A stretch of 64,000 nt of DNA from positions 248,001 through 312,000 of the forward strand of contig JAFDWX010000001.1 in the NCBI GenBank assembly GCA_018268255.1, in the 5' to 3' direction. The DNA is from Armatimonadota bacterium (GTDB lineage Bacteria > Armatimonadota > Fimbriimonadia > Fimbriimonadales > Fimbriimonadaceae). The notes beneath the pieces are model-generated. The model ran no database searches, was not told the DNA's origin, and worked only from the letters and a program-made list of their open reading frames with translations. Each line of letters begins with the position of its first letter. Position 1 is the stretch's first letter. The position numbers and the translations under genes were made by a program. This document shows positions 1 through 64,000 of the stretch, in pieces.

Positions 1-573
1 AGTCACGCTGGCCTTGTTTCTGAAGCTCGCACTCGAGCATTCCAAATGGCCAAGCAGTTTCCACCCGGCCCCGTTATTGTTAACTCGGCAGGATGCGGTA
101 GCACGATCAAGGAATGGAGCCACCTCGATCCGACACTTTCGGACGCCGCAAGCCACGTCACAGACTTAACGGAGTTCCTACACGATCATGGTCTGGTCGA
201 AGAGCTTTCTCGATCAAAAGGGGTTCGAGCACGCGTCGCGTACCACCCAGCCTGCCATCTGTTGCACGGACAGAAAATTCACCGTCAGCCCGTGGCTCTT
301 ATTCGTGCCATTCCCGGCCTTGAGTACGTCGACCTCCCGAACGCGGAGTTGTGCTGTGGTTCCGCTGGGATCTACAACGTCCTCCAGCCGAAATTGGCCC
401 GCGAACTTATCGAGGAGAAGTGGAGAGCGATTGAGGTATCTGGCGCGGAAATCATCGTGACCGGAAATCCAGGGTGTCTCGCGTGGATTCAGCAGAAGGC
501 TCGCGAAGCAAACAGCCGGGTGGAGGTCATCCACACGGCTGAACTTTTGGAACGATCCTTTAGCGGTTCGTGA
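1..573 (+). CDS. Glycolate-oxidase-type Fe-S subunit, C-terminal part (GlcF-like), 5' truncated by window edge
   Basis: The open frame runs from the first base of the window, so the true start lies upstream. Visible signatures are the cysteine-rich CCG modules of the heterodisulfide-reductase/GlcF superfamily: a G-C-G-S stretch near base 100, ACHLLHGQ near base 250, and LCCGSAGIYN near base 350. In this family the modules bind Fe-S clusters or an electron-transfer partner, and GlcF serves the FAD subunits of glycolate dehydrogenase. The HAG-x-SEAR segment at the very start also fits GlcF. Only the C-terminal half is present, so LutA-type or related oxidoreductase subunits cannot be excluded. 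Its end overlaps the convergent J-domain gene by 14 bases. Confidence 0.82.
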   Translation, partial: SHAGLVSEARTRAFQMAKQFPPGPVIVNSAGCGSTIKEWSHLDPTLSDAASHVTDLTEFLHDHGLVEELSRSKGVRARVAYHPACHLLHGQKIHRQPVALIRAIPGLEYVDLPNAELCCGSAGIYNVLQPKLARELIEEKWRAIEVSGAEIIVTGNPGCLAWIQQKAREANSRVEVIHTAELLERSFSGS

Positions 574-1723
574 AACTGAGGTCCCACACGCGAACGATCT
601 TGTCGAGACCGCCCGCGGCGAGTCGATTTCCATCTGGGCTGAACCCGAGAATTGAAACCGGCTGGGTGCTGGCTTCGATTTTTGCATGTCCGCTTCCCTG
701 GAGGACGTTCCACAAACGAACCGTTCCGTCACGTGAAGCACTACCCAACAGCACTCCATCCGGATGCCAGCTGAGATGCTCGATGGGCTTCTCATGCCCA
801 AAGAATGTTTTGACCAGCGAGAGGTCCGCCAACCTAAAAATACGGATCGAGAGGTCTACCGCTGCGACTGCCAAGTAAGTCGTATCCGGACTGAAAGAAA
901 GCGAACTCACCGTCGAACGGACTGCTTTGAAGGTGTACATCTCGCGGCCCGTAACGCCCGACCAAAGTTTGACAGTCGCATCGGCCGATCCGGTCGCGAC
1001 AAATCGCCCATCGGGTGACCATCCAACAGCGGTGACGCTTTGGCTGTGCCCGGTCCCCGCAAAAACGGCATCACCCGACTTTGCTCGGCAAACCTGCAAT
1101 GTGTGATAGACCGAACCCATGGCAACATTGGTGCCGTCTGGGGAGACGCGCATACAGCTCACCCACTCCAGAGGGGTGTTCCGCCAGCTTTCCACGTGGC
1201 CTTGATCAACAACCCATACGGAAACCACACTCTCGCTCGAACCTGCGGCGACCAAACGATCGTTCGGAAGTGAGCGAACAGTCGATACCACGCCGCCTTC
1301 GAGTTTGAGTTTGCGAGCGGGCGCATCGAGATCAGGTTGCCACCAAATCACTTCATTGTCGAAGCTACTGGTGACGAGGCCTCCTGTATCGGGCGAAAAC
1401 GTTATGCCATACACCGGCGTGCGGTGCTCTCTGAGACGGTGGGTTAAACGAACTGTGACGGTGTTCGGCTCTTCATATTCACGCGAATCAGCGACGGCGG
1501 TGGCTTGCTTAAACTCCACGTGGAGGCTCGAATCGTATTCAAGCCTTCGCTGCGGGTCAATAAGAGTTTCGAACGCTGCGTTGATTTCGGCCATGCGCTC
1601 ATGAGCCTTAGGATCCCCGCTGACATCGGGGTGATATTGGCGCGCGAGCTTTCGGTAGGCCTGGCGGAGTGCGGTGGTCTTTGCACTGGAATCAACGCCG
1701 AGGATATCGTAGAGGTTAGCCAC
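560..1723 (-). CDS. J-domain protein fused to a seven-bladed WD40 propeller
   Basis: The 387-residue product starts with GTG. Residues 1-65 form a DnaJ J-domain with the diagnostic HPD triad at residues 31-33, which in this family stimulates the ATPase of DnaK/Hsp70. From about residue 90 to the end there are seven WD40-type repeats (for example SPDGRFVATGSADATVKLW), enough for one complete beta-propeller. There is no Gly/Phe region, zinc finger or DnaJ C-terminal substrate domain, so the propeller probably replaces these as the client- or partner-binding module (inference). The gene is divergent from the GAF-domain gene. A 7-bp inverted repeat lies 13 bases upstream of its start. Confidence 0.85.
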   Translation of the reverse strand: MANLYDILGVDSSAKTTALRQAYRKLARQYHPDVSGDPKAHERMAEINAAFETLIDPQRRLEYDSSLHVEFKQATAVADSREYEEPNTVTVRLTHRLREHRTPVYGITFSPDTGGLVTSSFDNEVIWWQPDLDAPARKLKLEGGVVSTVRSLPNDRLVAAGSSESVVSVWVVDQGHVESWRNTPLEWVSCMRVSPDGTNVAMGSVYHTLQVCRAKSGDAVFAGTGHSQSVTAVGWSPDGRFVATGSADATVKLWSGVTGREMYTFKAVRSTVSSLSFSPDTTYLAVAAVDLSIRIFRLADLSLVKTFFGHEKPIEHLSWHPDGVLLGSASRDGTVRLWNVLQGSGHAKIEASTQPVSILGFSPDGNRLAAGGLDKIVRVWDLSFTNR

Positions 1724-1735
1724 TGTTACGTCATA

Positions 1736-1755
1736 AGTATGTATCGGGACATACT
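1736..1755. promoter_or_regulatory. Inverted repeat upstream of the J-domain/WD40 gene
   Basis: AGTATGT and ACATACT form a perfect 7-bp inverted repeat with a 6-base spacer, in the 156-bp gap between two divergent genes. The position, 13 bases before the GTG start, suits an operator or the 5' leader of the minus-strand gene. No known regulator is recognised. Confidence 0.35.
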
Positions 1756-1879
1756 CATAAAGCTACGCTTCAGGTTCAAATCTCGTTCCTTCCTCGTAGG
1801 ATTGCCCGTTTGTCATACCCTGCCCGAAGTTCACCCTGAGCTTTAGCTTTTCATGCTCCGAAATCTAAAGTAACTCTTT

Positions 1880-3823
1880 ATGATCGAACTGGGATTACGT
1901 TGGGTTCTGGCAGGACTGGTGGCGTGGGGATCGCACACTTTCTATCGGTCTGATTTTGGTATCGCGTGGCGAACAGCGGCGCTATATTCTGCCTTTGCAC
2001 TTTTTGTTGCCCTTTTAGAGCGTAACAACTTACGACGTCCTGCTGTGACTCTGGCAATCGCACTCGCGGACAGTTTGCTGGTGGGTGCTTCCCTCGCAAG
2101 AGCTGGCTATGGAGGCGAATTGGGGATGGTAGCCGCGCTGCCGTTCGCATTTGCGGGCACACGGTATGCCTTGAAAACTCCTGTCTGGGCGCCCATCGTA
2201 GCGGGAAGTATTACTCTGATGCTCCTGACTCTAGGAAAAGGTGTATCAGTCCAAGTTGCGGTCCTCCAAGGATTGGGTGCTTTAGCCATTTGTCTCTTGG
2301 CTCGGCAGCCGAAGGAGATCATCACGATCCAATCTGAAATCATCGAGGTTCCTGCGCCACAAGATGCTCCTCCGAACGATGCTCCGGGCAAAGGCTATCT
2401 CGCTCTTCGAGAGAGCTACCGGTCGTTACGAGACCACTACAACCAGCTCTTGCGAAAGTGCCGCAAAGACCGATGTGCGGCGCACCTCTATGAGGCTGCC
2501 TACGCGGGAGAAGAAACTCTCGCATTCCGCGTCGCCCACAAGCTTCGAGAACTCACTAGTGTCACCGGATTGACCCTCTATTCTTGCGCACAGTACACCG
2601 ATGCGATGAGCATCCTTGCTACGAGCGGCGAAGTGCCTTCAGAACTCACCGTCAGCGCAGTCCCTATCCGCCAAGCTCTCAGTGAGACGCAGATTCGCAA
2701 TCAATTTGACCTTTGGCTCCGAGCCATCCGTACTCCGGAAACAGAGGCATATTCGCGGAGCCTTGTTTTGAAAGATCGTTCGAAGATCATTGGCGTGCTT
2801 TGTCTCTCCGATCCTGACCCTGACAAGCTTCAGAAGGCGTTTGAGATTGCCGAGGAAGCCGCGCCCGCTGCCGCAAAGATTCTGCGAGAAGGAGTTGAGA
2901 GCGATCTGCTTCGCCGAAAATTACGAGAAGCAGAACTGCTTTACCAAGTTAGCACCGTGGTTCGGGGATCGGAGTCGGCGATGGCAGTGGCCTCCCGGGC
3001 AATCCGCGAAATGTGGGATTTTCTGGAATTGGACCACTTGGCCATACACTTTGTCGACGGCGAATCGGCTTTTACAATTGCCTCGCAAGGTGCCAGTTCC
3101 AACATCGTCGAGAACTTGGTGTTTGGGGTACAGCGTGGACTCTCGGGCTGGCTCGCAGTGGGAGCACCGGAAGCAATTCTGTATGATGCGACCGATGACG
3201 ACCGTGTCCCTCGGCGAGAGGCGCTGCAACGGAGAGTCGGAAGCTTTGCGCTTGTGCCGATCCAGTACGAATCACAACCATTCGGTTTCCTAACTGCTGC
3301 GACCCATCGAGCCGGAGGCATCGATCTGGACCAAGCAGAGTCGCTCCGCACCATCGCTGCGGAACTGAGCCAGGCCATCGCCAGGGTTCAGCACGGGCTG
3401 AACAACGTCGAAGGGTTGGCGACCCCTGGCGAATTTCGAGACGCTATTTTGTCCACGGTTCGTGGATCGATCGTGCACCTGGAGATCCTGCGCCGCGAGG
3501 AAATTTCCGACCAGTTTGGTCGACTTGCGCTAGACCAATCCCTCAAGACTTTTGCTCGCAAACTGAGAGTGCATCTGCCTCACGGAAGCCTTCTTTGCCG
3601 CCGCAATGAAAACGATTACGTGGTACTGTTGCCCGAGTGTGAAGAAGAATTTGCTCGGCAGTGGGCCAATCAGGCTTCGGCCCTGGCAGCGATGTCGCCG
3701 ATCTCCACGCCGGATGGGAAGACTCGCATACCGCTAGCTTTTCGCGCGAAGGTCTCCCCGATTCGCCAGCAATCCCACCAGTTAGACACGCAAGAACTAC
3801 CTGCTTATGCGAAAAGTATCTAA
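1880..3823 (+). CDS. Membrane protein with GAF domains and a degenerate GGDEF domain
   Basis: The product has 647 residues. The first ~145 contain several hydrophobic helices (for example around residues 5-22, 30-45, 55-75, 95-115 and 125-140), so it is a membrane sensor. A GAF-like region lies near residues 200-330 and a clearer GAF domain near 350-500. The C-terminal ~130 residues resemble a diguanylate cyclase fold, but the signature is RRNENDYVVLL: NENDY replaces GGDEF near residue 577, so catalysis is not expected. It may act as a ligand or c-di-GMP sensor or as a scaffold (inference). No effector domain is fused. A clear Shine-Dalgarno sequence is missing before the ATG, so the start is moderately certain. 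Confidence 0.72.
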   Translation: MIELGLRWVLAGLVAWGSHTFYRSDFGIAWRTAALYSAFALFVALLERNNLRRPAVTLAIALADSLLVGASLARAGYGGELGMVAALPFAFAGTRYALKTPVWAPIVAGSITLMLLTLGKGVSVQVAVLQGLGALAICLLARQPKEIITIQSEIIEVPAPQDAPPNDAPGKGYLALRESYRSLRDHYNQLLRKCRKDRCAAHLYEAAYAGEETLAFRVAHKLRELTSVTGLTLYSCAQYTDAMSILATSGEVPSELTVSAVPIRQALSETQIRNQFDLWLRAIRTPETEAYSRSLVLKDRSKIIGVLCLSDPDPDKLQKAFEIAEEAAPAAAKILREGVESDLLRRKLREAELLYQVSTVVRGSESAMAVASRAIREMWDFLELDHLAIHFVDGESAFTIASQGASSNIVENLVFGVQRGLSGWLAVGAPEAILYDATDDDRVPRREALQRRVGSFALVPIQYESQPFGFLTAATHRAGGIDLDQAESLRTIAAELSQAIARVQHGLNNVEGLATPGEFRDAILSTVRGSIVHLEILRREEISDQFGRLALDQSLKTFARKLRVHLPHGSLLCRRNENDYVVLLPECEEEFARQWANQASALAAMSPISTPDGKTRIPLAFRAKVSPIRQQSHQLDTQELPAYAKSI

Positions 3824-3919
3824 AATTCGGCCCCAGAACCGCGTGGCATGGGATAGGCTCTTTATGTTTTCTTCGTGCCATCGAAATTGGGCTTTTTGGA
3901 CCAGTGAGAGAGGGCAGGC

Positions 3920-4414
3920 ATGAGCCGAAAACAAATTGTTTGCCAACAGATTGAACTTATGGATGGTTTGCGAGGGGATTTGGGAGTGCTTTCACAGGCG
4001 CTTCAGGTAGGTGCATGGGACCAAGTTCTGCAAGCCTCGCGAGACTTGCTGCAGGATGAACCGTGCCACTTGGTGGCTTTAGAGGGCCGTGCCCAGGCTC
4101 TTTGGCAACTGCACGAGTATCAAAGGGCCATCGAAGTTTCTCGCCGACTGATCGGTCTCAACCCCAGAGAACCTGGCTATTACATGCTTCAGGGCATGTG
4201 CCACCAGATGATGGGACGCTTTGTAGCAGCTTTGGATTGCTACCGAAAAGCACTGAACGAAGCGAAAAAACCCGAGACCAGGCGACAGGTTTATGCCCAG
4301 ATGGAATCGCTCGAATCGCTGATTGGAATGCCTGTCATCCCCACGGATGAGGATTCTATTGCGGACTTCGGCGCACGCCCTGTTCGTTCTGTAGTGCCGC
4401 ACCGAATCAACTAG
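3920..4414 (+). CDS. Small TPR-repeat protein
   Basis: The product has 164 residues without signal peptide or membrane helix. Two to three tetratricopeptide-type helix pairs are visible between about residues 25 and 120 ([20 protein letters not shown], then [17 protein letters not shown]). TPR arrays bind partner proteins. The gene starts after a purine-rich GAGAGGG stretch, 96 bases downstream of the GAF/GGDEF gene, and ends 26 bases before the prepilin gene, so the three may be co-transcribed. No specific function can be assigned. Confidence 0.7.
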
Positions 4415-4440
4415 CCTCGGTTTTGTCGTATTGTACAGGT

Positions 4441-5184
4441 ATGGGTCAAGGTTCCAGAGGATTCACTCTGGTTGAACTCTTGGTTGTGGTTGCCATCATC
4501 GCTGTGCTAGCGGCGATTCTATTTCCTGTGTTCGCCTTGGCCAAACAAGCTGCTCAAGCTACGACCTGCCTTTCCAACCTACGTCAAATCGGGCTGGGTT
4601 GCGCCATGTACATCGACGATAACGACGACCGCGTCTTTTTCTTTGCATCGACTCTCGATCTTTCGAGATCCAACCCAAGTGCGCCAATACGGTCATCGTT
4701 GGAGAATCGGTGGTGGCACCAAATCAAGCCCTATCTCCAATCCGAACCGATCCTAACCTGCCCTGAAGATGCCCTCCAGACCCCCGCGCCCGAAGATGAC
4801 GGACACGACGGCAGACCCGTTACTCGGCGCAGCTATATGGCTAATCGCGCCCTGGAGAACCTCACCATTGGAATGGTGCCCCGACCGACTGAGGTCGTTT
4901 TGATCAACGAAAAGCTGGATGTGGCAAACGACGCCTGGTTCGATCCGCCCCGAGACATCTATCCCCAGCTTCGATTCGCGAATATGTCCGCGCTGGCGAT
5001 GAACCGGCACGCCCGAGGCAACAACAACGTGTTTCTGGATGGCCACGCCTTGAGGGTGACCGCAGCCCGCTGGCAGGAGGACCCATGCGGAGAACCGATG
5101 AGCGGAGTTTCGCTCATCCGCGAGTATCCCATTCCAGAAATCGCAGGGAGGCCACCTCTTTTTGTGGAGCAATGCCCGAAGTGA
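4441..5184 (+). CDS. Prepilin-like protein (N-methylation motif, DGH-type C-terminus)
   Basis: A short basic leader ends in the type IV prepilin/pseudopilin cleavage motif [20 protein letters not shown], followed by [11 protein letters not shown]. The C-terminal region carries NVFLDGHA, the DGH-type tail motif of large pseudopilin families in Armatimonadota and Planctomycetota. In this family prepilin peptidase cuts after the Gly and methylates Phe+1. The ATG at 4441 was chosen because it gives a short leader; an in-frame TTG at 4423 would add six residues. No secretion or pilus assembly genes are adjacent. The 3' end overlaps the glycosylase gene by 13 bases. Confidence 0.85.
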
Positions 5185-5792
5185 CGCCGAGCGAGTTCCG
5201 TTTGATGCTTCGGTCTGACCTTCATGGCTCGGCGCGGAGATTATTAGGCTGCCGAATATCGATCAGCGGATGCGTGGCTCGGATCGTGGAGACCGAGGCC
5301 TATCACCAATCCGAGCCTGGCTGCCACGCTTTCCGAGGGATCACGCCGAGAACTGCGGTGATGTTCGGCGAGCCCGGCCACGCTTACGTGTATTTCACCT
5401 ACGGCAATCACTGGATGCTGAACGTTGTCGCGGGTGAACCCGGTGACGCGGCCGCAATCCTCATTCGAGCTGCGGTTCCAGAAGTCGGTTTGAACTCGAT
5501 GTGGCAACGTCGCCCGAAAGCGCGGCGTTCCGAGGATCTCCTGAATGGCCCCGGGAAGCTTTGTGCCGCGATGGAGATTGGTAAAGCCCACAACGGGGTG
5601 GATCTTCTGTCTTCGGATAGCCCTCTAAAGATCGCACTCGGTGATCCGGTAGCTCGCGTTGTATCCGGCACTCGGATCGGCCTCGCGGTGGGCAAGGGCG
5701 ACGAGCTTCCGTGGCGCTACGCCGATGCCGATAACCTCGAATGGGTCAGCCGCCCGGTTTCCGGTCTCTGTCAGCTTCAAACCATGGCCTAA
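5172..5792 (+). CDS. DNA-3-methyladenine glycosylase (AAG/MPG family)
   Basis: This 206-residue protein matches the Mpg/AAG fold: ARIVETEAY contains the general-base Glu that activates the attacking water, followed by CHAFRG-x-TPR and the [14 protein letters not shown] strand that lines the alkylpurine pocket. The enzyme excises 3-methyladenine and other alkylated or deaminated purines, starting base-excision repair. The ATG at 5172 overlaps the end of the prepilin gene by 13 bases and has a close GGAG. An in-frame start at 5085 would add an extension unlike the family and lies wholly inside the prepilin gene. Confidence 0.9.
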
Positions 5793-5840
5793 CCTACCAT
5801 CAAAGTCAAAAATTCGTCCCAATCTTTGACTCGGGGTACG

Positions 5841-6398
5841 ATGGCTCACATGAAGCTGATTCACGGAATCGTTCTGTCCATCGCTTTGGGTGCCAGCGCC
5901 ACCATGGCTATCGCTGCCGATACGATTAACATCGGCACGGGCCTCGGCGTGTACCTGCCATCTGACCGCAAGATTCGAAACGCTCTGGGTAGCCAGTGGT
6001 TCTCGATCGGCTTTCGGCCTGTGGCGGTTTCATCTGGCAAAAACACCAGCATGGGAACAGACCTGAACTTTATCGCACGCGAAAAGTCGGGCAATAAATT
6101 GTTCATCGGTACATACACCTTCGGAACAACCGTGAATCTGGCCGAACCAGGTGGAAACAATGCTGCGGTGCCGTATGTTTCGGCTCGCGCAGGCATTGCC
6201 TACTTCGATTACGGTATCGGATCTGGTGCAAGCCGCATTTCCAAGAAGCGATTTGGCTATGACGGAAATGTGGAAGCCGGTGTGACTGTGAACAGAATTG
6301 CCCGAGCGTATGTGCGTTACGACTTGCTCTCCCGTCACGACGGGTTCAAGTTTGACGGCCTAACTCTCGGTGTCGAGATCAGCTTAGGCCGTTTCTAA
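5841..6398 (+). CDS. Secreted, probably outer-membrane beta-barrel protein of unknown function
   Basis: About 185 residues with a signal peptide (basic start, hydrophobic core IVLSIALGASATMAIA, cleavage near AIAA). The mature part consists of alternating polar and hydrophobic strands (GTGLGVYLPS, WFSIGFRP, LFIGTYTFG, VSARAGIAYFDYG, ARAYVRYDLL) and ends in VEISLGRF, a C-terminal Phe typical of proteins inserted by the BAM machinery. This suggests a small OmpA/OmpW-size barrel. ATG at 5841 was chosen because CGGGGT precedes it; ATG at 5850 is also possible. The gene lies directly upstream of hflX. Confidence 0.6.
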   Translation: MAHMKLIHGIVLSIALGASATMAIAADTINIGTGLGVYLPSDRKIRNALGSQWFSIGFRPVAVSSGKNTSMGTDLNFIAREKSGNKLFIGTYTFGTTVNLAEPGGNNAAVPYVSARAGIAYFDYGIGSGASRISKKRFGYDGNVEAGVTVNRIARAYVRYDLLSRHDGFKFDGLTLGVEISLGRF

Positions 6399-6407
6399 TA
6401 TGACGGC

Positions 6408-7712
6408 ATGCCTAAGAACACACACGATTTAGAACAACCCAAAGAAAGAGCATTTCTCGTCTTCGTAAACCAAGATGAAAACGAAGACGCTTATGTCGAA
6501 GAAGAACTAGCCGGACTATGTGAGGCCGCAGGTGTGGAAGTCTGCGGCTTCCTTCGGCAACGACTTGATCGTCCCACCACCGCAACCTATCTGGGGAAAG
6601 GCAAGGTTCAAGAGCTTGCCGCGCACGTGGTGGATACTCGCGCCGACGTCGTCGTGTTTGATTGCGAGCTTTCGGCCATCCAGGCACGCAATCTCCAAGA
6701 CCAGATGCGGCGACCGACAGTCGATCGCACTCAACTCATTCTCGATATCTTTGCCACGCGCGCCCGGACCCGAGAGGGTCAGCTCCAAGTCGAGTTGGCA
6801 CAGCTCAGCTACATGATGCCTCGGCTCATGAGCGTTTACACCAAATTCGAGCGGCAGAAGGGTGGCATCGGAATGCGGGGACCGGGTGAAACCAAACTCG
6901 AGAGCGACCGGCGTATGGTTCGGGACCGAATCGCCAAGCTCAAGGACGATATCGAGGAAGTCAAGAAACATCGCGAGCACCAGCGCGCTTCCCGGCGCAA
7001 GTATCCATTTCCCTTTGCGGCGATCTGCGGATACACCAGCGCAGGCAAGAGCACGCTGATGAATCGGCTCAGCGGCACCGATCTGCTGGCCGACGCGATG
7101 CCCTTTGCGACCCTTGACCCAACCACTCGAAAAGTGGACCTGCCGGAGGGATACAGCTTGTTCCTAACTGATACGGTCGGCTTCATTCGTAATCTTCCGA
7201 CTCATTTGGTCGCAGCCTTTCGGTCGACGTTGGAGGAAGTCACTTCGGCAGACATCGTCTTGCACGTTGTGGATGCCAGCGTTCCCGAGTGGGACGTCCA
7301 GCGCGACGCGGTCATGGAGACTCTGCGTGAGCTGAACGCACTCGATAAGCCCACGATCACCGTATTCAATAAGGTGGATCGATTGACCGACGCCGAGCGA
7401 GTTGAACTCGAACGTTCGTGCGACCGGTTTGCGCCTGCGGTGCTGATCTCAGCGACGAACGGTTTTGGAGTCGAAGCAATGTTGGAGAAAATCAAAGACA
7501 TTGTCCAAGATTTTTTGGGGTTTGTCTGCGCTCTTGTTCCTTATTCGGAGAGCAAACTTGTCGACGAGTGCTACCAATTCGGGCGCGTAATAAAGGTGGA
7601 TTATCGCGACGACGGTATTTACCTTGAGGCAGAACTTGTAAAGGAAATGCGAGGAATGCTTCGCGACTACCTGATCGAAGGCTCCGTACTCTCGATCGAC
7701 TCAGCACAATGA
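6408..7712 (+). CDS. hflX: Ribosome-associated GTPase HflX
   Basis: The 434-residue product has the HflX N-terminal domain (LDRPTTATYLGKGKVQEL), the family hallmark GPGETKLE-x-DRR before the long coiled linker, and a TRAFAC GTPase domain from about residue 200: P-loop GYTSAGKST, switch II DTVGFIRNLP and NKVD. HflX binds the 50S subunit and rescues or splits stalled ribosomes, notably under heat stress. The C-terminal extension after the G domain, including YRDDGIYLEAE, is intact. The stop overlaps the next gene by four bases (ATGA), suggesting coupled translation with a small unknown protein. Confidence 0.95.
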   Translation: MPKNTHDLEQPKERAFLVFVNQDENEDAYVEEELAGLCEAAGVEVCGFLRQRLDRPTTATYLGKGKVQELAAHVVDTRADVVVFDCELSAIQARNLQDQMRRPTVDRTQLILDIFATRARTREGQLQVELAQLSYMMPRLMSVYTKFERQKGGIGMRGPGETKLESDRRMVRDRIAKLKDDIEEVKKHREHQRASRRKYPFPFAAICGYTSAGKSTLMNRLSGTDLLADAMPFATLDPTTRKVDLPEGYSLFLTDTVGFIRNLPTHLVAAFRSTLEEVTSADIVLHVVDASVPEWDVQRDAVMETLRELNALDKPTITVFNKVDRLTDAERVELERSCDRFAPAVLISATNGFGVEAMLEKIKDIVQDFLGFVCALVPYSESKLVDECYQFGRVIKVDYRDDGIYLEAELVKEMRGMLRDYLIEGSVLSIDSAQ

Positions 7713-8167
7713 CCAATGGTATGGATTGGGATGAACTTTGGAACCAATCGAAGCTGATCGCCGAGGGCGATCTGGAAACTTCGGGCGTCTACCTATTCTC
7801 ACCAGAACGCGAAGCGCTCCTGAACCAACCCGATGATCGGAACCCGGAAGCAAGGCACCATGACAAGCTGGCCTTGCTCCGGGTCCGAGTCAAACATTCC
7901 TTTATGTCTCGGAACATCCACAGGGTTGTGATGGATCACGCTCGAATCGTGGCGATTCTAGAAAAATGGCCCGACTGCCTCGAACGCCAAATTGAATCGT
8001 GCGAGGCAAAGAACGCCTTAATGTCATTCTGCGCGATGCTCCCAGAAGTCCCCAATCAGCTCATGGAGATCCTGCTGCGGTTTTCTCGGCTGATGTTCCC
8101 AGTGGACTTTGACAGGACACGCCTTTACGACCGACTGTATTTGGGCCGCAAAACCCCCGGCCGCTAG
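7709..8167 (+). CDS. Unknown protein translationally coupled to hflX
   Basis: The 152-residue product is not recognised. It is soluble, with no signal peptide or membrane helix. It is rich in acidic residues and Trp at the start (MDWDELW) and largely helical in the second half. It begins in the ATGA overlap with hflX and its last bases overlap the convergent peptidase gene. The arrangement supports a real gene and possibly a role linked to HflX, but nothing in the sequence shows the function. Confidence 0.6.
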   Translation: MTNGMDWDELWNQSKLIAEGDLETSGVYLFSPEREALLNQPDDRNPEARHHDKLALLRVRVKHSFMSRNIHRVVMDHARIVAILEKWPDCLERQIESCEAKNALMSFCAMLPEVPNQLMEILLRFSRLMFPVDFDRTRLYDRLYLGRKTPGR

Positions 8168-9348
8168 CTGCCAGGCTTCTCGTTTGCCAGGACTTCCAGG
8201 GCCTTCTCCACAAACAGATCCTTCCCGGAGGCGTCGAATTCATCTTTGACGAAAACGTCCGGAGCAACGCCCGTATCCTCAAGCCGGTCGCCGTTGATGG
8301 AGAGTTCCACAATCGGGATTTCGAGATAGGACCAATCATTGACCTTCATGGGCGTGGTTCCCAATACCGCTCCGGCTGTGTTGCGCCCGACAAGCGTTCC
8401 CCGTTTGCTGGTCTTGATGATCTTGCTGAAAACCTCTTTAGCGCTGCGTGAGCCCTCGTTGATGATGAGGACGAGTTGTTTGTCATATCCGGCGACGACG
8501 GTTCGATTCATGATCTTCGAGTGATAATTCACCTCAATAGCGGGCATCCAGAGTGGGGCACCAAAGCCATCGAAGGTTCCGCCGAAACCATCGCGTACAT
8601 CGATAATGAGGCCATCCGTCTTGCCAAATCTGTTGACGATGGTGTCGTTGAGAAACTCGCGAAAATCATTGCTTCCCATTGTCCAGAGATGCAGGTAACC
8701 GTACTTCTTCCCTCCTTTCTCAATGGTCTTGATGCTACGGAATGAGGCGTTCAGAAACATCCTCATCGCGGTGTCCTCGTGGACTGAAACTTGCGCGGTT
8801 TTCACAGAGCCGGAGGCATTCTTGAACTGGATTTGTACTTGCCCTTTCTTGCTGGCGAGGATTTCAGCCAGGCTGGTCACGGGGGTGAATTCTTTACCAT
8901 CGATGGCGAGAATCAAATCTCCCTTCCGTAATCCGGCTTTGGCGGCCTCTCCCCCTTCCAGCACCATCTGGACCTCCCACTGGGCACCTTTCTTGCGGAA
9001 CCAAGCATCGATATTGGGCATCTTGCGAGCCTCGTCACCCCGCGCCAGCGAATCAAATGTGTAGTAGCCCTGAGAGAAGTCCGGAAGAAATTCAAAGTGG
9101 GAATCCTGAAACTCGCCGATCATGGAGTTAACGGTGTCGGCGAACTCTATCCGACTCTTGGCGCCCTGGGCTTTGGGGCCAAACGTCTCCATCCGCTTCT
9201 CCATTTCCGCCTTCCGACTGTCCTTTGCGTAAAAGTAGGTGGTGATCATCGATCGGACTTTCGTCCAAGTTTCAGGGAAATTGTCGGTGGCGGCGGGCGC
9301 GGCAACGGTAGGTTGGAAGACAAGCAAAAGAGGCACTAGTGGACTCAT
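8164..9348 (-). CDS. Secreted S41-family peptidase (PDZ plus tail-specific-protease fold)
   Basis: About 394 residues. A short hydrophobic N-terminus (VPLLLVFQPTVAAPAA) looks like a signal peptide. A PDZ domain spans roughly 120-205 (AKAGLRKGDLILAIDG), followed by the ClpP-like core of S41 proteases with VRDGFGGTFDGFG and the nucleophile region INEGSRSAKE. At the position where CtpA-type enzymes have the catalytic Lys in a GKG motif, this protein has NTAGAVLG, the TAG-A form of the IRBP/tricorn-like branch. It may therefore use a different catalytic group. ATG at 9348 was preferred over a TTG two codons upstream. It converges with the hflX-linked gene. Confidence 0.82.
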   Translation of the reverse strand: MSPLVPLLLVFQPTVAAPAATDNFPETWTKVRSMITTYFYAKDSRKAEMEKRMETFGPKAQGAKSRIEFADTVNSMIGEFQDSHFEFLPDFSQGYYTFDSLARGDEARKMPNIDAWFRKKGAQWEVQMVLEGGEAAKAGLRKGDLILAIDGKEFTPVTSLAEILASKKGQVQIQFKNASGSVKTAQVSVHEDTAMRMFLNASFRSIKTIEKGGKKYGYLHLWTMGSNDFREFLNDTIVNRFGKTDGLIIDVRDGFGGTFDGFGAPLWMPAIEVNYHSKIMNRTVVAGYDKQLVLIINEGSRSAKEVFSKIIKTSKRGTLVGRNTAGAVLGTTPMKVNDWSYLEIPIVELSINGDRLEDTGVAPDVFVKDEFDASGKDLFVEKALEVLANEKPGS

Positions 9349-9411
9349 AGGCAACAGTACGGTAGCTGGCCGACCGTTGGTTTCAGGTATTCTCTTCCGC
9401 TAGTGGGAGAT

Positions 9412-9423
9412 GCGCCATGGCGC
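9412..9423 (+). promoter_or_regulatory. 12-bp perfect palindrome in the rplA leader
   Basis: GCGCCATGGCGC lies 25 bases before the rplA start and could fold as a short hairpin in the mRNA leader just ahead of the ribosome-binding site. L1 proteins are known to repress their own mRNA through leader structures, so an autogenous role is possible but not shown. Confidence 0.3.
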
Positions 9424-9448
9424 GTCGCGGGTACCACGGAGGAAACTC

Positions 9449-10171
9449 TTGCGAAAACAAGTTAAGAAGAACAAAACTTCTCAGCGCTACGCTGAGCTCA
9501 GCAAGTCCGTCAACAAGGACACTTTTCTGGACATCGAGTCCGCCATCGCTCTGGTCAAAAAGACCGCCACAGCAAAGTTTGTCGAAACGGTGGACATGAG
9601 CGTAAAGCTCGGTATTGACCCCCGAAAGAGCGACCAAAACGTTCGCGGAACGACCAACATTCCCCACGGCACTGGTAAGGTTCGCAAAATCGCCGTACTT
9701 GCCAAAGGCGACGCGGCCAAGGATGCTGAGAATGCTGGAGCCGACACCGTTGGCGCTGAAGAACTGATCACCAAGATTCAGGGCGGGTGGAAAGATTTTG
9801 ACATTCTGTTGGCCCATGATGAAATGGCTCCTCAGATCGGAAAGATCGGTAAAGTTCTCGGCCCCAAAACTCCGAACAAGCGCAACGGCACGGTAACCGC
9901 GTCTGTTGCTACCGCAGTTAAGGAGATCAAGGCTGCAACTCGCGTCGAGTACCGTGCGGACAAGGGGGGCGTCGTCAATATGCCGCTCGGCAAGGTCAAC
10001 TTCACCGAAGATCAGATCAAGGAGAATATGCTCGCGGCGCTCGATGCAATCATCCGAGCAAAGCCGTCCAGCGCGAAGGGGCGTTACATCCACACTATCA
10101 CCCTCAGTTCAACTATGGGTCCCGGTGTTCCCTTAGATGTTTCGCTTGCGAGCAAAGCATCCGGCCACTAA
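9449..10171 (+). CDS. rplA: 50S ribosomal protein L1
   Basis: The 240-residue protein follows the L1 family end to end: RYAELSKSV, IDPRKSDQNVRG, LPHGTGK-type NIPHGTGKVRKIAV, GKVLGPKTPNKRNGTVT and GPGVPLDV near the C-terminus. L1 forms the stalk of the 50S subunit next to the E site and often represses its own operon. TTG at 9449 was chosen because a strong ACGGAGGA stands five bases before it; the upstream ATG at 9410 has no such site and adds 13 atypical residues. Unusually, rplK, rplJ and rplL are absent: rplA stands alone between two opposite-strand genes and has its own terminator. Confidence 0.95.
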   Translation: MRKQVKKNKTSQRYAELSKSVNKDTFLDIESAIALVKKTATAKFVETVDMSVKLGIDPRKSDQNVRGTTNIPHGTGKVRKIAVLAKGDAAKDAENAGADTVGAEELITKIQGGWKDFDILLAHDEMAPQIGKIGKVLGPKTPNKRNGTVTASVATAVKEIKAATRVEYRADKGGVVNMPLGKVNFTEDQIKENMLAALDAIIRAKPSSAKGRYIHTITLSSTMGPGVPLDVSLASKASGH

Positions 10172-10188
10172 GGTCTTCTATCGACGCC

Positions 10189-10227
10189 AAAAAACCGGCT
10201 GGAGCTCACGCTTCAGCCGGTTTTTTT
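10189..10227 (+). terminator. Rho-independent terminator of rplA
   Basis: AAAAAACCGGCTG and CAGCCGGTTTTTTT form a strong stem with a 12-base loop ending in a run of seven T. It starts 18 bases after the rplA stop. The A-run on the 5' side also lets it work for the minus-strand gene that ends 62 bases further on. Confidence 0.93.
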
Positions 10228-10288
10228 GGGGAGCCCGGGTGCACAGATTCTTCCCCTTAGATGCAAACTCGTGGAGGGGAGATTAGAG

Positions 10289-11362
10289 CTACGCTCGACG
10301 GACCAAGCGCCGAAGGGTCGATTCCATGATGGCGCTGGTCTGAGCCGTTACGGAGAAGACTAGAGCCTCCCGGTATACACGCTGGGCCGGATGCGAGAGC
10401 GCGTTAGCTCCGCCCGAAGTCGCCACTACCCCAGCATGGGCGCACCGCGCGGAAAGATCGATGGCCCAAGCTCGCAAATCCAGCTTTTCTTGGGTGGTGA
10501 GATCACCACTTGTCTGCTGCGCGTCGATCATCGCCTGGCGGCAATCGGTCAGTTCTTGGTCGAGGGCAACCCAGGCCTCACGAATAAACTCTGCCTTCTT
10601 GCGTTCGAAAGCAGCCCATACGTTATCGAGACCACCGCGAGCGCATCCCAACGCAAAATAGCCCTGCAGTGTGATGTTGATGAGATCGTTCTTCATAATC
10701 CAGCCCGGCTCGTGAACGTGGATCACATCTTCTTCGGAAACCCAATAATCATTGAGTTCACCGGTGACCGTTTGCGCGGATTCCATCGCGCAAAGTCGCA
10801 TGGGTTCCGAATAATGGATTCCCGCCGTGTTCGTGAAAGGCACAATGGCAAAAACCGACTTGTCGTCCGGGCGGACACCAGCAATCATCAAGTGTGGATA
10901 GAAGCCGTAGCCAGTCGCCCAGGGCAAGTGGCCCGAAAATCGGTAACCCCCCTCGACTGGCATGGCTCGAACCAGAGGTGGACCTGGGCGGCGCAGTTGG
11001 CTAAACCCAATCCCAATCAGACCATCGCGAGTGCCGACGTAAGGCATCAGACGATCCTTCAGGTCCACATTCTCGCTCTTTGCGAGCATGGTGACAGCGC
11101 TTTGATGCTGAGTTTGCAGGAAGGCAAGGGCGCCCGAGTACCTCGCCACCAACTCCTGAAAACCCCGAAACGTCGCATCGTCCACATCGGGTCCGCCGTA
11201 GGACGCTGGGCGACGCAAGCAAATCCAGCCTTCTTGGCACAATCCAGCCAAAGCTTCGTCCAAGGCTGCAGGATTCGTATCGATATCCTGCGCTTTCGGA
11301 GCCACGAACTGCCTGAAATGCTCTTCAATCTGAGCAAGAAGACCTTTGGTTTCAAAATTCAT
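10289..11362 (-). CDS. Acyl-CoA dehydrogenase-family flavoprotein
   Basis: The 357-residue protein has the acyl-CoA dehydrogenase three-domain layout: a helical N-terminal domain with GWICLRRPASYGG, a beta middle domain (GIGFSQLRRPGPP, GYRFSGHLPWATG) and a C-terminal helical bundle. The SGHLPWATGYG motif resembles the FAD-binding S-G-x-K-x-W-x-TG element. I cannot point to the usual catalytic Glu with confidence, and the substrate is unknown. It is transcribed divergently from the pyrimidine operon across a 65-bp gap. Related monooxygenases of the same fold are an alternative. Confidence 0.78.
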   Translation of the reverse strand: MNFETKGLLAQIEEHFRQFVAPKAQDIDTNPAALDEALAGLCQEGWICLRRPASYGGPDVDDATFRGFQELVARYSGALAFLQTQHQSAVTMLAKSENVDLKDRLMPYVGTRDGLIGIGFSQLRRPGPPLVRAMPVEGGYRFSGHLPWATGYGFYPHLMIAGVRPDDKSVFAIVPFTNTAGIHYSEPMRLCAMESAQTVTGELNDYWVSEEDVIHVHEPGWIMKNDLINITLQGYFALGCARGGLDNVWAAFERKKAEFIREAWVALDQELTDCRQAMIDAQQTSGDLTTQEKLDLRAWAIDLSARCAHAGVVATSGGANALSHPAQRVYREALVFSVTAQTSAIMESTLRRLVRRA

Positions 11363-11427
11363 GTTCCAGCTACCTCATACGATTTGGCGGGTGAAAGGGC
11401 TCTTCGAGCCGTCATAATCCATTTTAG

Positions 11428-11961
11428 ATGCCAGAGCTGGTTTTGGATGCGAGTCAAATGAAACGAACCTTGGGGCGCATGGCGCACGAGGTTCTCGAAG
11501 CCAATGGAGGGTCAGAAGATCTGGTCGTGGTCGGCGTCCTCAAACGCGGCTGGCCACTTGCTAAGCGACTCGCCTTCCTGATGACCCAGGTGGAAGGAGC
11601 GACTATTCCATGCGGCAAACTCGATATCACTCGCTTCCGCGATGACAAACGCGAAGCCGAAGGCGATGATTCAAGCGAAATTCCATTCGAAATCGCCAAC
11701 AAAAAGGTGCTTCTGGTGGATGAAGTCATTTTCACCGGACGCACGATCCGAGCAGCCATGGAAGCTTTGCTCAAGTACGGCCGCCCTAAGAACATCCAGC
11801 TTGCGGTGTTGGTCGATCGCGGATTCCGCGAATATCCCATCCAACCCGACTACTGCGGGTGCGAAGTGGAGAGCAAGAGAGAAGACCACATCAACGTGAG
11901 GTTCCAGGAATACGACGGAGAGGACGGCGTCGTCCTTGAAGCCGCACCCACTCAGGAGTAA
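11428..11961 (+). CDS. pyrR: PyrR, pyrimidine regulator / uracil phosphoribosyltransferase
   Basis: The 177-residue product carries the PRPP-binding loop VLLVDEVIFTGRTIRAAMEAL and the PyrR-typical GVLKRGWPLAKRLA and LVDRGFREYPIQPDY. PyrR proteins bind pyr mRNA in response to UMP and have weak uracil phosphoribosyltransferase activity. It is the first gene of a pyrR-pyrB-pyrC run, separated from pyrB by five bases. The upstream gap of 65 bp is too short for a classical anti-antiterminator leader; only a small GGCTC-TTC-GAGCC hairpin and a CATAAT box (11413-11418) are visible, so the mode of control is open. Confidence 0.93.
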   Translation: MPELVLDASQMKRTLGRMAHEVLEANGGSEDLVVVGVLKRGWPLAKRLAFLMTQVEGATIPCGKLDITRFRDDKREAEGDDSSEIPFEIANKKVLLVDEVIFTGRTIRAAMEALLKYGRPKNIQLAVLVDRGFREYPIQPDYCGCEVESKREDHINVRFQEYDGEDGVVLEAAPTQE

Positions 11962-11966
11962 CAGGC

Positions 11967-12923
11967 ATGAGCTATCGAAATCTCCTTGGCATCCGCAATC
12001 TCGAACCGAGCGACATCGCGACTCTGATTCAGATGGCATCCTCGTTCAAAGAGCGCGTGAATCGGGGCGAGAACACAGCCTCACCGACCAAGCATGTTAT
12101 CGGATTGCTGTTTTTTGAGGGTTCTACTCGAACGAGAGTGAGCTTTGAACAGGCCGCGCATTACCTGGGTCACAAAGTAACGAACTTCGCCAGCCAAGGC
12201 AGCTCGATGAGCAAGGGCGAAACGCTCAAGGACACGATTGAGACGCTTCGGTACGAAAGGCTGGAGTCATTGGTAATGCGTCATCCAGCCAGCGGGTCGG
12301 CTCATCTGGCAGCTCGGTTTTTCGGCGGTCCAATCATCAACGCAGGGGATGGCCAGCACGAGCATCCGACGCAGGCTCTGGGCGATGCGCTTACAATATC
12401 GGAGAAGAAGGGATCCTTGAGCGGCCTCAGAGTCGCGATTGTGGGAGACGTGCTCCATTCCCGAGTCGCCCGCAGCAACGGCTGGCTCCTGAGCAAAATG
12501 GGAGCCGAAGTTCGATTTGTGGGTCCCCGGACGTTGCTTCCCTCGAACCTATCGCTGTTTCCTGGCACCGCTCATTACGATCTGCTATCCGGTATCGAGG
12601 GAGCGGATGTGATCATGTGCCTCCGTCTTCAGCGCGAACGCATGCGACAAGGTTTGGTTGGGAGCGAAGGCGAGTATCGGCGCCTGTACCAAATCAACTC
12701 GCGCACCATTAGATACGCCGAACGCGATTGCCTGGTAATGCATCCAGGCCCCATCAATCGAGGAGTTGAACTGGACGACATCGCTGCAGATGGAGCGCAT
12801 TCCACGATCCGGAATCAAATTGAAAATGGCATTTTTGTGCGGATGGCTGCCTTCGAGTGGGTGTTTGGCAACGTTCCCACTGCTTCAAGCCAAAAATCAA
12901 CCGCTAAGCGAGGGAAGAAATGA
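11967..12923 (+). CDS. pyrB: Aspartate carbamoyltransferase catalytic chain
   Basis: The 318-residue protein contains the carbamoyl-phosphate-binding signature FFEGSTRTRVSFEQAA near residue 50 and HPTQALGD near residue 134. It carries out the first committed step of pyrimidine synthesis, carbamoyl phosphate plus aspartate to N-carbamoylaspartate. An AGGAGT-type site (CAGGAGTAACAGGC) precedes the ATG. Its stop overlaps the dihydroorotase start by four bases, so the two products are probably made in step, as in many PyrB-PyrC complexes. No pyrI regulatory chain is present. Confidence 0.96.
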   Translation: MSYRNLLGIRNLEPSDIATLIQMASSFKERVNRGENTASPTKHVIGLLFFEGSTRTRVSFEQAAHYLGHKVTNFASQGSSMSKGETLKDTIETLRYERLESLVMRHPASGSAHLAARFFGGPIINAGDGQHEHPTQALGDALTISEKKGSLSGLRVAIVGDVLHSRVARSNGWLLSKMGAEVRFVGPRTLLPSNLSLFPGTAHYDLLSGIEGADVIMCLRLQRERMRQGLVGSEGEYRRLYQINSRTIRYAERDCLVMHPGPINRGVELDDIAADGAHSTIRNQIENGIFVRMAAFEWVFGNVPTASSQKSTAKRGKK

Positions 12924-14248
12924 GAACGCTCCTTAAGAACGGTCGAATTCTCGATCCGAGCATCAACATGGATGAGATCGGTTCGATCCTGATGGAAGAT
13001 GATCAAATCATCGCCGTTGGAGCAGACATCGATGGATCGGATTGCGAGGAAATTTACGACTGCTCTGGTTTGTGGATTGCTCCTGGCCTGGTGGATCTCC
13101 ACGTCCACTTGAGGGAGCCTGGCGAAGAGCATAAAGAAACGATCACGACTGGCACCCAGTCGGCGGCGGCGGGCGGCTATACCACGATCTGCTGTATGCC
13201 GAATACCAACCCTCCGTTGGACAAGCCAGAGCTGATCGATTACATTCTCGATCGAGCAGCTTCGCCGGAGGCCGGCGGAGTATTCGTCGCGCCGGTCGGT
13301 GCTCTCACCGTCGGTTTGATGAATGAGCGCCTCAGCGATCTCCACGCCCTCAAGAAAGCTGGAATCGTCGCAGCAAGCGACGAAGGTGCTCCGATTCAAG
13401 ACGCGGCGTTGATGACCCAGGCGATGGAACTGTGCGTCCAGTTTGATTTGCCGATCATGGCTCATTGCGACGAGACATCTCTTTCTGCCAATGGATGCAT
13501 GAACGATGGGGCAACCAACGCCATGCTAGGGTTGAAGGGCATGCCTCGCAGCGCTGAGGAGATCATGGTGATGCGCAACTGCCTTCTCTCCCTCCACACG
13601 GGATGCCAGTTGCACGTATTGCGAGTGACGACTTGGGGGGCGGTCGAGATGATTCGCCAAGCGAAGTATCTTGGCGCTCCAGTGACCTGCGAAATCTGTC
13701 CTCAGAATTTCATCCTCACCGATGATATGGTTGGCGATTTTGACCCACGATTCAAAACTACGCCACCCTTGCGCACTACGGTCGATATCGATATCCTCCT
13801 CCAGGCTCTAGCCGACGGCACGATTGATTGCATCGCGAGCGACCACTCGCCCCACGCTGCGTACGAAGTCGATGTTCCTTTTGAGGAGGCGCCCTTCGGC
13901 ATGGTCGGACTGGAGTCCACGCTTGGCTTGACCTTGACCCACGTGACGCACAAGGGAATCTTGACGCCTCTGGAGACCATTCGCAAGCTCAGCACGGCAC
14001 CAGCCAAACTGTTGGGATTGGATGCGGGCACCCTCCAACCAGGCGGAACTCCGGTCGCACAGATTTGCGTGATCGATCCTGACTTGGATTGGACCTTTGA
14101 CGTATCCCGAACCTTTAGCAAAGGCAAGAATACGCCGTTCAACGAAGTCCGACTCAAAGGCAAAGGCGTGCTAACTTTTTGCGGGGGCGAGATCTATCGA
14201 GATGCACAATTCAACCCGGACCGATACGAGACGTTTGACCTCGATTAA
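12920..14248 (+). CDS. pyrC: Dihydroorotase (type I)
   Basis: The 442-residue amidohydrolase shows the metal-binding DLHVHLREPGEEHKE motif near residue 58, GGYTTICCMPNT, and the catalytic-Asp region CIASDHSPHA near residue 312, followed by APFGMVGLE. Dihydroorotase cyclises N-carbamoylaspartate to dihydroorotate. Its length and motifs fit the class I enzymes that pair with PyrB. It starts in an ATGA overlap with pyrB, and its 3' end contains the start of a lipoprotein gene in another frame (47-base overlap). Confidence 0.96.
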   Translation: MRTLLKNGRILDPSINMDEIGSILMEDDQIIAVGADIDGSDCEEIYDCSGLWIAPGLVDLHVHLREPGEEHKETITTGTQSAAAGGYTTICCMPNTNPPLDKPELIDYILDRAASPEAGGVFVAPVGALTVGLMNERLSDLHALKKAGIVAASDEGAPIQDAALMTQAMELCVQFDLPIMAHCDETSLSANGCMNDGATNAMLGLKGMPRSAEEIMVMRNCLLSLHTGCQLHVLRVTTWGAVEMIRQAKYLGAPVTCEICPQNFILTDDMVGDFDPRFKTTPPLRTTVDIDILLQALADGTIDCIASDHSPHAAYEVDVPFEEAPFGMVGLESTLGLTLTHVTHKGILTPLETIRKLSTAPAKLLGLDAGTLQPGGTPVAQICVIDPDLDWTFDVSRTFSKGKNTPFNEVRLKGKGVLTFCGGEIYRDAQFNPDRYETFDLD

Positions 14249-15020
14249 GTCGGTTCGGTTGATTGCCGCAACGGCGTGCCTTGCCTCCGTGGCTCTCGGA
14301 GGCTGCCATTTTACGACGTTGCCCGACCCCAACGATCCGGCAAACGCCGCCACGTTGGATGGTGCCGAGCTTCAGAGGGTTGTGGCTGGCATCTACGATA
14401 ATCTGGCTTTTCGCCAAGGGACCAAGGAAATCACGGAGGAGCAGCTCAGGTCCGAGCTCAAGGCAAAAGTCGATGAGTATCTCACCAATATCGATCTGGA
14501 ATCCATCCCAGTCGATGAGGCCTGGCAATATGCCGACGTCTTGCGCACGGCTAAGGAGTGGGACTTGGCGGAACCGCTCCTCAAGGTTGCGGTCAAGTTT
14601 GCGGATAGCGCGGATCGAAAAGTCAACGACACCCTCCGACTGGCGCAAGCCCAAGCTCATTTGAACAAAGTAGATGAGGCGATTCGCAACGTCTGGAGCA
14701 CCATGGATACTCCGCCAGGAGACAAAGGTGCCATTCTGCCAGCAATGCTCTACGAGATTGCTCCAGCCCTGATCGGTAAGGGACGAGACGTGGAGGTAGC
14801 AAAGTTGCTTGAGGCGGCAGTCCAGCAGCATCTCAAAACGGTCGTTGACCCCTCCACAAGACCCGGAAGGGACTTCTTGAGAGCCAGAAGTCACCATATT
14901 AGAAACGCTTTTGATCTGGCAATCTCGCTCTACGGCAGGTCTGATCATTTCATAGACGCCGACCGGGCAAAAGGACGAAAAATGGCTACTGTCCGCAAAC
15001 TTTGGCGGGGTGCACTCTAA
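14202..15020 (+). CDS. Predicted lipoprotein with helical repeats, function unknown
   Basis: The 272-residue product begins with a basic stretch and a hydrophobic segment ending in a lipobox (SVALGGC), so it should be lipid-anchored after cleavage before Cys. The mature part is helix-rich with TPR-like pairs (DEAWQYADVLRTAKEWDLAE, then LRLAQAQAHLNKVDEAIR). The start lies 47 bases inside pyrC; an in-frame TTG at 14235 would reduce the overlap and still give a signal peptide. It is sandwiched between pyrC and maf, with a TAATG junction to maf, so it is probably co-transcribed. No family is recognised. Confidence 0.7.
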   Translation: MHNSTRTDTRRLTSIKSVRLIAATACLASVALGGCHFTTLPDPNDPANAATLDGAELQRVVAGIYDNLAFRQGTKEITEEQLRSELKAKVDEYLTNIDLESIPVDEAWQYADVLRTAKEWDLAEPLLKVAVKFADSADRKVNDTLRLAQAQAHLNKVDEAIRNVWSTMDTPPGDKGAILPAMLYEIAPALIGKGRDVEVAKLLEAAVQQHLKTVVDPSTRPGRDFLRARSHHIRNAFDLAISLYGRSDHFIDADRAKGRKMATVRKLWRGAL

Positions 15021-15604
15021 TGGCCCTGAGGCTGAAATATTCAGTGGTTCTTGGAAGTGCGTCTCCTCGTCGAGTCGAACTCCTCAAGAAAATCGTCCCG
15101 GAATTCGTCGTCGATCCAGCACACATCGATGAAGATGCACTGACGGACTCCGACCCCTACGTGACCGCGCAACGATTAGCCCGAGAAAAGGCGATCGCAG
15201 TCTTTGAGCGCCATCCCGATGCCATCGTGATCGCCGGAGACACCGTGGTCGCTGTCCCGCAGGATGATGGAAGTTGGATGCAATTGGCCAAACCAGCCGA
15301 CCCTGCCGACGCTTGCCGGATGCTCGGCATTCTCCAGGGCAGAAGCCACAAGGTTATCACTGGGATCGCCATCCGATGGCCGTTGGGATTGGAATCCATG
15401 ACGGATGCCGCAACAGTCACATTCAAACCCATGACGGTTGAGCAAATCGAGGACTACGTGGCGACCGGAGAACCTCTGGACAAGGCTGGCGCTTATGGCG
15501 CGCAAGGGTTGGCTCAACGTTTTTTGGAGAGGCTGGAAGGCGATTTTGAAACGGTTGTCGGACTCCCCGTGAAATTGCTTGAAGAGGCCCTCAGGAGCCT
15601 GTGA
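15020..15604 (+). CDS. maf: Maf-family nucleoside triphosphate pyrophosphatase
   Basis: The 194-residue protein has the Maf hallmarks LGSASPRRVELLKK at the N-terminus, AGDTVV with the catalytic Asp, and GAYGAQGLA near the C-terminus. Maf enzymes hydrolyse dTTP, UTP or modified nucleotides to monophosphates and limit misincorporation. The ATG at 15020 overlaps the preceding stop (TAATG) and has GGCGGGG upstream; an in-frame TTG at 15002 would add residues not seen in the family. The pyrimidine context is suggestive of a nucleotide-pool role. Confidence 0.92.
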   Translation: MALRLKYSVVLGSASPRRVELLKKIVPEFVVDPAHIDEDALTDSDPYVTAQRLAREKAIAVFERHPDAIVIAGDTVVAVPQDDGSWMQLAKPADPADACRMLGILQGRSHKVITGIAIRWPLGLESMTDAATVTFKPMTVEQIEDYVATGEPLDKAGAYGAQGLAQRFLERLEGDFETVVGLPVKLLEEALRSL

Positions 15605-15715
15605 CCCGTTCAAAGTCCCCGAAACTTTACGCGTTCATGGGGTAAAATTACTTCTACGGATTTTCTATCTGGAAGTTTTGAGCAAGGATGCTCGGGGAGT
15701 ATTTCAGTCCTAACG

Positions 15716-16048
15716 ATGGTGTACCGTCCTTTGCGATATGAGCAGATAATGAAAGCCGCAGAAGGCTTCGATATCCGTGCCCGAAGAATGTTCAACGGGA
15801 TGGGCGTGTACACCGGCGAGAAAATGTTCGCCTTTCTTGTAGACAGCGATATCGGCCTCAAGTTTGGTCCCGACGATTACGACGAAGCGATGCTGCTTCC
15901 GGGCGCGGAGGTTTTCCGCGCAGACCCAACCAGCGATCCGATGGTGGGATATGTCCGAATGCCCAAAAAAGTCCTCGACAATCACGAGGTTTTTGTCCAG
16001 TGGGTGCACCGCAGCGCCACGTATGCACAAAGCAAGTGCATCAACTGA
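15716..16048 (+). CDS. TfoX N-terminal-domain protein
   Basis: The 110-residue protein resembles the stand-alone TfoX/Sxy N-terminal domain: an N-terminal helix, then FDIRARRMFNGMGVYTGEKMFAFLV and GLKFGPDD, ending with a helix typical of this small fold. In gamma-proteobacteria full-length TfoX controls competence, but stand-alone N-domains have no agreed function. A 111-bp gap precedes it and it is followed after 65 bp by pfkA. A good Shine-Dalgarno sequence is not evident, so the start is less sure than the frame. Confidence 0.75.
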   Translation: MVYRPLRYEQIMKAAEGFDIRARRMFNGMGVYTGEKMFAFLVDSDIGLKFGPDDYDEAMLLPGAEVFRADPTSDPMVGYVRMPKKVLDNHEVFVQWVHRSATYAQSKCIN

Positions 16049-16113
16049 TCTTGTCCGCGTAGGCTAAGATGGTTTAGTCGCTCGCCTTGGCGCGCGACCC
16101 ACGGAAGGTTGTT

Positions 16114-17079
16114 GTGTTCAAACGGATAGGAGTTATCACCAGCGGAGGCGATTCGCCCGGCATGAATGCCGCGATCCGCGGAGTCGTACGAGCTGCATTG
16201 GGCCGAGGCGTCGAAGTCAAAGGGTTCTACCACGGCTATCAGGGCATCGTCGATAACGAGATCATCCCACTCGAATCCATCACCGTCGGAGGCATCATCA
16301 GTCGAGGCGGCACCATTCTCCGGACCGCACGCTCCAAATCGTTCATGGAGGCCGAGGGCCGCAAGAAGGCTCTGCGAAATCTTACGGAAAACGGGATCGA
16401 AGGGCTCATCATCATCGGCGGGGACGGCTCCTTGACCGGCGCTCGCAAAATGCATGAGGAGTTCGGCTTTCCAGTGATGGGCGTGCCTGGGTCGATTGAC
16501 AACGATATCTCCGGCACGGACATGTGCATCGGCTTCGATACCGCCGTCAACGTTGCTCTGGAGGCGATCGACCGCGTTCGCGACACCGCTTACTCTCACG
16601 AAAGGGTTTTCGTGATCGAAGTGATGGGGCGCCACAACGGATTTATCGCGCTGGAAGCCGGTCTGGCAGGCGGGGCCGAGGCCGTGATCATTCCCGAAGT
16701 TCCCTACTCCCTCCTTCAAATTTGCGATTCCTTGCGAAACATGTATGACCGAGGAAAGCGAAGCTCGATTATCGTGGTCGCTGAAGGCGCAGCCCGCGCC
16801 AGCGATATCAAGGAGTTCATTTCTCGGACCACCGGATACGAAGCACGATATCTGGTTCTCGGGCACATGCAGCGCGGCGGGTCACCCACAGCCTTTGATC
16901 GAGTTTTGGGCGTTCGCTTGGGCGCATTCGCTGCCAACAGACTGCTGAGCGGATTCAGCGGCGAGATGGTGGGTGTGGATGGAACCAAGCTGGTCTCGCA
17001 CCCGCTGACGTACGTCCTGAGCACTCAACGCACCGTCGATCCTGAAAAGCTGCTCCTGGTTGACGTGATGGCGAAATGA
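16114..17079 (+). CDS. pfkA: ATP-dependent 6-phosphofructokinase
   Basis: The ~321-residue product matches PfkA: RIGVITSGGDSPGMNAAIRG at the start, GGDGSLTGA, PGSIDNDI with catalytic Asp, and MGRHNGFIA. The GGDGS and P-G-S-IDND residues (Gly rather than Lys before the IDND loop) point to ATP rather than pyrophosphate as phosphate donor. GTG at 16114 was chosen because GGAAGG lies just upstream and the protein then begins like other PfkA proteins; a TTG at 16087 would add nine residues. Its stop overlaps a second sugar-phosphate kinase by four bases. Confidence 0.94.
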   Translation: MFKRIGVITSGGDSPGMNAAIRGVVRAALGRGVEVKGFYHGYQGIVDNEIIPLESITVGGIISRGGTILRTARSKSFMEAEGRKKALRNLTENGIEGLIIIGGDGSLTGARKMHEEFGFPVMGVPGSIDNDISGTDMCIGFDTAVNVALEAIDRVRDTAYSHERVFVIEVMGRHNGFIALEAGLAGGAEAVIIPEVPYSLLQICDSLRNMYDRGKRSSIIVVAEGAARASDIKEFISRTTGYEARYLVLGHMQRGGSPTAFDRVLGVRLGAFAANRLLSGFSGEMVGVDGTKLVSHPLTYVLSTQRTVDPEKLLLVDVMAK

Positions 17080-18023
17080 TTCTCACAGTCACCCTCAATC
17101 CTTCGGTGGACCAGACGTTGTTTGTGGACCAACTCTTGGTTGCAGATACCAACCGAGTCAAGAGAACGGAAACCGATGCTGGAGGCAAAGGCCTAAACCT
17201 CTCACGCGTCGTAGCAACGCTGGGTGGAAGCACCACTGCGATCAGTTTTTTGGGCGGCGACACCGGGGAATTTGTGCGGATGGTCCTAGAACGCGGTGGC
17301 GTTACGGATGCCTGCATTCCGATCCAGGGTGTTACGCGCACGAACATCAGCGTCGAGACATTGGAGGATAACCAACCTCCGACAACCCTGAACTCAAAAG
17401 GTCCAGAAATCCAGCCTGAGGAATGGGGGGCGCTCTTGGCAAAAGTCGAAGAACTGGCTCCTTCTGCAAGCTGGGTGATGGCCGCCGGATCGATCCCGCC
17501 AGGAATCCAGCCCAACGCTTACCAGGAACTGGGGCGGCTAATTCGCAAAAGTGGCGCAAAGTTCGCCCTGGATGCGGATGGCGACGCTTTTCGCTTCGGG
17601 TTGGAATCCGGGCCGAGTTTCATCAAACCCAATACCAAGGAAGCTGGCCGGTTTCTCGGGCGTCAAATCGAATCTCTAGAGGATTGTTTGAAGGCGGCGG
17701 CAGAGATTCGCGAGCAGCTTGCTGAACGAGCGCCAGATCCTGTGGTCGTCATCAGCCGGGCCGCAGAAGGCGCCGTGATGGCCTGCGGAGATGGACTCTT
17801 CGTGGGCGAATCGCCTCGTGTGAAAGCCCAAAGCACCATCGGCAGCGGAGATTCGCTTATTGGCGCGATGCTCTACTGGGTCGAACAGGGCTCCAGTTGG
17901 GCAGATGCCCTCAAATGGGGACTTGCCGCCGGTGCCGCCACAGCTGAAACCGATGGATCGAAGATCGGAGATAAAGCCATGATCCTGGAGCTTTTGGGTC
18001 GCGCCATCGTCCGCCCGGCTTAA
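17076..18023 (+). CDS. PfkB-family hexose-phosphate kinase (1-phosphofructokinase / tagatose-6-phosphate kinase type)
   Basis: The 315-residue product belongs to the ribokinase/PfkB superfamily branch with FruK and LacC: start ILTVTLNPSVDQTL, DAGGKGLNLSRVVATLGG (substrate site), KPNTKEAGRFLG, and the anion hole with catalytic Asp in TIGSGDSLIGAML. Members phosphorylate fructose-1-phosphate, tagatose-6-phosphate or fructose-6-phosphate; the sequence alone does not settle which. It begins in an ATGA overlap with pfkA, so two non-homologous phosphofructokinase-type enzymes are translated together. No fru PTS or transporter is adjacent. Confidence 0.88.
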   Translation: MILTVTLNPSVDQTLFVDQLLVADTNRVKRTETDAGGKGLNLSRVVATLGGSTTAISFLGGDTGEFVRMVLERGGVTDACIPIQGVTRTNISVETLEDNQPPTTLNSKGPEIQPEEWGALLAKVEELAPSASWVMAAGSIPPGIQPNAYQELGRLIRKSGAKFALDADGDAFRFGLESGPSFIKPNTKEAGRFLGRQIESLEDCLKAAAEIREQLAERAPDPVVVISRAAEGAVMACGDGLFVGESPRVKAQSTIGSGDSLIGAMLYWVEQGSSWADALKWGLAAGAATAETDGSKIGDKAMILELLGRAIVRPA

Positions 18024-18110
18024 GCTGCCAATTTCGTGGGTCAAACGCGCACCTTTCCCTTTCGATCGAATGGCTCCCATCGGCCATGAGCCAAGTGTGG
18101 AAGCGGCGAT

Positions 18111-18156
18111 TTTCCCCCTCATCGCGAAGCGTACTGAGGGGGATGAAAGGGGGAGA
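18111..18156 (+). repeat. Dispersed hairpin element, copy A
   Basis: TTCCCCCTCA and TGAGGGGGA form a 9-bp perfect stem around a loop containing GCGAAGC, followed by AAGGGGGAGA. The same element occurs in reverse orientation at 33745-33789, with blocks TCTCCCCCTT, TCCCCCTCA, GCTTCGC and TGAGGGGGAAA conserved in order. It lies in the 184-bp gap between the convergent PfkB-type and paralogue genes, where it may also stop transcription. Confidence 0.75.
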
Positions 18157-18207
18157 TGAGCGGCCCACGGCAGGTCCGCGACCTCCAAAGAGGCTGTTGT
18201 GCTGCGC

Positions 18208-18963
18208 CTAGTTCGCCGCAGATTCCAGCACGCTCAGATCGGCGTACCAGTCATCGTTGAAGAACATCGTAGGCTGCTTGGCGGTAACCCACTTGCCATT
18301 CACTTTCACCTGGCTGGAACCCATCACCAAAAGGATGGCCTTCGTTCCTTTCGTGAGGTAACAGGTTCCGTGACCGACGTTTTTGGACGCACTCCAAGAT
18401 CTCGCCCGGCCCCAGTCTCCCAGGCTCCCCATCGTGATGCCGTACGCACTGGATTTTGCGCAGTCGAGTGAAACACCGTTGATCTTGGAAGGGGCTGTGG
18501 CAGCGCACTGCATACCGACCGTTTCGCCCAATGCCCATCGAGCCAGATATCCCTCCGGCTCGACCAAGGATGGTGAAAAGGGACCCTTCAGTTCTTCCCG
18601 AGTGCCACCATTCCCGATACCAGACGAAACCAACACTGTTGGGATGGCGGCAAAGACAATTGGGTGATCCGATGGGTATGCCGCATAGCTGTCGCCAATC
18701 GGCAGACCGTCGGAAATTTCAGTCTTGGGTGGAAGAATGATTTGCATCTGGGAGACTGCCAAATCTACCATCGCTTGCGGATTTTCTCGGTTTTCGTGAT
18801 TCTCCATCAAGATTTTCAGCCCCGGGCGCTTACCTCCAATGGTAACCGTTATGGAGCGCCTTGATTTTGCCACACACATGTCATAGCCCAAAGCAGAAGC
18901 TGCTGCTTCCACTCCCGGAAATTCGATGTTCGCTATTGCCAAGATGGCTAATGAAAACATCAT
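18208..18963 (-). CDS. Secreted protein of unknown function, paralogue 1
   Basis: The 251-residue product has a short hydrophobic start (FSLAILAIANIEFPGVEA). It is clearly paralogous to the gene just upstream: the C-terminal ~130 residues (from KGPFSPSLVEPEGYL to the end) are almost identical, while the N-terminal half is only loosely similar. The C-terminus (KAILLVMGSSQVKVNGKWVTA) faintly resembles copper-amine-oxidase-N/stalk domains, which I treat as a guess. Three conserved cysteines occur in the shared half (GMQC, LDC, GTC). It starts 13 bases after the stop of paralogue 2, with GAGG upstream, so the pair forms an operon. Confidence 0.7.
   Translation of the reverse strand: MMFSLAILAIANIEFPGVEAAASALGYDMCVAKSRRSITVTIGGKRPGLKILMENHENRENPQAMVDLAVSQMQIILPPKTEISDGLPIGDSYAAYPSDHPIVFAAIPTVLVSSGIGNGGTREELKGPFSPSLVEPEGYLARWALGETVGMQCAATAPSKINGVSLDCAKSSAYGITMGSLGDWGRARSWSASKNVGHGTCYLTKGTKAILLVMGSSQVKVNGKWVTAKQPTMFFNDDWYADLSVLESAAN
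18211..18600. repeat. Direct repeat, unit 1 (shared 3' half of tandem paralogues)
   Basis: About 390 bp that align with 18980-19369 at an offset of 769 bp with only scattered single-base changes and no obvious gap. It encodes the C-terminal half of paralogue 1. Confidence 0.85.
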
Positions 18964-18976
18964 TTGTTTGCCTCAG

Positions 18977-19732
18977 TTAGTTCACCGCAGATTCCAGCAC
19001 GCTCAGATCGGCGTACCAGTCACCGTTGAAGAACATCGTAGGCTGCTTGGCGGTAACCCACTTGCCATTCACTTTCACCTGGCTCGAACCCATCACCAAA
19101 AGGATGGCCTTCGTTCCTTTCGTGAGGTAACAAGTGCCGTGACCGACGTTCTTGTTCGCACTCCAAGATCTCGCCCGGACCCAATCTCCCAGGCTCCCCA
19201 TCGTGATGCCGTACGCACTGGATTTTGCGCAGTCTATTGAAACGCCGTTGACCTTGGAAGAGGTTGTGGCAGCGCACTGCATACCCACCGTTTCGCCCAA
19301 TGCCCACCGAACCAGATATCCCTCCGGCTCGACCAGTGAGGGAGAAAAGGGCCCTTTCTGCTCTTCTCGGGTCCCCCCTATCCCGATGCCAGCTGAGACA
19401 AATGCGGTGGAATTCCCCGCGAAAACGAACGGATGCTCGGAAGCATAGGCTACATAACTGTCCCCAATTGGCAACCCGTCAGCTAACGAAACTCGTTCGC
19501 CAGTCACAACCGGCTTCCCATCCAGTGCCACTTCGACCCAACGGCTAGGGTTTATCTGCATTGAAGACCGGTCTAGTCGGAGACGAAGCCCCGGGCGCTT
19601 TTCTCCCACGGCGAAGTCAAGCAAACCGCTCGATTTGTTCGGCACTTGCTGATAGCCCAACTTTGTAGCTGCAGCTGCCACACCGGTGTAACGAGCTTGT
19701 GCCGTTACAAGAATTGCCAATGTTCCTATCAT
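18977..19732 (-). CDS. Secreted protein of unknown function, paralogue 2
   Basis: ATG at 19732 was chosen because GGGAGAG precedes it and it gives a compact signal peptide (MIGTLAILVTAQA); the frame is open ten codons further. The 251-residue product matches paralogue 1 over the whole length: LGYQ near the start, GEKRPGLRLRL, a central LADGLPIGDSYVAYASEHPFVFA segment, then the near-identical C-terminal half. The much higher identity of the 3' halves, also at DNA level, suggests recent gene conversion. Function is unknown. The upstream neighbour is a secreted esterase 104 bases away on the same strand. Confidence 0.7.
   Translation of the reverse strand: MIGTLAILVTAQARYTGVAAAATKLGYQQVPNKSSGLLDFAVGEKRPGLRLRLDRSSMQINPSRWVEVALDGKPVVTGERVSLADGLPIGDSYVAYASEHPFVFAGNSTAFVSAGIGIGGTREEQKGPFSPSLVEPEGYLVRWALGETVGMQCAATTSSKVNGVSIDCAKSSAYGITMGSLGDWVRARSWSANKNVGHGTCYLTKGTKAILLVMGSSQVKVNGKWVTAKQPTMFFNGDWYADLSVLESAVN
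18980..19369. repeat. Direct repeat, unit 2 (shared 3' half of tandem paralogues)
   Basis: Second unit of the 390-bp direct repeat, encoding the C-terminal half of paralogue 2. Similarity falls sharply beyond the GGGTCC/CCGAGA region at its end, where the two genes diverge. Confidence 0.85.
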
Positions 19733-19836
19733 AATCTCTCCCAGCGAAAATTGACCAAGCAATGGCGGACGTGCGTCAATTTTCGAGGTGGGAAGGCTCG
19801 TTGCCTTAACTCACTCCCCTAGACCTTACAACAACA

Positions 19837-21291
19837 CTATTTCGCAAGTAGTGCCGACTTTTCCATCATTCCTTGCCATTCTTTCACCACCGGAGGTGTG
19901 AACAGCGTGAAGTGGTTGCCGGGAACCAACTTGATCCAGGCATCGGAACCGAGGGATTTCAGATCGGCTTGAAGATAGCGAGTCGCACCTTCCAAATAAA
20001 ACGTGTCTTTGTCACCCATCAGGATATGGATTTTGCCCTTGAGTTTTGGACCCAGTTCCTTCCAGTTGTTCCGCAAAGTCATGCCGATGTCGTATCGCTT
20101 CCAATACTCCACCACCTTCTTGTCGATCGCACCGGTGATTTGGTTGTGAAGCCGCATGTACTTTCCATCCGGACCTTTTGGGCTGAAAACCGCATCGAAC
20201 GACTGGTTCTGTTCGCCACGGATGGGCTGCTCCATGGCGTTGAGCAACCGATAGGCGAGCGTTTTCCCATTTTCGAATCGCAAGATGGGCCGCTCCTTGC
20301 CCTTATCATCCACGAACATATTGCTGTCCTTATACAGGTTGACTCCGCAGAAATCCCTAAAATCCACGGGATCGGGGCTGCTGGAGTAGCATGCGCCGAA
20401 CAGGTCCGGATAGGTCACCTGCAGCCACAACGAAGACCAACCTCCGCTCGAATGTCCGCCGACCAACCGGCCGCTGGAGTTCGCAATAGTCCGAAACGCT
20501 TGATCCACAGCTGGGAGAAACTCGGTGGTAAGCGCCTTGCCCCAAGGTCCGTTGTTGGCGCTGTCGGCAAATACGCAATGGCCCGTCGGACAATCCGGAT
20601 CAAGGATGATATGGATCATCTCGGCAGTGCCCGTCTTGGTGCGAAAGGCCCGTATCGTCTGGGCTTCGTAATGAGTGCCGCCGTATCCAGGAATCTCGTA
20701 AAAGACTGGATAACGCTTCGAGCCTGAGCTGTAGGATTCAGGCAAGCCGACTGCTCCCATGATGTATATGGGCTTGCCGTAGAAGTCGCTCAGCAGCTTG
20801 CTTTGGACCTTAAACTCCTTAACTCGGTCCGACTCCTTGAAGGTGGGCTGAGGAACAACTTGGTCGCAATCCAGGGCTATGTCGGCTGGACTATCCGCAC
20901 GAAGTTCGATCGTCTGGGTCTTGCTATAGAGGTTCCCGGGCGAGCTGCCCGGAGCCCGAGTTTGGTACAGATTGCGATCCACCACGACCTGCGCGCGCCA
21001 TTGACCGGGATCGATTAACGCGAGCGGTTTGGGGAATGCCACAGCCTTGCCAAAATCCAAGACCAACTCCTTCCCCGGCTCGATTCCATCCACATCCAAG
21101 CTGAACATGGGTTCCGGCGCATACCAATCGGGCCCAAAGCGAGGCTCACCCACTTTGCGAGAAAGGTAGAGGATGACCTTTGCCGGAAATGGTGCATCCG
21201 CTGCCGAGGATGGGATGTGCAGAGTGAGTTTTGGTCCTGCCGGAGCGAAAAGCGAAAAGACCGCAACGGAAAAAGCCGCGAGAATGGGCAT
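19837..21291 (-). CDS. Secreted alpha/beta-hydrolase, putative esterase
   Basis: The 484-residue protein has a signal peptide (LAAFSVAVFSLFAPAG), an N-terminal beta-rich domain (~25-165) and an esterase-D/enterochelin-esterase-like catalytic domain. The nucleophile elbow is LVGGHSSGGWSS, the acid is probably in LMGDKDTF and the His in VPGNHFTLF near the C-terminus. The substrate is not shown; feruloyl or acetyl esterases and peptide esterases are all possible. Its ATG lies eight bases after the ftsY stop on the same strand. The FtsY coupling is probably positional only. Confidence 0.8.
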   Translation of the reverse strand: MPILAAFSVAVFSLFAPAGPKLTLHIPSSAADAPFPAKVILYLSRKVGEPRFGPDWYAPEPMFSLDVDGIEPGKELVLDFGKAVAFPKPLALIDPGQWRAQVVVDRNLYQTRAPGSSPGNLYSKTQTIELRADSPADIALDCDQVVPQPTFKESDRVKEFKVQSKLLSDFYGKPIYIMGAVGLPESYSSGSKRYPVFYEIPGYGGTHYEAQTIRAFRTKTGTAEMIHIILDPDCPTGHCVFADSANNGPWGKALTTEFLPAVDQAFRTIANSSGRLVGGHSSGGWSSLWLQVTYPDLFGACYSSSPDPVDFRDFCGVNLYKDSNMFVDDKGKERPILRFENGKTLAYRLLNAMEQPIRGEQNQSFDAVFSPKGPDGKYMRLHNQITGAIDKKVVEYWKRYDIGMTLRNNWKELGPKLKGKIHILMGDKDTFYLEGATRYLQADLKSLGSDAWIKLVPGNHFTLFTPPVVKEWQGMMEKSALLAK

Positions 21292-21299
21292 ACCCTAAT

Positions 21300-22169
21300 C
21301 TACTCGAACAACTGACCCGCAAATTCCTTGGGATCAAAATCGCGCAGATCCGATGCCTTTTCGCCGACTCCGATCAATTTGATCGGGATGCGGAAGCGTT
21401 CATACAAACCCACGAGAGCACCTCCGCGAGCCGTTCCGTCGAGTTTGGTAAGAATGAGCCCGCTGACCTTTGCGGCTTTGCTGAATTCCTCGGCTTGGCG
21501 AATGGCGTTTTGCCCCGTATTGGCATCCAGTACCAAAAGCACCTCATCCATAGGGCGACCCAATCCGCGTTCGGCGACCTTGGTCACCTTCGCCAATTCC
21601 AGCATCAGGTTCTCTTTGCTGTGTTGGCGACCAGCTGTATCCGCCAAAACGTAGTCGAATCCACGAGCTTTCGCAGCCTGAATGGCATCGAAAATCACCG
21701 CTGCGCTATCTGAACCCGGCTGAGCCCGGACAATCTCGCACCCCGTTCTTTGCGCCCAAATCTCAAGCTGCTCGATTGCCGCCGCTCGGAAGGTGTCGCC
21801 CGCAGCCAGAATGACCTTCTTGCCTTGTTTGGTGAGTCGCTCGGCCAGTTTGCCGATGCTGGTGGTCTTTCCCACGCCATTCACGCCGACGAAAAGGTAG
21901 ACGGTCGGCTTCTCTTGGGCGAGCGCCAGTGCCTGTGATTCCTGGCTGAAGCGATCCGCGATGGCTTGCTTCAGCCGCTCCTTCATATCTGCTGGGTCGG
22001 TGATTTTCTCCGTGCGAACGGCCTTCCTCAGTTCTTCTAGGATCTGCTCGGTTGTGGTGACGTTTGTATCCGCCTGGAGCAGTGCCTCTTCCAGTTCCTC
22101 ATAGAGCTGATCATCGATCACACCTCGGCCCATGAGCCGGTCGAACGTTTGCATCAGCCGTTTGAACAT
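21300..22169 (-). CDS. ftsY: Signal recognition particle receptor FtsY
   Basis: The 289-residue protein is a compact FtsY consisting of the NG core only. The N domain (1-85) contains the four-helix bundle; the G domain has P-loop GVNGVGKTT at 95-103, DTFRAAA, DTAGRQHS, and TKLDGTARGG near residue 245. FtsY docks the SRP-ribosome complex at the membrane for co-translational insertion. The acidic A domain of E. coli FtsY is missing, as in many bacteria; membrane contact would rely on the N-terminal helix (MFKRLMQTFDRLM). It follows the photolyase-related gene by 15 bases. Confidence 0.95.
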   Translation of the reverse strand: MFKRLMQTFDRLMGRGVIDDQLYEELEEALLQADTNVTTTEQILEELRKAVRTEKITDPADMKERLKQAIADRFSQESQALALAQEKPTVYLFVGVNGVGKTTSIGKLAERLTKQGKKVILAAGDTFRAAAIEQLEIWAQRTGCEIVRAQPGSDSAAVIFDAIQAAKARGFDYVLADTAGRQHSKENLMLELAKVTKVAERGLGRPMDEVLLVLDANTGQNAIRQAEEFSKAAKVSGLILTKLDGTARGGALVGLYERFRIPIKLIGVGEKASDLRDFDPKEFAGQLFE

Positions 22170-22184
22170 CGGATGACCAGTATA

Positions 22185-23663
22185 TCAAGCCTGCGGAGGT
22201 GCCGTGACTTTGTCGATGAACTTCTCGGCAGCGTTGAAGATGCGGTCACGTCTTTTCGGATCGAGCCGATCCGCTCCACTGGCGATGGCAGCCATACGCG
22301 GGTTTTGCGAAAAGAAGTCCCGGTTCTTTTCGATGAAGCGCCAGTAGAGGCCATCCCAAACATCGCACCAGTCGCCTTTGTCGTGGTCGCTCATCCGCAG
22401 GATGTACGATGCACCGCTGAAGTAGGGCTTGGTGGCGAAGCAGCCGCCATCGGCGAACTGGGACATACCGAGAACATTCGGGCCCATGACCCACTCGGCG
22501 GAATCGATGAACATCTCCATAAAGTAGCGGTATGCCTCGCCAGGATCCACTTCGCACATCAACATCACCGCCCCAATCACCATGAGCCTCTCGATATGGT
22601 GGCAATAGCCATACCGCAGCACTCGGCGGATAGCATCATCCAATGCCGGAAGGCCCGTGTCGCCTGTCCACCACGATTCCTTGAGCAACCGTCGGTGATG
22701 GAACGGTCCCTTGGGCAGGTCCATACTGCTGTATTCGCGGCTAATGCCTCGGATGAACTCGCGCCATCCGATGATCTGGCGGATGAAACCCTCAAGACTC
22801 TCGAGTGGCACGTCGCGATCCAGCGCTGCTCGAACCACTTCAGCCGGCGTCAGCAGGCCCGTATTCAGTGCGGGAGTCAGTACCGAATGCCAGAGGACCG
22901 GCTCGTTTTTCTGGATGGCGTCCTCGTACGGTCCAAACTCTGGAAACCTCCAATCCAGAAAATCCTCCAACCATTCTCGACTTTGAGAATGGTCTACCGG
23001 ATACTCAAAATCATATGCGCTCCCGGCATGATCCTTGAACACAACCGAAACCAAGTCCATGACTTCACGAGTCATCGCATCGGGTTTCGGACGCCAAACG
23101 TGCGGAATCTTCTTCCCCTCTGGAATGGCCCTCCGATTTTCGGTGTCGAAGCTCCATCGGTTGCCAACCGGGCGTTCTCCGTCCATCAGAATGTTTAGCC
23201 TTTTGCGATTGAACTCGTAAAATTCGGCCATCTTGCGCCGCTGATGTTTCTCGACATATTTCTCCCAATCCTCTGCCGACGTGAGGAACATCGGTGAGGC
23301 AGCGAGATCGAGGTCGATCCCCGCTGAATCCAGTTCTTTGCGGAGCTGGATGGCGAAAGTGGGGTCGGCAGGCTCAAAAGTGGCGATTCTGGTGATGCCT
23401 TTCTCTGAGCAGAAGTCGAGCAAGGCATGGACAAAAGGGCGATCATCGTGGGGATCCAGTTCGGTGTAATGGACCCGTCGTCCATCGTCGCGAAGTTCCT
23501 GCCGTCGGTGGCGCATGGCCGAAAGGAATAGCACGAGCTTCTGCTGGTGGTGCCGTGGCGACGTGCACAGCCCCATGTCCTCTCGCATGAAAATCGGCGC
23601 TTCTGGGAGGGCGGAGATATCTTGGAAGAGCTGGTCTCCCAGCAAAACAACAAGGTCCGACAC
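22185..23663 (-). CDS. Cryptochrome/photolyase-related protein (PhrB-type family) lacking the Fe-S loop
   Basis: The 492-residue product belongs to the deoxyribodipyrimidine photolyase-related family: LLGDQLF at the start, the EGFIRQIIGWREF and MNRY-like FAD-site region, YGYCHHIERLMVIG, FIDSAEWVMGPNVLGMSQFADGG and KPYFSGASYILRMS. Members such as PhrB bind FAD and a [4Fe-4S] cluster and repair 6-4 photoproducts. Here Cys354 matches the first cluster ligand, but the usual C-x-x-C plus 13-residue loop after RMS is replaced by HDKGDWCDVWDGLYW with one Cys (433). Four cluster ligands are therefore not present in the canonical places. The GTG start lies inside a 9-bp hairpin. Confidence 0.85.
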   Translation of the reverse strand: MSDLVVLLGDQLFQDISALPEAPIFMREDMGLCTSPRHHQQKLVLFLSAMRHRRQELRDDGRRVHYTELDPHDDRPFVHALLDFCSEKGITRIATFEPADPTFAIQLRKELDSAGIDLDLAASPMFLTSAEDWEKYVEKHQRRKMAEFYEFNRKRLNILMDGERPVGNRWSFDTENRRAIPEGKKIPHVWRPKPDAMTREVMDLVSVVFKDHAGSAYDFEYPVDHSQSREWLEDFLDWRFPEFGPYEDAIQKNEPVLWHSVLTPALNTGLLTPAEVVRAALDRDVPLESLEGFIRQIIGWREFIRGISREYSSMDLPKGPFHHRRLLKESWWTGDTGLPALDDAIRRVLRYGYCHHIERLMVIGAVMLMCEVDPGEAYRYFMEMFIDSAEWVMGPNVLGMSQFADGGCFATKPYFSGASYILRMSDHDKGDWCDVWDGLYWRFIEKNRDFFSQNPRMAAIASGADRLDPKRRDRIFNAAEKFIDKVTAPPQA

Positions 23664-23683
23664 GAAGGATTCTACGTGTCGGA
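23656..23683. promoter_or_regulatory. 9-bp hairpin covering the start codon of the photolyase-related gene
   Basis: TCCGACACG and CGTGTCGGA pair perfectly across a 10-base loop. On the minus strand the 3' arm contains the GTG start codon (23661-23663). It may end the upstream osmC transcript or hide the start codon from ribosomes. There is no T-run, so a plain terminator is less likely. Confidence 0.5.
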
Positions 23684-23710
23684 CTCAGGCGATTGGTCCT
23701 AGAAAAGACT

Positions 23711-24148
23711 CTAGGCGCCGGCGGTCTCGGCGATTTCCCATCGCGACTCGACAGAAGGAGCCACCCGAAGGGTCGCCAAAACTGTGCAATACTTCTCGTC
23801 GCTCAACTGGACGGCTCGCTCCACAGCCCCGGAGTCCAAGTTTTCGCCTTCCAGAATGTGCTTAACCCAAAGAGCCTTGTAGGGCCGAGGGTAGACGCCC
23901 TCTTCCGTTCGTTCGCCACCCACCTCGATCCGGTACGAGGTCACCTTCTGCTGCTTCTTACGCAGAATCGAGATCACATCCATGGCGCTGCATCCTGCCA
24001 ATGATCCTAATAGAGCTTCCACCGGGGTTGGGCCCAGACCTTGGCCGCCAACTTCAGGATAGGCATCCATCGTGAACGGAATTCCCGTTCCACCGACCGA
24101 TGTAAAGGCCATTTCGCCGCCCCAACTTACAACAACTTCTGGTTCCAT
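23711..24148 (-). CDS. OsmC-family protein
   Basis: The 145-residue protein has the OsmC/Ohr fold signatures: GGTGIPFTMDAYPEVGGQGLGPTPVEALLGSLAGCSAMDV with the first redox Cys, and SDEKYCTVLATLR with the second. OsmC/Ohr proteins reduce organic hydroperoxides through this Cys pair; the YhfA-like branch to which this sequence seems closer is less well characterised. It lies between the PhyH dioxygenase and the photolyase-related gene, all on the minus strand. Confidence 0.87.
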   Translation of the reverse strand: MEPEVVVSWGGEMAFTSVGGTGIPFTMDAYPEVGGQGLGPTPVEALLGSLAGCSAMDVISILRKKQQKVTSYRIEVGGERTEEGVYPRPYKALWVKHILEGENLDSGAVERAVQLSDEKYCTVLATLRVAPSVESRWEIAETAGA

Positions 24149-24186
24149 ATGTCTAGATTAGTGCCGGATAAGCATCAAAAGGATTC

Positions 24187-25017
24187 CTAGTGCTTCTCGA
24201 GCGGCCCAGCGAAGGTTTGCTCGGTCATCCGAATCGCCCCACCCTCTTCAAAGACTCCGCATTGGTTATCGCCATCGATTCCAGAGAAATGAAGCTCGTT
24301 GCCATCGAAGTCGGTCGCGTCGGCGTACCACTTCACCATGGATTGGGTGGATTTTGGCGCGTAGTGGCCAATCAGCGCACGCCGCCAGCGATCCGACGTC
24401 GTGTTGGGACCGCTCCCATGCACCAGAGCCCCATTAAAAAACAGCACATCGCCTGGCTGCATGCGAGGAGTGATGATCTCGGCGTCGGGCCGCAAAGGCA
24501 CAGTAATCGTGGTGAAGCTTGCCTCAGTATCGGCCGGAATGGGGCACAGGATGGGATCGTTCTGAGTTCCTGGGACCACCATCATTCCGCCATTGGCTTC
24601 GTCGCACACATCGAGCGCCATCCACGCGGCAACGCAAGTGGCAGGCTGAACCCGAAGGTAGAACTGATCTTGGTGCAGCGCCTGACCTCTGGCACCAGGC
24701 GGCTTGAAATACACCATGGTCTGAACCGCCACCGGCTCGTCATCCATCATCTGAGCCAGATACGGCTTCAACCGCGGGTCGATCATAAAGTCACGGCAGA
24801 CGGAATCCCATAGGTGCGGATGAATGATGCGGGGAAACTGCCTCAGGGGATCGGTCGCGTTGGGATCCCAGGTGGTGTCATCTCCGAGACAAGGTCCTTT
24901 CCGTACCTCCATCAGATGGTCCCGGATCGCGAGAGCCTCCTCCGTGCTGAAAAGAGACTTCCCAAGTGCCCAGCCCTCCCGGTGAAACTGCGCGATCACT
25001 TCGCCGAGCGAACTCAC
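24187..25017 (-). CDS. Phytanoyl-CoA dioxygenase (PhyH) family protein
   Basis: About 276 residues of a double-stranded beta-helix Fe(II)/2-oxoglutarate oxygenase. The iron ligands are recognisable as H-x-D in ALHQDQFYLRV and a distal His in NGALVHGSGPN, with an Arg after it (SDRWRRALIGHY) for 2-oxoglutarate. The substrate is unknown; the family hydroxylates acyl-CoAs, ectoine precursors and many small molecules. I chose GTG at 25017: it overlaps the upstream stop as GTGA and has TTGGAGG six bases before it. A longer frame to 25116 lies wholly inside the mannanase gene. Confidence 0.86.
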   Translation of the reverse strand: MSSLGEVIAQFHREGWALGKSLFSTEEALAIRDHLMEVRKGPCLGDDTTWDPNATDPLRQFPRIIHPHLWDSVCRDFMIDPRLKPYLAQMMDDEPVAVQTMVYFKPPGARGQALHQDQFYLRVQPATCVAAWMALDVCDEANGGMMVVPGTQNDPILCPIPADTEASFTTITVPLRPDAEIITPRMQPGDVLFFNGALVHGSGPNTTSDRWRRALIGHYAPKSTQSMVKWYADATDFDGNELHFSGIDGDNQCGVFEEGGAIRMTEQTFAGPLEKH

Positions 25018-26471
25018 TTCGACCTCCAATTGTCGCTGTTGGCCACTACCGGGGATGTATATGCCGCCTTGAGCCGAGCCGGATCCTCTCTCCCGGAGCC
25101 GATCGACCCGCTCCAAGAAACGAAGTAGGCGAACCGCGTGCCGAATTTGAACATTCGGTCAGGATCAGGGACACCGCCGATCTCAGCGAGAGCCAGCATC
25201 TTCTTGCCGTCAAACTGGGCGATCATCTGGTCCCAAACGTTGGACAGCGGATCATTGTGGTCGGAGGGATAGCTGTCTACAGCCACGATATCCACCACGT
25301 CATCGCCGGGATACCAAGCAGGATCGATGGAGTTCCACACCCATATCAAATTGTCGAGCTTGTGGAACTTGGTCAGCCGGTCGAACATCAAGCGGTAAAG
25401 CTGCTTGCAGGGCTCGGGGCCCTTGGCTCCCCACCAGAACCACTTACCTTCGGCTTCGTGGAGCGGACGCCACAGCACCGGAACCTTGGCTGCTTGGTAC
25501 TTCTTGAGTTGAACTGCGATCGCGTCGATGTCGCGGAGAATCAGTTTGAACTCGCGTGATTCCGGATTCGCCAGTGTCTTGCCGATATCGAACGTGGATG
25601 CGTTGGTGTAAAAGCCCTTGTACCACTTGGCATCGACTTCCTTGCCTTGGTCATCCTTGATCATCGCGTCGATCAGACCGGTAGGTGCATTCCAGTGCCA
25701 ACTCAGCGTGACGAGCTGCCCTTTCTTGGCCTGGGCGATATGGCTTTCAGCTGTCCCTTCGGGGTTCGCGCCATGCTCAACTCGGCTAGGCGAGTAATCC
25801 ATGAGGTCGCCGCCGAAAATCGCAGGCAGCTTTCCCGTGCTCTGCTGGATGAATGCGTTGTCTTTCTCATCGTACTGGCCGGTAAGCATGCGCTTTCCGT
25901 AGCCCTTGGCGAGAATCTCCATCACCGCCTTGGCTTCGGTGGAGGCGTTGGGGGAGACCAGAGTGGCCGGGACAGGCTTGATTGCAGCGGGCACAGGAGC
26001 GTAATCGAGCTTGACAAAGTCGAGGTCGTACCAGCCCCATCCCTTCAAGACTTGAATCTCATTCTCGCCGTCTTTCAACTCGACCTTGCCTGCCTGATAT
26101 TCGGCGAAAGTGTCGGATTTGGGAAAGTGGCCAGAATAGCTGGCTCCGTTCACCTTGAGATCGAAGCCTTTGTCTCCGCTGGTCGTGCGAAATCCGACGA
26201 CGACCTTGTAGATGCCTCCCTTGGCGCCGAATTTCCACGCGACCGACGATTGATCGGTGGTGAACCCGGTGACATATCCGGTTCCGGAGAAGCCTGAGCC
26301 ATCTTTGCTGGCAGTCACGCCGGTCAAGGTGCCCTTTTCCGCTTCCAATTTGATCGGCGCGGGCGGAGGCGATGCCAGGGCTTCCGTAGGGGTCGCCGAG
26401 TTCTGGCACGCCATCAGAGCGATGGGCAGCAACGCTGCCAAGCCGAGCAAAAGCCGATCCTGTCGCAACAT
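25014..26471 (-). CDS. GH26 beta-mannanase-like lipoprotein with a carbohydrate-binding module
   Basis: The 485-residue product has a lipoprotein signal (LLPIALMAC). Residues ~40-160 form a CBM35/CBM6-like beta-sandwich (KLEAEKGTLTG, GYVTGFTTDQSSVAWKF, GWGWYDLDFVKLDY). Residues ~175-480 are a GH26 catalytic barrel with acid/base Glu in WRPLHEAEGKWFWWG and nucleophile Glu in LALAEIGG. GH26 enzymes cleave beta-1,4-mannan and related glucans. The protein should sit on the cell surface or face the periplasm. Its stop overlaps the dioxygenase start by four bases, an unexpected partner. The GH1 gene 1.8 kb away on the other strand could process its products. Confidence 0.88.
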   Translation of the reverse strand: MLRQDRLLLGLAALLPIALMACQNSATPTEALASPPPAPIKLEAEKGTLTGVTASKDGSGFSGTGYVTGFTTDQSSVAWKFGAKGGIYKVVVGFRTTSGDKGFDLKVNGASYSGHFPKSDTFAEYQAGKVELKDGENEIQVLKGWGWYDLDFVKLDYAPVPAAIKPVPATLVSPNASTEAKAVMEILAKGYGKRMLTGQYDEKDNAFIQQSTGKLPAIFGGDLMDYSPSRVEHGANPEGTAESHIAQAKKGQLVTLSWHWNAPTGLIDAMIKDDQGKEVDAKWYKGFYTNASTFDIGKTLANPESREFKLILRDIDAIAVQLKKYQAAKVPVLWRPLHEAEGKWFWWGAKGPEPCKQLYRLMFDRLTKFHKLDNLIWVWNSIDPAWYPGDDVVDIVAVDSYPSDHNDPLSNVWDQMIAQFDGKKMLALAEIGGVPDPDRMFKFGTRFAYFVSWSGSIGSGREDPARLKAAYTSPVVANSDNWRSK

Positions 26472-26629
26472 ACAACGGTAGCTTATCTGGTATCAGCGCC
26501 TCCTGACGACGCGATATTAGATTTTCATTCGGAAGGGTCTCTGGGAACTGACCAGTTGGTACACCTCTTCCACCTGTTCATGACATGGTCCGTAAAACTC
26601 CTCGCGTTCGATCCAGGTACACCTTGGGC

Positions 26630-28132
26630 ATGAGTTCCTACAATGATGTCATCCAAAAGCTGATCCCCAATCTGGGCGCCTTTTCTGGTTCGGATCTCGA
26701 GGTCCACACGCCCATCGATGGCAGCCAGATCGCCGGACTTAGGATGCACAGCGCCGCCGAGGTTGGAGAAGCAGTCGGGCGAGCCGTCCAAGCTTTCCGT
26801 GAGTGGCGCGAGGTTCCAGCTCCACGCCGTGGCGAGCTGATCCGGCTTCTGGGGAACCAGCTGCGGGACCACAAAGAGGAACTGGCCCAACTTGTCACCA
26901 TCGAGTGCGGCAAGATCCTTGAGGAGGGCCGAGGCGAGGTCCAAGAGATGATCGACATCTGTGACTTTGCCGTGGGCTTGAGCCGCCAGTTGTACGGCCT
27001 CACCATTCAGAGCGAGCGGCCCAACCACGTGATGCAGGAAAACTGGCTGCCGCTCGGCCCAGTGGGAATTATCAGCGCATTTAACTTTCCGGTTGCGGTG
27101 TGGAGTTGGAATGCGGCCTTGGCCATTGTCTGCGGCGACCCGTGCATCTGGAAGCCCAGCGAGAAGACTCCGCTCACGGCTCTCGCGGTTCAACACCTGT
27201 TTGAGAAGGCTTTGCAAGAGTTTGGCGATGCGCCAGAGCATCTATCTCAAGTCGTCATCGGCGATGCTGTGATCGGCAACGCCCTTGTGGAAGACCCGCG
27301 AGTGCCCCTCATCAGTGCGACCGGTTCAACCAGAATGGGCAAGGCGATCGGGCCCAAAGTCGCGGCTCGATTCGGCCGTTCGCTGCTGGAGCTTGGTGGC
27401 AACAACGCTATCATCGTCACCGAATCCGCTGATCTGGGCATTGCGATTCCGAGCATCGTTTTTGGCGCGGTCGGCACTGCAGGCCAGCGATGCACGTCCA
27501 CTCGGCGCGTGATCGTCCATCGGTCTCGCTTCGAGGAAGTATGGGCGAAGCTGGAATCGGCGATTCGGCAAGTCGGAGCATCGAAAATTGGCAACCCGCT
27601 GGAACCGGGCACCTTGGTCGGCCCGCTGATCGACGAAATGTCTTTCAACAACTTGCAGAAAGCCTTGGAAGCTGCCCGAGCGAGCGGAGCCACTGTGATC
27701 GGTGGCGATCGCGTGGCGATTGGCTCAGGCGGTTTTTACGTGCATCCGGCGCTGGCTAGGCTCGACCGGCAGATTGAGACGATGCATCACGAGACCTTTG
27801 CACCTCTGACTTATGTCCTTCCCTACGACACGCTGGATCAGGCACTGGAGATTCACAACGAGGTTCCGCAGGGGCTCAGTTCGGCGATCATGACGACCGA
27901 CGTGCGAGAAGCCGAGTACTTCAAACGCCACAGCGATTGCGGCATCGCCAACGTGAACATCGGCACGAGCGGTGCGGAAATCGGAGGGGCATTCGGAGGC
28001 GAAAAAGAGACTGGAGGAGGGCGAGAATCCGGAAGCGACAGTTGGAAAGCCTACATGCGGCGACAGACCAGCACCACCTATTTCGGAAAAGATCGTCCAG
28101 CCCTTGCGCAAGGGATTAGATTTGACGTTTAA
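26630..28132 (+). CDS. ALDH7-family aldehyde dehydrogenase (alpha-aminoadipic semialdehyde type)
   Basis: The ~500-residue protein has the complete aldehyde dehydrogenase fold: FNFPVAVWSWNAA, the NAD-binding SATGSTRMG, general base in LLELGGNN (~254) and nucleophile Cys in GTAGQRCTSTRR (~288). The C-terminal stretch SDCGIANVNIGTSGAEIGGAFGGEK and GGGRESGSDSWKAYMRRQT is diagnostic of the ALDH7/antiquitin group, which oxidises alpha-aminoadipate semialdehyde in lysine breakdown. ATG at 26630 gives the usual N-terminus; an earlier in-frame ATG at 26585 adds 15 basic residues. No lysine-degradation partner is adjacent, so the physiological substrate is not certain. Confidence 0.92.
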   Translation: MSSYNDVIQKLIPNLGAFSGSDLEVHTPIDGSQIAGLRMHSAAEVGEAVGRAVQAFREWREVPAPRRGELIRLLGNQLRDHKEELAQLVTIECGKILEEGRGEVQEMIDICDFAVGLSRQLYGLTIQSERPNHVMQENWLPLGPVGIISAFNFPVAVWSWNAALAIVCGDPCIWKPSEKTPLTALAVQHLFEKALQEFGDAPEHLSQVVIGDAVIGNALVEDPRVPLISATGSTRMGKAIGPKVAARFGRSLLELGGNNAIIVTESADLGIAIPSIVFGAVGTAGQRCTSTRRVIVHRSRFEEVWAKLESAIRQVGASKIGNPLEPGTLVGPLIDEMSFNNLQKALEAARASGATVIGGDRVAIGSGGFYVHPALARLDRQIETMHHETFAPLTYVLPYDTLDQALEIHNEVPQGLSSAIMTTDVREAEYFKRHSDCGIANVNIGTSGAEIGGAFGGEKETGGGRESGSDSWKAYMRRQTSTTYFGKDRPALAQGIRFDV

Positions 28133-28144
28133 TCAAAGAGCACC

Positions 28145-28156
28145 AGCAAGCTTGCT
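28145..28156. other. 12-bp palindrome after the ALDH gene
   Basis: AGCAAGCTTGCT is a perfect palindrome 13 bases after the aldehyde dehydrogenase stop. It is too short for a convincing terminator and has no T-run; it may be an operator half or chance. Confidence 0.3.
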
Positions 28157-28173
28157 TGAATTCAAAGACGATG

Positions 28174-28187
28174 TCGAATCGTTTCGA
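28174..28187. promoter_or_regulatory. Candidate LacI-family operator upstream of the beta-glucosidase gene
   Basis: TCGAATCGTTTCGA differs by one base from the perfect palindrome TCGAAACGTTTCGA, the kind of central-CG operator bound by many LacI/GalR regulators of sugar genes. It lies 58 bases before the GH1 start. No LacI-family gene is in the window. Confidence 0.4.
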
Positions 28188-28244
28188 ATTATGAGACCAG
28201 ATTTATGCCGATGGGTGCATACTTTAGGCAGGACCGATTGAACA

Positions 28245-29621
28245 ATGCAGTTTTGTGATGGATTTAATTGGGGCGTATCCACCGCCTCTTATCAGATTGA
28301 AGGTGCGGCAAATGTCGGAGGTCGAGGTCCCAGCGTTTGGGACATGCTCTGTCGCAAGCCAGGCGCGGTGTGGAACGGCCAGTCCGGTGAGGAAGCCTGC
28401 GACCACTATCATCGGTACAAAGAAGACGTTGCGCTGATGAAGGAGTTGGGCGTCAAGGGCTACCGTTTCAGTATCGCTTGGCCCCGAGTTATGCCCGAAG
28501 GCAAGGGGGCGATCAACGAAGAAGGATTGGCCTTCTACGATCGTCTCGTGGATGAACTCCTCGCCGCTGGAATCACCCCTTGGTGCACGCTCTACCACTG
28601 GGATACTCCTCTGGCGCTCTATCACCAGGGCGGATGGATGAATCCCGACAGCCCGGAGTGGTTCGCCGACTACACGCAAGCGGTGGTCGACCGGCTTTCA
28701 GATCGGATCAGCCACTGGTTCACGCTCAATGAGCAGCAGTGCTTTATCGGTTTGGGGATGCTTGACGGCGTCCATGCACCCGGAGACAAACTCGCCTTTG
28801 CGGAAGGTCTCTTGGCGGCGCACCATTCGATGAAGGCCCACGGGCGAGCCGTGCAAGTCATCCGAGCTCGCTCAAAGACCAATGCCAAAGTGGGAATGGC
28901 GCCAGTTGCCGGATTGTTTTATCCAGATACCGAGTCGCCGGCCGATATCGAGGCCGCACGCAAGGGCACCTTCGCCGTTTTGAAGAAGGATCAGTGGCAG
29001 CAGAGTTGGTGGATGGACCCCATCATGTTCGGCCACTACCCAGAGGATGGGCTCAAGCTCTTTGGTGCAGATGCTCCCAAGGTCAAGCCGGGCGATATGG
29101 AGATCATCCAACAGCCGCTCGACTTTTTCGGAATGAACATCTACCATTCCCCTCGAGTGAAAGCGGGGCCCGATGGCAATATGGAGTTTGTGCCACGACC
29201 GGTTGGTGCGCCGCTGACGGCATTCCGCTGGCCGGTGGAGCCGGAGTGCCTTTATTGGGGTGCCAAGTTCTATTATGAGCGGTACAAACTGCCGATCGTG
29301 ATCACCGAAAATGGTCTGAGCAACCAGGATTGGATCGCTCAGGATGGCAAGGTGCACGATCCGCAGCGAATCGATTTCCTGCATCGCCACCTGCTGCAGC
29401 TTCACCGCGCGTACAGCGAGGGCGTGGATGTGCAAGGCTACTTCCAGTGGTCCCTGATGGACAACTTCGAGTGGGCGGAAGGCTACAAAGAGCGATTCGG
29501 CCTGATCTACGTCGACTACCCGACGCAGAAGCGAATTCCAAAGGACTCGTACCACTGGTACAAGGAAGTCATCGCCACCAACGGCGCCAGTTTAGAACTG
29601 AAGCAACCCGCTATTCGGTAA
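28245..29621 (+). CDS. GH1 beta-glucosidase
   Basis: The 458-residue cytoplasmic protein (no signal peptide) matches GH1: FNWGVSTASYQIEGA at the start, GVKGYRFSIAWPR, acid/base Glu in WFTLNEQQ (~162), nucleophile Glu in PIVITENGLSN (~354) and the subsite residues QWSLMDNFEWAEGY. GH1 enzymes release glucose or other sugars from beta-linked oligosaccharides. Together with the GH26 lipoprotein it suggests import and breakdown of beta-linked plant oligosaccharides. A candidate LacI-type operator stands upstream and a strong hairpin follows the stop. Confidence 0.94.
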   Translation: MQFCDGFNWGVSTASYQIEGAANVGGRGPSVWDMLCRKPGAVWNGQSGEEACDHYHRYKEDVALMKELGVKGYRFSIAWPRVMPEGKGAINEEGLAFYDRLVDELLAAGITPWCTLYHWDTPLALYHQGGWMNPDSPEWFADYTQAVVDRLSDRISHWFTLNEQQCFIGLGMLDGVHAPGDKLAFAEGLLAAHHSMKAHGRAVQVIRARSKTNAKVGMAPVAGLFYPDTESPADIEAARKGTFAVLKKDQWQQSWWMDPIMFGHYPEDGLKLFGADAPKVKPGDMEIIQQPLDFFGMNIYHSPRVKAGPDGNMEFVPRPVGAPLTAFRWPVEPECLYWGAKFYYERYKLPIVITENGLSNQDWIAQDGKVHDPQRIDFLHRHLLQLHRAYSEGVDVQGYFQWSLMDNFEWAEGYKERFGLIYVDYPTQKRIPKDSYHWYKEVIATNGASLELKQPAIR

Positions 29622-29641
29622 GACCTGATAGTCCGGGAACG

Positions 29642-29674
29642 AGCTAGACCAGAAAGTGGTTTTCTGGTCTAGCT
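29642..29674 (+). terminator. Long perfect hairpin after the GH1 gene
   Basis: AGCTAGACCAGAAA and TTTCTGGTCTAGCT make a 14-bp perfect stem with a 5-base loop, 21 bases past the GH1 stop. Only a weak T-tract (TGTTTA) follows, but position and stem length favour transcription termination or 3'-end protection. Confidence 0.75.
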
Positions 29675-29728
29675 TGTTTATGAATGGCGCAATTCTAGGC
29701 AGTTGGCCACGCCTGGTGAGTATCTAGG

Positions 29729-32700
29729 ATGGACTCCGGGCAAGTATTCGAAGACCCACGGGGATGGCGCAGAAAGGCTCTGCGCACTGCCCTTTTCGTC
29801 TTTGCAGGCTTCGTCAGCACCACGTTCACGCTCTTTCTGATTTCGATGGGCATCTTGGTCGTCCGTAATCCCTCGGATCTCGGCGGACGAATCAGGCAAC
29901 ATCTCGACCCGAAGGCGAAAGGCGCAGTTGACAAGACTGCGAGGCAACTCAAGCGTGAGATCGAAACGCACCCAAGGTTGGGGCGCGCAACATGGACCTC
30001 AGGTGATCCGCTGATCATTGGCTATTACGCGCCTTGGGAACCCGCAGGTCTTGCGTCGCTCAAGGCTTGCGCATCTCACCTCACACACCTTGCACCGGTA
30101 TGGCTAACGCTTTCAAAGGATGGCACTTTGGATACAAGCGAACTTGATCCGGAGCGCAACACCAAGAATCGAGAGGTCCTGATGGTCTGCAAGCGGAACC
30201 GGGTGAAAGTTCTTCCCGTTCTGACAAATGTTAACGAAACTGGCTTCGACGCAAAGAGACTTGGGGCTTTGCTCAAAGATCCGGTCCTTGGGCAAAGGCT
30301 CATCGACTCAACGGTTCGGGTTTGTCGTTCGAACCACTTCGCTGGAATAAATCTGGATTTCGAGCTCGTTGAAGACGGGGAGGTTTCGGCGTATGTATCC
30401 TGGTCTACCCGGCTGGCCGAATCCCTCAAGTCAAATGGTCTCACCGCAGTAGCAGATATCCCTGCCGATGCGACGCCACAACTGATCGCAGGATTAGCGA
30501 AAAGTTTCGACTATCTTGTGGTCATGGCCTATGACGATCACGCCGAGTCGAGCGCCGCAGGTCCAGTCGCTCCAATCAACTGGGTAGACCGACAGCTTGA
30601 CCACGTGCTGAAATACTCACCGGAAAGTAAAGTGGTGCTCGGTCTAGCCAACTACGGCTACGACTGGCCGCGATCTGGAGGCGAGGGCCAATCAGTGACC
30701 TTTGAACAGATCATGATGGCGTCCCAAAAGTCCAAGTCTGCCGTAGATTTCGATCCAGACTCGATGAATATGCGGTTGACCTACCAGGATGACACCGGAA
30801 AGAACCACGTGATCTGGGCTGTGGACGCACCCTCTGCCTACAATGAAATCTTAATCGGTCGGGAACGGAGACTCGCAGGATTTTCCGTGTGGGCCTTGGG
30901 AATGGAGGATCCTGGACTCTGGAATGTCCTCGATTCACGATCTCAACGTAGTCTGAAATCTCTTAAAGATCTGGAAGAGATTCGATTTCCGTTCGGAGTC
31001 GTGTATCAAGGCAAAGGAGAGATTCTCGACGTCATTTCTCGTCCAACAATCGGCGAACGTCGGATTTCGACAGACCCGGAAAGCGGGTTCATCGACACAG
31101 TCGACTATCTACGGCCGGGAAGCTCATATCTCATCCAAAAATCCGGATATCAGCCTGGCAAGATCGTGCTGACTTTTGACGACGGTCCGGATCCACAATA
31201 CACTCCGAAAATCCTTGACATTCTCAGGGAAAAGCACGCCACCGGGACGTTCTTTTGCATCGGCGAGAATGTGGAGTCTAACCCCAGCATCGTCCAAGAC
31301 CTGGCCACAGCAGGTATGGAGATTGGCAATCACAGCTATACACATCCAAACTTGGGCACGGTAACTCCTCAGCGAGCCGCCCTGGAAATTACCGCCACAA
31401 CCCGTGTGATTGAGGCCATCACGGGGCGCTCAACCCGTTTGTTCCGACCTCCTTATAACGCTGATTCCCAGCCAGAAACCGTCGAAGAGGTCCGTCCAGT
31501 CGATGACGCAGGAGCCCTCGGCTACATTTCGGTCGGTGAGAATGTTGACCCACACGACTGGGACCCAACCATCATGGATTCACGTGGAGTCTTGCGACCT
31601 CGCACTCCTCAGGACCTCGTGAAGTTCGTTCTCGATGACCTCGAGCGGAGGAAAGGCACCGACAACGAGGGCAACATTGTGCTGCTCCATGATGCGGGTG
31701 GAGATCGGACAAACACGGTCAAGGCCTTGCCAATTCTGATTGACAAGCTTCGCTCCGCTGGCTACAAAATCGTGCCTCTAAGCGATTTGATGCAGACATC
31801 TCCAGCTGCTCTGATGCCATCAATTCCACCGAGTCGACAGCAAGCCCTCGTGCTTGATCGAATTGTGTTTTCTTGCGTGCATTGGATCCAAGTGCTCCTA
31901 ACCTATGGGTTTATCTTGGCAATCGCCATAGGGATCGTTCGATCTCTTGTGACCATAGGGCTGGCACTTATACGCTATTTCAGGCACCGTTCCCCGCAGT
32001 TGGTCCACAGTCCACAGGTCGACGTAGTGATCGCCGCATACAACGAAGAAACCACGATTGTTGCGACGATTTCAAGTGTGTTGGCAAGCACGTATCCTGT
32101 GAGGCAAGTTGTGGTTGTGAATGATGGTTCTACCGATGGAACATCTGCTGCAGTACTCCAGACTTTCGGCACAGACGCCAGAGTCAAGCTCGTGGAAAAG
32201 ACTAACGGAGGCAAAGCCTCTGCTCTTAGGGTTGGTTTGGAGCACTCCGACTCTGAGCTCTTGGCCTTCATTGACGCCGATACACATCTTGAGGCAAGCG
32301 CTCTGGAGCACTTGGTTTCGCACTTTGGCGACCCAAAAGTTGGTGCAGTTGCGGGCAACGTTCTGGTCGGCAATGTCGTGAATATGGTCACTGCATTGCA
32401 GGCGGTCGAATATCGCACGAGTCAGAATGTAGAACGCCGCGCTTACGAACTTCTGAACATGATCACGGTGGTTCCCGGCGCTATTGGGCTGTGGCGGCGG
32501 GAGGCAATCGACACTGCAGGAGCCTGGCAGGCCGACACTCTTGCCGAAGATATGGACCTTACTTGGCGCGTTCGCATGGCAGGGTATCGAATCGTCACCG
32601 AATCGCGTGCGGTCGCGATAACTGAGGCTCCAGAATCATGGCGCGCCCTATTTAAGCAGAGATTCCGGTGGTCACTCGGCACGTTGCAGTGCCTCTACAA

Positions 32701-33136
32701 AAACAAACGGGCCATCGGACGATACGGTTGGTTCGGACGGTGTGCATTACCAAGCATTCTGATCTTCCAGATCCTCTTTCAGTTGCTCGGGCCGCTTGTT
32801 GACTTACAACTCCTTTTGGTGATGCTTGGCTTTGTTTTTAGCAGGCTTCAGGTAGGTTCCGGGGAAATTTCCTCGGTTGGAAATTACGAGTCTCTTAGGC
32901 TCGCACTTGAGCTCTATGCGCTATTTTTTAGCATCGAATTTTTCAGCGGGATGCTGGCGTATTGGATGGACCGCGCGAAGCCAACCCAACTACTCTGGTT
33001 ATTTGCACAACGCTTTGCCTACAGGCAACTCATGTACCTGGTAATGCTGAAATCGCTCTGGCGAGCATTGGCAGGAAGCCGGACAGGATGGGGGAAGTTG
33101 CACCGCACAGGCAACGCAATCTCCAACACTCCATAG
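29729..33136 (+). CDS. Three-domain glycan enzyme: GH18-like, CE4 polysaccharide deacetylase and GT2 synthase
   Basis: The 1135-residue membrane protein has one N-terminal helix (~20-45). Residues ~85-420 form a GH18/YaaH-like barrel with GINLDFEL, where the Glu matches the catalytic acid of D-x-D-x-E chitinases although the first Asp is replaced. Residues ~475-690 are a NodB/CE4 deacetylase with LTFDDGPDP, GNHSYTHPN, RLFRPPYNAD and VLLHDAGGD. After a membrane helix (~715-745) comes a processive GT2 synthase: VVIAAYNEE (~765), VVVNDGSTDG, AFIDADTH, AEDMDLTWR and QRFRW (~978), then several C-terminal helices. The order suits synthesis, deacetylation and trimming of a beta-linked amino-sugar polymer across one membrane. 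The polymer is unknown and no partner genes are adjacent. Confidence 0.9.
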   Translation: MDSGQVFEDPRGWRRKALRTALFVFAGFVSTTFTLFLISMGILVVRNPSDLGGRIRQHLDPKAKGAVDKTARQLKREIETHPRLGRATWTSGDPLIIGYYAPWEPAGLASLKACASHLTHLAPVWLTLSKDGTLDTSELDPERNTKNREVLMVCKRNRVKVLPVLTNVNETGFDAKRLGALLKDPVLGQRLIDSTVRVCRSNHFAGINLDFELVEDGEVSAYVSWSTRLAESLKSNGLTAVADIPADATPQLIAGLAKSFDYLVVMAYDDHAESSAAGPVAPINWVDRQLDHVLKYSPESKVVLGLANYGYDWPRSGGEGQSVTFEQIMMASQKSKSAVDFDPDSMNMRLTYQDDTGKNHVIWAVDAPSAYNEILIGRERRLAGFSVWALGMEDPGLWNVLDSRSQRSLKSLKDLEEIRFPFGVVYQGKGEILDVISRPTIGERRISTDPESGFIDTVDYLRPGSSYLIQKSGYQPGKIVLTFDDGPDPQYTPKILDILREKHATGTFFCIGENVESNPSIVQDLATAGMEIGNHSYTHPNLGTVTPQRAALEITATTRVIEAITGRSTRLFRPPYNADSQPETVEEVRPVDDAGALGYISVGENVDPHDWDPTIMDSRGVLRPRTPQDLVKFVLDDLERRKGTDNEGNIVLLHDAGGDRTNTVKALPILIDKLRSAGYKIVPLSDLMQTSPAALMPSIPPSRQQALVLDRIVFSCVHWIQVLLTYGFILAIAIGIVRSLVTIGLALIRYFRHRSPQLVHSPQVDVVIAAYNEETTIVATISSVLASTYPVRQVVVVNDGSTDGTSAAVLQTFGTDARVKLVEKTNGGKASALRVGLEHSDSELLAFIDADTHLEASALEHLVSHFGDPKVGAVAGNVLVGNVVNMVTALQAVEYRTSQNVERRAYELLNMITVVPGAIGLWRREAIDTAGAWQADTLAEDMDLTWRVRMAGYRIVTESRAVAITEAPESWRALFKQRFRWSLGTLQCLYKNKRAIGRYGWFGRCALPSILIFQILFQLLGPLVDLQLLLVMLGFVFSRLQVGSGEISSVGNYESLRLALELYALFFSIEFFSGMLAYWMDRAKPTQLLWLFAQRFAYRQLMYLVMLKSLWRALAGSRTGWGKLHRTGNAISNTP

Positions 33137-33143
33137 ACACAGA

Positions 33144-33172
33144 CGCCATGAAGGAGTACTACCTTCATGGCG
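33144..33172. terminator. Bidirectional hairpin between convergent genes
   Basis: CGCCATGAAGG and CCTTCATGGCG form an 11-bp perfect stem with a 7-base loop in the 53-bp gap between the stops of the triple-domain gene and the convergent OsmC gene. A terminator for one or both transcripts is the likely role; the T-tract is weak. Confidence 0.75.
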
Positions 33173-33189
33173 CTTGGGTTTGTCAATCG

Positions 33190-33624
33190 CTAAGCAGTAG
33201 CAGCGAATTTGGTTGTAAGCGTGATGGGCACCGATGCAAGAGCCTTGCTCACAGGACAGCCGGTCTTCGCCATCTCTGCGAACTTGGTGAAGCCTGCCTC
33301 GTCCAGGCCCGGGACGTCACCTTCGGTCTCAAGGTCGATCTTGGTGATTGCGAAACCTGCATCCTGCTTTTCAAAATGAACTGTGGCCGTGGTCGAGAGT
33401 CGATTGGGCGTGTGGCCTTCCTTGCCGAGCATTGCGGAAAGCGCCATGTTGAAACATCCGGCGTGGGCGGCGGCGATGAGCTCCTCGGGGTTGGTGCTGG
33501 TGCCATCTTCGGCTCGCGATCTCCAGTCGTAGGGGCCGGAATAGGCTCCACTCGCAAGGTCGATTTGACCTTTGCCCTCTGTCAGGCTTCCGTTCCAAAC
33601 TGCTTTTGATTTTCGTGCTGGCAT
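33190..33624 (-). CDS. OsmC-family peroxidase-like protein
   Basis: The 144-residue protein is a typical Osm[43 protein letters not shown] with the first Cys, and [13 protein letters not shown] with the second. OsmC proteins reduce organic hydroperoxides during oxidative or osmotic stress. ATG at 33624 is preferred over a frame open to 33663 because GGAGGAGA lies at the right distance upstream. It is only distantly related to the other OsmC-type protein at 23711-24148, so the window encodes two branches of the family. Confidence 0.93.
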
Positions 33625-33744
33625 ATGTTGATTCTCCTCCTCGTTCTGCGCTCGGGAGCGCATTGCGTTTCTACGCTCAGGATATCTGGATTGTCCTGGT
33701 GATTTTTGGGTCGAGTAGATGCTTGCCTTGTTGAATTCCGCTCG

Positions 33745-33789
33745 TCTCCCCCTTGGTCCCCCTCAACCGGCTTCGCAGTGAGGGGGAAA
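33745..33789 (-). repeat. Dispersed hairpin element, copy B
   Basis: Read on the plus strand: TCTCCCCCTT, then TCCCCCTCA, GCTTCGC and TGAGGGGGAAA. TCCCCCTCA and TGAGGGGGA pair as a 9-bp stem. It is the reverse-orientation partner of 18111-18156, with the same block order and spacing within one base. Confidence 0.75.
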
Positions 33790-33827
33790 TGGTTCCTTCC
33801 TCAACGGGAGGCAAAATTCCCAACTTC

Positions 33828-33909
33828 GCGCCGCTTTGGGGAGAGAGGATGGGTGCGGCGAAGCCTCTCGGGTCCCATCCTCGGGCGTGGCTCCGGGCCC
33901 AAGCGGCGC
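33828..33909. repeat. Composite hairpin downstream of priA
   Basis: GCGCCGCTTTGGG (33828-33840) pairs with CCCAAGCGGCGC (33898-33909) with one bulged base. Inside it GAGGATGGG (33845-33853) pairs perfectly with CCCATCCTC (33874-33882). The inner loop has GGCGAAGCC, sharing the GCGAAGC core of the dispersed element. It starts 16 bases after the priA stop on the minus strand, so it would be at the 3' end of the priA transcript. Confidence 0.6.
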
Positions 33910-33925
33910 ATTCTCTCCCCCTGGA

Positions 33926-36379
33926 TTAAAGCATCGAATACGGATCGACATCCACGATCATTTGGACGCCGGGTGGAGGCTCGACGCCAAGCGCTTCCCG
34001 AACCTTGGCAGCCGATTGGCCCACGGGAATTTTCACAAGCACATGATCGCGCCACTGGGAGTTCAAGCGTTCCAAAGCACAGTCCACAGGCCCCAACACC
34101 AACCATTCATCAGAGAGCGCGCGGATTTTCATCGCCGTGGCTTCTGCAAATCGCCGCATGACGGGTCGATTCTCACCGGAAAAAACCAAGTTGACCAATT
34201 GCGAAAACGGAGGATAGTGCGCCCATCGCCGTTCCTCGATCATCGACTGGTAGAACCGTTCGTAATCATGTTCGGCAGCGCACTCGACCGCCACATGGTG
34301 CGGATTCATAGTCTGGATGACCACCTCACCCGCGTGCTCGCTCCGGCCAGCGCGGCCCGCAACTTGCGAAAGTAATTGGAATGTTCTTTCGCTCGCCCGG
34401 AAATCCGGTAGGTTCAGGCTGATATCCGCTGCGATGACTCCCACCACAGTCACCTTCGGAAAATCCAGGCCTTTGGCGACCATTTGGGTGCCTACCAAGA
34501 TGTCCAGCTCTTCGCCTCGGAATCCGGTTAGAATTTCCTCCAACGCGCCTTTTCGGGCAACGACGTCCCGGTCCAGTCGCGCTACCCGAGCCTGAGGAAA
34601 TTCAATGGAGACTGCTTCCTCAACCTTCTCGGCCCCTGCGCCAAATGGAGCCACTTTCTCGCCTCCGCAGGAGGCACATGTCTCGGGAGCGGCTTGCTCG
34701 TACCCACAGTGGTGGCAACGGAGTTTGCCAACCCTCTTGTGGTAGCTCAAAGTGACCGCGCAGTTTGGACAGACAAACTGGTGACCGCAATCTCGGCAGA
34801 CCAGGAACGGGGCAAAGGCTCGACGATTGAGGAACAGAATGGTCTGCTCACTCCTCTCCAGTGCAGTCTCGATTTTTTCCCTTAAGAGCGGAGAAAACAG
34901 TGACGGCCGACCCTCGCGATACAGCTCCGCAAGGTCTTGCACGTGGACGGTTGGCAACTGGGCGGAGGCGGCTCGTTTGGGTAACCGTAGGAGTTCGAAT
35001 TCCCCTTGCTGAGCTCGGAAGAAAGACTCGATACTCGGAGTCGCTGAACCCAGCACAATTGGACAAGTTGAAATTTCTGCCAGCTTGAGGGCGAGCTCTC
35101 GCGCCTGATATCGAGGGCTGTTTTCTTGCTTATAGCTCGCCTCATGTTCCTCGTCCAGCACGATCAAACCCAGATTGGCAAGCGGAGAAAAAAGGGCACT
35201 GCGGGCTCCTAAGACGATGGGAGCTTCCCCACTCGCGATCCTCATCCAATTGCTGAGGCGATCTTGCGGCGAAAGGTTGGAGTGCAAGACAGCTACTTGG
35301 GAACCGAAACGAGAACGCAGTTGACCGATGACCTGTGCTGTCAATGCGATTTCGGGCACCAGAAACAGAATCTGGCGACCCGATTTGAGCGCAGCCTCTG
35401 CCGAGCGCAAGAAAACTTCCGTTTTCCCACTGCCGGTCACCCCATACAGCAAAAACTTCGTTGTCTGGTGCGCTTGAACTGCATGGACTATGGACGTGAT
35501 CGCTGCGGCTTGGTCCTGGTTCGGGTCCGGTGCTTGGACTCTGCGTGATACCAATTCATCGACTTGCTGGAGCAGCCCTGCCGTGACCAAAGCCCCCACC
35601 GTGGCATCGCTCACCCCCGCCATGGCTTTGATTTCGTGAGCGCTAAAACTGGTGCCTTCTGCGCCTTGGAGTTCCATCAAAGTCATGGCCATGGCTGGCC
35701 GTTTCCGAGCCTTTTCTTTCAAAAAACGCTCGATGAGCTCCGAATCTGGATTGAGCCGCAACGCTCCCGCGAGTTTGCCTCTAGCGGAAGATGGCAGTAC
35801 GGAGAGAACCTCCTCGACCAGACCGAGCCTTTTGAGCGCCCTAAGCTGACGTTTTGCTCCTGCGGTGATCGGCTTTTGCTTCGATTCCGTAAGTCCGTTT
35901 TCGAGGTCTCGCAAGGTGCGAAGAGTTTCGAGTTGGGCGGGCGGCAATGTGGCTGCCTCCACGCAATCTGCGGCCCCCGTTAGCTTCCAGCGGGTTACAA
36001 GTCGATCACGGAGCCCCGGAGGCATCACGAGTCCAACGCATTCGGCGAGGGAGCAAAGTGTGGACTCAGCCGTGAGATGAAGCAGTTCCATGACCGGAGC
36101 GGGTATAGCCGCACCTTCGATCTTGCCCACGACAGGCTTGAGTGAACTTGCCGGAAAGCCGAGTTCGACTTCGGAAACTTCACGCTGGCCGATCACCAAG
36201 CCAACTACCGTGCGAGGTCCGAGTGGCGCCACCACCAGATCGCCAATGGAAACGCCTTCCACCGCGCCGTAAGTATAGGGATCTTGCTTTCCTGCAACGC
36301 GGACATCGAAAACCACATCCAGCACCTGCAAACCAGGTTGCGAGACCACAGCCATGCTTGCGGTGGCGCGAGTTTCCAT
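33926..36379 (-). CDS. priA: Primosomal replication-restart helicase PriA
   Basis: The 817-residue protein has the PriA architecture: N-terminal 3'-DNA-binding domain (YTYGAVEGVSIGDLVVAPLG), helicase core with Walker A GVTGSGKTE near 313, DEEH box (VLDEEHEASYKQ), and eight zinc-binding cysteines in CRDCGHQFVCPNC and CHHCGYEQAAPETCASC near 530-575. Motifs VGTQMVAKGLDFP and QVAGRAGR complete the core. PriA reloads the replicative helicase at stalled forks. It begins only six bases after the stop of the transporter fusion gene, so it may be expressed from that promoter. Confidence 0.95.
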   Translation of the reverse strand: METRATASMAVVSQPGLQVLDVVFDVRVAGKQDPYTYGAVEGVSIGDLVVAPLGPRTVVGLVIGQREVSEVELGFPASSLKPVVGKIEGAAIPAPVMELLHLTAESTLCSLAECVGLVMPPGLRDRLVTRWKLTGAADCVEAATLPPAQLETLRTLRDLENGLTESKQKPITAGAKRQLRALKRLGLVEEVLSVLPSSARGKLAGALRLNPDSELIERFLKEKARKRPAMAMTLMELQGAEGTSFSAHEIKAMAGVSDATVGALVTAGLLQQVDELVSRRVQAPDPNQDQAAAITSIVHAVQAHQTTKFLLYGVTGSGKTEVFLRSAEAALKSGRQILFLVPEIALTAQVIGQLRSRFGSQVAVLHSNLSPQDRLSNWMRIASGEAPIVLGARSALFSPLANLGLIVLDEEHEASYKQENSPRYQARELALKLAEISTCPIVLGSATPSIESFFRAQQGEFELLRLPKRAASAQLPTVHVQDLAELYREGRPSLFSPLLREKIETALERSEQTILFLNRRAFAPFLVCRDCGHQFVCPNCAVTLSYHKRVGKLRCHHCGYEQAAPETCASCGGEKVAPFGAGAEKVEEAVSIEFPQARVARLDRDVVARKGALEEILTGFRGEELDILVGTQMVAKGLDFPKVTVVGVIAADISLNLPDFRASERTFQLLSQVAGRAGRSEHAGEVVIQTMNPHHVAVECAAEHDYERFYQSMIEERRWAHYPPFSQLVNLVFSGENRPVMRRFAEATAMKIRALSDEWLVLGPVDCALERLNSQWRDHVLVKIPVGQSAAKVREALGVEPPPGVQMIVDVDPYSML

Positions 36380-36385
36380 GAACCT

Positions 36386-38797
36386 CTATAGTTTGGCGGT
36401 TGAGAACCGCATTTTGAGCAAGCTTCGGATTTGGATGAGGGTGAAACCGATCAAAATGGCGCCCATCACCCACGCGGCAGCCGTAGCGTAACCGAACTTA
36501 AGGAACATAAACGCGTTTTTCCAGATCTCCAGCCCGAGAGTGTTCGTCGCATCCAGCGGACCACCGAACGTCAGGACAAAAATATTCTCGGTGGCTTTGA
36601 ATCCCGCGATGAAGACCCCCAGCAGGTTGATCAGGACAAGGGGCTTGATGCCAGGCAAGGTGATGTACAGGATTTTGTGGATCCAATTTGCGCCGTCCAA
36701 ATCCGCCGCTTCGTAGCGCTCCTGGGGCACGTTTTTCAGCGCAGCAAGGTAAAGGATAGACCCTGGTCCAGCCCCAGCCCAGATTCCAGGCAGGACCACT
36801 GCGAGCATCGCAAGGGTCGGATCTCCCAACCAGTCATGGGTCAGGTTGATCGGTGCCCACCCAACTGCCTTAACGAGAGGATTGACCAAATTGATGAACG
36901 GAGCCAAGATCACATTGAGAAGGCCCTGCTCCGTCTTATCGTAAAACTGCCGCCACAAGAAAGCAATGACGATGGGCGAGGTCATCGCAGGCAGATAGAA
37001 CACGGTGCGGAAAAACACCTTGCCACGCGGGATCTCGTTGAGCATCAGAGCCAGGATGATGGGCATAAAGAAACCGATCAGGAGCGAGAGTCCAACATAC
37101 ACAAAGCTGTTCATCAGCGATTTGTAGAAGATCGGAGATGTGAAGACTTGAATGAAATTATCAAGACCGACCCATCGTTCGCCCTTGATAATCTTGTAGT
37201 CCTGAAAAGCAATTTGAAGGCCTCGTGCGAGCGGATAGTACGCCCACACCAGCAGACTCGCCACCGCCGGTGCCAAGCACAAAGCGATAAATCCGTAGAT
37301 GCGCGCCTTGGAAGACCCTGCGATTAGGCGTTCTTCCACCACTTGGCGGTTTCGGACTGCCCGGAAGATCTGCCATCCCGCAAAAACTCCGGCAACCAGA
37401 ACAAATCCGGTCAGGATGCCGATTGCCCAGGCTCGTTCTCGCGCCACCACATCCGGCGGTTTGTAGCCCAGCAACTTCTCGTCCATCTCGGTTTGGGCCT
37501 GCTTAAGTATCTCGATCGCCGGTGTGTTCGGGTCGAGGCGTGCCTTGTCCAACGCATTGTCGAGGACGGTGTACACCTGTTGGCAGTTTCTTCCGTAGGG
37601 TTCCGGGTGGCCATTCTTGAACAACTCGCGATTGGCTTTGACATACGTCGGATCCACCTGAGCGACCAAGTCCTTGAATCCGAATTTCTCGAGATAGAGC
37701 GGATTGACGAGGTTCGCCATTCCCATCTCAACAAAGCGCTGGGTATTCACGCGGGCCGCTTCTTCGCCCGCGAAGAACTGGATGAACTTCCAACAAGCCT
37801 CAAGCTTCTTGGGATCCTTAATCGTGGCATTGATTGCCCAAGAGCCTGCATTGATCTCGTTGCTGCTGCCTCCGGGGCCTGCGGGCATGGCGGCGCATCC
37901 GATAAGCGACGGAGGAAGGTCATTGGCGGTCGCCAGCACCACGTCGTTGGTGTAGGCGAACCACATGCTCACCTTGCCTTGGCGAATATCACCTGGATAA
38001 TCCACGGAGATCTTGGCGGCAGGGCCATAGATTTTCCCATCTTTGCCCTTCCATTTTTCGTTGACCAGTCTTCGGAAGAAGTCAACGGCTTTTGCCGCTT
38101 GCGGCGTACCCAGCTTGCTCTTCCAAACACCAGTCTCCGTGGGTCCGACAACTTCGCCACCGGCTTGGTAAACGAAGTTGCTCCAGAGGTATCCCGGTGG
38201 GTTGCTGAATGCGAACCCAGCTCGATTGGGGTCGCTTTCAACAATGCGCTTGCAGTACTCCAGAAGTTCATCCCAAGTCTTCGGCGGCTTCTGGGGGTCC
38301 AATCCAGCCTCGCTCAGATGGTCCTTGCGGTAGTACAGACCTAAGGCTACTTGGAACCACGGAATCGCATAAATGTGCCCGTCGTAACTCTTGATGACAT
38401 CGAGGATGATGGGATTCGCCCTATCCAGAACCTTCGGATCGCGGGCGACAAAATCATCCAGCGGACGACAAAAGCCCTGATCGATGAAGTTGTAGTACTG
38501 GCGGAAGTTGACGTAGAAAATATCCGGTGCATTGGCTCCGGCCATAGACATCAAGAACAATGAGTCGGCCTGCTGGCCAACCAGTTCCAACCCCCCCGCG
38601 TTCATGACCCGGACGTCGGGGTTCTGCCTTTGAAACTCCTCGAATACGGCTCTACGAGCCAACGAGCGTGGGTCGGTAGCTTCCTTTGGCGGGATGCCAT
38701 ACCCCGGCCCACCCATCATCCGGATGATCGTTTGCTCGGGACAAGCGAAAGCGGCTAGGCCGAAAACCAGTATGCATAGCCAAACCGAGCGAAGCAC
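36386..38797 (-). CDS. Fused ABC sugar-binding protein and MalF-type permease
   Basis: The 803-residue product joins two transporter parts. After a signal-like helix (WLCILVFGLAAFAC), residues ~25-450 form an extracellular solute-binding protein of the sugar type (NPDVRVMNAGG, DGHIYAIPWFQVALGLYYRKD, SWAINATIKDPKKLEACWKFI). A helix at ~467-490 and a linker lead to a six-helix MalF-like permease (~510-800) with the EAA loop YEAADLDGANWIHKILYITLPGI that contacts the ATPase. The GTG start has no clear Shine-Dalgarno. No MalG-type permease or MalK-type ATPase follows; priA is next. The frame is continuous, with no sign of a sequencing join. Confidence 0.9.
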   Translation of the reverse strand: MLRSVWLCILVFGLAAFACPEQTIIRMMGGPGYGIPPKEATDPRSLARRAVFEEFQRQNPDVRVMNAGGLELVGQQADSLFLMSMAGANAPDIFYVNFRQYYNFIDQGFCRPLDDFVARDPKVLDRANPIILDVIKSYDGHIYAIPWFQVALGLYYRKDHLSEAGLDPQKPPKTWDELLEYCKRIVESDPNRAGFAFSNPPGYLWSNFVYQAGGEVVGPTETGVWKSKLGTPQAAKAVDFFRRLVNEKWKGKDGKIYGPAAKISVDYPGDIRQGKVSMWFAYTNDVVLATANDLPPSLIGCAAMPAGPGGSSNEINAGSWAINATIKDPKKLEACWKFIQFFAGEEAARVNTQRFVEMGMANLVNPLYLEKFGFKDLVAQVDPTYVKANRELFKNGHPEPYGRNCQQVYTVLDNALDKARLDPNTPAIEILKQAQTEMDEKLLGYKPPDVVARERAWAIGILTGFVLVAGVFAGWQIFRAVRNRQVVEERLIAGSSKARIYGFIALCLAPAVASLLVWAYYPLARGLQIAFQDYKIIKGERWVGLDNFIQVFTSPIFYKSLMNSFVYVGLSLLIGFFMPIILALMLNEIPRGKVFFRTVFYLPAMTSPIVIAFLWRQFYDKTEQGLLNVILAPFINLVNPLVKAVGWAPINLTHDWLGDPTLAMLAVVLPGIWAGAGPGSILYLAALKNVPQERYEAADLDGANWIHKILYITLPGIKPLVLINLLGVFIAGFKATENIFVLTFGGPLDATNTLGLEIWKNAFMFLKFGYATAAAWVMGAILIGFTLIQIRSLLKMRFSTAKL

Positions 38798-38851
38798 GGT
38801 TCATAGTAGCAAATCTGGTGCGTGCAGAGTCACTCTCAAATGGTGGTTGGC

Positions 38852-38868
38852 TCACAAGATTTTTGTGA
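38852..38868. promoter_or_regulatory. Inverted repeat upstream of the transporter fusion
   Basis: TCACAA and TTGTGA form a 6-5-6 inverted repeat 55 bases upstream of the transporter start. Its orientation is opposite to a CRP site. It is an operator candidate only. Confidence 0.35.
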
Positions 38869-38882
38869 ATGGCAGTTGATGC

Positions 38883-38912
38883 GATGTTGGTAACATCAAG
38901 TTGAAAGTCAAC
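38883..38912. promoter_or_regulatory. Two adjacent small inverted repeats between the transporter fusion and recA
   Basis: GATGTT-GGT-AACATC (38883-38897) is followed after two bases by GTTGA-AAG-TCAAC (38900-38912). Both have 3-base centres, as expected for two dimer sites. They lie between divergent genes and could serve either. Confidence 0.35.
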
Positions 38913-38943
38913 CATTTTCCAGCACCCGTAGAAAATGTTGTTG

Positions 38944-38961
38944 TATACTAGACATATGTTC
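38944..38961 (+). promoter_or_regulatory. recA promoter -10 box with an abutting LexA-like operator
   Basis: TATACT (38944-38949) is a good -10 hexamer. It abuts AGACATATGTTC (38950-38961), which matches 10 of 12 bases of GAACATATGTTC, a core seen in Gram-positive LexA boxes. A repressor there would block RNA polymerase, as expected for SOS control of recA. No convincing -35 was found, and LexA specificity in this phylum is not known to me. Confidence 0.45.
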
Positions 38962-39009
38962 CACTGTAGCGGTAAAGTGGAGTCAAAATACGTGGACTAG
39001 AGGAAACTT

Positions 39010-40080
39010 GTGGCAGTAGAAAAAGCAACCCCAGCCGATCGCGAACGAGCATTGGATCTCGCGCTCTCTCAACTTGAAAAGCAATTCGGGAAGGGCGCGA
39101 TCATGCGTCTCGGATCGGGCGAGCGTGAGCCAATCGAGGCAATCTCAACTGGATCACTGAGCCTTGATATGGCCCTGGGCATCGGCGGATTACCCCGAGG
39201 TCGCGTCATCGAAATTTATGGCGGCGAATCCAGCGGTAAAACCACCCTTGCCCTTCATTGCGTGGCAGAGGCGCAGAAAAATGGCGGTCTCGCTCTCTAC
39301 GTCGATGCGGAACATGCGCTCGATGTCGAATACGCCCGGGCACTGGGCGTTGATATCGACCGGCTCTATATCAGCCAGCCGACGAGCGGTGAAGAAGCTC
39401 TTGAGATTGTGGACTCTATCGTAAGCTCCGGTGCCGTCGATATTGTCGTTCTCGACTCGGTGGCTGCGTTGGTTCCGCGAGCGGAAATCGAGGGTGAGAT
39501 GGGCGACAGCCACGTGGGTTTACAGGCTCGAATGATGTCGCAGTCGCTCCGCAAACTGGGCGGTTCAATCAACAAGAGCAAAACATGTGCGATCTTCATC
39601 AATCAGCTGCGCGAGAAGATCGGCGTGATGTATGGCAACCCCGAGACAACGCCTGGTGGCCGCGCGCTCAAGTTTTGGGCGAGTGTGCGATTAGAGGTTC
39701 GAAAGGCCGATGCCATCAAGGTGGGCACGGATCAAATCGGTTCGCGCACGAAAGTGAAGGTTGTGAAGAACAAGGTCGCTCCGCCGTTCAAGCAAACTGA
39801 GTTCGATGTCATTTTCGGCAAGGGCATCAGCAAGTCTGGAGACCTTTTGGACGTTGCTGTGGCGCGAAACATTATCGGAAAAGCTGGCACCTACTTCAAC
39901 TATGGGGAGACTCGTTTAGGGCAAGGACGCGACAATGCTCGCAATTTCCTAGACTCCAATCCAGCGATTTTCAAGGAAATAGATGACAAAGTCCGGGCGA
40001 TGTTCGCTGCGGAGCGAGCCAGCGCCCTGGTGAGCGCCCCAGTCGATAAGGACGACGAGGAAGAGCCTCTGGACCAATGA
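39010..40080 (+). CDS. recA: Recombinase RecA
   Basis: The 356-residue protein follows RecA closely: [22 protein letters not shown], Walker [10 protein letters not shown] (72-80), catalytic Glu region YVDAEHALD, Walker [16 protein letters not shown], the DNA-binding loop with [17 protein letters not shown], and [15 protein letters not shown]. RecA forms filaments on single-stranded DNA, drives strand exchange and triggers the SOS response. GTG at 39010 follows AGAGGAAAC. The acidic tail ends DDEEEPLDQ. Its stop overlaps recX by four bases, giving a recA-recX-rny-ymdB run. Confidence 0.98.
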
Positions 40081-40523
40081 CGTGGTCCGGCGACCAGAGC
40101 AACGCTCTCGCCCTCGCCCTTAAGAAGCTCCAATCGGGCGACCGATTGGAGCAGGAAATCAGGGACCTCCTCGCCACGGAGAACTTTTCGGAAGATGTTC
40201 AAAACGAGGTGATCAGTTCTCTCCAGAACTGGTCGCTCCTTAATGATTCGCGCACTGCTGGCAATCGGACCGAAATCCTCCAACGCCGCGGATACGGCAA
40301 GCTGAAAATCCTGGAGGACCTTGAGCGTCGAGGCGCCCCGCCAGACGTGCTCGCATCCGTCGACTCGCTTTGCGAGCCGGACGTGGAGGTTGAAACTGCC
40401 AGGAAAGCTCTCTCAGGAAAAAATCGTAGCAAAATTCAGGCTGCTAGGTTTCTTGCCTCTAGGGGCTTCGAACAGGAAGTCATTGAGCAAGTGATCGAAA
40501 ATCTGGAGTCATACTCCGAGTAG
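40077..40523 (+). CDS. recX: RecX-family modulator of RecA
   Basis: The 148-residue protein shows the RecX pattern of three-helix repeats: [23 protein letters not shown], then [23 protein letters not shown] and [26 protein letters not shown]. RecX binds RecA filaments and limits their growth and ATPase. It starts in the ATGA overlap with recA, the classic arrangement. Identity to well-known RecX proteins looks modest, so position adds much to this call. Confidence 0.88.
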
Positions 40524-40527
40524 GGAG

Positions 40528-41766
40528 TTGGAATCGATCGAATCGGAAAAACTGACCGGGCTACTTCAAAATCTTCAAGACCGTTTGGCTGAGTTGGATC
40601 GGCGTGCGGCGGATTTGTCTGTCAGGGAAGAAGCTCTATTACAGCGAGAACACCAAGTGGCGAATCTCACCCAAGCTGAAGCTGAGCGAAGAGTCCTGCT
40701 TCGAGCTGCGGAGAGCCTCCAGCGCGAAATCAAACATCGAGAAGTCGAACTTGAGGCCCAGTTGGAGCACGCGGCCCGACAAAAACTCCTTACCGTGATG
40801 GAACGTCAGACGGCAGCGGTTGCCACCGAAGCCACCATGGCTGTGGTTTCCCTGCCCAACGATGAGATCAAGGGGCGCTTGATCGGACGAGACGGGCGCA
40901 ACATTCGTTCGTTCGAGCAGGTGACCGGTGTCGACCTCATCATCGACGACACGCCCGGAGTGGTCACGGTTTCCAGCTTTGACCCCGTTCGTCGCGAAAC
41001 AGCCCGGGTTGCTCTCATCAACCTCATGCTGGATGGTCGGATCCACCCGGCGCGCATCGAAGAGCTGTATGAACAGGCTCAGGCACAAATGAGTAAGAGC
41101 ATTCGAGAAGCAGGCATCGAAGCCGCGAGGGAGGCGGAGGTCCAGCTTCCGACCGCACTTATTGAAACAGTCGGCCACCTTCGTTTTCGCCAGACTTACG
41201 GACAAAACGGCCTAGCACATTCAATCGAAGTGGCCCTAATCGGCGCCTCGATCGCCGGTGAGCTTGGGTTTGATGAGTCGGACACCCGCATAGCGGGCTT
41301 TTTGCACGATATCGGAAAGGTTCTTGGACCCGAGTACGGTCCCAGCCATGCGCTTGCCGGGATGGAATTTGTCCGGCCCTTTGGATTTTCTGGCCGAGTT
41401 CTCAACGCGATTGGCGCCCACCACAACGAAATTGAGCCAACGTCTCCTGAAGCACAAATCGTGATCATTGCCGACAAACTCTCGGCCGCACGACCTGGCG
41501 CACGAAGGGGCAACCTCGAACACTACGTCACTCGCATGTCCGAATTGGAGTCAATCGCGTCGGCGTATCCAGGCGTCGATCGAGCCTTTGCGGTGCAAGC
41601 AGGCCGTGAGCTGAGGGTTTTTGTAAAACCTTTGGAGGTGAATGATGACCAGACTCGCCAAGTAGCCGAGGACCTTTCTCGCGCAATTCAAAGTCAACAC
41701 AGCTTTCCGGGATCCATCAAGGTCGTCGTTATCCGCGAATACCGGGTTCAATCCAATAGCCGATGA
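40528..41766 (+). CDS. rny: RNase Y-like endoribonuclease lacking the membrane anchor
   Basis: The 412-residue product has the RNase Y order: coiled coil (~10-95), KH domain (IKGRLIGRDGRNIRSFEQVTGVD, ~110-175) and HD domain with FLHDIGK near 257. RNase Y begins bulk mRNA decay in many bacteria and is normally tied to the membrane by an N-terminal helix. Here no hydrophobic helix precedes the coil, and the frame is closed by a stop at 40492, leaving no room for one. The TTG start directly abuts AGGGAG, so an internal start a few codons later is possible. Neighbours recA and ymdB fit the usual context. Confidence 0.88.
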   Translation: MESIESEKLTGLLQNLQDRLAELDRRAADLSVREEALLQREHQVANLTQAEAERRVLLRAAESLQREIKHREVELEAQLEHAARQKLLTVMERQTAAVATEATMAVVSLPNDEIKGRLIGRDGRNIRSFEQVTGVDLIIDDTPGVVTVSSFDPVRRETARVALINLMLDGRIHPARIEELYEQAQAQMSKSIREAGIEAAREAEVQLPTALIETVGHLRFRQTYGQNGLAHSIEVALIGASIAGELGFDESDTRIAGFLHDIGKVLGPEYGPSHALAGMEFVRPFGFSGRVLNAIGAHHNEIEPTSPEAQIVIIADKLSAARPGARRGNLEHYVTRMSELESIASAYPGVDRAFAVQAGRELRVFVKPLEVNDDQTRQVAEDLSRAIQSQHSFPGSIKVVVIREYRVQSNSR

Positions 41767-42554
41767 GCACCTACCGCATTTTGTTTTTGGGCGACATTGT
41801 GGGCAAGCCTGGCCGAAAGGCCGTTAAGGAAGGGTTGCCGAGCCTCCAAGATTCGCTCCAACCCCTATTCACCATCGTCAATGGCGAAAACTCTGCAGGC
41901 GGAGTCGGCATCACCCCAGATATCGCCGAAGAGCTTTTCCAGCAGCACGTGGACGCGATTACGCTCGGCAATCACGCCTACAATAAGCGTGATATCTACT
42001 CCTATCTGGACCTGAACAAGCCCATCGTGCGGCCCGAAAACGTCCCGGAATCGTGTCCCGGCAGGGGACATACATCCGTTACCAAGGATGGAATCGAACT
42101 GATGGTCATCAATATCTGCGGGAGAGTATTCCTGGATGGATATGATGATCCCTTCGCCTGTATCGACCGTGTATTGGCCCAAGCGCGGACCCCACATATC
42201 CTCTTGGATTTTCACGCCGAAGCAACGAGCGAGAAAATTGCCATGGGTTATTACCTTGAGGGCCGCGTAACAGCGGTACTCGGAACCCATACCCACGTGA
42301 CAACTGCCGACGAAACCATTCTGGAAGGTGGCACAGCTTACATTACCGACGTAGGCATGTGCGGACCGGTTAACAGCGTGCTGGGGATGGATCGAACGAT
42401 CATTTTGGAGCGATTTAGGACGACACTTCCTGCTCGATTTGAGGTTGCTAACGAATCTGGTGTAATCTCTGCGGTTGTAATAGACGTCCGAAAGGATACA
42501 GGACGCGCCGAATCCATCGAGCGTGTTCGCTTTAGTACGGCAGGAACGCTATGA
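41763..42554 (+). CDS. YmdB-family metallophosphoesterase
   Basis: The 263-residue protein has the metal-ligand motifs of the TIGR00282/YmdB family: FLGDIVGKPGR, VNGENSAGGVGIT, TLGNHAYNKRDI, LDFHAEATSEK and GTHTHV, spaced as in the Bacillus protein. YmdB is a 2',3'-cyclic-nucleotide phosphodiesterase that affects biofilm and mRNA turnover and is genetically linked to RNase Y. The usual HTWD or HVWD is changed to HAYN in the third motif. It overlaps rny by four bases (ATGA) and the next gene likewise. Confidence 0.92.
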   Translation: MSTYRILFLGDIVGKPGRKAVKEGLPSLQDSLQPLFTIVNGENSAGGVGITPDIAEELFQQHVDAITLGNHAYNKRDIYSYLDLNKPIVRPENVPESCPGRGHTSVTKDGIELMVINICGRVFLDGYDDPFACIDRVLAQARTPHILLDFHAEATSEKIAMGYYLEGRVTAVLGTHTHVTTADETILEGGTAYITDVGMCGPVNSVLGMDRTIILERFRTTLPARFEVANESGVISAVVIDVRKDTGRAESIERVRFSTAGTL

Positions 42555-43597
42555 AAATTGTTGCAGCATGGGCCCTCGGGGCCTCACTTATGACCGGAGC
42601 CTTCGCTCAGTCCGAGCCAGTCTATGGCACGGGCAGATCGGTGAAAGACCAAGGCATTACGCTCAAAGGATGGGGTTCTGGACTCATCCGCGAAACAGAT
42701 GAAACTGCCTACGAGGGCACATTCTCGATCCGGATCAGTGCTCGAAACTTCTTCCAAGGCGGACGCTTGATCTTGGAGAAACCGGTCGATCTCTCGGCCA
42801 TGAAGTCTGATTCGGACAACATGCTCATGATCGCACTTAAGGTTGTCGATCAGCTCTCCGGCGGCGGTGGCGCAGGCGGCACGGGCCGCCCTGGCGTTGG
42901 ATCGGCTTCGGGTGGCGGTGGCCGGCCCGGCCCAGGTGGATCGCCAAGTGGTGGCGGCGGGCGCCCGGGTGAAGGAGGCGGCGGAATGGGGCAGCCCGGC
43001 GGCGGGCCTGGTGGCCCTCCAGGTGGTCCTCCTCCCGGCCCTGGTGGACGAGGTCAGGGAACAGGCAGCTCGGGCGCAGTTACTGCAGCTTCTGAAGGGA
43101 TCAAGCAGCTCCGTATGATCGTCACCACCACGGATGGCCTGAAGAGCGAGATTTACTTCCCTATCCAGGCAACCAAGGGTACGACCGGCTGGGACAAAGT
43201 CGGCGTTCCACTGAAAGCGATCAACGGCTTTGAACGGACAAACCAAATCGTGAAGGAAGTTGCTTTCTCCAGCGACAGCACCGGAACGTTCTATGTGGGC
43301 GAAATTGCGGTCTCCTCGGACTCGACCCCAATCACTGGCGATGTGCCGACAATGGAGTACAACCTCGCTCTCGGAGATACTGCTGAGTTCACAGCCCAGG
43401 GCTACGCTGGTGCGAGTCGCCTTCGCTACACGTGGGATTTTGATTCCACCGATGGCATTCAAGTCGACGCCGAAGGTCAGACGATTCAGCGCAAGTTCCG
43501 AAAGCCAGGCGAGTTCACGGTGACCGTAACCATCTCTGACGCCTACGGGCTCAAAAAGCCGTTTACGTCAACGATTAAAGTGACTGTAAACCCTTGA
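42551..43597 (+). CDS. Secreted protein with Gly/Pro-rich linker and PKD-like domain
   Basis: The 348-residue product has a signal peptide (AAWALGASLMTGAFAQS). Residues ~25-100 are a beta-rich domain of the carbohydrate-binding-like type (GTFSIRISARNFFQGGRLILEKPVDLS). A linker of Gly, Pro and Ser with repeated SGGGGRPG units covers ~103-178. After a second beta region the C-terminus is PKD-like (LRYTWDFDSTDGIQVDAEG, then GEFTVTVTISDAYG). It is probably a surface or periplasmic adhesion protein. It is translationally coupled to ymdB by ATGA, which is unusual for a secreted protein. Confidence 0.75.
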   Translation: MKIVAAWALGASLMTGAFAQSEPVYGTGRSVKDQGITLKGWGSGLIRETDETAYEGTFSIRISARNFFQGGRLILEKPVDLSAMKSDSDNMLMIALKVVDQLSGGGGAGGTGRPGVGSASGGGGRPGPGGSPSGGGGRPGEGGGGMGQPGGGPGGPPGGPPPGPGGRGQGTGSSGAVTAASEGIKQLRMIVTTTDGLKSEIYFPIQATKGTTGWDKVGVPLKAINGFERTNQIVKEVAFSSDSTGTFYVGEIAVSSDSTPITGDVPTMEYNLALGDTAEFTAQGYAGASRLRYTWDFDSTDGIQVDAEGQTIQRKFRKPGEFTVTVTISDAYGLKKPFTSTIKVTVNP

Positions 43598-43599
43598 AC

Positions 43600-43642
43600 C
43601 TTTACTAACCTGTAAAGAATCAAACTTTACTAAAGTGTATAG
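43600..43642. repeat. Two tandem 18-bp imperfect palindromes upstream of the sigma factor gene
   Basis: CTTTACTAACCTGTAAAG (43600-43617) and CTTTACTAAAGTGTATAG (43625-43642) share 15 of 18 bases and start 25 bp apart. The first has 6-bp arms (CTTTAC/GTAAAG). The spacing is close to 2.4 helical turns. They look like paired operators, located upstream of a hairpin and the sigma factor promoter. Confidence 0.5.
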
Positions 43643-43643
43643 T

Positions 43644-43673
43644 GAGCCGAAGTCAAATTGCCGACTTCGGCTC
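43644..43673 (+). terminator. Hairpin ending the recA-ymdB-PKD transcript
   Basis: GAGCCGAAGTC and GACTTCGGCTC form an 11-bp perfect stem with an 8-base loop, followed by ATCTTCCTT. It lies 46 bases after the PKD gene stop and 16 bases before the next -35 box. Confidence 0.75.
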
Positions 43674-43689
43674 ATCTTCCTTAAAGGCC

Positions 43690-43718
43690 TTGACAGATGA
43701 AATAAAATGACCTAAACT
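43690..43718 (+). promoter_or_regulatory. Sigma-70-type promoter of the sigma factor gene
   Basis: A perfect -35 TTGACA (43690-43695) and a -10 TAAACT (43713-43718) are spaced by exactly 17 bp. Transcription should start near 43725, giving a leader of about 45 bases before the ATG, which has AAGGAG at 43757-43762. Confidence 0.8.
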
Positions 43719-43769
43719 AATAACTGTGATGGGTAAAACCATCAAATCTACTCCGCAAGGAGCAACGCA

Positions 43770-44396
43770 ATGTCTCTAGGTTTTGTGCAATGTCGGTACC
43801 AGAAAATGGCCGACGAAGAAGTCGCTGATCGGGCGCGCCACGGAGAACCCGAAGCCAGCGAATATTTAGTCAACCGTTACCGTGGACTTGTCGAATCCAA
43901 GGCGCGATCGTATTTTCTGCATGGCGCCGATAAGGATGATGTCATTCAGGAAGGAATGATTGGGCTTTGCAAAGCCATCCGGGATTATCGCCAAGATCGA
44001 TCTACTCGCTTCCGACCCTTTGCAGAACTCTGCATCTCTCGCCAAATCATCTCAGCCGTTAAGACCGCTACACGGCACAAACACGCACTTCTCAACGGTT
44101 CCACATCGTTATCCAAGGGAATCAACGAGGACGGCACGGAAACAACGCTGCTTGATGTTATCCCCGACCGGAACGCTGTTGATCCGGAGCAGGCAATGAT
44201 TGAAGGCCAGTTTCCCCATCGACTCGCCTATTTTGTGAAGGAGAATCTCAGCCCACTTGAGCAGGGAGTTTTCTCGCAATATCTGGCTGGGCGAAGTTAC
44301 AAGGAGATCGGTGAGGAGTTCCACTGCCAGCCGAAATCCATCGATAACGCCTTGCAACGGGCAAAAAAGAAACTCGGTACCCTACTCGAAGAGTAG
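43770..44396 (+). CDS. SigH-like RNA polymerase sigma factor
   Basis: The 208-residue protein is a group 3/SigH-type sigma-70 factor. Region 2 includes EYLVNRYRGLVESKARSYFLHGADKDDVIQEGMIGLCKAIRDY (split here by eye at ~32-75) and the DNA-melting part FAELCISRQIISAVKTATR. Region 4 is an HTH (LAGRSYKEIGEEFHCQPKSIDNALQRAKKKL). This order closely resembles Bacillus SigH (Spo0H), which governs transition-state and competence genes. Its own promoter and paired palindromes lie upstream. The gene for cdsA follows after six bases, so both may be expressed together. Confidence 0.9.
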   Translation: MSLGFVQCRYQKMADEEVADRARHGEPEASEYLVNRYRGLVESKARSYFLHGADKDDVIQEGMIGLCKAIRDYRQDRSTRFRPFAELCISRQIISAVKTATRHKHALLNGSTSLSKGINEDGTETTLLDVIPDRNAVDPEQAMIEGQFPHRLAYFVKENLSPLEQGVFSQYLAGRSYKEIGEEFHCQPKSIDNALQRAKKKLGTLLEE

Positions 44397-44402
44397 GACC
44401 TT

Positions 44403-45182
44403 GTGAAGCAACGCGTCATAACTGCCGTTTTCGGCATTGCCATCGTTCTGGCGATCATCGTTTCATCGATGCTCGCGCCTCTGATCGGTTTGGCAGGAGT
44501 TCTGGTCGCGATTGCGGGATGGGAAGCCGACAAGTTGCTCGGAACACGTGGTGCCAGCGTCGTTGCCACTTTACTTTTTCTTCTGCCAACTCTCTCGTTC
44601 ACCAAGACTTTGCCCTTAGACCTCCCGGTCGGATCATTGTGTGCGGCTTGGGTTCTCTCAGTTGTTGCTCTCTACACTTGTCGCTGGTTTGTTTGGCGGA
44701 TATTGGCCGCCAGTGGATGGATCGCTCTCCCCTTGGCACTGGTGGTTTGGCTACAGATTCACGGCAATGCGGGTTGGAAAAGCCCTCTCCTCTGGTTGCT
44801 TGTCACCATCTGGACCGGTGACTCAGCTGCTCTGTTCGTAGGAAAGGCTTGGGGTAAGCGGCTCCTGATGCCCGCCGTCTCTCCAAAAAAGACCGTTGAA
44901 GGATCCCTCGCAAATCTCATCTTCTCCGTTGTTGTGTCGATTCTCGTAGGCAATTTCATCGGACTGCCTGGCATCCTGTCTCTCGCTGGTGGCCTAGCCA
45001 TCAGTATCATGGGCCAACTCGGAGACTTATACGAAAGCCAGCTCAAGCGACGCGCAGACATGAAGGACTCTGGACAGATTTTGCCGGGCCACGGCGGCGT
45101 CTTGGATCGAATCGATTCCCTGCTCTTTGCTGCAGTTCCCGCAGGCGTGCTGTATTTTGTTCTCGTAATGCCGTCAAGATAA
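44403..45182 (+). CDS. cdsA: Phosphatidate cytidylyltransferase
   Basis: The 259-residue polytopic membrane protein ends with the CDP-alcohol cytidylyltransferase signature: SQLKRRADMKDSGQILPGHGGVLDRIDS. Seven to eight hydrophobic segments precede it. CdsA makes CDP-diacylglycerol from phosphatidate and CTP, the branch point for phospholipids. GTG at 44403 lies six bases after the sigma factor stop. The usual neighbours uppS and dxr are not present. Confidence 0.93.
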   Translation: MKQRVITAVFGIAIVLAIIVSSMLAPLIGLAGVLVAIAGWEADKLLGTRGASVVATLLFLLPTLSFTKTLPLDLPVGSLCAAWVLSVVALYTCRWFVWRILAASGWIALPLALVVWLQIHGNAGWKSPLLWLLVTIWTGDSAALFVGKAWGKRLLMPAVSPKKTVEGSLANLIFSVVVSILVGNFIGLPGILSLAGGLAISIMGQLGDLYESQLKRRADMKDSGQILPGHGGVLDRIDSLLFAAVPAGVLYFVLVMPSR

Positions 45183-45190
45183 GGAACTGC

Positions 45191-46174
45191 ATGCACACGA
45201 TTATTAGCGACCATCTATCCAAGGAATTTTTGGTGCCCAAGAAGTCGGAGGGCATGCTGGGCGGCTTTCGCGCGCTTGTTACAGGAGCAAAAGAGAAAGT
45301 TACCGCCGTGAAAGAAATCTCTTTCGAAATCACCGAAGGTGAGATTGTCGGATTTTTGGGACCCAACGGCGCGGGAAAAACAACGACGATCAAAATGCTC
45401 ACGGGGATCCTGTATCCCAGTGGTGGCCGTGCCGAAGTGCTTGGGTTTCGACCATTCGACCGGAGCCCCGAACTCCTCAGCCAAATCGCCTTGATGATGG
45501 GCAATAAAACGCAGCTTTGGTGGGATCTCCCTGCTACTGCCACCTTTGAAGTCAATCAGGCTTTATATAATATTCCTGTCTCGGCTTATAAAGAACGTCT
45601 TGCCTTTCTGTCCGATCGGCTGCAAGTAGCCGACAAAATGAATACCCAGGTGCGTAAGCTGAGTTTGGGCGAAAGGATGAAGTGCCAGCTGATCGCGGCA
45701 CTCCTTCACCAACCACGAGTGCTCTTTCTGGACGAACCGACCATTGGACTCGATGTGGTGAGCCAAGTCCGTATTCGCGAGTTCCTGAAACAAGTGAACG
45801 AGCAATACGGCACCACTATTCTGCTAACCAGCCACTATATGGCCGACGTGGCCGAACTCTGCCAACGCATCATCATCGTGGACCATGGAACCAAGGTCTT
45901 TGATGGCAGTCTGGATGGGTTAACCACCAAACACGATTCTGACCGCCGCCTAAAACTGAGTTTTACTCAAGAAGTTATACAAGACGACGTGGCCAGGTTC
46001 GGCAAGGTACTTGAGAGCGATTCAACATCCGCCGTAATCTCTGTAGCAGCGCACGAAGTGCCCAAAGTTACTAGTGCCGTGCTCGCTGCGCTGCCGGTGG
46101 CAGATATCGGTATCGAGCAAGCCTCCCTGGAGGATGTGATTCACGAGCTCTTCGGAGAACGCACCTCTGGTTAG
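45191..46174 (+). CDS. ABC-2-type transporter ATP-binding protein without adjacent permease
   Basis: The 327-residue product has a full ABC ATPase core: Walker A GFLGPNGAGKTTT, Q-loop region, signature LSLGERMKCQLIAALLH, Walker B VLFLDEPTIGLD and H-loop TSHYMADVAEL. The insertion GNKTQLWWDLPATATFEV and the C-terminal accessory domain match the NatA-like group that works with ABC-2 permeases for export. It follows cdsA by eight bases. The permeases normally encoded next to such ATPases are missing: the stop is immediately followed by a parS site and valS. Confidence 0.9.
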   Translation: MHTIISDHLSKEFLVPKKSEGMLGGFRALVTGAKEKVTAVKEISFEITEGEIVGFLGPNGAGKTTTIKMLTGILYPSGGRAEVLGFRPFDRSPELLSQIALMMGNKTQLWWDLPATATFEVNQALYNIPVSAYKERLAFLSDRLQVADKMNTQVRKLSLGERMKCQLIAALLHQPRVLFLDEPTIGLDVVSQVRIREFLKQVNEQYGTTILLTSHYMADVAELCQRIIIVDHGTKVFDGSLDGLTTKHDSDRRLKLSFTQEVIQDDVARFGKVLESDSTSAVISVAAHEVPKVTSAVLAALPVADIGIEQASLEDVIHELFGERTSG

Positions 46175-46190
46175 TGTTTCACGTGAAACA
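46175..46190. other. parS centromere site (ParB-binding)
   Basis: TGTTTCACGTGAAACA is a perfect 16-bp palindrome identical to the bacterial chromosomal parS consensus (TGTTNCACGTGAAACA). ParB/Spo0J loads here as a CTP clamp and, with ParA and SMC, segregates the origin region. It starts right after the ABC ATPase stop codon and lies 51 bases before valS, outside coding sequence. parA and parB are not in the window. Confidence 0.93.
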
Positions 46191-46203
46191 ATCGGCCTCT
46201 AGG

Positions 46204-46227
46204 TACAATGGTCTTGTCTTTCAAGAC
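46204..46227 (+). promoter_or_regulatory. Possible valS -10 box and short inverted repeat
   Basis: TACAAT (46204-46209) resembles a -10 hexamer; no matching -35 was found, and the expected position falls in the parS site. GTCTTG-TCTTT-CAAGAC (46211-46227) is a 6-bp inverted repeat in the presumed leader. If correct, ParB binding could affect valS expression. Confidence 0.35.
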
Positions 46228-46241
46228 AGGAAAGCAAGACA

Positions 46242-48842
46242 ATGGAAGAGCTAGCAACGCGTTACGACGCCTCCCAGGTGGAGGCCAAGTGGTATCAGGC
46301 ATGGTCCCAGGCAGGCCTGTTTTCACCTTCGGATCCATCCGACAAGCCGAATTTCACGGTTACTATTCCGCCGCCCAACATCACGGGAACCCTTCACATG
46401 GGCCATTCGCTCTGCTACCCCGTGCAGGACGCGATCGGGCGGTACAAGCGACTCCGCGGCTACAACGTATTGATTTTGCCCGGACAGGACCATGCTGGAA
46501 TTGCAGCGCAAAGCGTGGTCGATAAGGAACTCAAGAAGGAAGGTCTTTCTGCGGTTAAACTTGGGCGGGAGGCATTTGTACAAAAGGTTTGGGACTGGCA
46601 AACCGAATACGGTGGACGGATCCTAGAGCAGTTCAAGCAGCTGGGTTGCGGTTTTGACTGGTCCCGCAGACGCTACACGTTGGACGATGCCTATGTTCGA
46701 GCAGTACTCCACGTCTTTATCGACTGGTTCGAACGTGGTTTGATTTACCGAGGCAAGCGGGTCGTAAACTGGGACCCGGTCCTCCAAACTAGCGTTTCCG
46801 ACATCGAGACGGAGCGCAAAGTGGTTCGCGGAAAGCTCTATCACATCCGCTACCCGTTCTCAGATGGTTCAGGTTCAGTTACGATCGCCACGACCCGTCC
46901 GGAGACCATGCTTGCTGACGTTGCGGTAGCTGTTCATCCGAGCGATGAACGTTATCGCGGTATGATCGGAAAATCCCTGGTACTTCCATTAACGGGACAA
47001 GAGATCCCGTTGATTGAGGACACGTACCCCGACCCAGAATTTGGAACAGGGGCGGTGAAAATCACCCCCTCGCACGACGCCAATGATTTCGAAGTCGGCG
47101 TGCGACACAACCTTCCCATGCCGATCGTGATAGACCCCAAGGGGAAGATGACGGAAGATTGTGGCCCCTATGCAGGATTGGATCGGATTGAGGCCCGCAA
47201 GCGAATCGTAGCGGATCTGGAAGAGCAAGGATTCCTTGAAAAGATCGATGACCACGAAATAGCCCTCATCACGAGTGAGCGAAGTGGCGAAGTCATTGAG
47301 CCCCTGCTCAGCGAACAGTGGTTTGCCAGACAGACCGAACTGGCCAAACCCGCACTTGAGGCTGTGAAAAGCGGGAAGATCAGGTTCATCCCCGATCGAT
47401 ACAACAAGGTTTATATCGACTGGATGGAGAACATCCGCGACTGGAACATCAGTCGGCAGTTGTGGTGGGGTCATCGTATACCCGTTTACTACACCGAGGA
47501 AGGCACTGCGTACGCCGCTCATTCATGGGAAGAGGCTCAGTCGAAGGCGGGAGACAACAAAATTGTCCGACAGGACGATGAAGTGCTTGACACTTGGTTC
47601 AGCAGCGGCTTGTGGCCCTTCGCCACATTCGGCTGGCCCGATGATCAGGGTCAACTCAAAGAGCGCTTTCCAACAGACCTGCTCGTTACGGATCGCAACA
47701 TTATCTACCTCTGGGTAGCAAGGATGATCATGATGTCGCTGGACCAAATTGGGGACATTCCCTTCCCCGACGTGGTCATTCACGCCACGGTAATGACCGA
47801 GGATGGCCGCAGGATGAGCAAGAGCCTTGGCACAGGTGTGGATCCGGGCAAAATAATCGCTGAAAAGGGCGCAGATGCTTTGCGGTTTACGCTGCTTGGA
47901 CAGGCTGGCCATAACCAGGAGATCAGATATAGCGAGCGAAAGACAGACGATGCCCGCAACTTCTGTAACAAAATCTGGAACGCTACGCGGTTCATCTTGA
48001 TGAATATGGACGGTGTTGTTGACACCGAGCCCGCTGAGTTAGCGCCGATCGATCAGTGGCTCCTGAGCCGTCTAGCTCGGGCCGAGCGTATCTCCAAAGC
48101 AGCCTACGACGACTACGACCTTCAGGAAGCTTCTCAGACTTTGTATAAGTTCTTTTGGTCAGAGTTGTGCGATTGGTATATCGAGATCTCCAAACCGAGG
48201 CTGGCAAATGAGGCTACTCGGGCAACGTGCCAGTGGGTTCTGTTGAGGGCCCTGGAGGGCTTTGCGACCATGATGCATCCTATCATGCCGCACATCACCG
48301 AAGAGGTCTATGCGCACCTTCCGATTGCTAACAAATCTCCATTTGTTATGTCAGCTCCCTGGCCCGACGTTGCACGGTTCGAAAATGCCGACGTCGAAAC
48401 GCGCGTTGAACGATGGATTGAAATTACTCGATCAGTTCGAGCGTTGCGGGCCGAGATAGGGCTCATCGACCTGAAAAAGACCGCCGAAGGATACTTCGAA
48501 GGGGACCTCGAGGGTGGCGACGAGGTAATTCGAACTCAATCGGCCCTCACTTCCCTAGTTGCGGGTGTACCAGCTCAAAAGCACGTCTCAATTACGGTTG
48601 AAGGAGTGGATATCCACATACCCATCGAAGGTCTCATCGATTCCGAAAAGGAGGGCCAACGGCTCCAGAAGGAACTCGAGAAGACACAGACTGAGCACGA
48701 CAAGCTGGCAGAACGCCTCAGCAATCCACAGTTTGTGGAGCGCGCGAAGCCCGAAATTGTGGACCGGGAGCGGGAAAATCTCTCTGAGCTCGCCTCCAAA
48801 CTGGCGAAGATTCAGGAACGGATCCGCTTGTTTAGCAATTGA
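46242..48842 (+). CDS. valS: Valyl-tRNA synthetase
   Basis: The 866-residue class I synthetase has the HIGH-type motif in PPPNITGTLHMGHSL (~51), an editing (CP1) domain with TTRPETMLADVAVAVHP and GTGAVKITPSHDANDFEVG, the KMSKS-type motif GRRMSKSLGTGVDPG (~522), an anticodon-binding helical domain and a C-terminal coiled coil (~800-866) typical of ValRS. It charges tRNA-Val and clears misactivated threonine. ATG is preceded by AGGAAAG. Its 3' end overlaps the convergent MBL-fold gene by 31 bases. Confidence 0.97.
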   Translation: MEELATRYDASQVEAKWYQAWSQAGLFSPSDPSDKPNFTVTIPPPNITGTLHMGHSLCYPVQDAIGRYKRLRGYNVLILPGQDHAGIAAQSVVDKELKKEGLSAVKLGREAFVQKVWDWQTEYGGRILEQFKQLGCGFDWSRRRYTLDDAYVRAVLHVFIDWFERGLIYRGKRVVNWDPVLQTSVSDIETERKVVRGKLYHIRYPFSDGSGSVTIATTRPETMLADVAVAVHPSDERYRGMIGKSLVLPLTGQEIPLIEDTYPDPEFGTGAVKITPSHDANDFEVGVRHNLPMPIVIDPKGKMTEDCGPYAGLDRIEARKRIVADLEEQGFLEKIDDHEIALITSERSGEVIEPLLSEQWFARQTELAKPALEAVKSGKIRFIPDRYNKVYIDWMENIRDWNISRQLWWGHRIPVYYTEEGTAYAAHSWEEAQSKAGDNKIVRQDDEVLDTWFSSGLWPFATFGWPDDQGQLKERFPTDLLVTDRNIIYLWVARMIMMSLDQIGDIPFPDVVIHATVMTEDGRRMSKSLGTGVDPGKIIAEKGADALRFTLLGQAGHNQEIRYSERKTDDARNFCNKIWNATRFILMNMDGVVDTEPAELAPIDQWLLSRLARAERISKAAYDDYDLQEASQTLYKFFWSELCDWYIEISKPRLANEATRATCQWVLLRALEGFATMMHPIMPHITEEVYAHLPIANKSPFVMSAPWPDVARFENADVETRVERWIEITRSVRALRAEIGLIDLKKTAEGYFEGDLEGGDEVIRTQSALTSLVAGVPAQKHVSITVEGVDIHIPIEGLIDSEKEGQRLQKELEKTQTEHDKLAERLSNPQFVERAKPEIVDRERENLSELASKLAKIQERIRLFSN

Positions 48843-49672
48843 AACCCATTCGGACCAGGATGGAATTCTAGTGTTCCGTCCTGGTCCGTCCGCATTACTT
48901 GAATTCTTCTCTCGAGACAGCTCTCCACAACTCCCTTTGCTGGATGTCCATACGAGTTGTTTCTTCCGACGCTAATGATCGCGACTTCTGGGTGGAGACT
49001 GTCTAGCCACTGAGGCGAAGTCGAAGTTCTGCTGCCGTGGTGCCCGAGTTTCACAACTTGAGCAGTCCAATGCGCCCGAGACTGCACCATCTCTTCGACA
49101 TAGGCGGACGCATCGCCGGACATCACCGCGGTGCTCCCGCCCATCTGCACCCTCGCAAACAGCGAACCATCATTATCTTCGCCAGTGGGGGATTCATTTA
49201 GGGTTCTCAATTCAATCTTTAACTCATCCTTCTGAATCCAAGCTCTCTCCCCTAGCCACTCCACCCTTTCGGTTGGAACTTCTGCGTCTAAAAGCGCTTG
49301 TTGCATGTCAGGATTGGATTGGAAGCACTTTGGAATTCCGATTTTGTCCACCTGAAACCGAGCGTACAAAACTCCGAGACCACCCACATGGTCAGCATCA
49401 GGATGCGTCATAAATATCCAGTCGAGCTGACGAACCCCAAGTCGATACAACTCAGGAACAACAAGTCGCTCGGCACCGTTGGTCTGATCATTTGCCGGAC
49501 CGCAATCCACCAACATCGAACGCCCATGGTACTGGATGAGTGTGCAGTCTCCCTGGCCAACGCGCAGAAAGACCAGACGATCAGGCACTGACTTCGGGAA
49601 TTGCGCGAAAAGGTAGCCTCCGGCCAGCACACAGCCACATGTCCATCTAACGATCTTTCGATAATCGAACAT
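48812..49672 (-). CDS. ComEC-type metallo-beta-lactamase domain protein (split ComEC, part 2)
   Basis: The 286-residue protein starts with one hydrophobic segment (~8-24) and continues as the MBL fold found at the C-terminus of ComEC/Rec2: FLRVGQGDCTLIQYHGRSMLVDCG, the metal motif MTHPDADHVGG, MSGDASAYVE and VVKLGHHGSRTSTS, ending with SVGRNNSYGHP. In full ComEC this domain is thought to degrade the non-transforming strand. Here it is a separate gene overlapping the channel gene by 26 bases in another frame, so the pair probably acts as one ComEC. It overlaps valS convergently. Confidence 0.9.
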   Translation of the reverse strand: MFDYRKIVRWTCGCVLAGGYLFAQFPKSVPDRLVFLRVGQGDCTLIQYHGRSMLVDCGPANDQTNGAERLVVPELYRLGVRQLDWIFMTHPDADHVGGLGVLYARFQVDKIGIPKCFQSNPDMQQALLDAEVPTERVEWLGERAWIQKDELKIELRTLNESPTGEDNDGSLFARVQMGGSTAVMSGDASAYVEEMVQSRAHWTAQVVKLGHHGSRTSTSPQWLDSLHPEVAIISVGRNNSYGHPAKGVVESCLERRIQVMRTDQDGTLEFHPGPNGFQLLNKRIRS

Positions 49673-51026
49673 AAGGTTTCCAGAACGTCAAAAGGCCGAT
49701 GTAAACCGGAATGAGCCAATAGGCAGAGAATGGAGCAACCGCAACCGTATATCGGGCGCTGCCAAAGATCGTCTCCAGAGTGCGCAATGCTTCAAGCGGT
49801 AGTACTGCCAGGATCGAAACAAAAGATCCAAGTATGGGAAGTAAAGTCCCTGTCAGCCACGCCAGATATCCTGAAAACAGTGCGAACAGGAAAGCTGGCA
49901 GAGCGAGTATCGAGACAACGGGTGTAATCCATGAGATGTATCCGAGGTGATATGCCGTAATTGGTGCGGCAAATGTCCATACCAGTAGCGTTCCCTGACC
50001 TAGCTCAAGTATCCATGGCTTCAGCGATTGCCCCTTCTTTCTATTCCAAACTTGTTGCCCAATTGTGCACAAGCCTAGCAAGGCAAAATATGTGAAGTGT
50101 AAACCGACATCGAACACAGACCGGGGATCAAACAGGATGCTGATAACGAATACCGCGGCCAGGGCATTCAAGCTGTCAAAGTTCCTTCTCACTAAGTGCG
50201 ATAGTGCGAACATTGCCGCCATTCCCGAAGCGCGGATGACGTTAGCGTTCAGTCCCGCAGCTCCGGCGAATAGAATGAGTCCCAAAAGCATAAGCACAAT
50301 CTGGAACCATCTCGGTACTGGCAGTCTCGAGAGCAAGGCCATGAGCGCCCATGAAATGAGAAACACCTTTAGCCCCGAGGCTGCCAAAAAGTGAATGAGC
50401 CCGGAATATGCAAGGCGTTCTCTGGACCGTTGGTTGATCTCGCTTCGATCGTTAAAACAAAGAGCGTCCATGAGCGCGGATTCATCATTGGTCCAAACGC
50501 GATCGGAGAACTTGAGATAGTTGGCTCTCAAATCACGCGCCATGCGCCAGATATACGGCCCTTCCCGAATCATTTTCGGGGTCGATCTTAAGCGCAAACT
50601 CGCTGTAAATCCTCGATCCAAAGCGTAGGTTTCTGAGGCTTCGCTCACGGGTTTCAGGAACCCCGAAGCTTGGATTCGATCGCCTTTGGAAATATCAAAA
50701 GGTTCCACCGTAGCAACTTGATAGTGGTTAGTATCTGTGCGAGCTTCGCAGACAAAGCCATCCGCGCTACGGATGGGCATGGTTGTAATGGTTAAGACTC
50801 CATTAAAGTAGCGGTGCGATTTCAAAAGCGGAGCTGTGGATCGAGGCGCTATCGCTACGCCGATGATCAATCCGATCATCGCGGTGAGATAGGCACTTTG
50901 TCCTCTAAGTAGAGCGAAAAAAGGAAGGAGGAATAGCGCGTTAATGTGATTCAACATGCTGGCAGCGCCTAACCCTATAGCAATTGCCAACAGCAAGGCT
51001 GGTCGCTTATTCCATTGGTTCAACAT
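49647..51026 (-). CDS. comEC: ComEC/Rec2 DNA-uptake channel, membrane part (split ComEC, part 1)
   Basis: About 459 residues with many membrane helices. The N-terminal OB-like region (SKGDRIQASGFLKP) is followed by the competence domain with IHFLAASGLKVFLISWAL, matching the H-LLAISGLHV motif of ComEC, and by repeated helices to the end. ComEC carries single-stranded DNA across the inner membrane during transformation. ATG at 51026 follows TGGGAAA; an upstream ATG at 51071 would add 15 residues and overlap the DUF721 gene more. The MBL domain is encoded by the next gene. No comEA is present. Confidence 0.88.
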   Translation of the reverse strand: MLNQWNKRPALLLAIAIGLGAASMLNHINALFLLPFFALLRGQSAYLTAMIGLIIGVAIAPRSTAPLLKSHRYFNGVLTITTMPIRSADGFVCEARTDTNHYQVATVEPFDISKGDRIQASGFLKPVSEASETYALDRGFTASLRLRSTPKMIREGPYIWRMARDLRANYLKFSDRVWTNDESALMDALCFNDRSEINQRSRERLAYSGLIHFLAASGLKVFLISWALMALLSRLPVPRWFQIVLMLLGLILFAGAAGLNANVIRASGMAAMFALSHLVRRNFDSLNALAAVFVISILFDPRSVFDVGLHFTYFALLGLCTIGQQVWNRKKGQSLKPWILELGQGTLLVWTFAAPITAYHLGYISWITPVVSILALPAFLFALFSGYLAWLTGTLLPILGSFVSILAVLPLEALRTLETIFGSARYTVAVAPFSAYWLIPVYIGLLTFWKPYVRLSKDR

Positions 51027-51348
51027 TTTCCCAGGGTGCTGATACTCGAGATCGAGGGGAGCGTGTGCCAACGCGTAGATTTAGGAACAGAGGCTCACCG
51101 GCTCGGGTGTTCAACTTTTGGAGGATGAGATCCTTATGCAAACGAATCTCCTGCGCCCATGCGGAACCGCTGGCGATGACCCAAAGGGTTCCCTTCTCAA
51201 ATCGATCCGGTATACATCGCTCGGCGAGACCCATTCCAACGACTTCATCCCAGTCGCGCATGACAATCTGAGCGCGACCCGTTTTGGCGATCTCTGGTCT
51301 ACCCAAAGCCGCATCAACCATGTCAGCAATCTTTTTCAAGCCCGGCAT
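51007..51348 (-). CDS. DUF721 (DciA-like) protein
   Basis: The ~113-residue protein has the DUF721 core: LKKIADMVDAALGRPE, MRDWDEVVGMGLAERCIPDRFEKGTLWVIASGSAWAQEI (split across the domain) and LHKDLILQKLN. The DUF721 family includes DciA, the ancestral loader or regulator of the DnaB helicase. ATG at 51348 gives the usual family start and overlaps recF by 13 bases; a frame to 51423 lies inside recF. The recF-DUF721 order is the same as next to the origin of actinobacteria, where gyrB follows; here comEC follows instead. Confidence 0.82.
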   Translation of the reverse strand: MPGLKKIADMVDAALGRPEIAKTGRAQIVMRDWDEVVGMGLAERCIPDRFEKGTLWVIASGSAWAQEIRLHKDLILQKLNTRAGEPLFLNLRVGTRSPRSRVSAPWENVEPME

Positions 51349-52445
51349 ATCTGGCCACTCTCCACAGAAAAAACCTGACCCAGAGCCAAGGCACTGGCAG
51401 CGATCTGGTCCACCTCTGTACATGTCATGATGACTTGGCCAGCATGATCAAATGCAAGAGACAGAAGATTTGATTGCCTAAATCGGTCGAGCTCAGCAAA
51501 TACATCGTCTAGCAGCAGGAGTGGAGCCAAGCCCAAAACTTCCGAGGCGACCTTCAGGGAGGCCATTTTGAGCGAAAGCGCTACACTCCGCTGCTGCCCT
51601 TGGGATCCAAATGTGCGGGTGCGATGGCCATTGATGCTGAGGGCCAAATCATCGCGATGTGGACCAATCAAAGAAGTTCCGCGACGAATCTCCTCTCGTC
51701 TGCCCTCACTCAAAGCCGAAGCTAGAGCTTCGTGGTCAGCGTGGCGGTCCTTTGCCTCATATTCAATCGCAAGGCTCTCGCCGGGCTCGAGACCACACAA
51801 GATCGGACCGCCATACCCGTGGAGATCCAAGACGTACTGCTTCCTCCGATGCCTCAACAAGGCACCGTGCTGGGCCATATCGGCCTCCCAGATCTCAAAC
51901 TGGTCATCTGGCACGTTCTGTTCCTGCGCAGCCCTCAAAAGCACGTTTCTTTGCTCCAGGGCACGCTTGTAATTCGCTAGGTGCTGCAAGTATCCCGGGT
52001 AGAGCTGCGAAAGCGAAGTATCCAGGAAAGTGCGACGTTCGGCCGGATCACCTCGAACGAGAGCCATATCCTGAGAGCTGAAGGTCACCGAAGGCAGTCG
52101 TCCCAAAAGATCAGAAATCCTGCTCAGCGCACTTCCGTTGATCCTCGCACGCTTTCGCTGTCCTCCGACAAGCTGAACCTCAAGGAGCGTCTCGGATTCT
52201 GCAAGAACGCCTCTCACCAGCGCTTCGGTCTCATCCCAACAGATCACCTCGGCGTCTTTCGACCCACGCAATATCTGCCCGGTCGAGAGAAGGTACATCG
52301 CTTCCAGCAGATTGGTCTTCCCTTGAGCATTTCTTCCGACTAAGACGTTCAGCCGCGGATGGAGGTCAACACGCTGCTCGACGAGATTTCTCCAGTGACG
52401 CGTTTCAAGGCTGGAGACTCCTAGTGGGATTTCCCCCACATTCAT
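51336..52445 (-). CDS. recF: DNA replication and repair protein RecF
   Basis: The 369-residue SMC-like ATPase has Walker A VLVGRNAQGKTNLLEAM near 37, RTFLDTSLSQLYPGYL, the signature region GSQGQQRSVALSLKMA and Walker B LLLLDDVFAELD. RecF helps load RecA at gaps. The gene begins at the edge of a 247-bp gap with DnaA-box-like sequences and overlaps the DUF721 gene by 13 bases. The expected upstream partner dnaN is not present on this side; an RDD-family gene is found instead. Confidence 0.96.
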   Translation of the reverse strand: MNVGEIPLGVSSLETRHWRNLVEQRVDLHPRLNVLVGRNAQGKTNLLEAMYLLSTGQILRGSKDAEVICWDETEALVRGVLAESETLLEVQLVGGQRKRARINGSALSRISDLLGRLPSVTFSSQDMALVRGDPAERRTFLDTSLSQLYPGYLQHLANYKRALEQRNVLLRAAQEQNVPDDQFEIWEADMAQHGALLRHRRKQYVLDLHGYGGPILCGLEPGESLAIEYEAKDRHADHEALASALSEGRREEIRRGTSLIGPHRDDLALSINGHRTRTFGSQGQQRSVALSLKMASLKVASEVLGLAPLLLLDDVFAELDRFRQSNLLSLAFDHAGQVIMTCTEVDQIAASALALGQVFSVESGQICRA

Positions 52446-52692
52446 AGAGAAAAGAGTTCCTTGAGAGAATTCTTATTTCTTTTATTATCAACTTTGGTAA
52501 TGTGGAAAACTCTTCGACGGCGTGTAGCTTTTGGACCATTCTCTAGGCTAATTGAACTTAGCCGAACCGAGCGACATTGATCAGTACTGGTGGAAAACGT
52601 TGTGAATAACCAGACTTGTGTACAAGATTTTTCATAGGGTTTTCCTACCTCTAAATCCTGTCCAGATCTGTAAACCGGTTTTCCCCAAGTTT
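52446..52692. other. Candidate replication origin (oriC-like) upstream of recF
   Basis: Within this 247-bp gap TGTGGAAAA (52501-52509) and TGTGAATAA (52601-52609) each differ by one base from the DnaA box TGTGGATAA; GGTGGAAAA (52589-52597) and, on the other strand, TTTTCCCCA (52679-52687) differ by two. An A+T-rich stretch (52470-52500) could be the unwinding element. recF, the DUF721 gene and a perfect parS site 6.3 kb away support an origin region. dnaA and dnaN are missing and no box is perfect, so a plain recF promoter region remains possible. Confidence 0.45.
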
Positions 52693-53442
52693 TCATAGCA
52701 AACCCTGTTCACGGCCAAACCGCATGATGACCGCCTCCATCAAGTAGATAGGGTGCACTCCTGGAATCGGTGAGATGCCCCGCTTTTCTTGGAATGGCTC
52801 CCAGATTTCTGCAACAAATCGATTCTGGAGAACCGGTGGCAGCATGGGAAAACGATCACAAAGTCGCTTGAGAGCCACATATTCGTCCATGGTCATCCCG
52901 CGCAGGTGTCCGATATGCTCCTCGAATGGGTGAATTCCCGCGCGATAGGGTGCCACCTCGGGACGAAGCATCGGCGGTTTCTCATGAGTGACCATGGTGT
53001 TCGAAGCGAGATCGCCCAGTCTCTGGCAGCGCTCGTTGAGAAACATCACGATAATCCCACCGGCGAAGAAGCTCGGAAGGAAGTCGCCGATTAGGAGGAT
53101 GTTACGGAAGAACGCAGAGGCGAAAGTCACGGGCGTTCCATCGGTCATTCTCACCCGAATTCGAAGAGCGAATTTGCCAAGGGTGAGTCCGTTCCACAGC
53201 CCTTCCAGCAGGATGAAATATAGGAACGGAGCGAAGGACAAAAGGACGATAACGAAACTGAGTCCCAAGGCTCGTGTGAGATCAAAAGCTGCCAATATCG
53301 CCGAGATTTGAGCCAGAAGGTATAGCATCCCGCCGATCACCAAGAGGTCGATGAGTTTCGCGCCAATGCGACTCCCGATGGATGCGACTCGGTAAGCTAC
53401 GGCAACCTTTTCTGGAGTAAGTACGGCAACCTCGTATGGCAC
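52693..53442 (-). CDS. RDD-family membrane protein
   Basis: The 249-residue protein begins with GTG and shows the RDD domain: an Arg in SRIGAKLIDLLVIGG and two Asp residues, with three to four membrane helices up to ~140 (LSFVIVLLSFAPFLYFILLEGLWNG; TLGKFALRIRV). A soluble C-terminal part (~150-249) is specific to this branch. RDD proteins are mostly uncharacterised, and some are linked to ion transport. The divergent neighbour encodes DUF58, and RDD, DUF58 and MoxR genes commonly sit together in bacteria. Confidence 0.82.
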   Translation of the reverse strand: MPYEVAVLTPEKVAVAYRVASIGSRIGAKLIDLLVIGGMLYLLAQISAILAAFDLTRALGLSFVIVLLSFAPFLYFILLEGLWNGLTLGKFALRIRVRMTDGTPVTFASAFFRNILLIGDFLPSFFAGGIIVMFLNERCQRLGDLASNTMVTHEKPPMLRPEVAPYRAGIHPFEEHIGHLRGMTMDEYVALKRLCDRFPMLPPVLQNRFVAEIWEPFQEKRGISPIPGVHPIYLMEAVIMRFGREQGLL

Positions 53443-53473
53443 CGAAAGAGATTACCGGCATCCAACCGCAGAT

Positions 53474-54781
53474 ATGATCCCTACCCGCAGATTCTGGTTC
53501 TTCCTTGCGTTGGGTATCCCGATCGCGCTTCTGGGGGCGGTCTTTACCGGGATGGAAAAGGTGCTCCTTCCCTACAATGTTGGGCTTTTTTTGGCCTATT
53601 TCGGAACAGCACTTGCCGTGCCAAGCAGTAAGAGGATCTCTGTAACCCGAAGATTTGACCAAGTTCTATCGGTTCGCGCCAGTAATCGGGTGGAAATTAC
53701 TATCGAAAACGAGAGTGGCACAGTTCTGCACGGAAGGTTACTGGATACACCGCCGGATACTTTCGAAGCTGACCAGCCCGAGCAATCAATCGATATCGAA
53801 GACGGGCGACAGGCAGTCTTGCACTATCACGCAGTGCCTGCGGTGAGAGGTCGCGAAGAATTTGGAGACGTCTACCTCCGCCTGCATGCTCCCTTGGGAT
53901 TGGTCGATGTTATCCGCACCATTCCCTTGACCCAGGAAGTAAAGGTCTATCCTAACGTCTTGGCGCTCCGGGAGTTTGACGTTCTCAAACAGCGGGGCCG
54001 CCTCAGCCTCATGGGAATTCGAAAGGCCCGGATCAAGGGCCAAGGCACCGAATTCGAATCTCTTCGCGAGTATCGAGACGACGATTATCGACGAATCGAC
54101 TGGAAGTCTACGGCTCGCAGAAATCGATTGGTGGTCCGTGATTACGAAACCGAGCGCAATCAACCCGTGCTCGTGTGTGTCGATATCGGCCGACACATGA
54201 TGACTGAGATGGACGGCGTCACCAAGCTCGATCACGCTCTGGATGCATGCTTGATGCTTCTTCATGCGGCCGCGAGCGCGGGCGACCTGACCGGTCTCCT
54301 CGTTTACAGTGACCGTGTTCACCGCTTTATTCCGCCACGCAAGGGTCGCGCCCAAAGCGGAGCCATTTTGGATGCGGTCCACAGCCTGCAGGCTGATCCG
54401 GTGGAATCCAATCACGTCGAGGCCTTTTCTTACTTGGCAACGCGTTGGAAGCGACGAAGCATGGTGGTGGTCTTCTCCGACGCTGAAGACGAGAGCCAGG
54501 CGCGCGATATCGTGGCTGGTCTCCTCGCACTGCGCCGGCGTCATCTCGTGTTCACAGCAAGGGTCAAAGACCCGAGGCTGCGGGAGTTGGAGGAGGTGCC
54601 ATTGCAACAGCCGACGGATTTGTATAAGCGATCTGCTGCCCTTTGGTACTCAACTCAAAGGAAGCGCGCCGAGATGGTGTTGTCTTCCGTGGGATTGCAG
54701 AGTATCGATAGCGAGCCACAAGATTTGGCTCAGTCGCTGGTCACCGCGTACATGATCGTGAAAGAAACGGCAGCGCTTTAG
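53474..54781 (+). CDS. DUF58 family protein
   Basis: The 435-residue protein has two N-terminal membrane helices (~5-48), an immunoglobulin-like segment, and the DUF58 signature FESLREYRDDDYRRIDWKSTAR near 205, followed by a VWA-like fold (VLVCVDIGRHMM and MVVVFSDAEDE) near 235-345. DUF58 proteins usually partner with MoxR AAA ATPases in protein-maturation systems. No moxR gene is present in the window. The gene diverges from the RDD-family gene across a 31-bp gap. Confidence 0.88.
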   Translation: MIPTRRFWFFLALGIPIALLGAVFTGMEKVLLPYNVGLFLAYFGTALAVPSSKRISVTRRFDQVLSVRASNRVEITIENESGTVLHGRLLDTPPDTFEADQPEQSIDIEDGRQAVLHYHAVPAVRGREEFGDVYLRLHAPLGLVDVIRTIPLTQEVKVYPNVLALREFDVLKQRGRLSLMGIRKARIKGQGTEFESLREYRDDDYRRIDWKSTARRNRLVVRDYETERNQPVLVCVDIGRHMMTEMDGVTKLDHALDACLMLLHAAASAGDLTGLLVYSDRVHRFIPPRKGRAQSGAILDAVHSLQADPVESNHVEAFSYLATRWKRRSMVVVFSDAEDESQARDIVAGLLALRRRHLVFTARVKDPRLRELEEVPLQQPTDLYKRSAALWYSTQRKRAEMVLSSVGLQSIDSEPQDLAQSLVTAYMIVKETAAL

Positions 54782-54837
54782 TTAACGAAATCCACAGAAA
54801 GCGGCAAAACTTTGCCATTTCTCGCCCAGGTTCTTTG

Positions 54838-54843
54838 TATAAT
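54838..54843 (+). promoter_or_regulatory. Promoter -10 box of the PEP-CTERM gene
   Basis: A perfect TATAAT stands 50 bases before the ATG at 54893. A TTGCCA at 54812-54817 resembles a -35 but the spacing is 20 bp, longer than ideal. The box supports the downstream ATG rather than an upstream TTG at 54812 as the translation start. Confidence 0.6.
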
Positions 54844-54892
54844 ATCAACAACTTGTGTTGCCGTACTTTTCGGCTTTGGATTGAGAGTAAGA

Positions 54893-57800
54893 ATGAGAGT
54901 CGACCCAGGGATTCGTGGCGGTTGGTGGGCCGCTCTCGCCGGTGCATTTGTACTGGGAGGGCTTATACCCGTTCGTGCTCAGGCATCCGTTAACTACTGG
55001 CTTCCCAATTATGCAAGCCAGTATTGGGAGAATCCAGCAAACTGGTATCTCGGATCTCCAACGGATCCAGGCAACGATCTCTACATCAACTTTGGTCAAT
55101 ACCTATCTAATATTCAGCAGACAACGATAGCCTCGGGCAATTTCGTTGGACGTAACCTGTACACAAACTCAGACCTCTCGATTTTGGGCGGAAGTTTGGA
55201 CCTTTCTGGAGACAGCAGCACTGTTCAGGGGGCCGTTTCAGTCTCAGGAGGCAGGCTGACCGTTGGCAAGTTGACATCCGAAAACTTGTATGTCGCCGCC
55301 AACGCCACGATCGAGGGCAACTTCTCGCTGAACTCGACCTTGGTGACGTCCGGATCCTTCACGTTGAACGGAAACGTGGATATCCTCGCAGGATCTGCGA
55401 GCCTGAGCGGTACCGCATCGGGGAGCCACTACATTCGATCAAGGGATTTGGTCGCGACGAACTTCCGCGGCGATGCGCTGGAAGTCCTCAACGCTGGCAC
55501 TTTCTCGGGTGTCACCTTGAACACCCTGGTCGTTGGAGAAGGTGCGTCATCTCAGTTTCTGGGAGCGCAATCGACGATCGGAAATCTCCCCGTCGACGGC
55601 ACTGTGTCGATGGACACCCAGCAGGGCGTGAAAATTACCGGCTCGATGAATCTCAATTCCGGGTCCCATGTTCAAGGGGATTTCGAGCTAGTGGGAGGGC
55701 TGTTCTCGGCCGCGTCGGGTTCTGCCGGTTACGTCAACCTGGTGCTGACGCATGGCGCTCAGGCAAATTTTGAAGCTGGCAGCGATGTCGCAGTTGGTTC
55801 GCTCCAATTGGCTGGCGAGACCACCAAGTTAAGTTCCGACAAAGCCCAGTCGATAGACTCTCTCCAGTGGACGGCAGGCGAAATCGGCGCTGCAGAGCTG
55901 GTTGCCGACAACCTCTCCATATCCGGGCCAGGCAAGAAAATACTCGGTCAATCAGCATCGTTGCGCTTGAATGGAACTGGAACGTGGGGTTCGGGAAATG
56001 TGGACTCAGCAACGTCGGGTTCAGATGATGCCACGTTCATTAACGAAGCTGAGAGTATCTTCAATGTGACCGGTATCGGGACTTGGAAGCCGGGCACGTT
56101 CGCCAACCGTGGCTTGCTCAACAAGTCCGGCCAAGGCTCCACCATTATCGAGGCGCTGTTTGCTAACTCGGGCTTGGTTCATGTGACGGATGGAACTCTG
56201 GATCTGCGTGGGGGAGGGATGCAAACAGGAGCTTTCCACGTCGACGGTTCTGGAACGCTTCTATTCAATCCAGGTGCCGGGGGGAGCTTCTCTTTGGACC
56301 AGGGAAGTTCGGTCTCCGGATCAGCCACGGTAAGTTCAGGCGAGTTGGGCATTTTCGGTTCCGATCTCTCAGAAGCGGATCTAAATGTTCGCGACGCTGG
56401 CACCCTTTATCAGCTCAGCGGCAGTTCGCAGATACACAGCTTGCTCTTGGATCCCACCGGAACGCTCGACCTTCAGGATTCAACCAGTCGCGTGGCCGAT
56501 CTCAGGAATTTGCGGAATGGCGAGCTGAGTAACGGTGTTTACAAAGTCCACAACTCCGTTCTGTCCATTCAGGGGCCGATCAGCACCAACAACGCGTCAA
56601 TCATCTTGAGTGGTGACGGTGCCATCCGGTATGGCGACGGTCGGGATGCTCTCACGGGCCTGACCACGAACAACGGCATCCTCCACATTCTTGGCCAGAA
56701 TCAAGCTTTCAGTTCCCTGCTGAACAACGCGGGAGAAATCTATAGTGCCGGCGAAAACAACCTTTCCTTCGATCATGGTCTGGCTAATAGCGGGCGAATT
56801 CTCCTGGAAACGAGCTCGGCCTCAATCTCTGGCGGATCCAACATCTCTGGGTTGATGGAGGCGGACGAGTACAGCTCGTTCCGATTCTTGGATGGAGTCA
56901 ACAACTTCCTCGATCAGTCCGTTCTCATCGGCCGCGCAGTGCTTCAGTCCGGGGAGTTTAACTTTTTCGCCGGTTCGGACTTTAATGACGCGATCATCGA
57001 CAACGTTGGGGGACAGGTTTTCTTCCGCGGAGGCACTTCCGCTGTATTGGGAACGCTCAACCTTAACCAGGGAACGTTCAATGTTGTCGGCAACACTCGA
57101 TTCAACAATCGGGTGAGGGTCGGAGGCGAGGTGCAGCTCAATAGCTCCAACCTGACGTTCGCAGGCGGAGGCGAATCCAGCGGCTCGATCTTTGCGCAGG
57201 GAAGCAGCAACGTCAGCTTTGCAAGCGGTGAATTTGATCTGAATGACGGCAGCAAGCTGTTCGGATCGATGTCGGTAGACGGCGCAACAGTCAACGCCAA
57301 TAACAAATCGAAAATCGTCGGCACGATCGATATCCTTACCGGGATTTTCAACTACCGCAGCGGCGCAGACACCAGCGCAAGCAAGTACGTCGTCCGCAAC
57401 GATGGCACCCTCAACGTGCAGTCAGGTTCGCTCCAAATCAGCGACTTCTCCGACAACTGGGATGCCCAAAATCGTGTGCTCAGTGGCGGAAAGATCCATG
57501 TTTTTGACGGTGCCACGCTGACTTTCGGGATGGCTGGCGTGATCACCAACCGCGCCAATGTATGGCTGTCCGGTCAAAACGCGAATTTCAACATCTTCTC
57601 CCAGCGTAACGGAGACACCAGCGCCCTGGGATCGCTCAGGGAAAACGGTGGCGATATCACCCTTGAGAATGGTGCCAACGCTTCGATTGAGGACTCGGTC
57701 AACAACACCGGAACGTTCAATTTGAATGCCGCTTCGGTCACCTGGGGCGGAGGGGTCACGAACTCGGGCCAAGTGGGAATGCGCAACGGTTCTACTGGCG

Positions 57801-58393
57801 ACAGTGGCGACAACGTCAACAACACCGGGACGTTCTTGGTTGGAGCTTCGACCCTTACGATCAATGGGGACTACAACCAAACTGCCGGTCGGACGACGCT
57901 GGAAGATAACGGGACCATCACAGCGCACAACTTCAACATTATAGGTGGCGAATTCAGCGGCACAGGAAACCTTGATTCCAGCGTCAACAACACGGGCACG
58001 ATGAGTCCGGGCCAGAGCCCTGGCAAAGTCAAGATCACCGGCGACTACCTGCAGGGTGCGACTGGAAAGATGATCTTGGAGATCGCCGGAACCATGGACA
58101 GCGATTTTGATCAGATCAAAGTCTTGGGACAAGGCCACCTCAATGGATCGCTTACCGTCCGATTCCTCGGTGGGTTCAAGGCGAAGGAAGGCCAATCGTG
58201 GCAGATGCTCACCTTTGACGGCGGGTTGTTTGGCCAGTTCAGCTCGGTGACCTTTGAAAACGCGAATGTTCCTCTTGCCCTCTCATATGGTCCCAATTCG
58301 CTCAGGATCAACGCTGTGCCGGAACCAGCATCCATTGCCGCTATCGGAGTCGGGTTGGCAGTGCTGGTGCGGCGACGTCGCAGGTGTGCATAG
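54893..58393 (+). CDS. Large PEP-CTERM surface protein with beta-helix-like repeats
   Basis: The ~1166-residue product begins with a signal peptide (WWAALAGAFVLGGLIPVRAQA) and ends with a PEP-CTERM sorting signal: VPEPAS, a hydrophobic helix and the basic tail VRRRRR. In this system exosortase recognises the tail and directs the protein to the envelope. The body consists of many short strands rich in Gly, Ser, Asn and Thr with irregular repeats of NNTGTF-N and SG-x-L types, suggesting a parallel beta-helix. The last part (GNLDSSVNNTGTMSPGQSPGKVKITGDY in pieces) resembles autotransporter-associated repeats, but there is no barrel domain. No exosortase gene is in the window. Confidence 0.85.
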   Translation: MRVDPGIRGGWWAALAGAFVLGGLIPVRAQASVNYWLPNYASQYWENPANWYLGSPTDPGNDLYINFGQYLSNIQQTTIASGNFVGRNLYTNSDLSILGGSLDLSGDSSTVQGAVSVSGGRLTVGKLTSENLYVAANATIEGNFSLNSTLVTSGSFTLNGNVDILAGSASLSGTASGSHYIRSRDLVATNFRGDALEVLNAGTFSGVTLNTLVVGEGASSQFLGAQSTIGNLPVDGTVSMDTQQGVKITGSMNLNSGSHVQGDFELVGGLFSAASGSAGYVNLVLTHGAQANFEAGSDVAVGSLQLAGETTKLSSDKAQSIDSLQWTAGEIGAAELVADNLSISGPGKKILGQSASLRLNGTGTWGSGNVDSATSGSDDATFINEAESIFNVTGIGTWKPGTFANRGLLNKSGQGSTIIEALFANSGLVHVTDGTLDLRGGGMQTGAFHVDGSGTLLFNPGAGGSFSLDQGSSVSGSATVSSGELGIFGSDLSEADLNVRDAGTLYQLSGSSQIHSLLLDPTGTLDLQDSTSRVADLRNLRNGELSNGVYKVHNSVLSIQGPISTNNASIILSGDGAIRYGDGRDALTGLTTNNGILHILGQNQAFSSLLNNAGEIYSAGENNLSFDHGLANSGRILLETSSASISGGSNISGLMEADEYSSFRFLDGVNNFLDQSVLIGRAVLQSGEFNFFAGSDFNDAIIDNVGGQVFFRGGTSAVLGTLNLNQGTFNVVGNTRFNNRVRVGGEVQLNSSNLTFAGGGESSGSIFAQGSSNVSFASGEFDLNDGSKLFGSMSVDGATVNANNKSKIVGTIDILTGIFNYRSGADTSASKYVVRNDGTLNVQSGSLQISDFSDNWDAQNRVLSGGKIHVFDGATLTFGMAGVITNRANVWLSGQNANFNIFSQRNGDTSALGSLRENGGDITLENGANASIEDSVNNTGTFNLNAASVTWGGGVTNSGQVGMRNGSTGDSGDNVNNTGTFLVGASTLTINGDYNQTAGRTTLEDNGTITAHNFNIIGGEFSGTGNLDSSVNNTGTMSPGQSPGKVKITGDYLQGATGKMILEIAGTMDSDFDQIKVLGQGHLNGSLTVRFLGGFKAKEGQSWQMLTFDGGLFGQFSSVTFENANVPLALSYGPNSLRINAVPEPASIAAIGVGLAVLVRRRRRCA

Positions 58394-58395
58394 GT

Positions 58396-58460
58396 TTTCG
58401 GTATTGGAACCCTGTGCGGAGCAGAATCGTAGGCCTTTTGCGTTCTGGGCGATACCGAAA
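58396..58460 (+). terminator. Long-range inverted repeat after the PEP-CTERM gene
   Basis: TTTCGGTAT (58396-58404) and ATACCGAAA (58452-58460) are perfect 9-bp complements with a 47-base interior, in the 121-bp gap before bamA. The structure may separate the surface-protein transcript from the bam-lpx operon, but the long loop makes simple termination doubtful. Confidence 0.35.
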
Positions 58461-58514
58461 TGTTGCCAGGCCGTCTAAAATCGTAAAGCGTAGCCTAAGG
58501 AGGGTTCTACCGAG

Positions 58515-60293
58515 TTGAGTAAAGGATTCACCGCTTTTGCGTTCGTCATGTTGGCGATGCATGTTGGTTGGGCTCAAGCCCAAGCCACGATCAAAGAAAT
58601 CACTGTCACCGGCAATAAGTACATTTCGAAAGACGCGGTGCTGAGCTCTATGCAGAGCAAGGTGGGCGACTCGTACAGCGAGGCAACCGTCGAAGCCGAC
58701 AAGAAAGCGCTCCTCAACATCGGAGTCTTCAAGAAGGTCGAAATTTACACCCAGCCGCTGGAAGATAACAGCATCAAGCTGATGGTTCAGCTCGATGAAA
58801 ATCCGTACATCAAGGAAATCAGGATCAGCGGAAACACGGCAGTGGGCTCCGACAAGATCCTTCCATTGATTACTCAGAAGCCGGACGCGGTGTTCAATCT
58901 CAGGACGGTGGGTCCGACGATTGATGCCATCTCCAGCCTTTACGATAAGCGCGGATACTTCGCTGATGTCGACATCGCCCCCCTGGAGGACTCGCCGGAA
59001 ACCCTGAATGTACAGATCATCGAGCGATCCATCAACAATATTAAGTTTTCGGGCCTGACCCGCACTCGGCCGAGCGTTCTCCGGCGGCTCCTCAAGACGA
59101 AGCCGGGTTCCGCACTCAACCGAAACACGTACAACTCCGATCTTCGTCGATTGGAGGCAAGCGGCTGGTTTGAGTCACTTCAAGGCTCCTTCCAAACTAC
59201 GTCTGAAGTCGGCAAGCTCGATTGGCTGATCGATGTCAAGGAACTTCGCACGGGGATTATTGGCTTCGGCGCCACGCTAGACCCACAAAGTCGTTTGGCG
59301 GGATCCCTGAACTACACCGATTCGAATATCGGTGGAACGGGTCAACGCGTCGGTGTCAGCCTGCAGCAAGATACGGTCGGAAATGGCCTCTCGGCGAGCT
59401 TCGACTACTCAAATCCGTATTTTGATTCCCGAGATACCGCCTTTTCGCTAAGGCTCTACTCGCGAATCAACAGCTACTTTACGGGCTCTGGTTTGAGCGG
59501 CATCGATTCGCCTGACAACGAACGATTCGATGAGCGACGAAACGGTGCCCAAATCGCTTTCACCAGGCCGTTCCGGAATATCTATTCGGCTTCCCTCGGT
59601 GTGAGCGGAGAGCGGGTGCAGACCTTGCGGCTCCGGACAACGGAGACCAATTTCATCCAGCAGGATGGAGATCTAGTGACGTTCCTGGGCCAGGTCGCTC
59701 GGGATACACGAGATGTTCCGCTTGACCCCATGGAAGGAGACTACGCTCGTATCACGATTGAGCCGGGTTTCAGCAATATTTCCAAAATCGGCGGCACAGT
59801 TGGCACCAACACCGACATTCTTGGCAAGCACAAGTTTCTCCGCAACACGCTCGAATACAAGCAGTTTTGGAGCAAGCGACCGAAGTCTGAATCCAAGCTG
59901 AACGATCCAAGAAAGGTGCTTGCGTTTCGAGCGCGTTATGGAACCATCCTCGGCACCGTCCCATTCTTCGAGCAGTTCTTCCTCGGCGGATCCGATTCGC
60001 TTCGAGGATACGCTGACCAGAGGTTCTGGGGCAAAAACGTTCTGCTTACCACTGTTGAGTACCGAGTGCCGGTGCAAAAGAACTTCAACCTGATCGGGTT
60101 TGCCGATTATGGTGGAGCCTGGGGCGGTTATGGCACGCTCAACGACTTTGTCCAATCCAGAACGGCGAGCTTCCACTTGGGCTACGGAATGGGAGTCGGA
60201 TTCCGGACGCCGCTGGGCCCCATCCGGGTGGACTTTGGTTTTAACGGCCATGGTGGAAGCCGAACGCACTTCTCTATCGGAGGAAGCTTCTAG
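58515..60293 (+). CDS. bamA: Outer-membrane assembly factor BamA (Omp85)
   Basis: The 592-residue protein has a signal peptide (AFVMLAMHVGWAQAQ), about three POTRA domains (IKEITVTGNKYISKDAVL; IKEIRISGNTAVGSDKIL; INNIKFSGLTRTRPSVLRR) in ~24-245 and an Omp85 beta-barrel with FLGGSDSLRGYADQRF, the L6 R-G-x motif, and the final strand near IRVDFGF. It inserts barrel proteins into the outer membrane. TTG at 58515 follows AAGGAGGG at a good distance. E. coli BamA has five POTRAs. The Skp-like, LpxD and LpxC genes follow in order. Confidence 0.93.
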   Translation: MSKGFTAFAFVMLAMHVGWAQAQATIKEITVTGNKYISKDAVLSSMQSKVGDSYSEATVEADKKALLNIGVFKKVEIYTQPLEDNSIKLMVQLDENPYIKEIRISGNTAVGSDKILPLITQKPDAVFNLRTVGPTIDAISSLYDKRGYFADVDIAPLEDSPETLNVQIIERSINNIKFSGLTRTRPSVLRRLLKTKPGSALNRNTYNSDLRRLEASGWFESLQGSFQTTSEVGKLDWLIDVKELRTGIIGFGATLDPQSRLAGSLNYTDSNIGGTGQRVGVSLQQDTVGNGLSASFDYSNPYFDSRDTAFSLRLYSRINSYFTGSGLSGIDSPDNERFDERRNGAQIAFTRPFRNIYSASLGVSGERVQTLRLRTTETNFIQQDGDLVTFLGQVARDTRDVPLDPMEGDYARITIEPGFSNISKIGGTVGTNTDILGKHKFLRNTLEYKQFWSKRPKSESKLNDPRKVLAFRARYGTILGTVPFFEQFFLGGSDSLRGYADQRFWGKNVLLTTVEYRVPVQKNFNLIGFADYGGAWGGYGTLNDFVQSRTASFHLGYGMGVGFRTPLGPIRVDFGFNGHGGSRTHFSIGGSF

Positions 60294-60319
60294 TCGTTTT
60301 TGAAGTAGGAATCACACAC

Positions 60320-60955
60320 ATGCAAATGAAAAAACAGTTTTCTGGGTGGCTCGTCGCCGCCGTACTCTTGGGAATCATGGCGGGACTGGGCTTCCAAGGC
60401 TCGACCGAGAAGACGGGTGTCGTCGATCTCAATCGAGTGGTGTCTGACAGCGATATGGGAAAGAAGGCATCAAAGCAGATTCAAGATGCCTATGCAGTGC
60501 GAGATGGCCTGCTGACATTCGTTAGCACCTATATGCTGCTGACCACCGATCAAGCTGCAAAACTGCGCGACCTGACCTTGAAACCCACTCCGACCGAAGC
60601 GGATAAAAACGAAATCGACCGGATTAAGAAAGACGTGATGGACGCGGACAAAAAGCGCACCGAACTTCTGCAAAAGGCGACGCCCACAGAAGCGGAACGA
60701 CTCGCTCTCCAAGACTACGCAAACCGCTCAAAAACAATGTCGCAGACATTGGATCGTTGGCAGCAGGAATTCCAGTCCGAGTTGAGTCAGATGGAACAGA
60801 CCGTGCGCGAATCGACACTTGCCGCGGTGCGAACGACGCTTAAGGACATGGCCAAGCAGCAAGGGTACTCCGTGGTGTTAGAATCCACCGTTGCCCCGTA
60901 TGGCGCCAATGATCTCACCGAGGGGCTCATTAAAGCTTTGAATGCCAAAGGATAA
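60320..60955 (+). CDS. OmpH/Skp-family periplasmic chaperone
   Basis: The 211-residue protein has an N-terminal helix (WLVAAVLLGIMAGLGF) and then the OmpH pattern: a short beta strand (TGVVDLNRVVSDSDMGKKA), a long charged helical hairpin and a final strand (QQGYSVVLESTVAPYGANDLTEGLIKAL in pieces). Skp holds unfolded barrel proteins in the periplasm on the way to BamA. The central part contains twice the segment TPTEA-x-(K/R) (PTEADKNE and PTEAERLA), possibly from a small duplication. The gene is 26 bases after bamA. Confidence 0.85.
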   Translation: MQMKKQFSGWLVAAVLLGIMAGLGFQGSTEKTGVVDLNRVVSDSDMGKKASKQIQDAYAVRDGLLTFVSTYMLLTTDQAAKLRDLTLKPTPTEADKNEIDRIKKDVMDADKKRTELLQKATPTEAERLALQDYANRSKTMSQTLDRWQQEFQSELSQMEQTVRESTLAAVRTTLKDMAKQQGYSVVLESTVAPYGANDLTEGLIKALNAKG

Positions 60956-61937
60956 GTCTCACCTGGGCCTGGCGATCGTCGGTTTCGCAGTTGCAGCCGG
61001 GTGCACCAACCGTGCACCCAGAGTCTATGTTGACCTGGGCGCCGTTCCGAACCAGATTCCGGGAACGAATCGACTAACAGCTCTTGGATCGGCTATTGGG
61101 GCCCAGGTGGGAGCCGAAGCGATCTCAATGGCTCCCGTGACGGTGAGCCTCGAGTCGGCCCCGGCAACACCCTCGATACCCCAACCGAATTCCGCTCCAA
61201 AACAAAGCCGGAGTCAGATACGGAAACTGGTGAGACTCGTCGCCGACGCTCCACTCAGGGCGCTTGAGATCGAGGAGGAGAACGCCATCGAGGCCGCTCG
61301 TCGGCGCTACTTCGGGCAACGCGAACAAATGCTTGCCACACTAATGCCGGATTTCCAGCGAATCGCCGATAGGCGTTTCTGGCCCATGGTCAGACTGACA
61401 AACTTGGTTGGATTTCCGGATCCCGGTGGAGAGACCCGATTTGGAAACGATCCGATCCCGCTGTATCCACCCAACGAACCTGAGAAGTATCGTCTGGCGA
61501 TCGCCGATGCCGATGCCGAGTGGCGTTCGGCTTTTCTGCGGGCTCAGGGCCAGTGGGAACTGAAGTTCGAGGGGGAGTTGGCTCAGATCCGGTTGGAAAG
61601 AGCAATAAAGGAAGACGAAGCGCTCAAAGATGCGGAGAGAATTGTCAACCTCATCTTTGAACCAGCTGAAGTTAAGATGCCACAGCCGCTCCAAGCGGAA
61701 ATTTTGCCAAAAGTAGAAGGCAAAGCTGTCACGGCGAAGGTCACGCCCCTCAGGAGCGAAATGGTGCAGCCTCCTCTGCGACCACTGTCCCAAATTCGTG
61801 AGGGCCTTTCCAAGGGTGAGGAGGCCAAGCTATGGGCGAGCACTCACGGATACGAGCTATCCTCATCCAAGGCGGGCGCGCGTGATGCCACCGAGGAATT
61901 TTTGCGATGGAGAGTTCAAAACGGCATTGGACGCTAG
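60942..61937 (+). CDS. Predicted lipoprotein of unknown function in the bam-lpx cluster
   Basis: The 331-residue product has a lipoprotein-like signal (LAIVGFAVAAGC). The mature part has a disordered Pro/Ser stretch (~65-95), a long charged helical region (~95-245) rich in Glu, Arg and Ala, and a C-terminal tail. No family is recognised. It overlaps the Skp-like gene by 14 bases and lpxD by 31 bases, so it is firmly in the operon, where Skp and LpxD are usually adjacent. A role in outer-membrane biogenesis is a reasonable guess from position only. Confidence 0.75.
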   Translation: MPKDKSHLGLAIVGFAVAAGCTNRAPRVYVDLGAVPNQIPGTNRLTALGSAIGAQVGAEAISMAPVTVSLESAPATPSIPQPNSAPKQSRSQIRKLVRLVADAPLRALEIEEENAIEAARRRYFGQREQMLATLMPDFQRIADRRFWPMVRLTNLVGFPDPGGETRFGNDPIPLYPPNEPEKYRLAIADADAEWRSAFLRAQGQWELKFEGELAQIRLERAIKEDEALKDAERIVNLIFEPAEVKMPQPLQAEILPKVEGKAVTAKVTPLRSEMVQPPLRPLSQIREGLSKGEEAKLWASTHGYELSSSKAGARDATEEFLRWRVQNGIGR

Positions 61938-62941
61938 GGCAACTGGCTCAGAAGTTTGGGGCCGGGTTGACCGGTCCCGCTGAAGCGACAGTAACGACTC
62001 CCGTTGAGGCTGGCTCAAGGAATCCGCTAGGCATCACCTTCGCCGAAAGCGATCGCTACTACGATCTTGTCAGGGGATCGGGGGTTGGGGCAGTTTTGGT
62101 GCCGCGTGACGCACCAGAGCTGGATGTTCCTACTCTTAAGGTAGATCACCCCCGGCGCTCATTTGGCTATCTGCTGGCCGAATCTGTACGACCATTGCCG
62201 ATTAACGAGGGAATTCACCCCACAGCGGTGGTCGATCCGGAAGCCCACGTGGACCCTTCAGCCAGAATCGGCCCCTACGTGGTGGTTCAAAAAGGAGTCC
62301 AAATCGCGGAAGGCGTGACCATTCACCCGTTCAGTTTCATTGGCGAGGGCTCCGTAGTGGGTGCCCATTCTCTGATCTATCCACATGTGGTGCTCGTGCA
62401 GGATGTCAGCATCGGGGAGCATTGCACCATTTTTCCGGGAGCAATTCTCGGTGCCGATGGCTTTGGCTACACGTGGGCTGGAACTGGGTTTGCAAAGATC
62501 CCGCAAGTCGGCGCAGTGGACTTGGGCGACGGGGTCGATGTTGGGGCGTTGTCCACCATCGACCGAGCCACGTGTGGAGCTACGACGATTGGCACGGGTT
62601 CCAAAATCGATAACCTGGTGCAAGTCGCCCATAACGTAACTATCGGTGACCACACCGTCATCGCTGCGCAAGTGGGAATCGCAGGAAGTGCGAAGATCGG
62701 CTCGGGCGTGGTGATGGGCGGCCAAGCCTCGGTTCGGGATCATGTGGAGATTGCAGATCGAGTTACGATGGCGGGCCGTACAGGAGCAATGAACGACATC
62801 AGCGAGCCCGGAGAGTACTTCGGTCTACCCGCGCTGCCCATTCGAGAGACCATGCGCCACATGGCACTGATCAAACGCCTTCCGGAGATGGCCAACCGCC
62901 TCAAGGAACTTGAAAAGCGAATCCAGGAGTTGGAGTCGTGA
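61907..62941 (+). CDS. lpxD: UDP-3-O-acylglucosamine N-acyltransferase
   Basis: The 344-residue protein has the LpxD layout: N-terminal uridine-binding domain (WTLGQLAQKFGA), left-handed beta-helix of hexapeptide repeats (~105-300; HPTAVVDPEAHVDPSARIGPYVVV in part), the substrate loop ADGFGYTW, catalytic His in LVQVAHNVTIG (~240), and a C-terminal helix. LpxD adds the second acyl chain in lipid A synthesis. The ATG sits inside the end of the lipoprotein gene. Its stop overlaps lpxC by GTGA. Confidence 0.95.
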   Translation: MESSKRHWTLGQLAQKFGAGLTGPAEATVTTPVEAGSRNPLGITFAESDRYYDLVRGSGVGAVLVPRDAPELDVPTLKVDHPRRSFGYLLAESVRPLPINEGIHPTAVVDPEAHVDPSARIGPYVVVQKGVQIAEGVTIHPFSFIGEGSVVGAHSLIYPHVVLVQDVSIGEHCTIFPGAILGADGFGYTWAGTGFAKIPQVGAVDLGDGVDVGALSTIDRATCGATTIGTGSKIDNLVQVAHNVTIGDHTVIAAQVGIAGSAKIGSGVVMGGQASVRDHVEIADRVTMAGRTGAMNDISEPGEYFGLPALPIRETMRHMALIKRLPEMANRLKELEKRIQELES

Positions 62942-63750
62942 TCGAGTTCGTTCGGCAGACCCTTTCGCAGGATTTGGAGTTTGAGGGTAACGGATTGCAT
63001 TCGGGAGTGCCCGTCAAGGTGTGGGTGCGGCCCGGTGAGGATGGCATTTGGTTTCGTCATGGGCAAGAACGAGTCCAGGCTATTCCAGAAAACGTTTCGG
63101 ACACAACTCGTTGCACGCGTCTCGGATCCATAGCGACCATTGAGCACCTTATGAGTGCATTCGCTGGCGTGGGGATCACGGATGCAGAAATAGAGCTCAG
63201 CGAGCTGGAACTCCCCGCATTGGATGGTGCCTCATGGGTTTTCGCAACCGCTTTGGACGCTGTGCCCAAAGCTGAGCTTGGAACCGTTCAGCTGGAAGGT
63301 CTTTATGCTCGAGTCTACGAAAAGGAAGACTCTCACTCAATCGCAATCGCCCGGGGGGACGGCTGGTGGCGATACGAGTTCTTGACGGGAGACCGGTGGC
63401 CCGGATCTCAAGATTTTGAATTCCGTTGCAGTCCAGAGTCCTACATCGCTCAGATCGCGCCCGCCCGCACGTTCGGGTTCGAAGAAGAGCTACCGCAAAT
63501 AAAAGCAGCGGGACTGGCGAAAGGGCTCGACGAAACCAGTGCGCTTGTGCTGGGTCAGGAGGGGTATCTGAACACTCCGAAATTTGCGGACGAGCCTGTT
63601 CGCCACAAGCTTCTCGACCTCATCGGTGACCTTTACCTGGCTGGGATCCCGCCAACGCTTCTGAGCGTGGTTGCCGATCGAAGTGGCCACACGGCCAATG
63701 TGCGTGCGGCCAAAAAGCTCCGAGCCTCCGTTCGGGCCGTGAATGGCTAG
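62938..63750 (+). CDS. lpxC: UDP-3-O-acyl-N-acetylglucosamine deacetylase
   Basis: The 270-residue zinc enzyme starts with GTG in a 4-base overlap with lpxD. Zinc and catalytic motifs are in place: TIEHLMSAFAG (~67-77), DEPVRHKLLDLIGDL (~218) and DRSGHTANVRAA (~249). LpxC catalyses the committed step of lipid A synthesis. The order lpxD before lpxC and their coupling put two non-consecutive steps in one operon; lpxA and fabZ are not in the window. The 3' end overlaps the convergent YCII-type gene by four bases. Confidence 0.95.
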   Translation: MIEFVRQTLSQDLEFEGNGLHSGVPVKVWVRPGEDGIWFRHGQERVQAIPENVSDTTRCTRLGSIATIEHLMSAFAGVGITDAEIELSELELPALDGASWVFATALDAVPKAELGTVQLEGLYARVYEKEDSHSIAIARGDGWWRYEFLTGDRWPGSQDFEFRCSPESYIAQIAPARTFGFEEELPQIKAAGLAKGLDETSALVLGQEGYLNTPKFADEPVRHKLLDLIGDLYLAGIPPTLLSVVADRSGHTANVRAAKKLRASVRAVNG

Positions 63751-64000
63751 TGCAACTGTCGAACTTCGACCGGAGTGCGACACGCTAGGACGGCTTTGCG
63801 ACCCCATTCCAAAGCTTCGTCCATATCTTTAGCCTCAAGAATCCAAAAGCCTCCCACATGCTCCTTTGTCTGGAGATATGGCCCGTCGCTCACCGCAACC
63901 GTGCCGTCGGGATTGGCGCGCAGAGACTTTGCTGTTTGGGGCGCGTAGAGTCCGTTTGCGTAGAGTCGAATACCCTTCTCGATCATCTCTTCGTTCAGCG
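63747..64000 (-). CDS. YCII-family (DGPF-domain) protein, 5' end beyond the window
   Basis: At least 84 residues ending at 63747. The frame continues upstream through the right edge, so the N-terminus is missing. The visible part has the YCII/DGPF pattern: LNEEMIEKGIRLYANGL, VAVSDGPYLQTKEHVGGFWILEAKDMDEALEWGRKA and PVEVRQL at the end (given in pieces). In this family a His-Asp pair near the missing N-terminus is often important, so activity cannot be judged. Such genes often sit next to sigma factor genes, but the neighbour is outside the window. Confidence 0.85.
   Translation of the reverse strand, partial: LNEEMIEKGIRLYANGLYAPQTAKSLRANPDGTVAVSDGPYLQTKEHVGGFWILEAKDMDEALEWGRKAVLACRTPVEVRQLH

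Follow-up and report, generated by a model that had tools for sequence, protein, structure and literature searches.

The intergenic gap between recF and a gene for an RDD-family membrane protein in a fimbriimonadial armatimonadote is most probably the chromosomal replication origin (oriC) of this bacterium, linked to recF and distant from dnaA and dnaN. Judging from the sequence comparisons described here, the probability of this reading is about 0.9. The gap spans 247 bases (52446..52692) of the window, which is the whole 64,000-nucleotide stretch that was analyzed (C1:248001-312000 of genome G000, 3.19 Mb in 9 contigs), and it is located at 300.5 kb on contig C1. It carries an array of predicted DnaA boxes with fixed spacing and a defined geometry between box and DNA unwinding element (DUE); the array is conserved in relatives, unique in the genome and in agreement with the GC skew of its home contig. 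Little has been published on the origins of Armatimonadota, the relevant work being an origin guess for Fimbriimonas ginsengisoli that drew on a single box and a jagged skew. The conserved array offers a concrete, testable origin for Fimbriimonadaceae, one that allows assemblies to be rotated and growth rates to be estimated from coverage (peak-to-trough). It would also provide an example of an origin that stays beside recF, apart from both dnaA and dnaN.

Gene neighborhood and array layout

The gap is flanked by recF (51336..52445, minus strand; Pfam SMC_N and RecF relatives), which reads away from the candidate origin, and by the RDD gene (52693..53442, minus strand; Pfam RDD). Beyond recF lies dciA (51007..51423, minus strand; Pfam DciA, E=3e-16), which encodes a putative DnaB helicase-loading factor. 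A preliminary description of this DNA placed recF and a DciA-like gene after the gap in the order seen beside actinobacterial origins; both genes are confirmed by Pfam. The host is most probably a fimbriimonadial armatimonadote rather than an actinobacterium. The same description had RDD and DUF58 genes filling the usual place of dnaA and dnaN. Pfam confirms the presence of both, but the RDD gene is not a random filler, since it is a conserved neighbor of the candidate origin in the family: an RDD C-terminus is found upstream of recF at 30 of the 45 loci checked, with 27 of 33 in the genome's own family and 3 of 3 checked in family f5. The proposed detachment from dnaA and dnaN is borne out, with dnaA at C1:403 kb, ~103 kb from the gap, and dnaN on a separate contig, C4. 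Also in the window, ComEC (48812-51071) appears as two overlapping minus-strand frames, one with the Competence domain (49647-51071) and one with the metallo-beta-lactamase domain (48812-49672), and positions 54812-58393 encode a repetitive protein of 1193 aa with a PEP-CTERM motif at its end.

The predicted DnaA boxes B, C and D are all on the minus strand. Box B (52601-52609, TTATTCACA), located by pattern search and from the arrays of relatives, is one base away from TTATCCACA. Box C (52589-52597, TTTTCCACC), placed by the relatives' arrays and alignment, is two bases away and lies 12 bp from box B. Box D (52501-52509, TTTTCCACA), which is one base away, lies 88 bp from box C, adjoins the candidate unwinding element and holds a near-invariant position in the relatives' alignment. 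As a possible fourth member, the cluster has a weak site, TTGTACACA (52617..52625, minus strand), read from the sequences 16 bp from box B, and a TTRTACA-like sequence can likewise be read 16-17 bp from box B in relatives. Directly after the RDD stop codon, comparison of recF-upstream regions identifies an outlying box on the opposite strand (52679-52687, plus strand, TTTTCCCCA, two bases from TTATCCACA); a site resembling TGTGGAAA occurs at this position in many relatives. In recF orientation, the outlying reverse box and boxes B, C and D are at -242, -164, -152 and -64, respectively. The two 9-mers at one mismatch and the two at two mismatches that had been described are thus all present. 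Their description as degenerate applies against the E. coli consensus only, and does not hold for the family, whose arrays commonly carry TTTTCCACA.

The A+T-rich stretch previously noted is also found: A+T content is 60% in the gap and ~45% in the contig, and in a nearest-neighbor scan of the 64 kb window the 40-mer of lowest stability starts at 52462, within the gap and beside box D. This 40-mer falls within the candidate DUE (52440..52500). The sequence TAATAAAAGAAATAAG (52472..52487, minus strand) lies 13 nt beyond box D, and its opposite strand reads CTTATTTCTTTTATTA, with TTATT motifs. Overall, the array comprises a pair of boxes at a distance of 12 bp, another box 88 bp further and then, after 13-14 nt, TAATAAGAA-like AT-rich DNA. 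Within the 79 bp that separate box C from box D there is an inverted repeat, GGCTAATTGAACTTAGCC (52547..52564), and comparison with relatives shows a TTYARRTTCAA-like element at its position in many of them.

Uniqueness in the genome and conservation in relatives

The pattern TTWTNCACA is not enriched genome-wide (86 sites versus 104 for a reversed-pattern control). The two sites in the gap, 100 bp apart, are the only pair in the genome closer than 200 bp; an estimated 0.25 pairs that close are expected by chance, and the pair alone is weak evidence. When boxes B, C and D and the TAA repeat are combined in a spaced score, the gap reaches 46.9 bits and the next unrelated place 25.4 bits in a search of both strands of 740 kb. 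The spacing ranges of this score were picked after inspecting relatives and the gap itself, and a sequence-only model built from 14 relatives, with the genome's own sequence left out, is therefore the cleaner test. This model matches the gap (C1:300473-300624; 52473-52624 of the window, minus strand) with E=1.7e-9, while the next site in the whole 3.19 Mb genome has an E-value of 0.14, which places the box cluster beyond chance. A rival box-rich region beside dnaA was also sought, and no comparable array is found elsewhere in the genome.

The boxes are kept in relatives, together with their spacing. About half of the 33 recF-upstream regions read in the family have a 12-bp interval between boxes B and C and one of 87-90 bp between boxes C and D; the remaining arrays are weaker or shifted. 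A box followed by 10-18 nt and TAANAN is present in 26 of the 33 family members, whereas mononucleotide shuffles give 0.56 on average and at most 3. At the level of the order, the model matches 61 of 113 genomes at a threshold of E<=0.01, in some cases weakly, and about half have no match; the class-level search covers the same 113 genomes.

In the sister family f2, model matches coincide with clusters in which 9-13 near-perfect boxes are densely packed; these adjoin dnaA in G051, recF in G045 and other genes in g37, g42 and g44. From their sequence these clusters look like ordinary oriCs, and the array of the present family (f1) is therefore most readily understood as their sparse counterpart. 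Within f1, genus g30 has its array (12 bp, then 130 bp) between NrdR-like and AspS-like genes, named by sequence reading. With array sites beside such differing genes, the origin would therefore shift among gene neighborhoods, recF being its commonest neighbor. The box cluster upstream of recF in G045 (L278 / L316) is very dense; the DnaA domain PF00308 was not found in the G045 genome, probably owing to an assembly gap.

GC skew and rival readings

The raw GC skew of contig C1 has its minimum at 274.7 kb. A strand-corrected GC3-skew fit, which uses simple ORF calls on the home contig up to 620 kb, third codon positions and permuted genes, puts the change point at 308 kb, with a permutation p of 0.003 and a 3-log-unit support range of 300-348 kb. 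Relative to the best fit, the gap loses 2.8 log-units and dnaA 9.4, so the skew check proposed in the preliminary description favors the gap on this contig. Skew in relatives, taken at 15% sampling, is mixed: recF is favored in G020 (recF -1.2 versus dnaA -11.1 log-units), G034 is compatible with both genes, G012 mildly favors dnaA (recF -3.9 log-units) and G009 clearly favors dnaA (recF -7.2 log-units). On the single contig G009:C1, the skew switches near dnaA (2.66 Mb) although the array sits beside recF (2.22 Mb). Inversions could explain the mixed skew in relatives, including that of G009.

The published placement for the same family also differs from the one given here. The 5,231,762-bp genome of F. 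ginsengisoli Gsoil 348 has its first base at dnaA and recF at 1,929 kb, with dnaN and recF reported as distant from dnaA (PMC4072686). The authors relied on one box and a jagged skew to place its origin near 5.13-5.20 Mb, between dnaA and dnaN; the skew origin itself is at 5.13 Mb, near dnaA, and not at 1.93 Mb (PMC4072686). Genome G063, which from its coordinates we infer to be this strain, has DnaA at base 415 and a model match at 1,929,669, between the RDD and RecF frames. Its array reads TTATCCACT, 12, TTTTCCACT, 88, TTTTCCCCA, and would escape a search for exact TTATCCACA. The conserved array is thus at 1.93 Mb beside recF rather than at 5.13-5.20 Mb, and the recF-linked layout in most relatives tested calls into question the published placement for the group.

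The skew near dnaA in G009 and, mildly, in G012, the published skew origin of F. ginsengisoli near dnaA and the small number and weakness of the boxes would all suit a DnaA-binding regulatory or titration site, either datA/DARS-like or a DnaA-controlled recF promoter, with replication starting elsewhere, for example near dnaA. This reading is quite improbable, as skew strongly disfavors dnaA in the present genome and in G020, and no box array lies upstream of dnaA here or in nearly all relatives examined: box-like sites per 500 bp upstream of dnaA average 0.53 in relatives' loci and number 0 in this genome, against 3.0 for recF gaps. The array, moreover, is unique in the genome, adjoins the window's least stable DNA with the R1-DUE spacing of E. 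coli and is matched in the sister family by dense clusters of boxes. The g30 array sits apart from recF, and the array is therefore not simply a recF promoter. That a few loose 9-mers have come together by chance in an AT-rich intergenic gap is barely credible; single boxes are indeed no commoner than control patterns, but the spacing is fixed over many genera and the leave-one-out E-value is far below that of any other site.

An unlikely variant of the oriC reading is that the DNA beside box D holds DnaA-trios and unwinds by a Bacillus-type basal system instead of an E. coli-type DUE. The B. subtilis oriC2 system (PMC6669920, PMC8287927) shares with the gap a box, about 13 nt and AT-rich trinucleotide repeats; the gap has TAATAGTAA-like trinucleotides and a spacer of 13, the commonest given for DnaA-trios (PMC8287927). 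The strand of the repeats relative to the box is opposite, as read in Bacillaceae relatives. For this polarity control, Firmicutes loci were obtained by a RecF search of named genomes, in which the nameable matches listed were all Firmicutes. Leaving the box 5'-3', Bacillaceae loci read CTATTACTACTA and so have the trios on the other strand; the Bacillus polarity is therefore absent here: no trios are found on the strand running 3'-5' from the box, as TAATAG is on the box strand, as in E. coli, where Bacillaceae loci have CTATTACTA. A first reading of the repeats as Bacillus-type DnaA-trios was rejected by this comparison.

Proposed initiation mechanism

E. coli oriC, located between mnmG and mioC, is among the closest matches: its R1 box and DUE read TTATCCACA, 14 nt, TAATAAGAG; the gap reads TTTTCCACA, 13 nt, TAATAAAAG. 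The gap shows the E. coli-type R1-DUE arrangement (TTWTCCACA, 13-14 nt and TAATAA, with TTATT on the other strand), and the two share strand geometry and a position that is not beside dnaA. The gap differs in its recF and RDD neighbors, in its fewer and weaker recognizable boxes and in the conserved TTCAA-type element of its 79-bp spacer. At the E. coli R1-DUE, IHF introduces a bend between R1 and the boxes that follow. The system of PMC4285127 also has recF beside the origin, whereas in the present genome dnaA and dnaN are elsewhere and the candidate origin is directly upstream of recF.

DnaA encoded 103 kb away would bind at two places: the box cluster (the weak TTGTACACA, then boxes B and C) and, 88 bp further, box D, which stands alone. 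Bending of the 79-bp spacer would bring the cluster and box D into one complex, after which the AT-rich DNA past box D would melt and DnaA would hold the strand with the TTATT motifs, as at the E. coli R1-DUE. The DnaB helicase would be loaded next, possibly aided by the DciA protein encoded beside recF.

More tentatively, Fimbriimonadaceae may use a sparse, fixed-spacing origin whose few weak boxes need to be folded by a non-DnaA factor that binds the TTYARRTTCAA element conserved within the 79-bp spacer. If true, the initiation complex would be specific to this lineage and would show unwinding geometry like that of E. coli in a member of the Terrabacteria, a group usually compared with Bacillus. 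The array would also be an instance of E. coli-like box-DUE geometry outside Proteobacteria.

At dnaA itself, TTATACACA (minus strand) is located <=70 bp from the start of the dnaA frame in 5 of 30 dnaA loci (L165, L172, L173, L174 and L188, all from relatives), and it is possibly a site of DnaA autoregulation.
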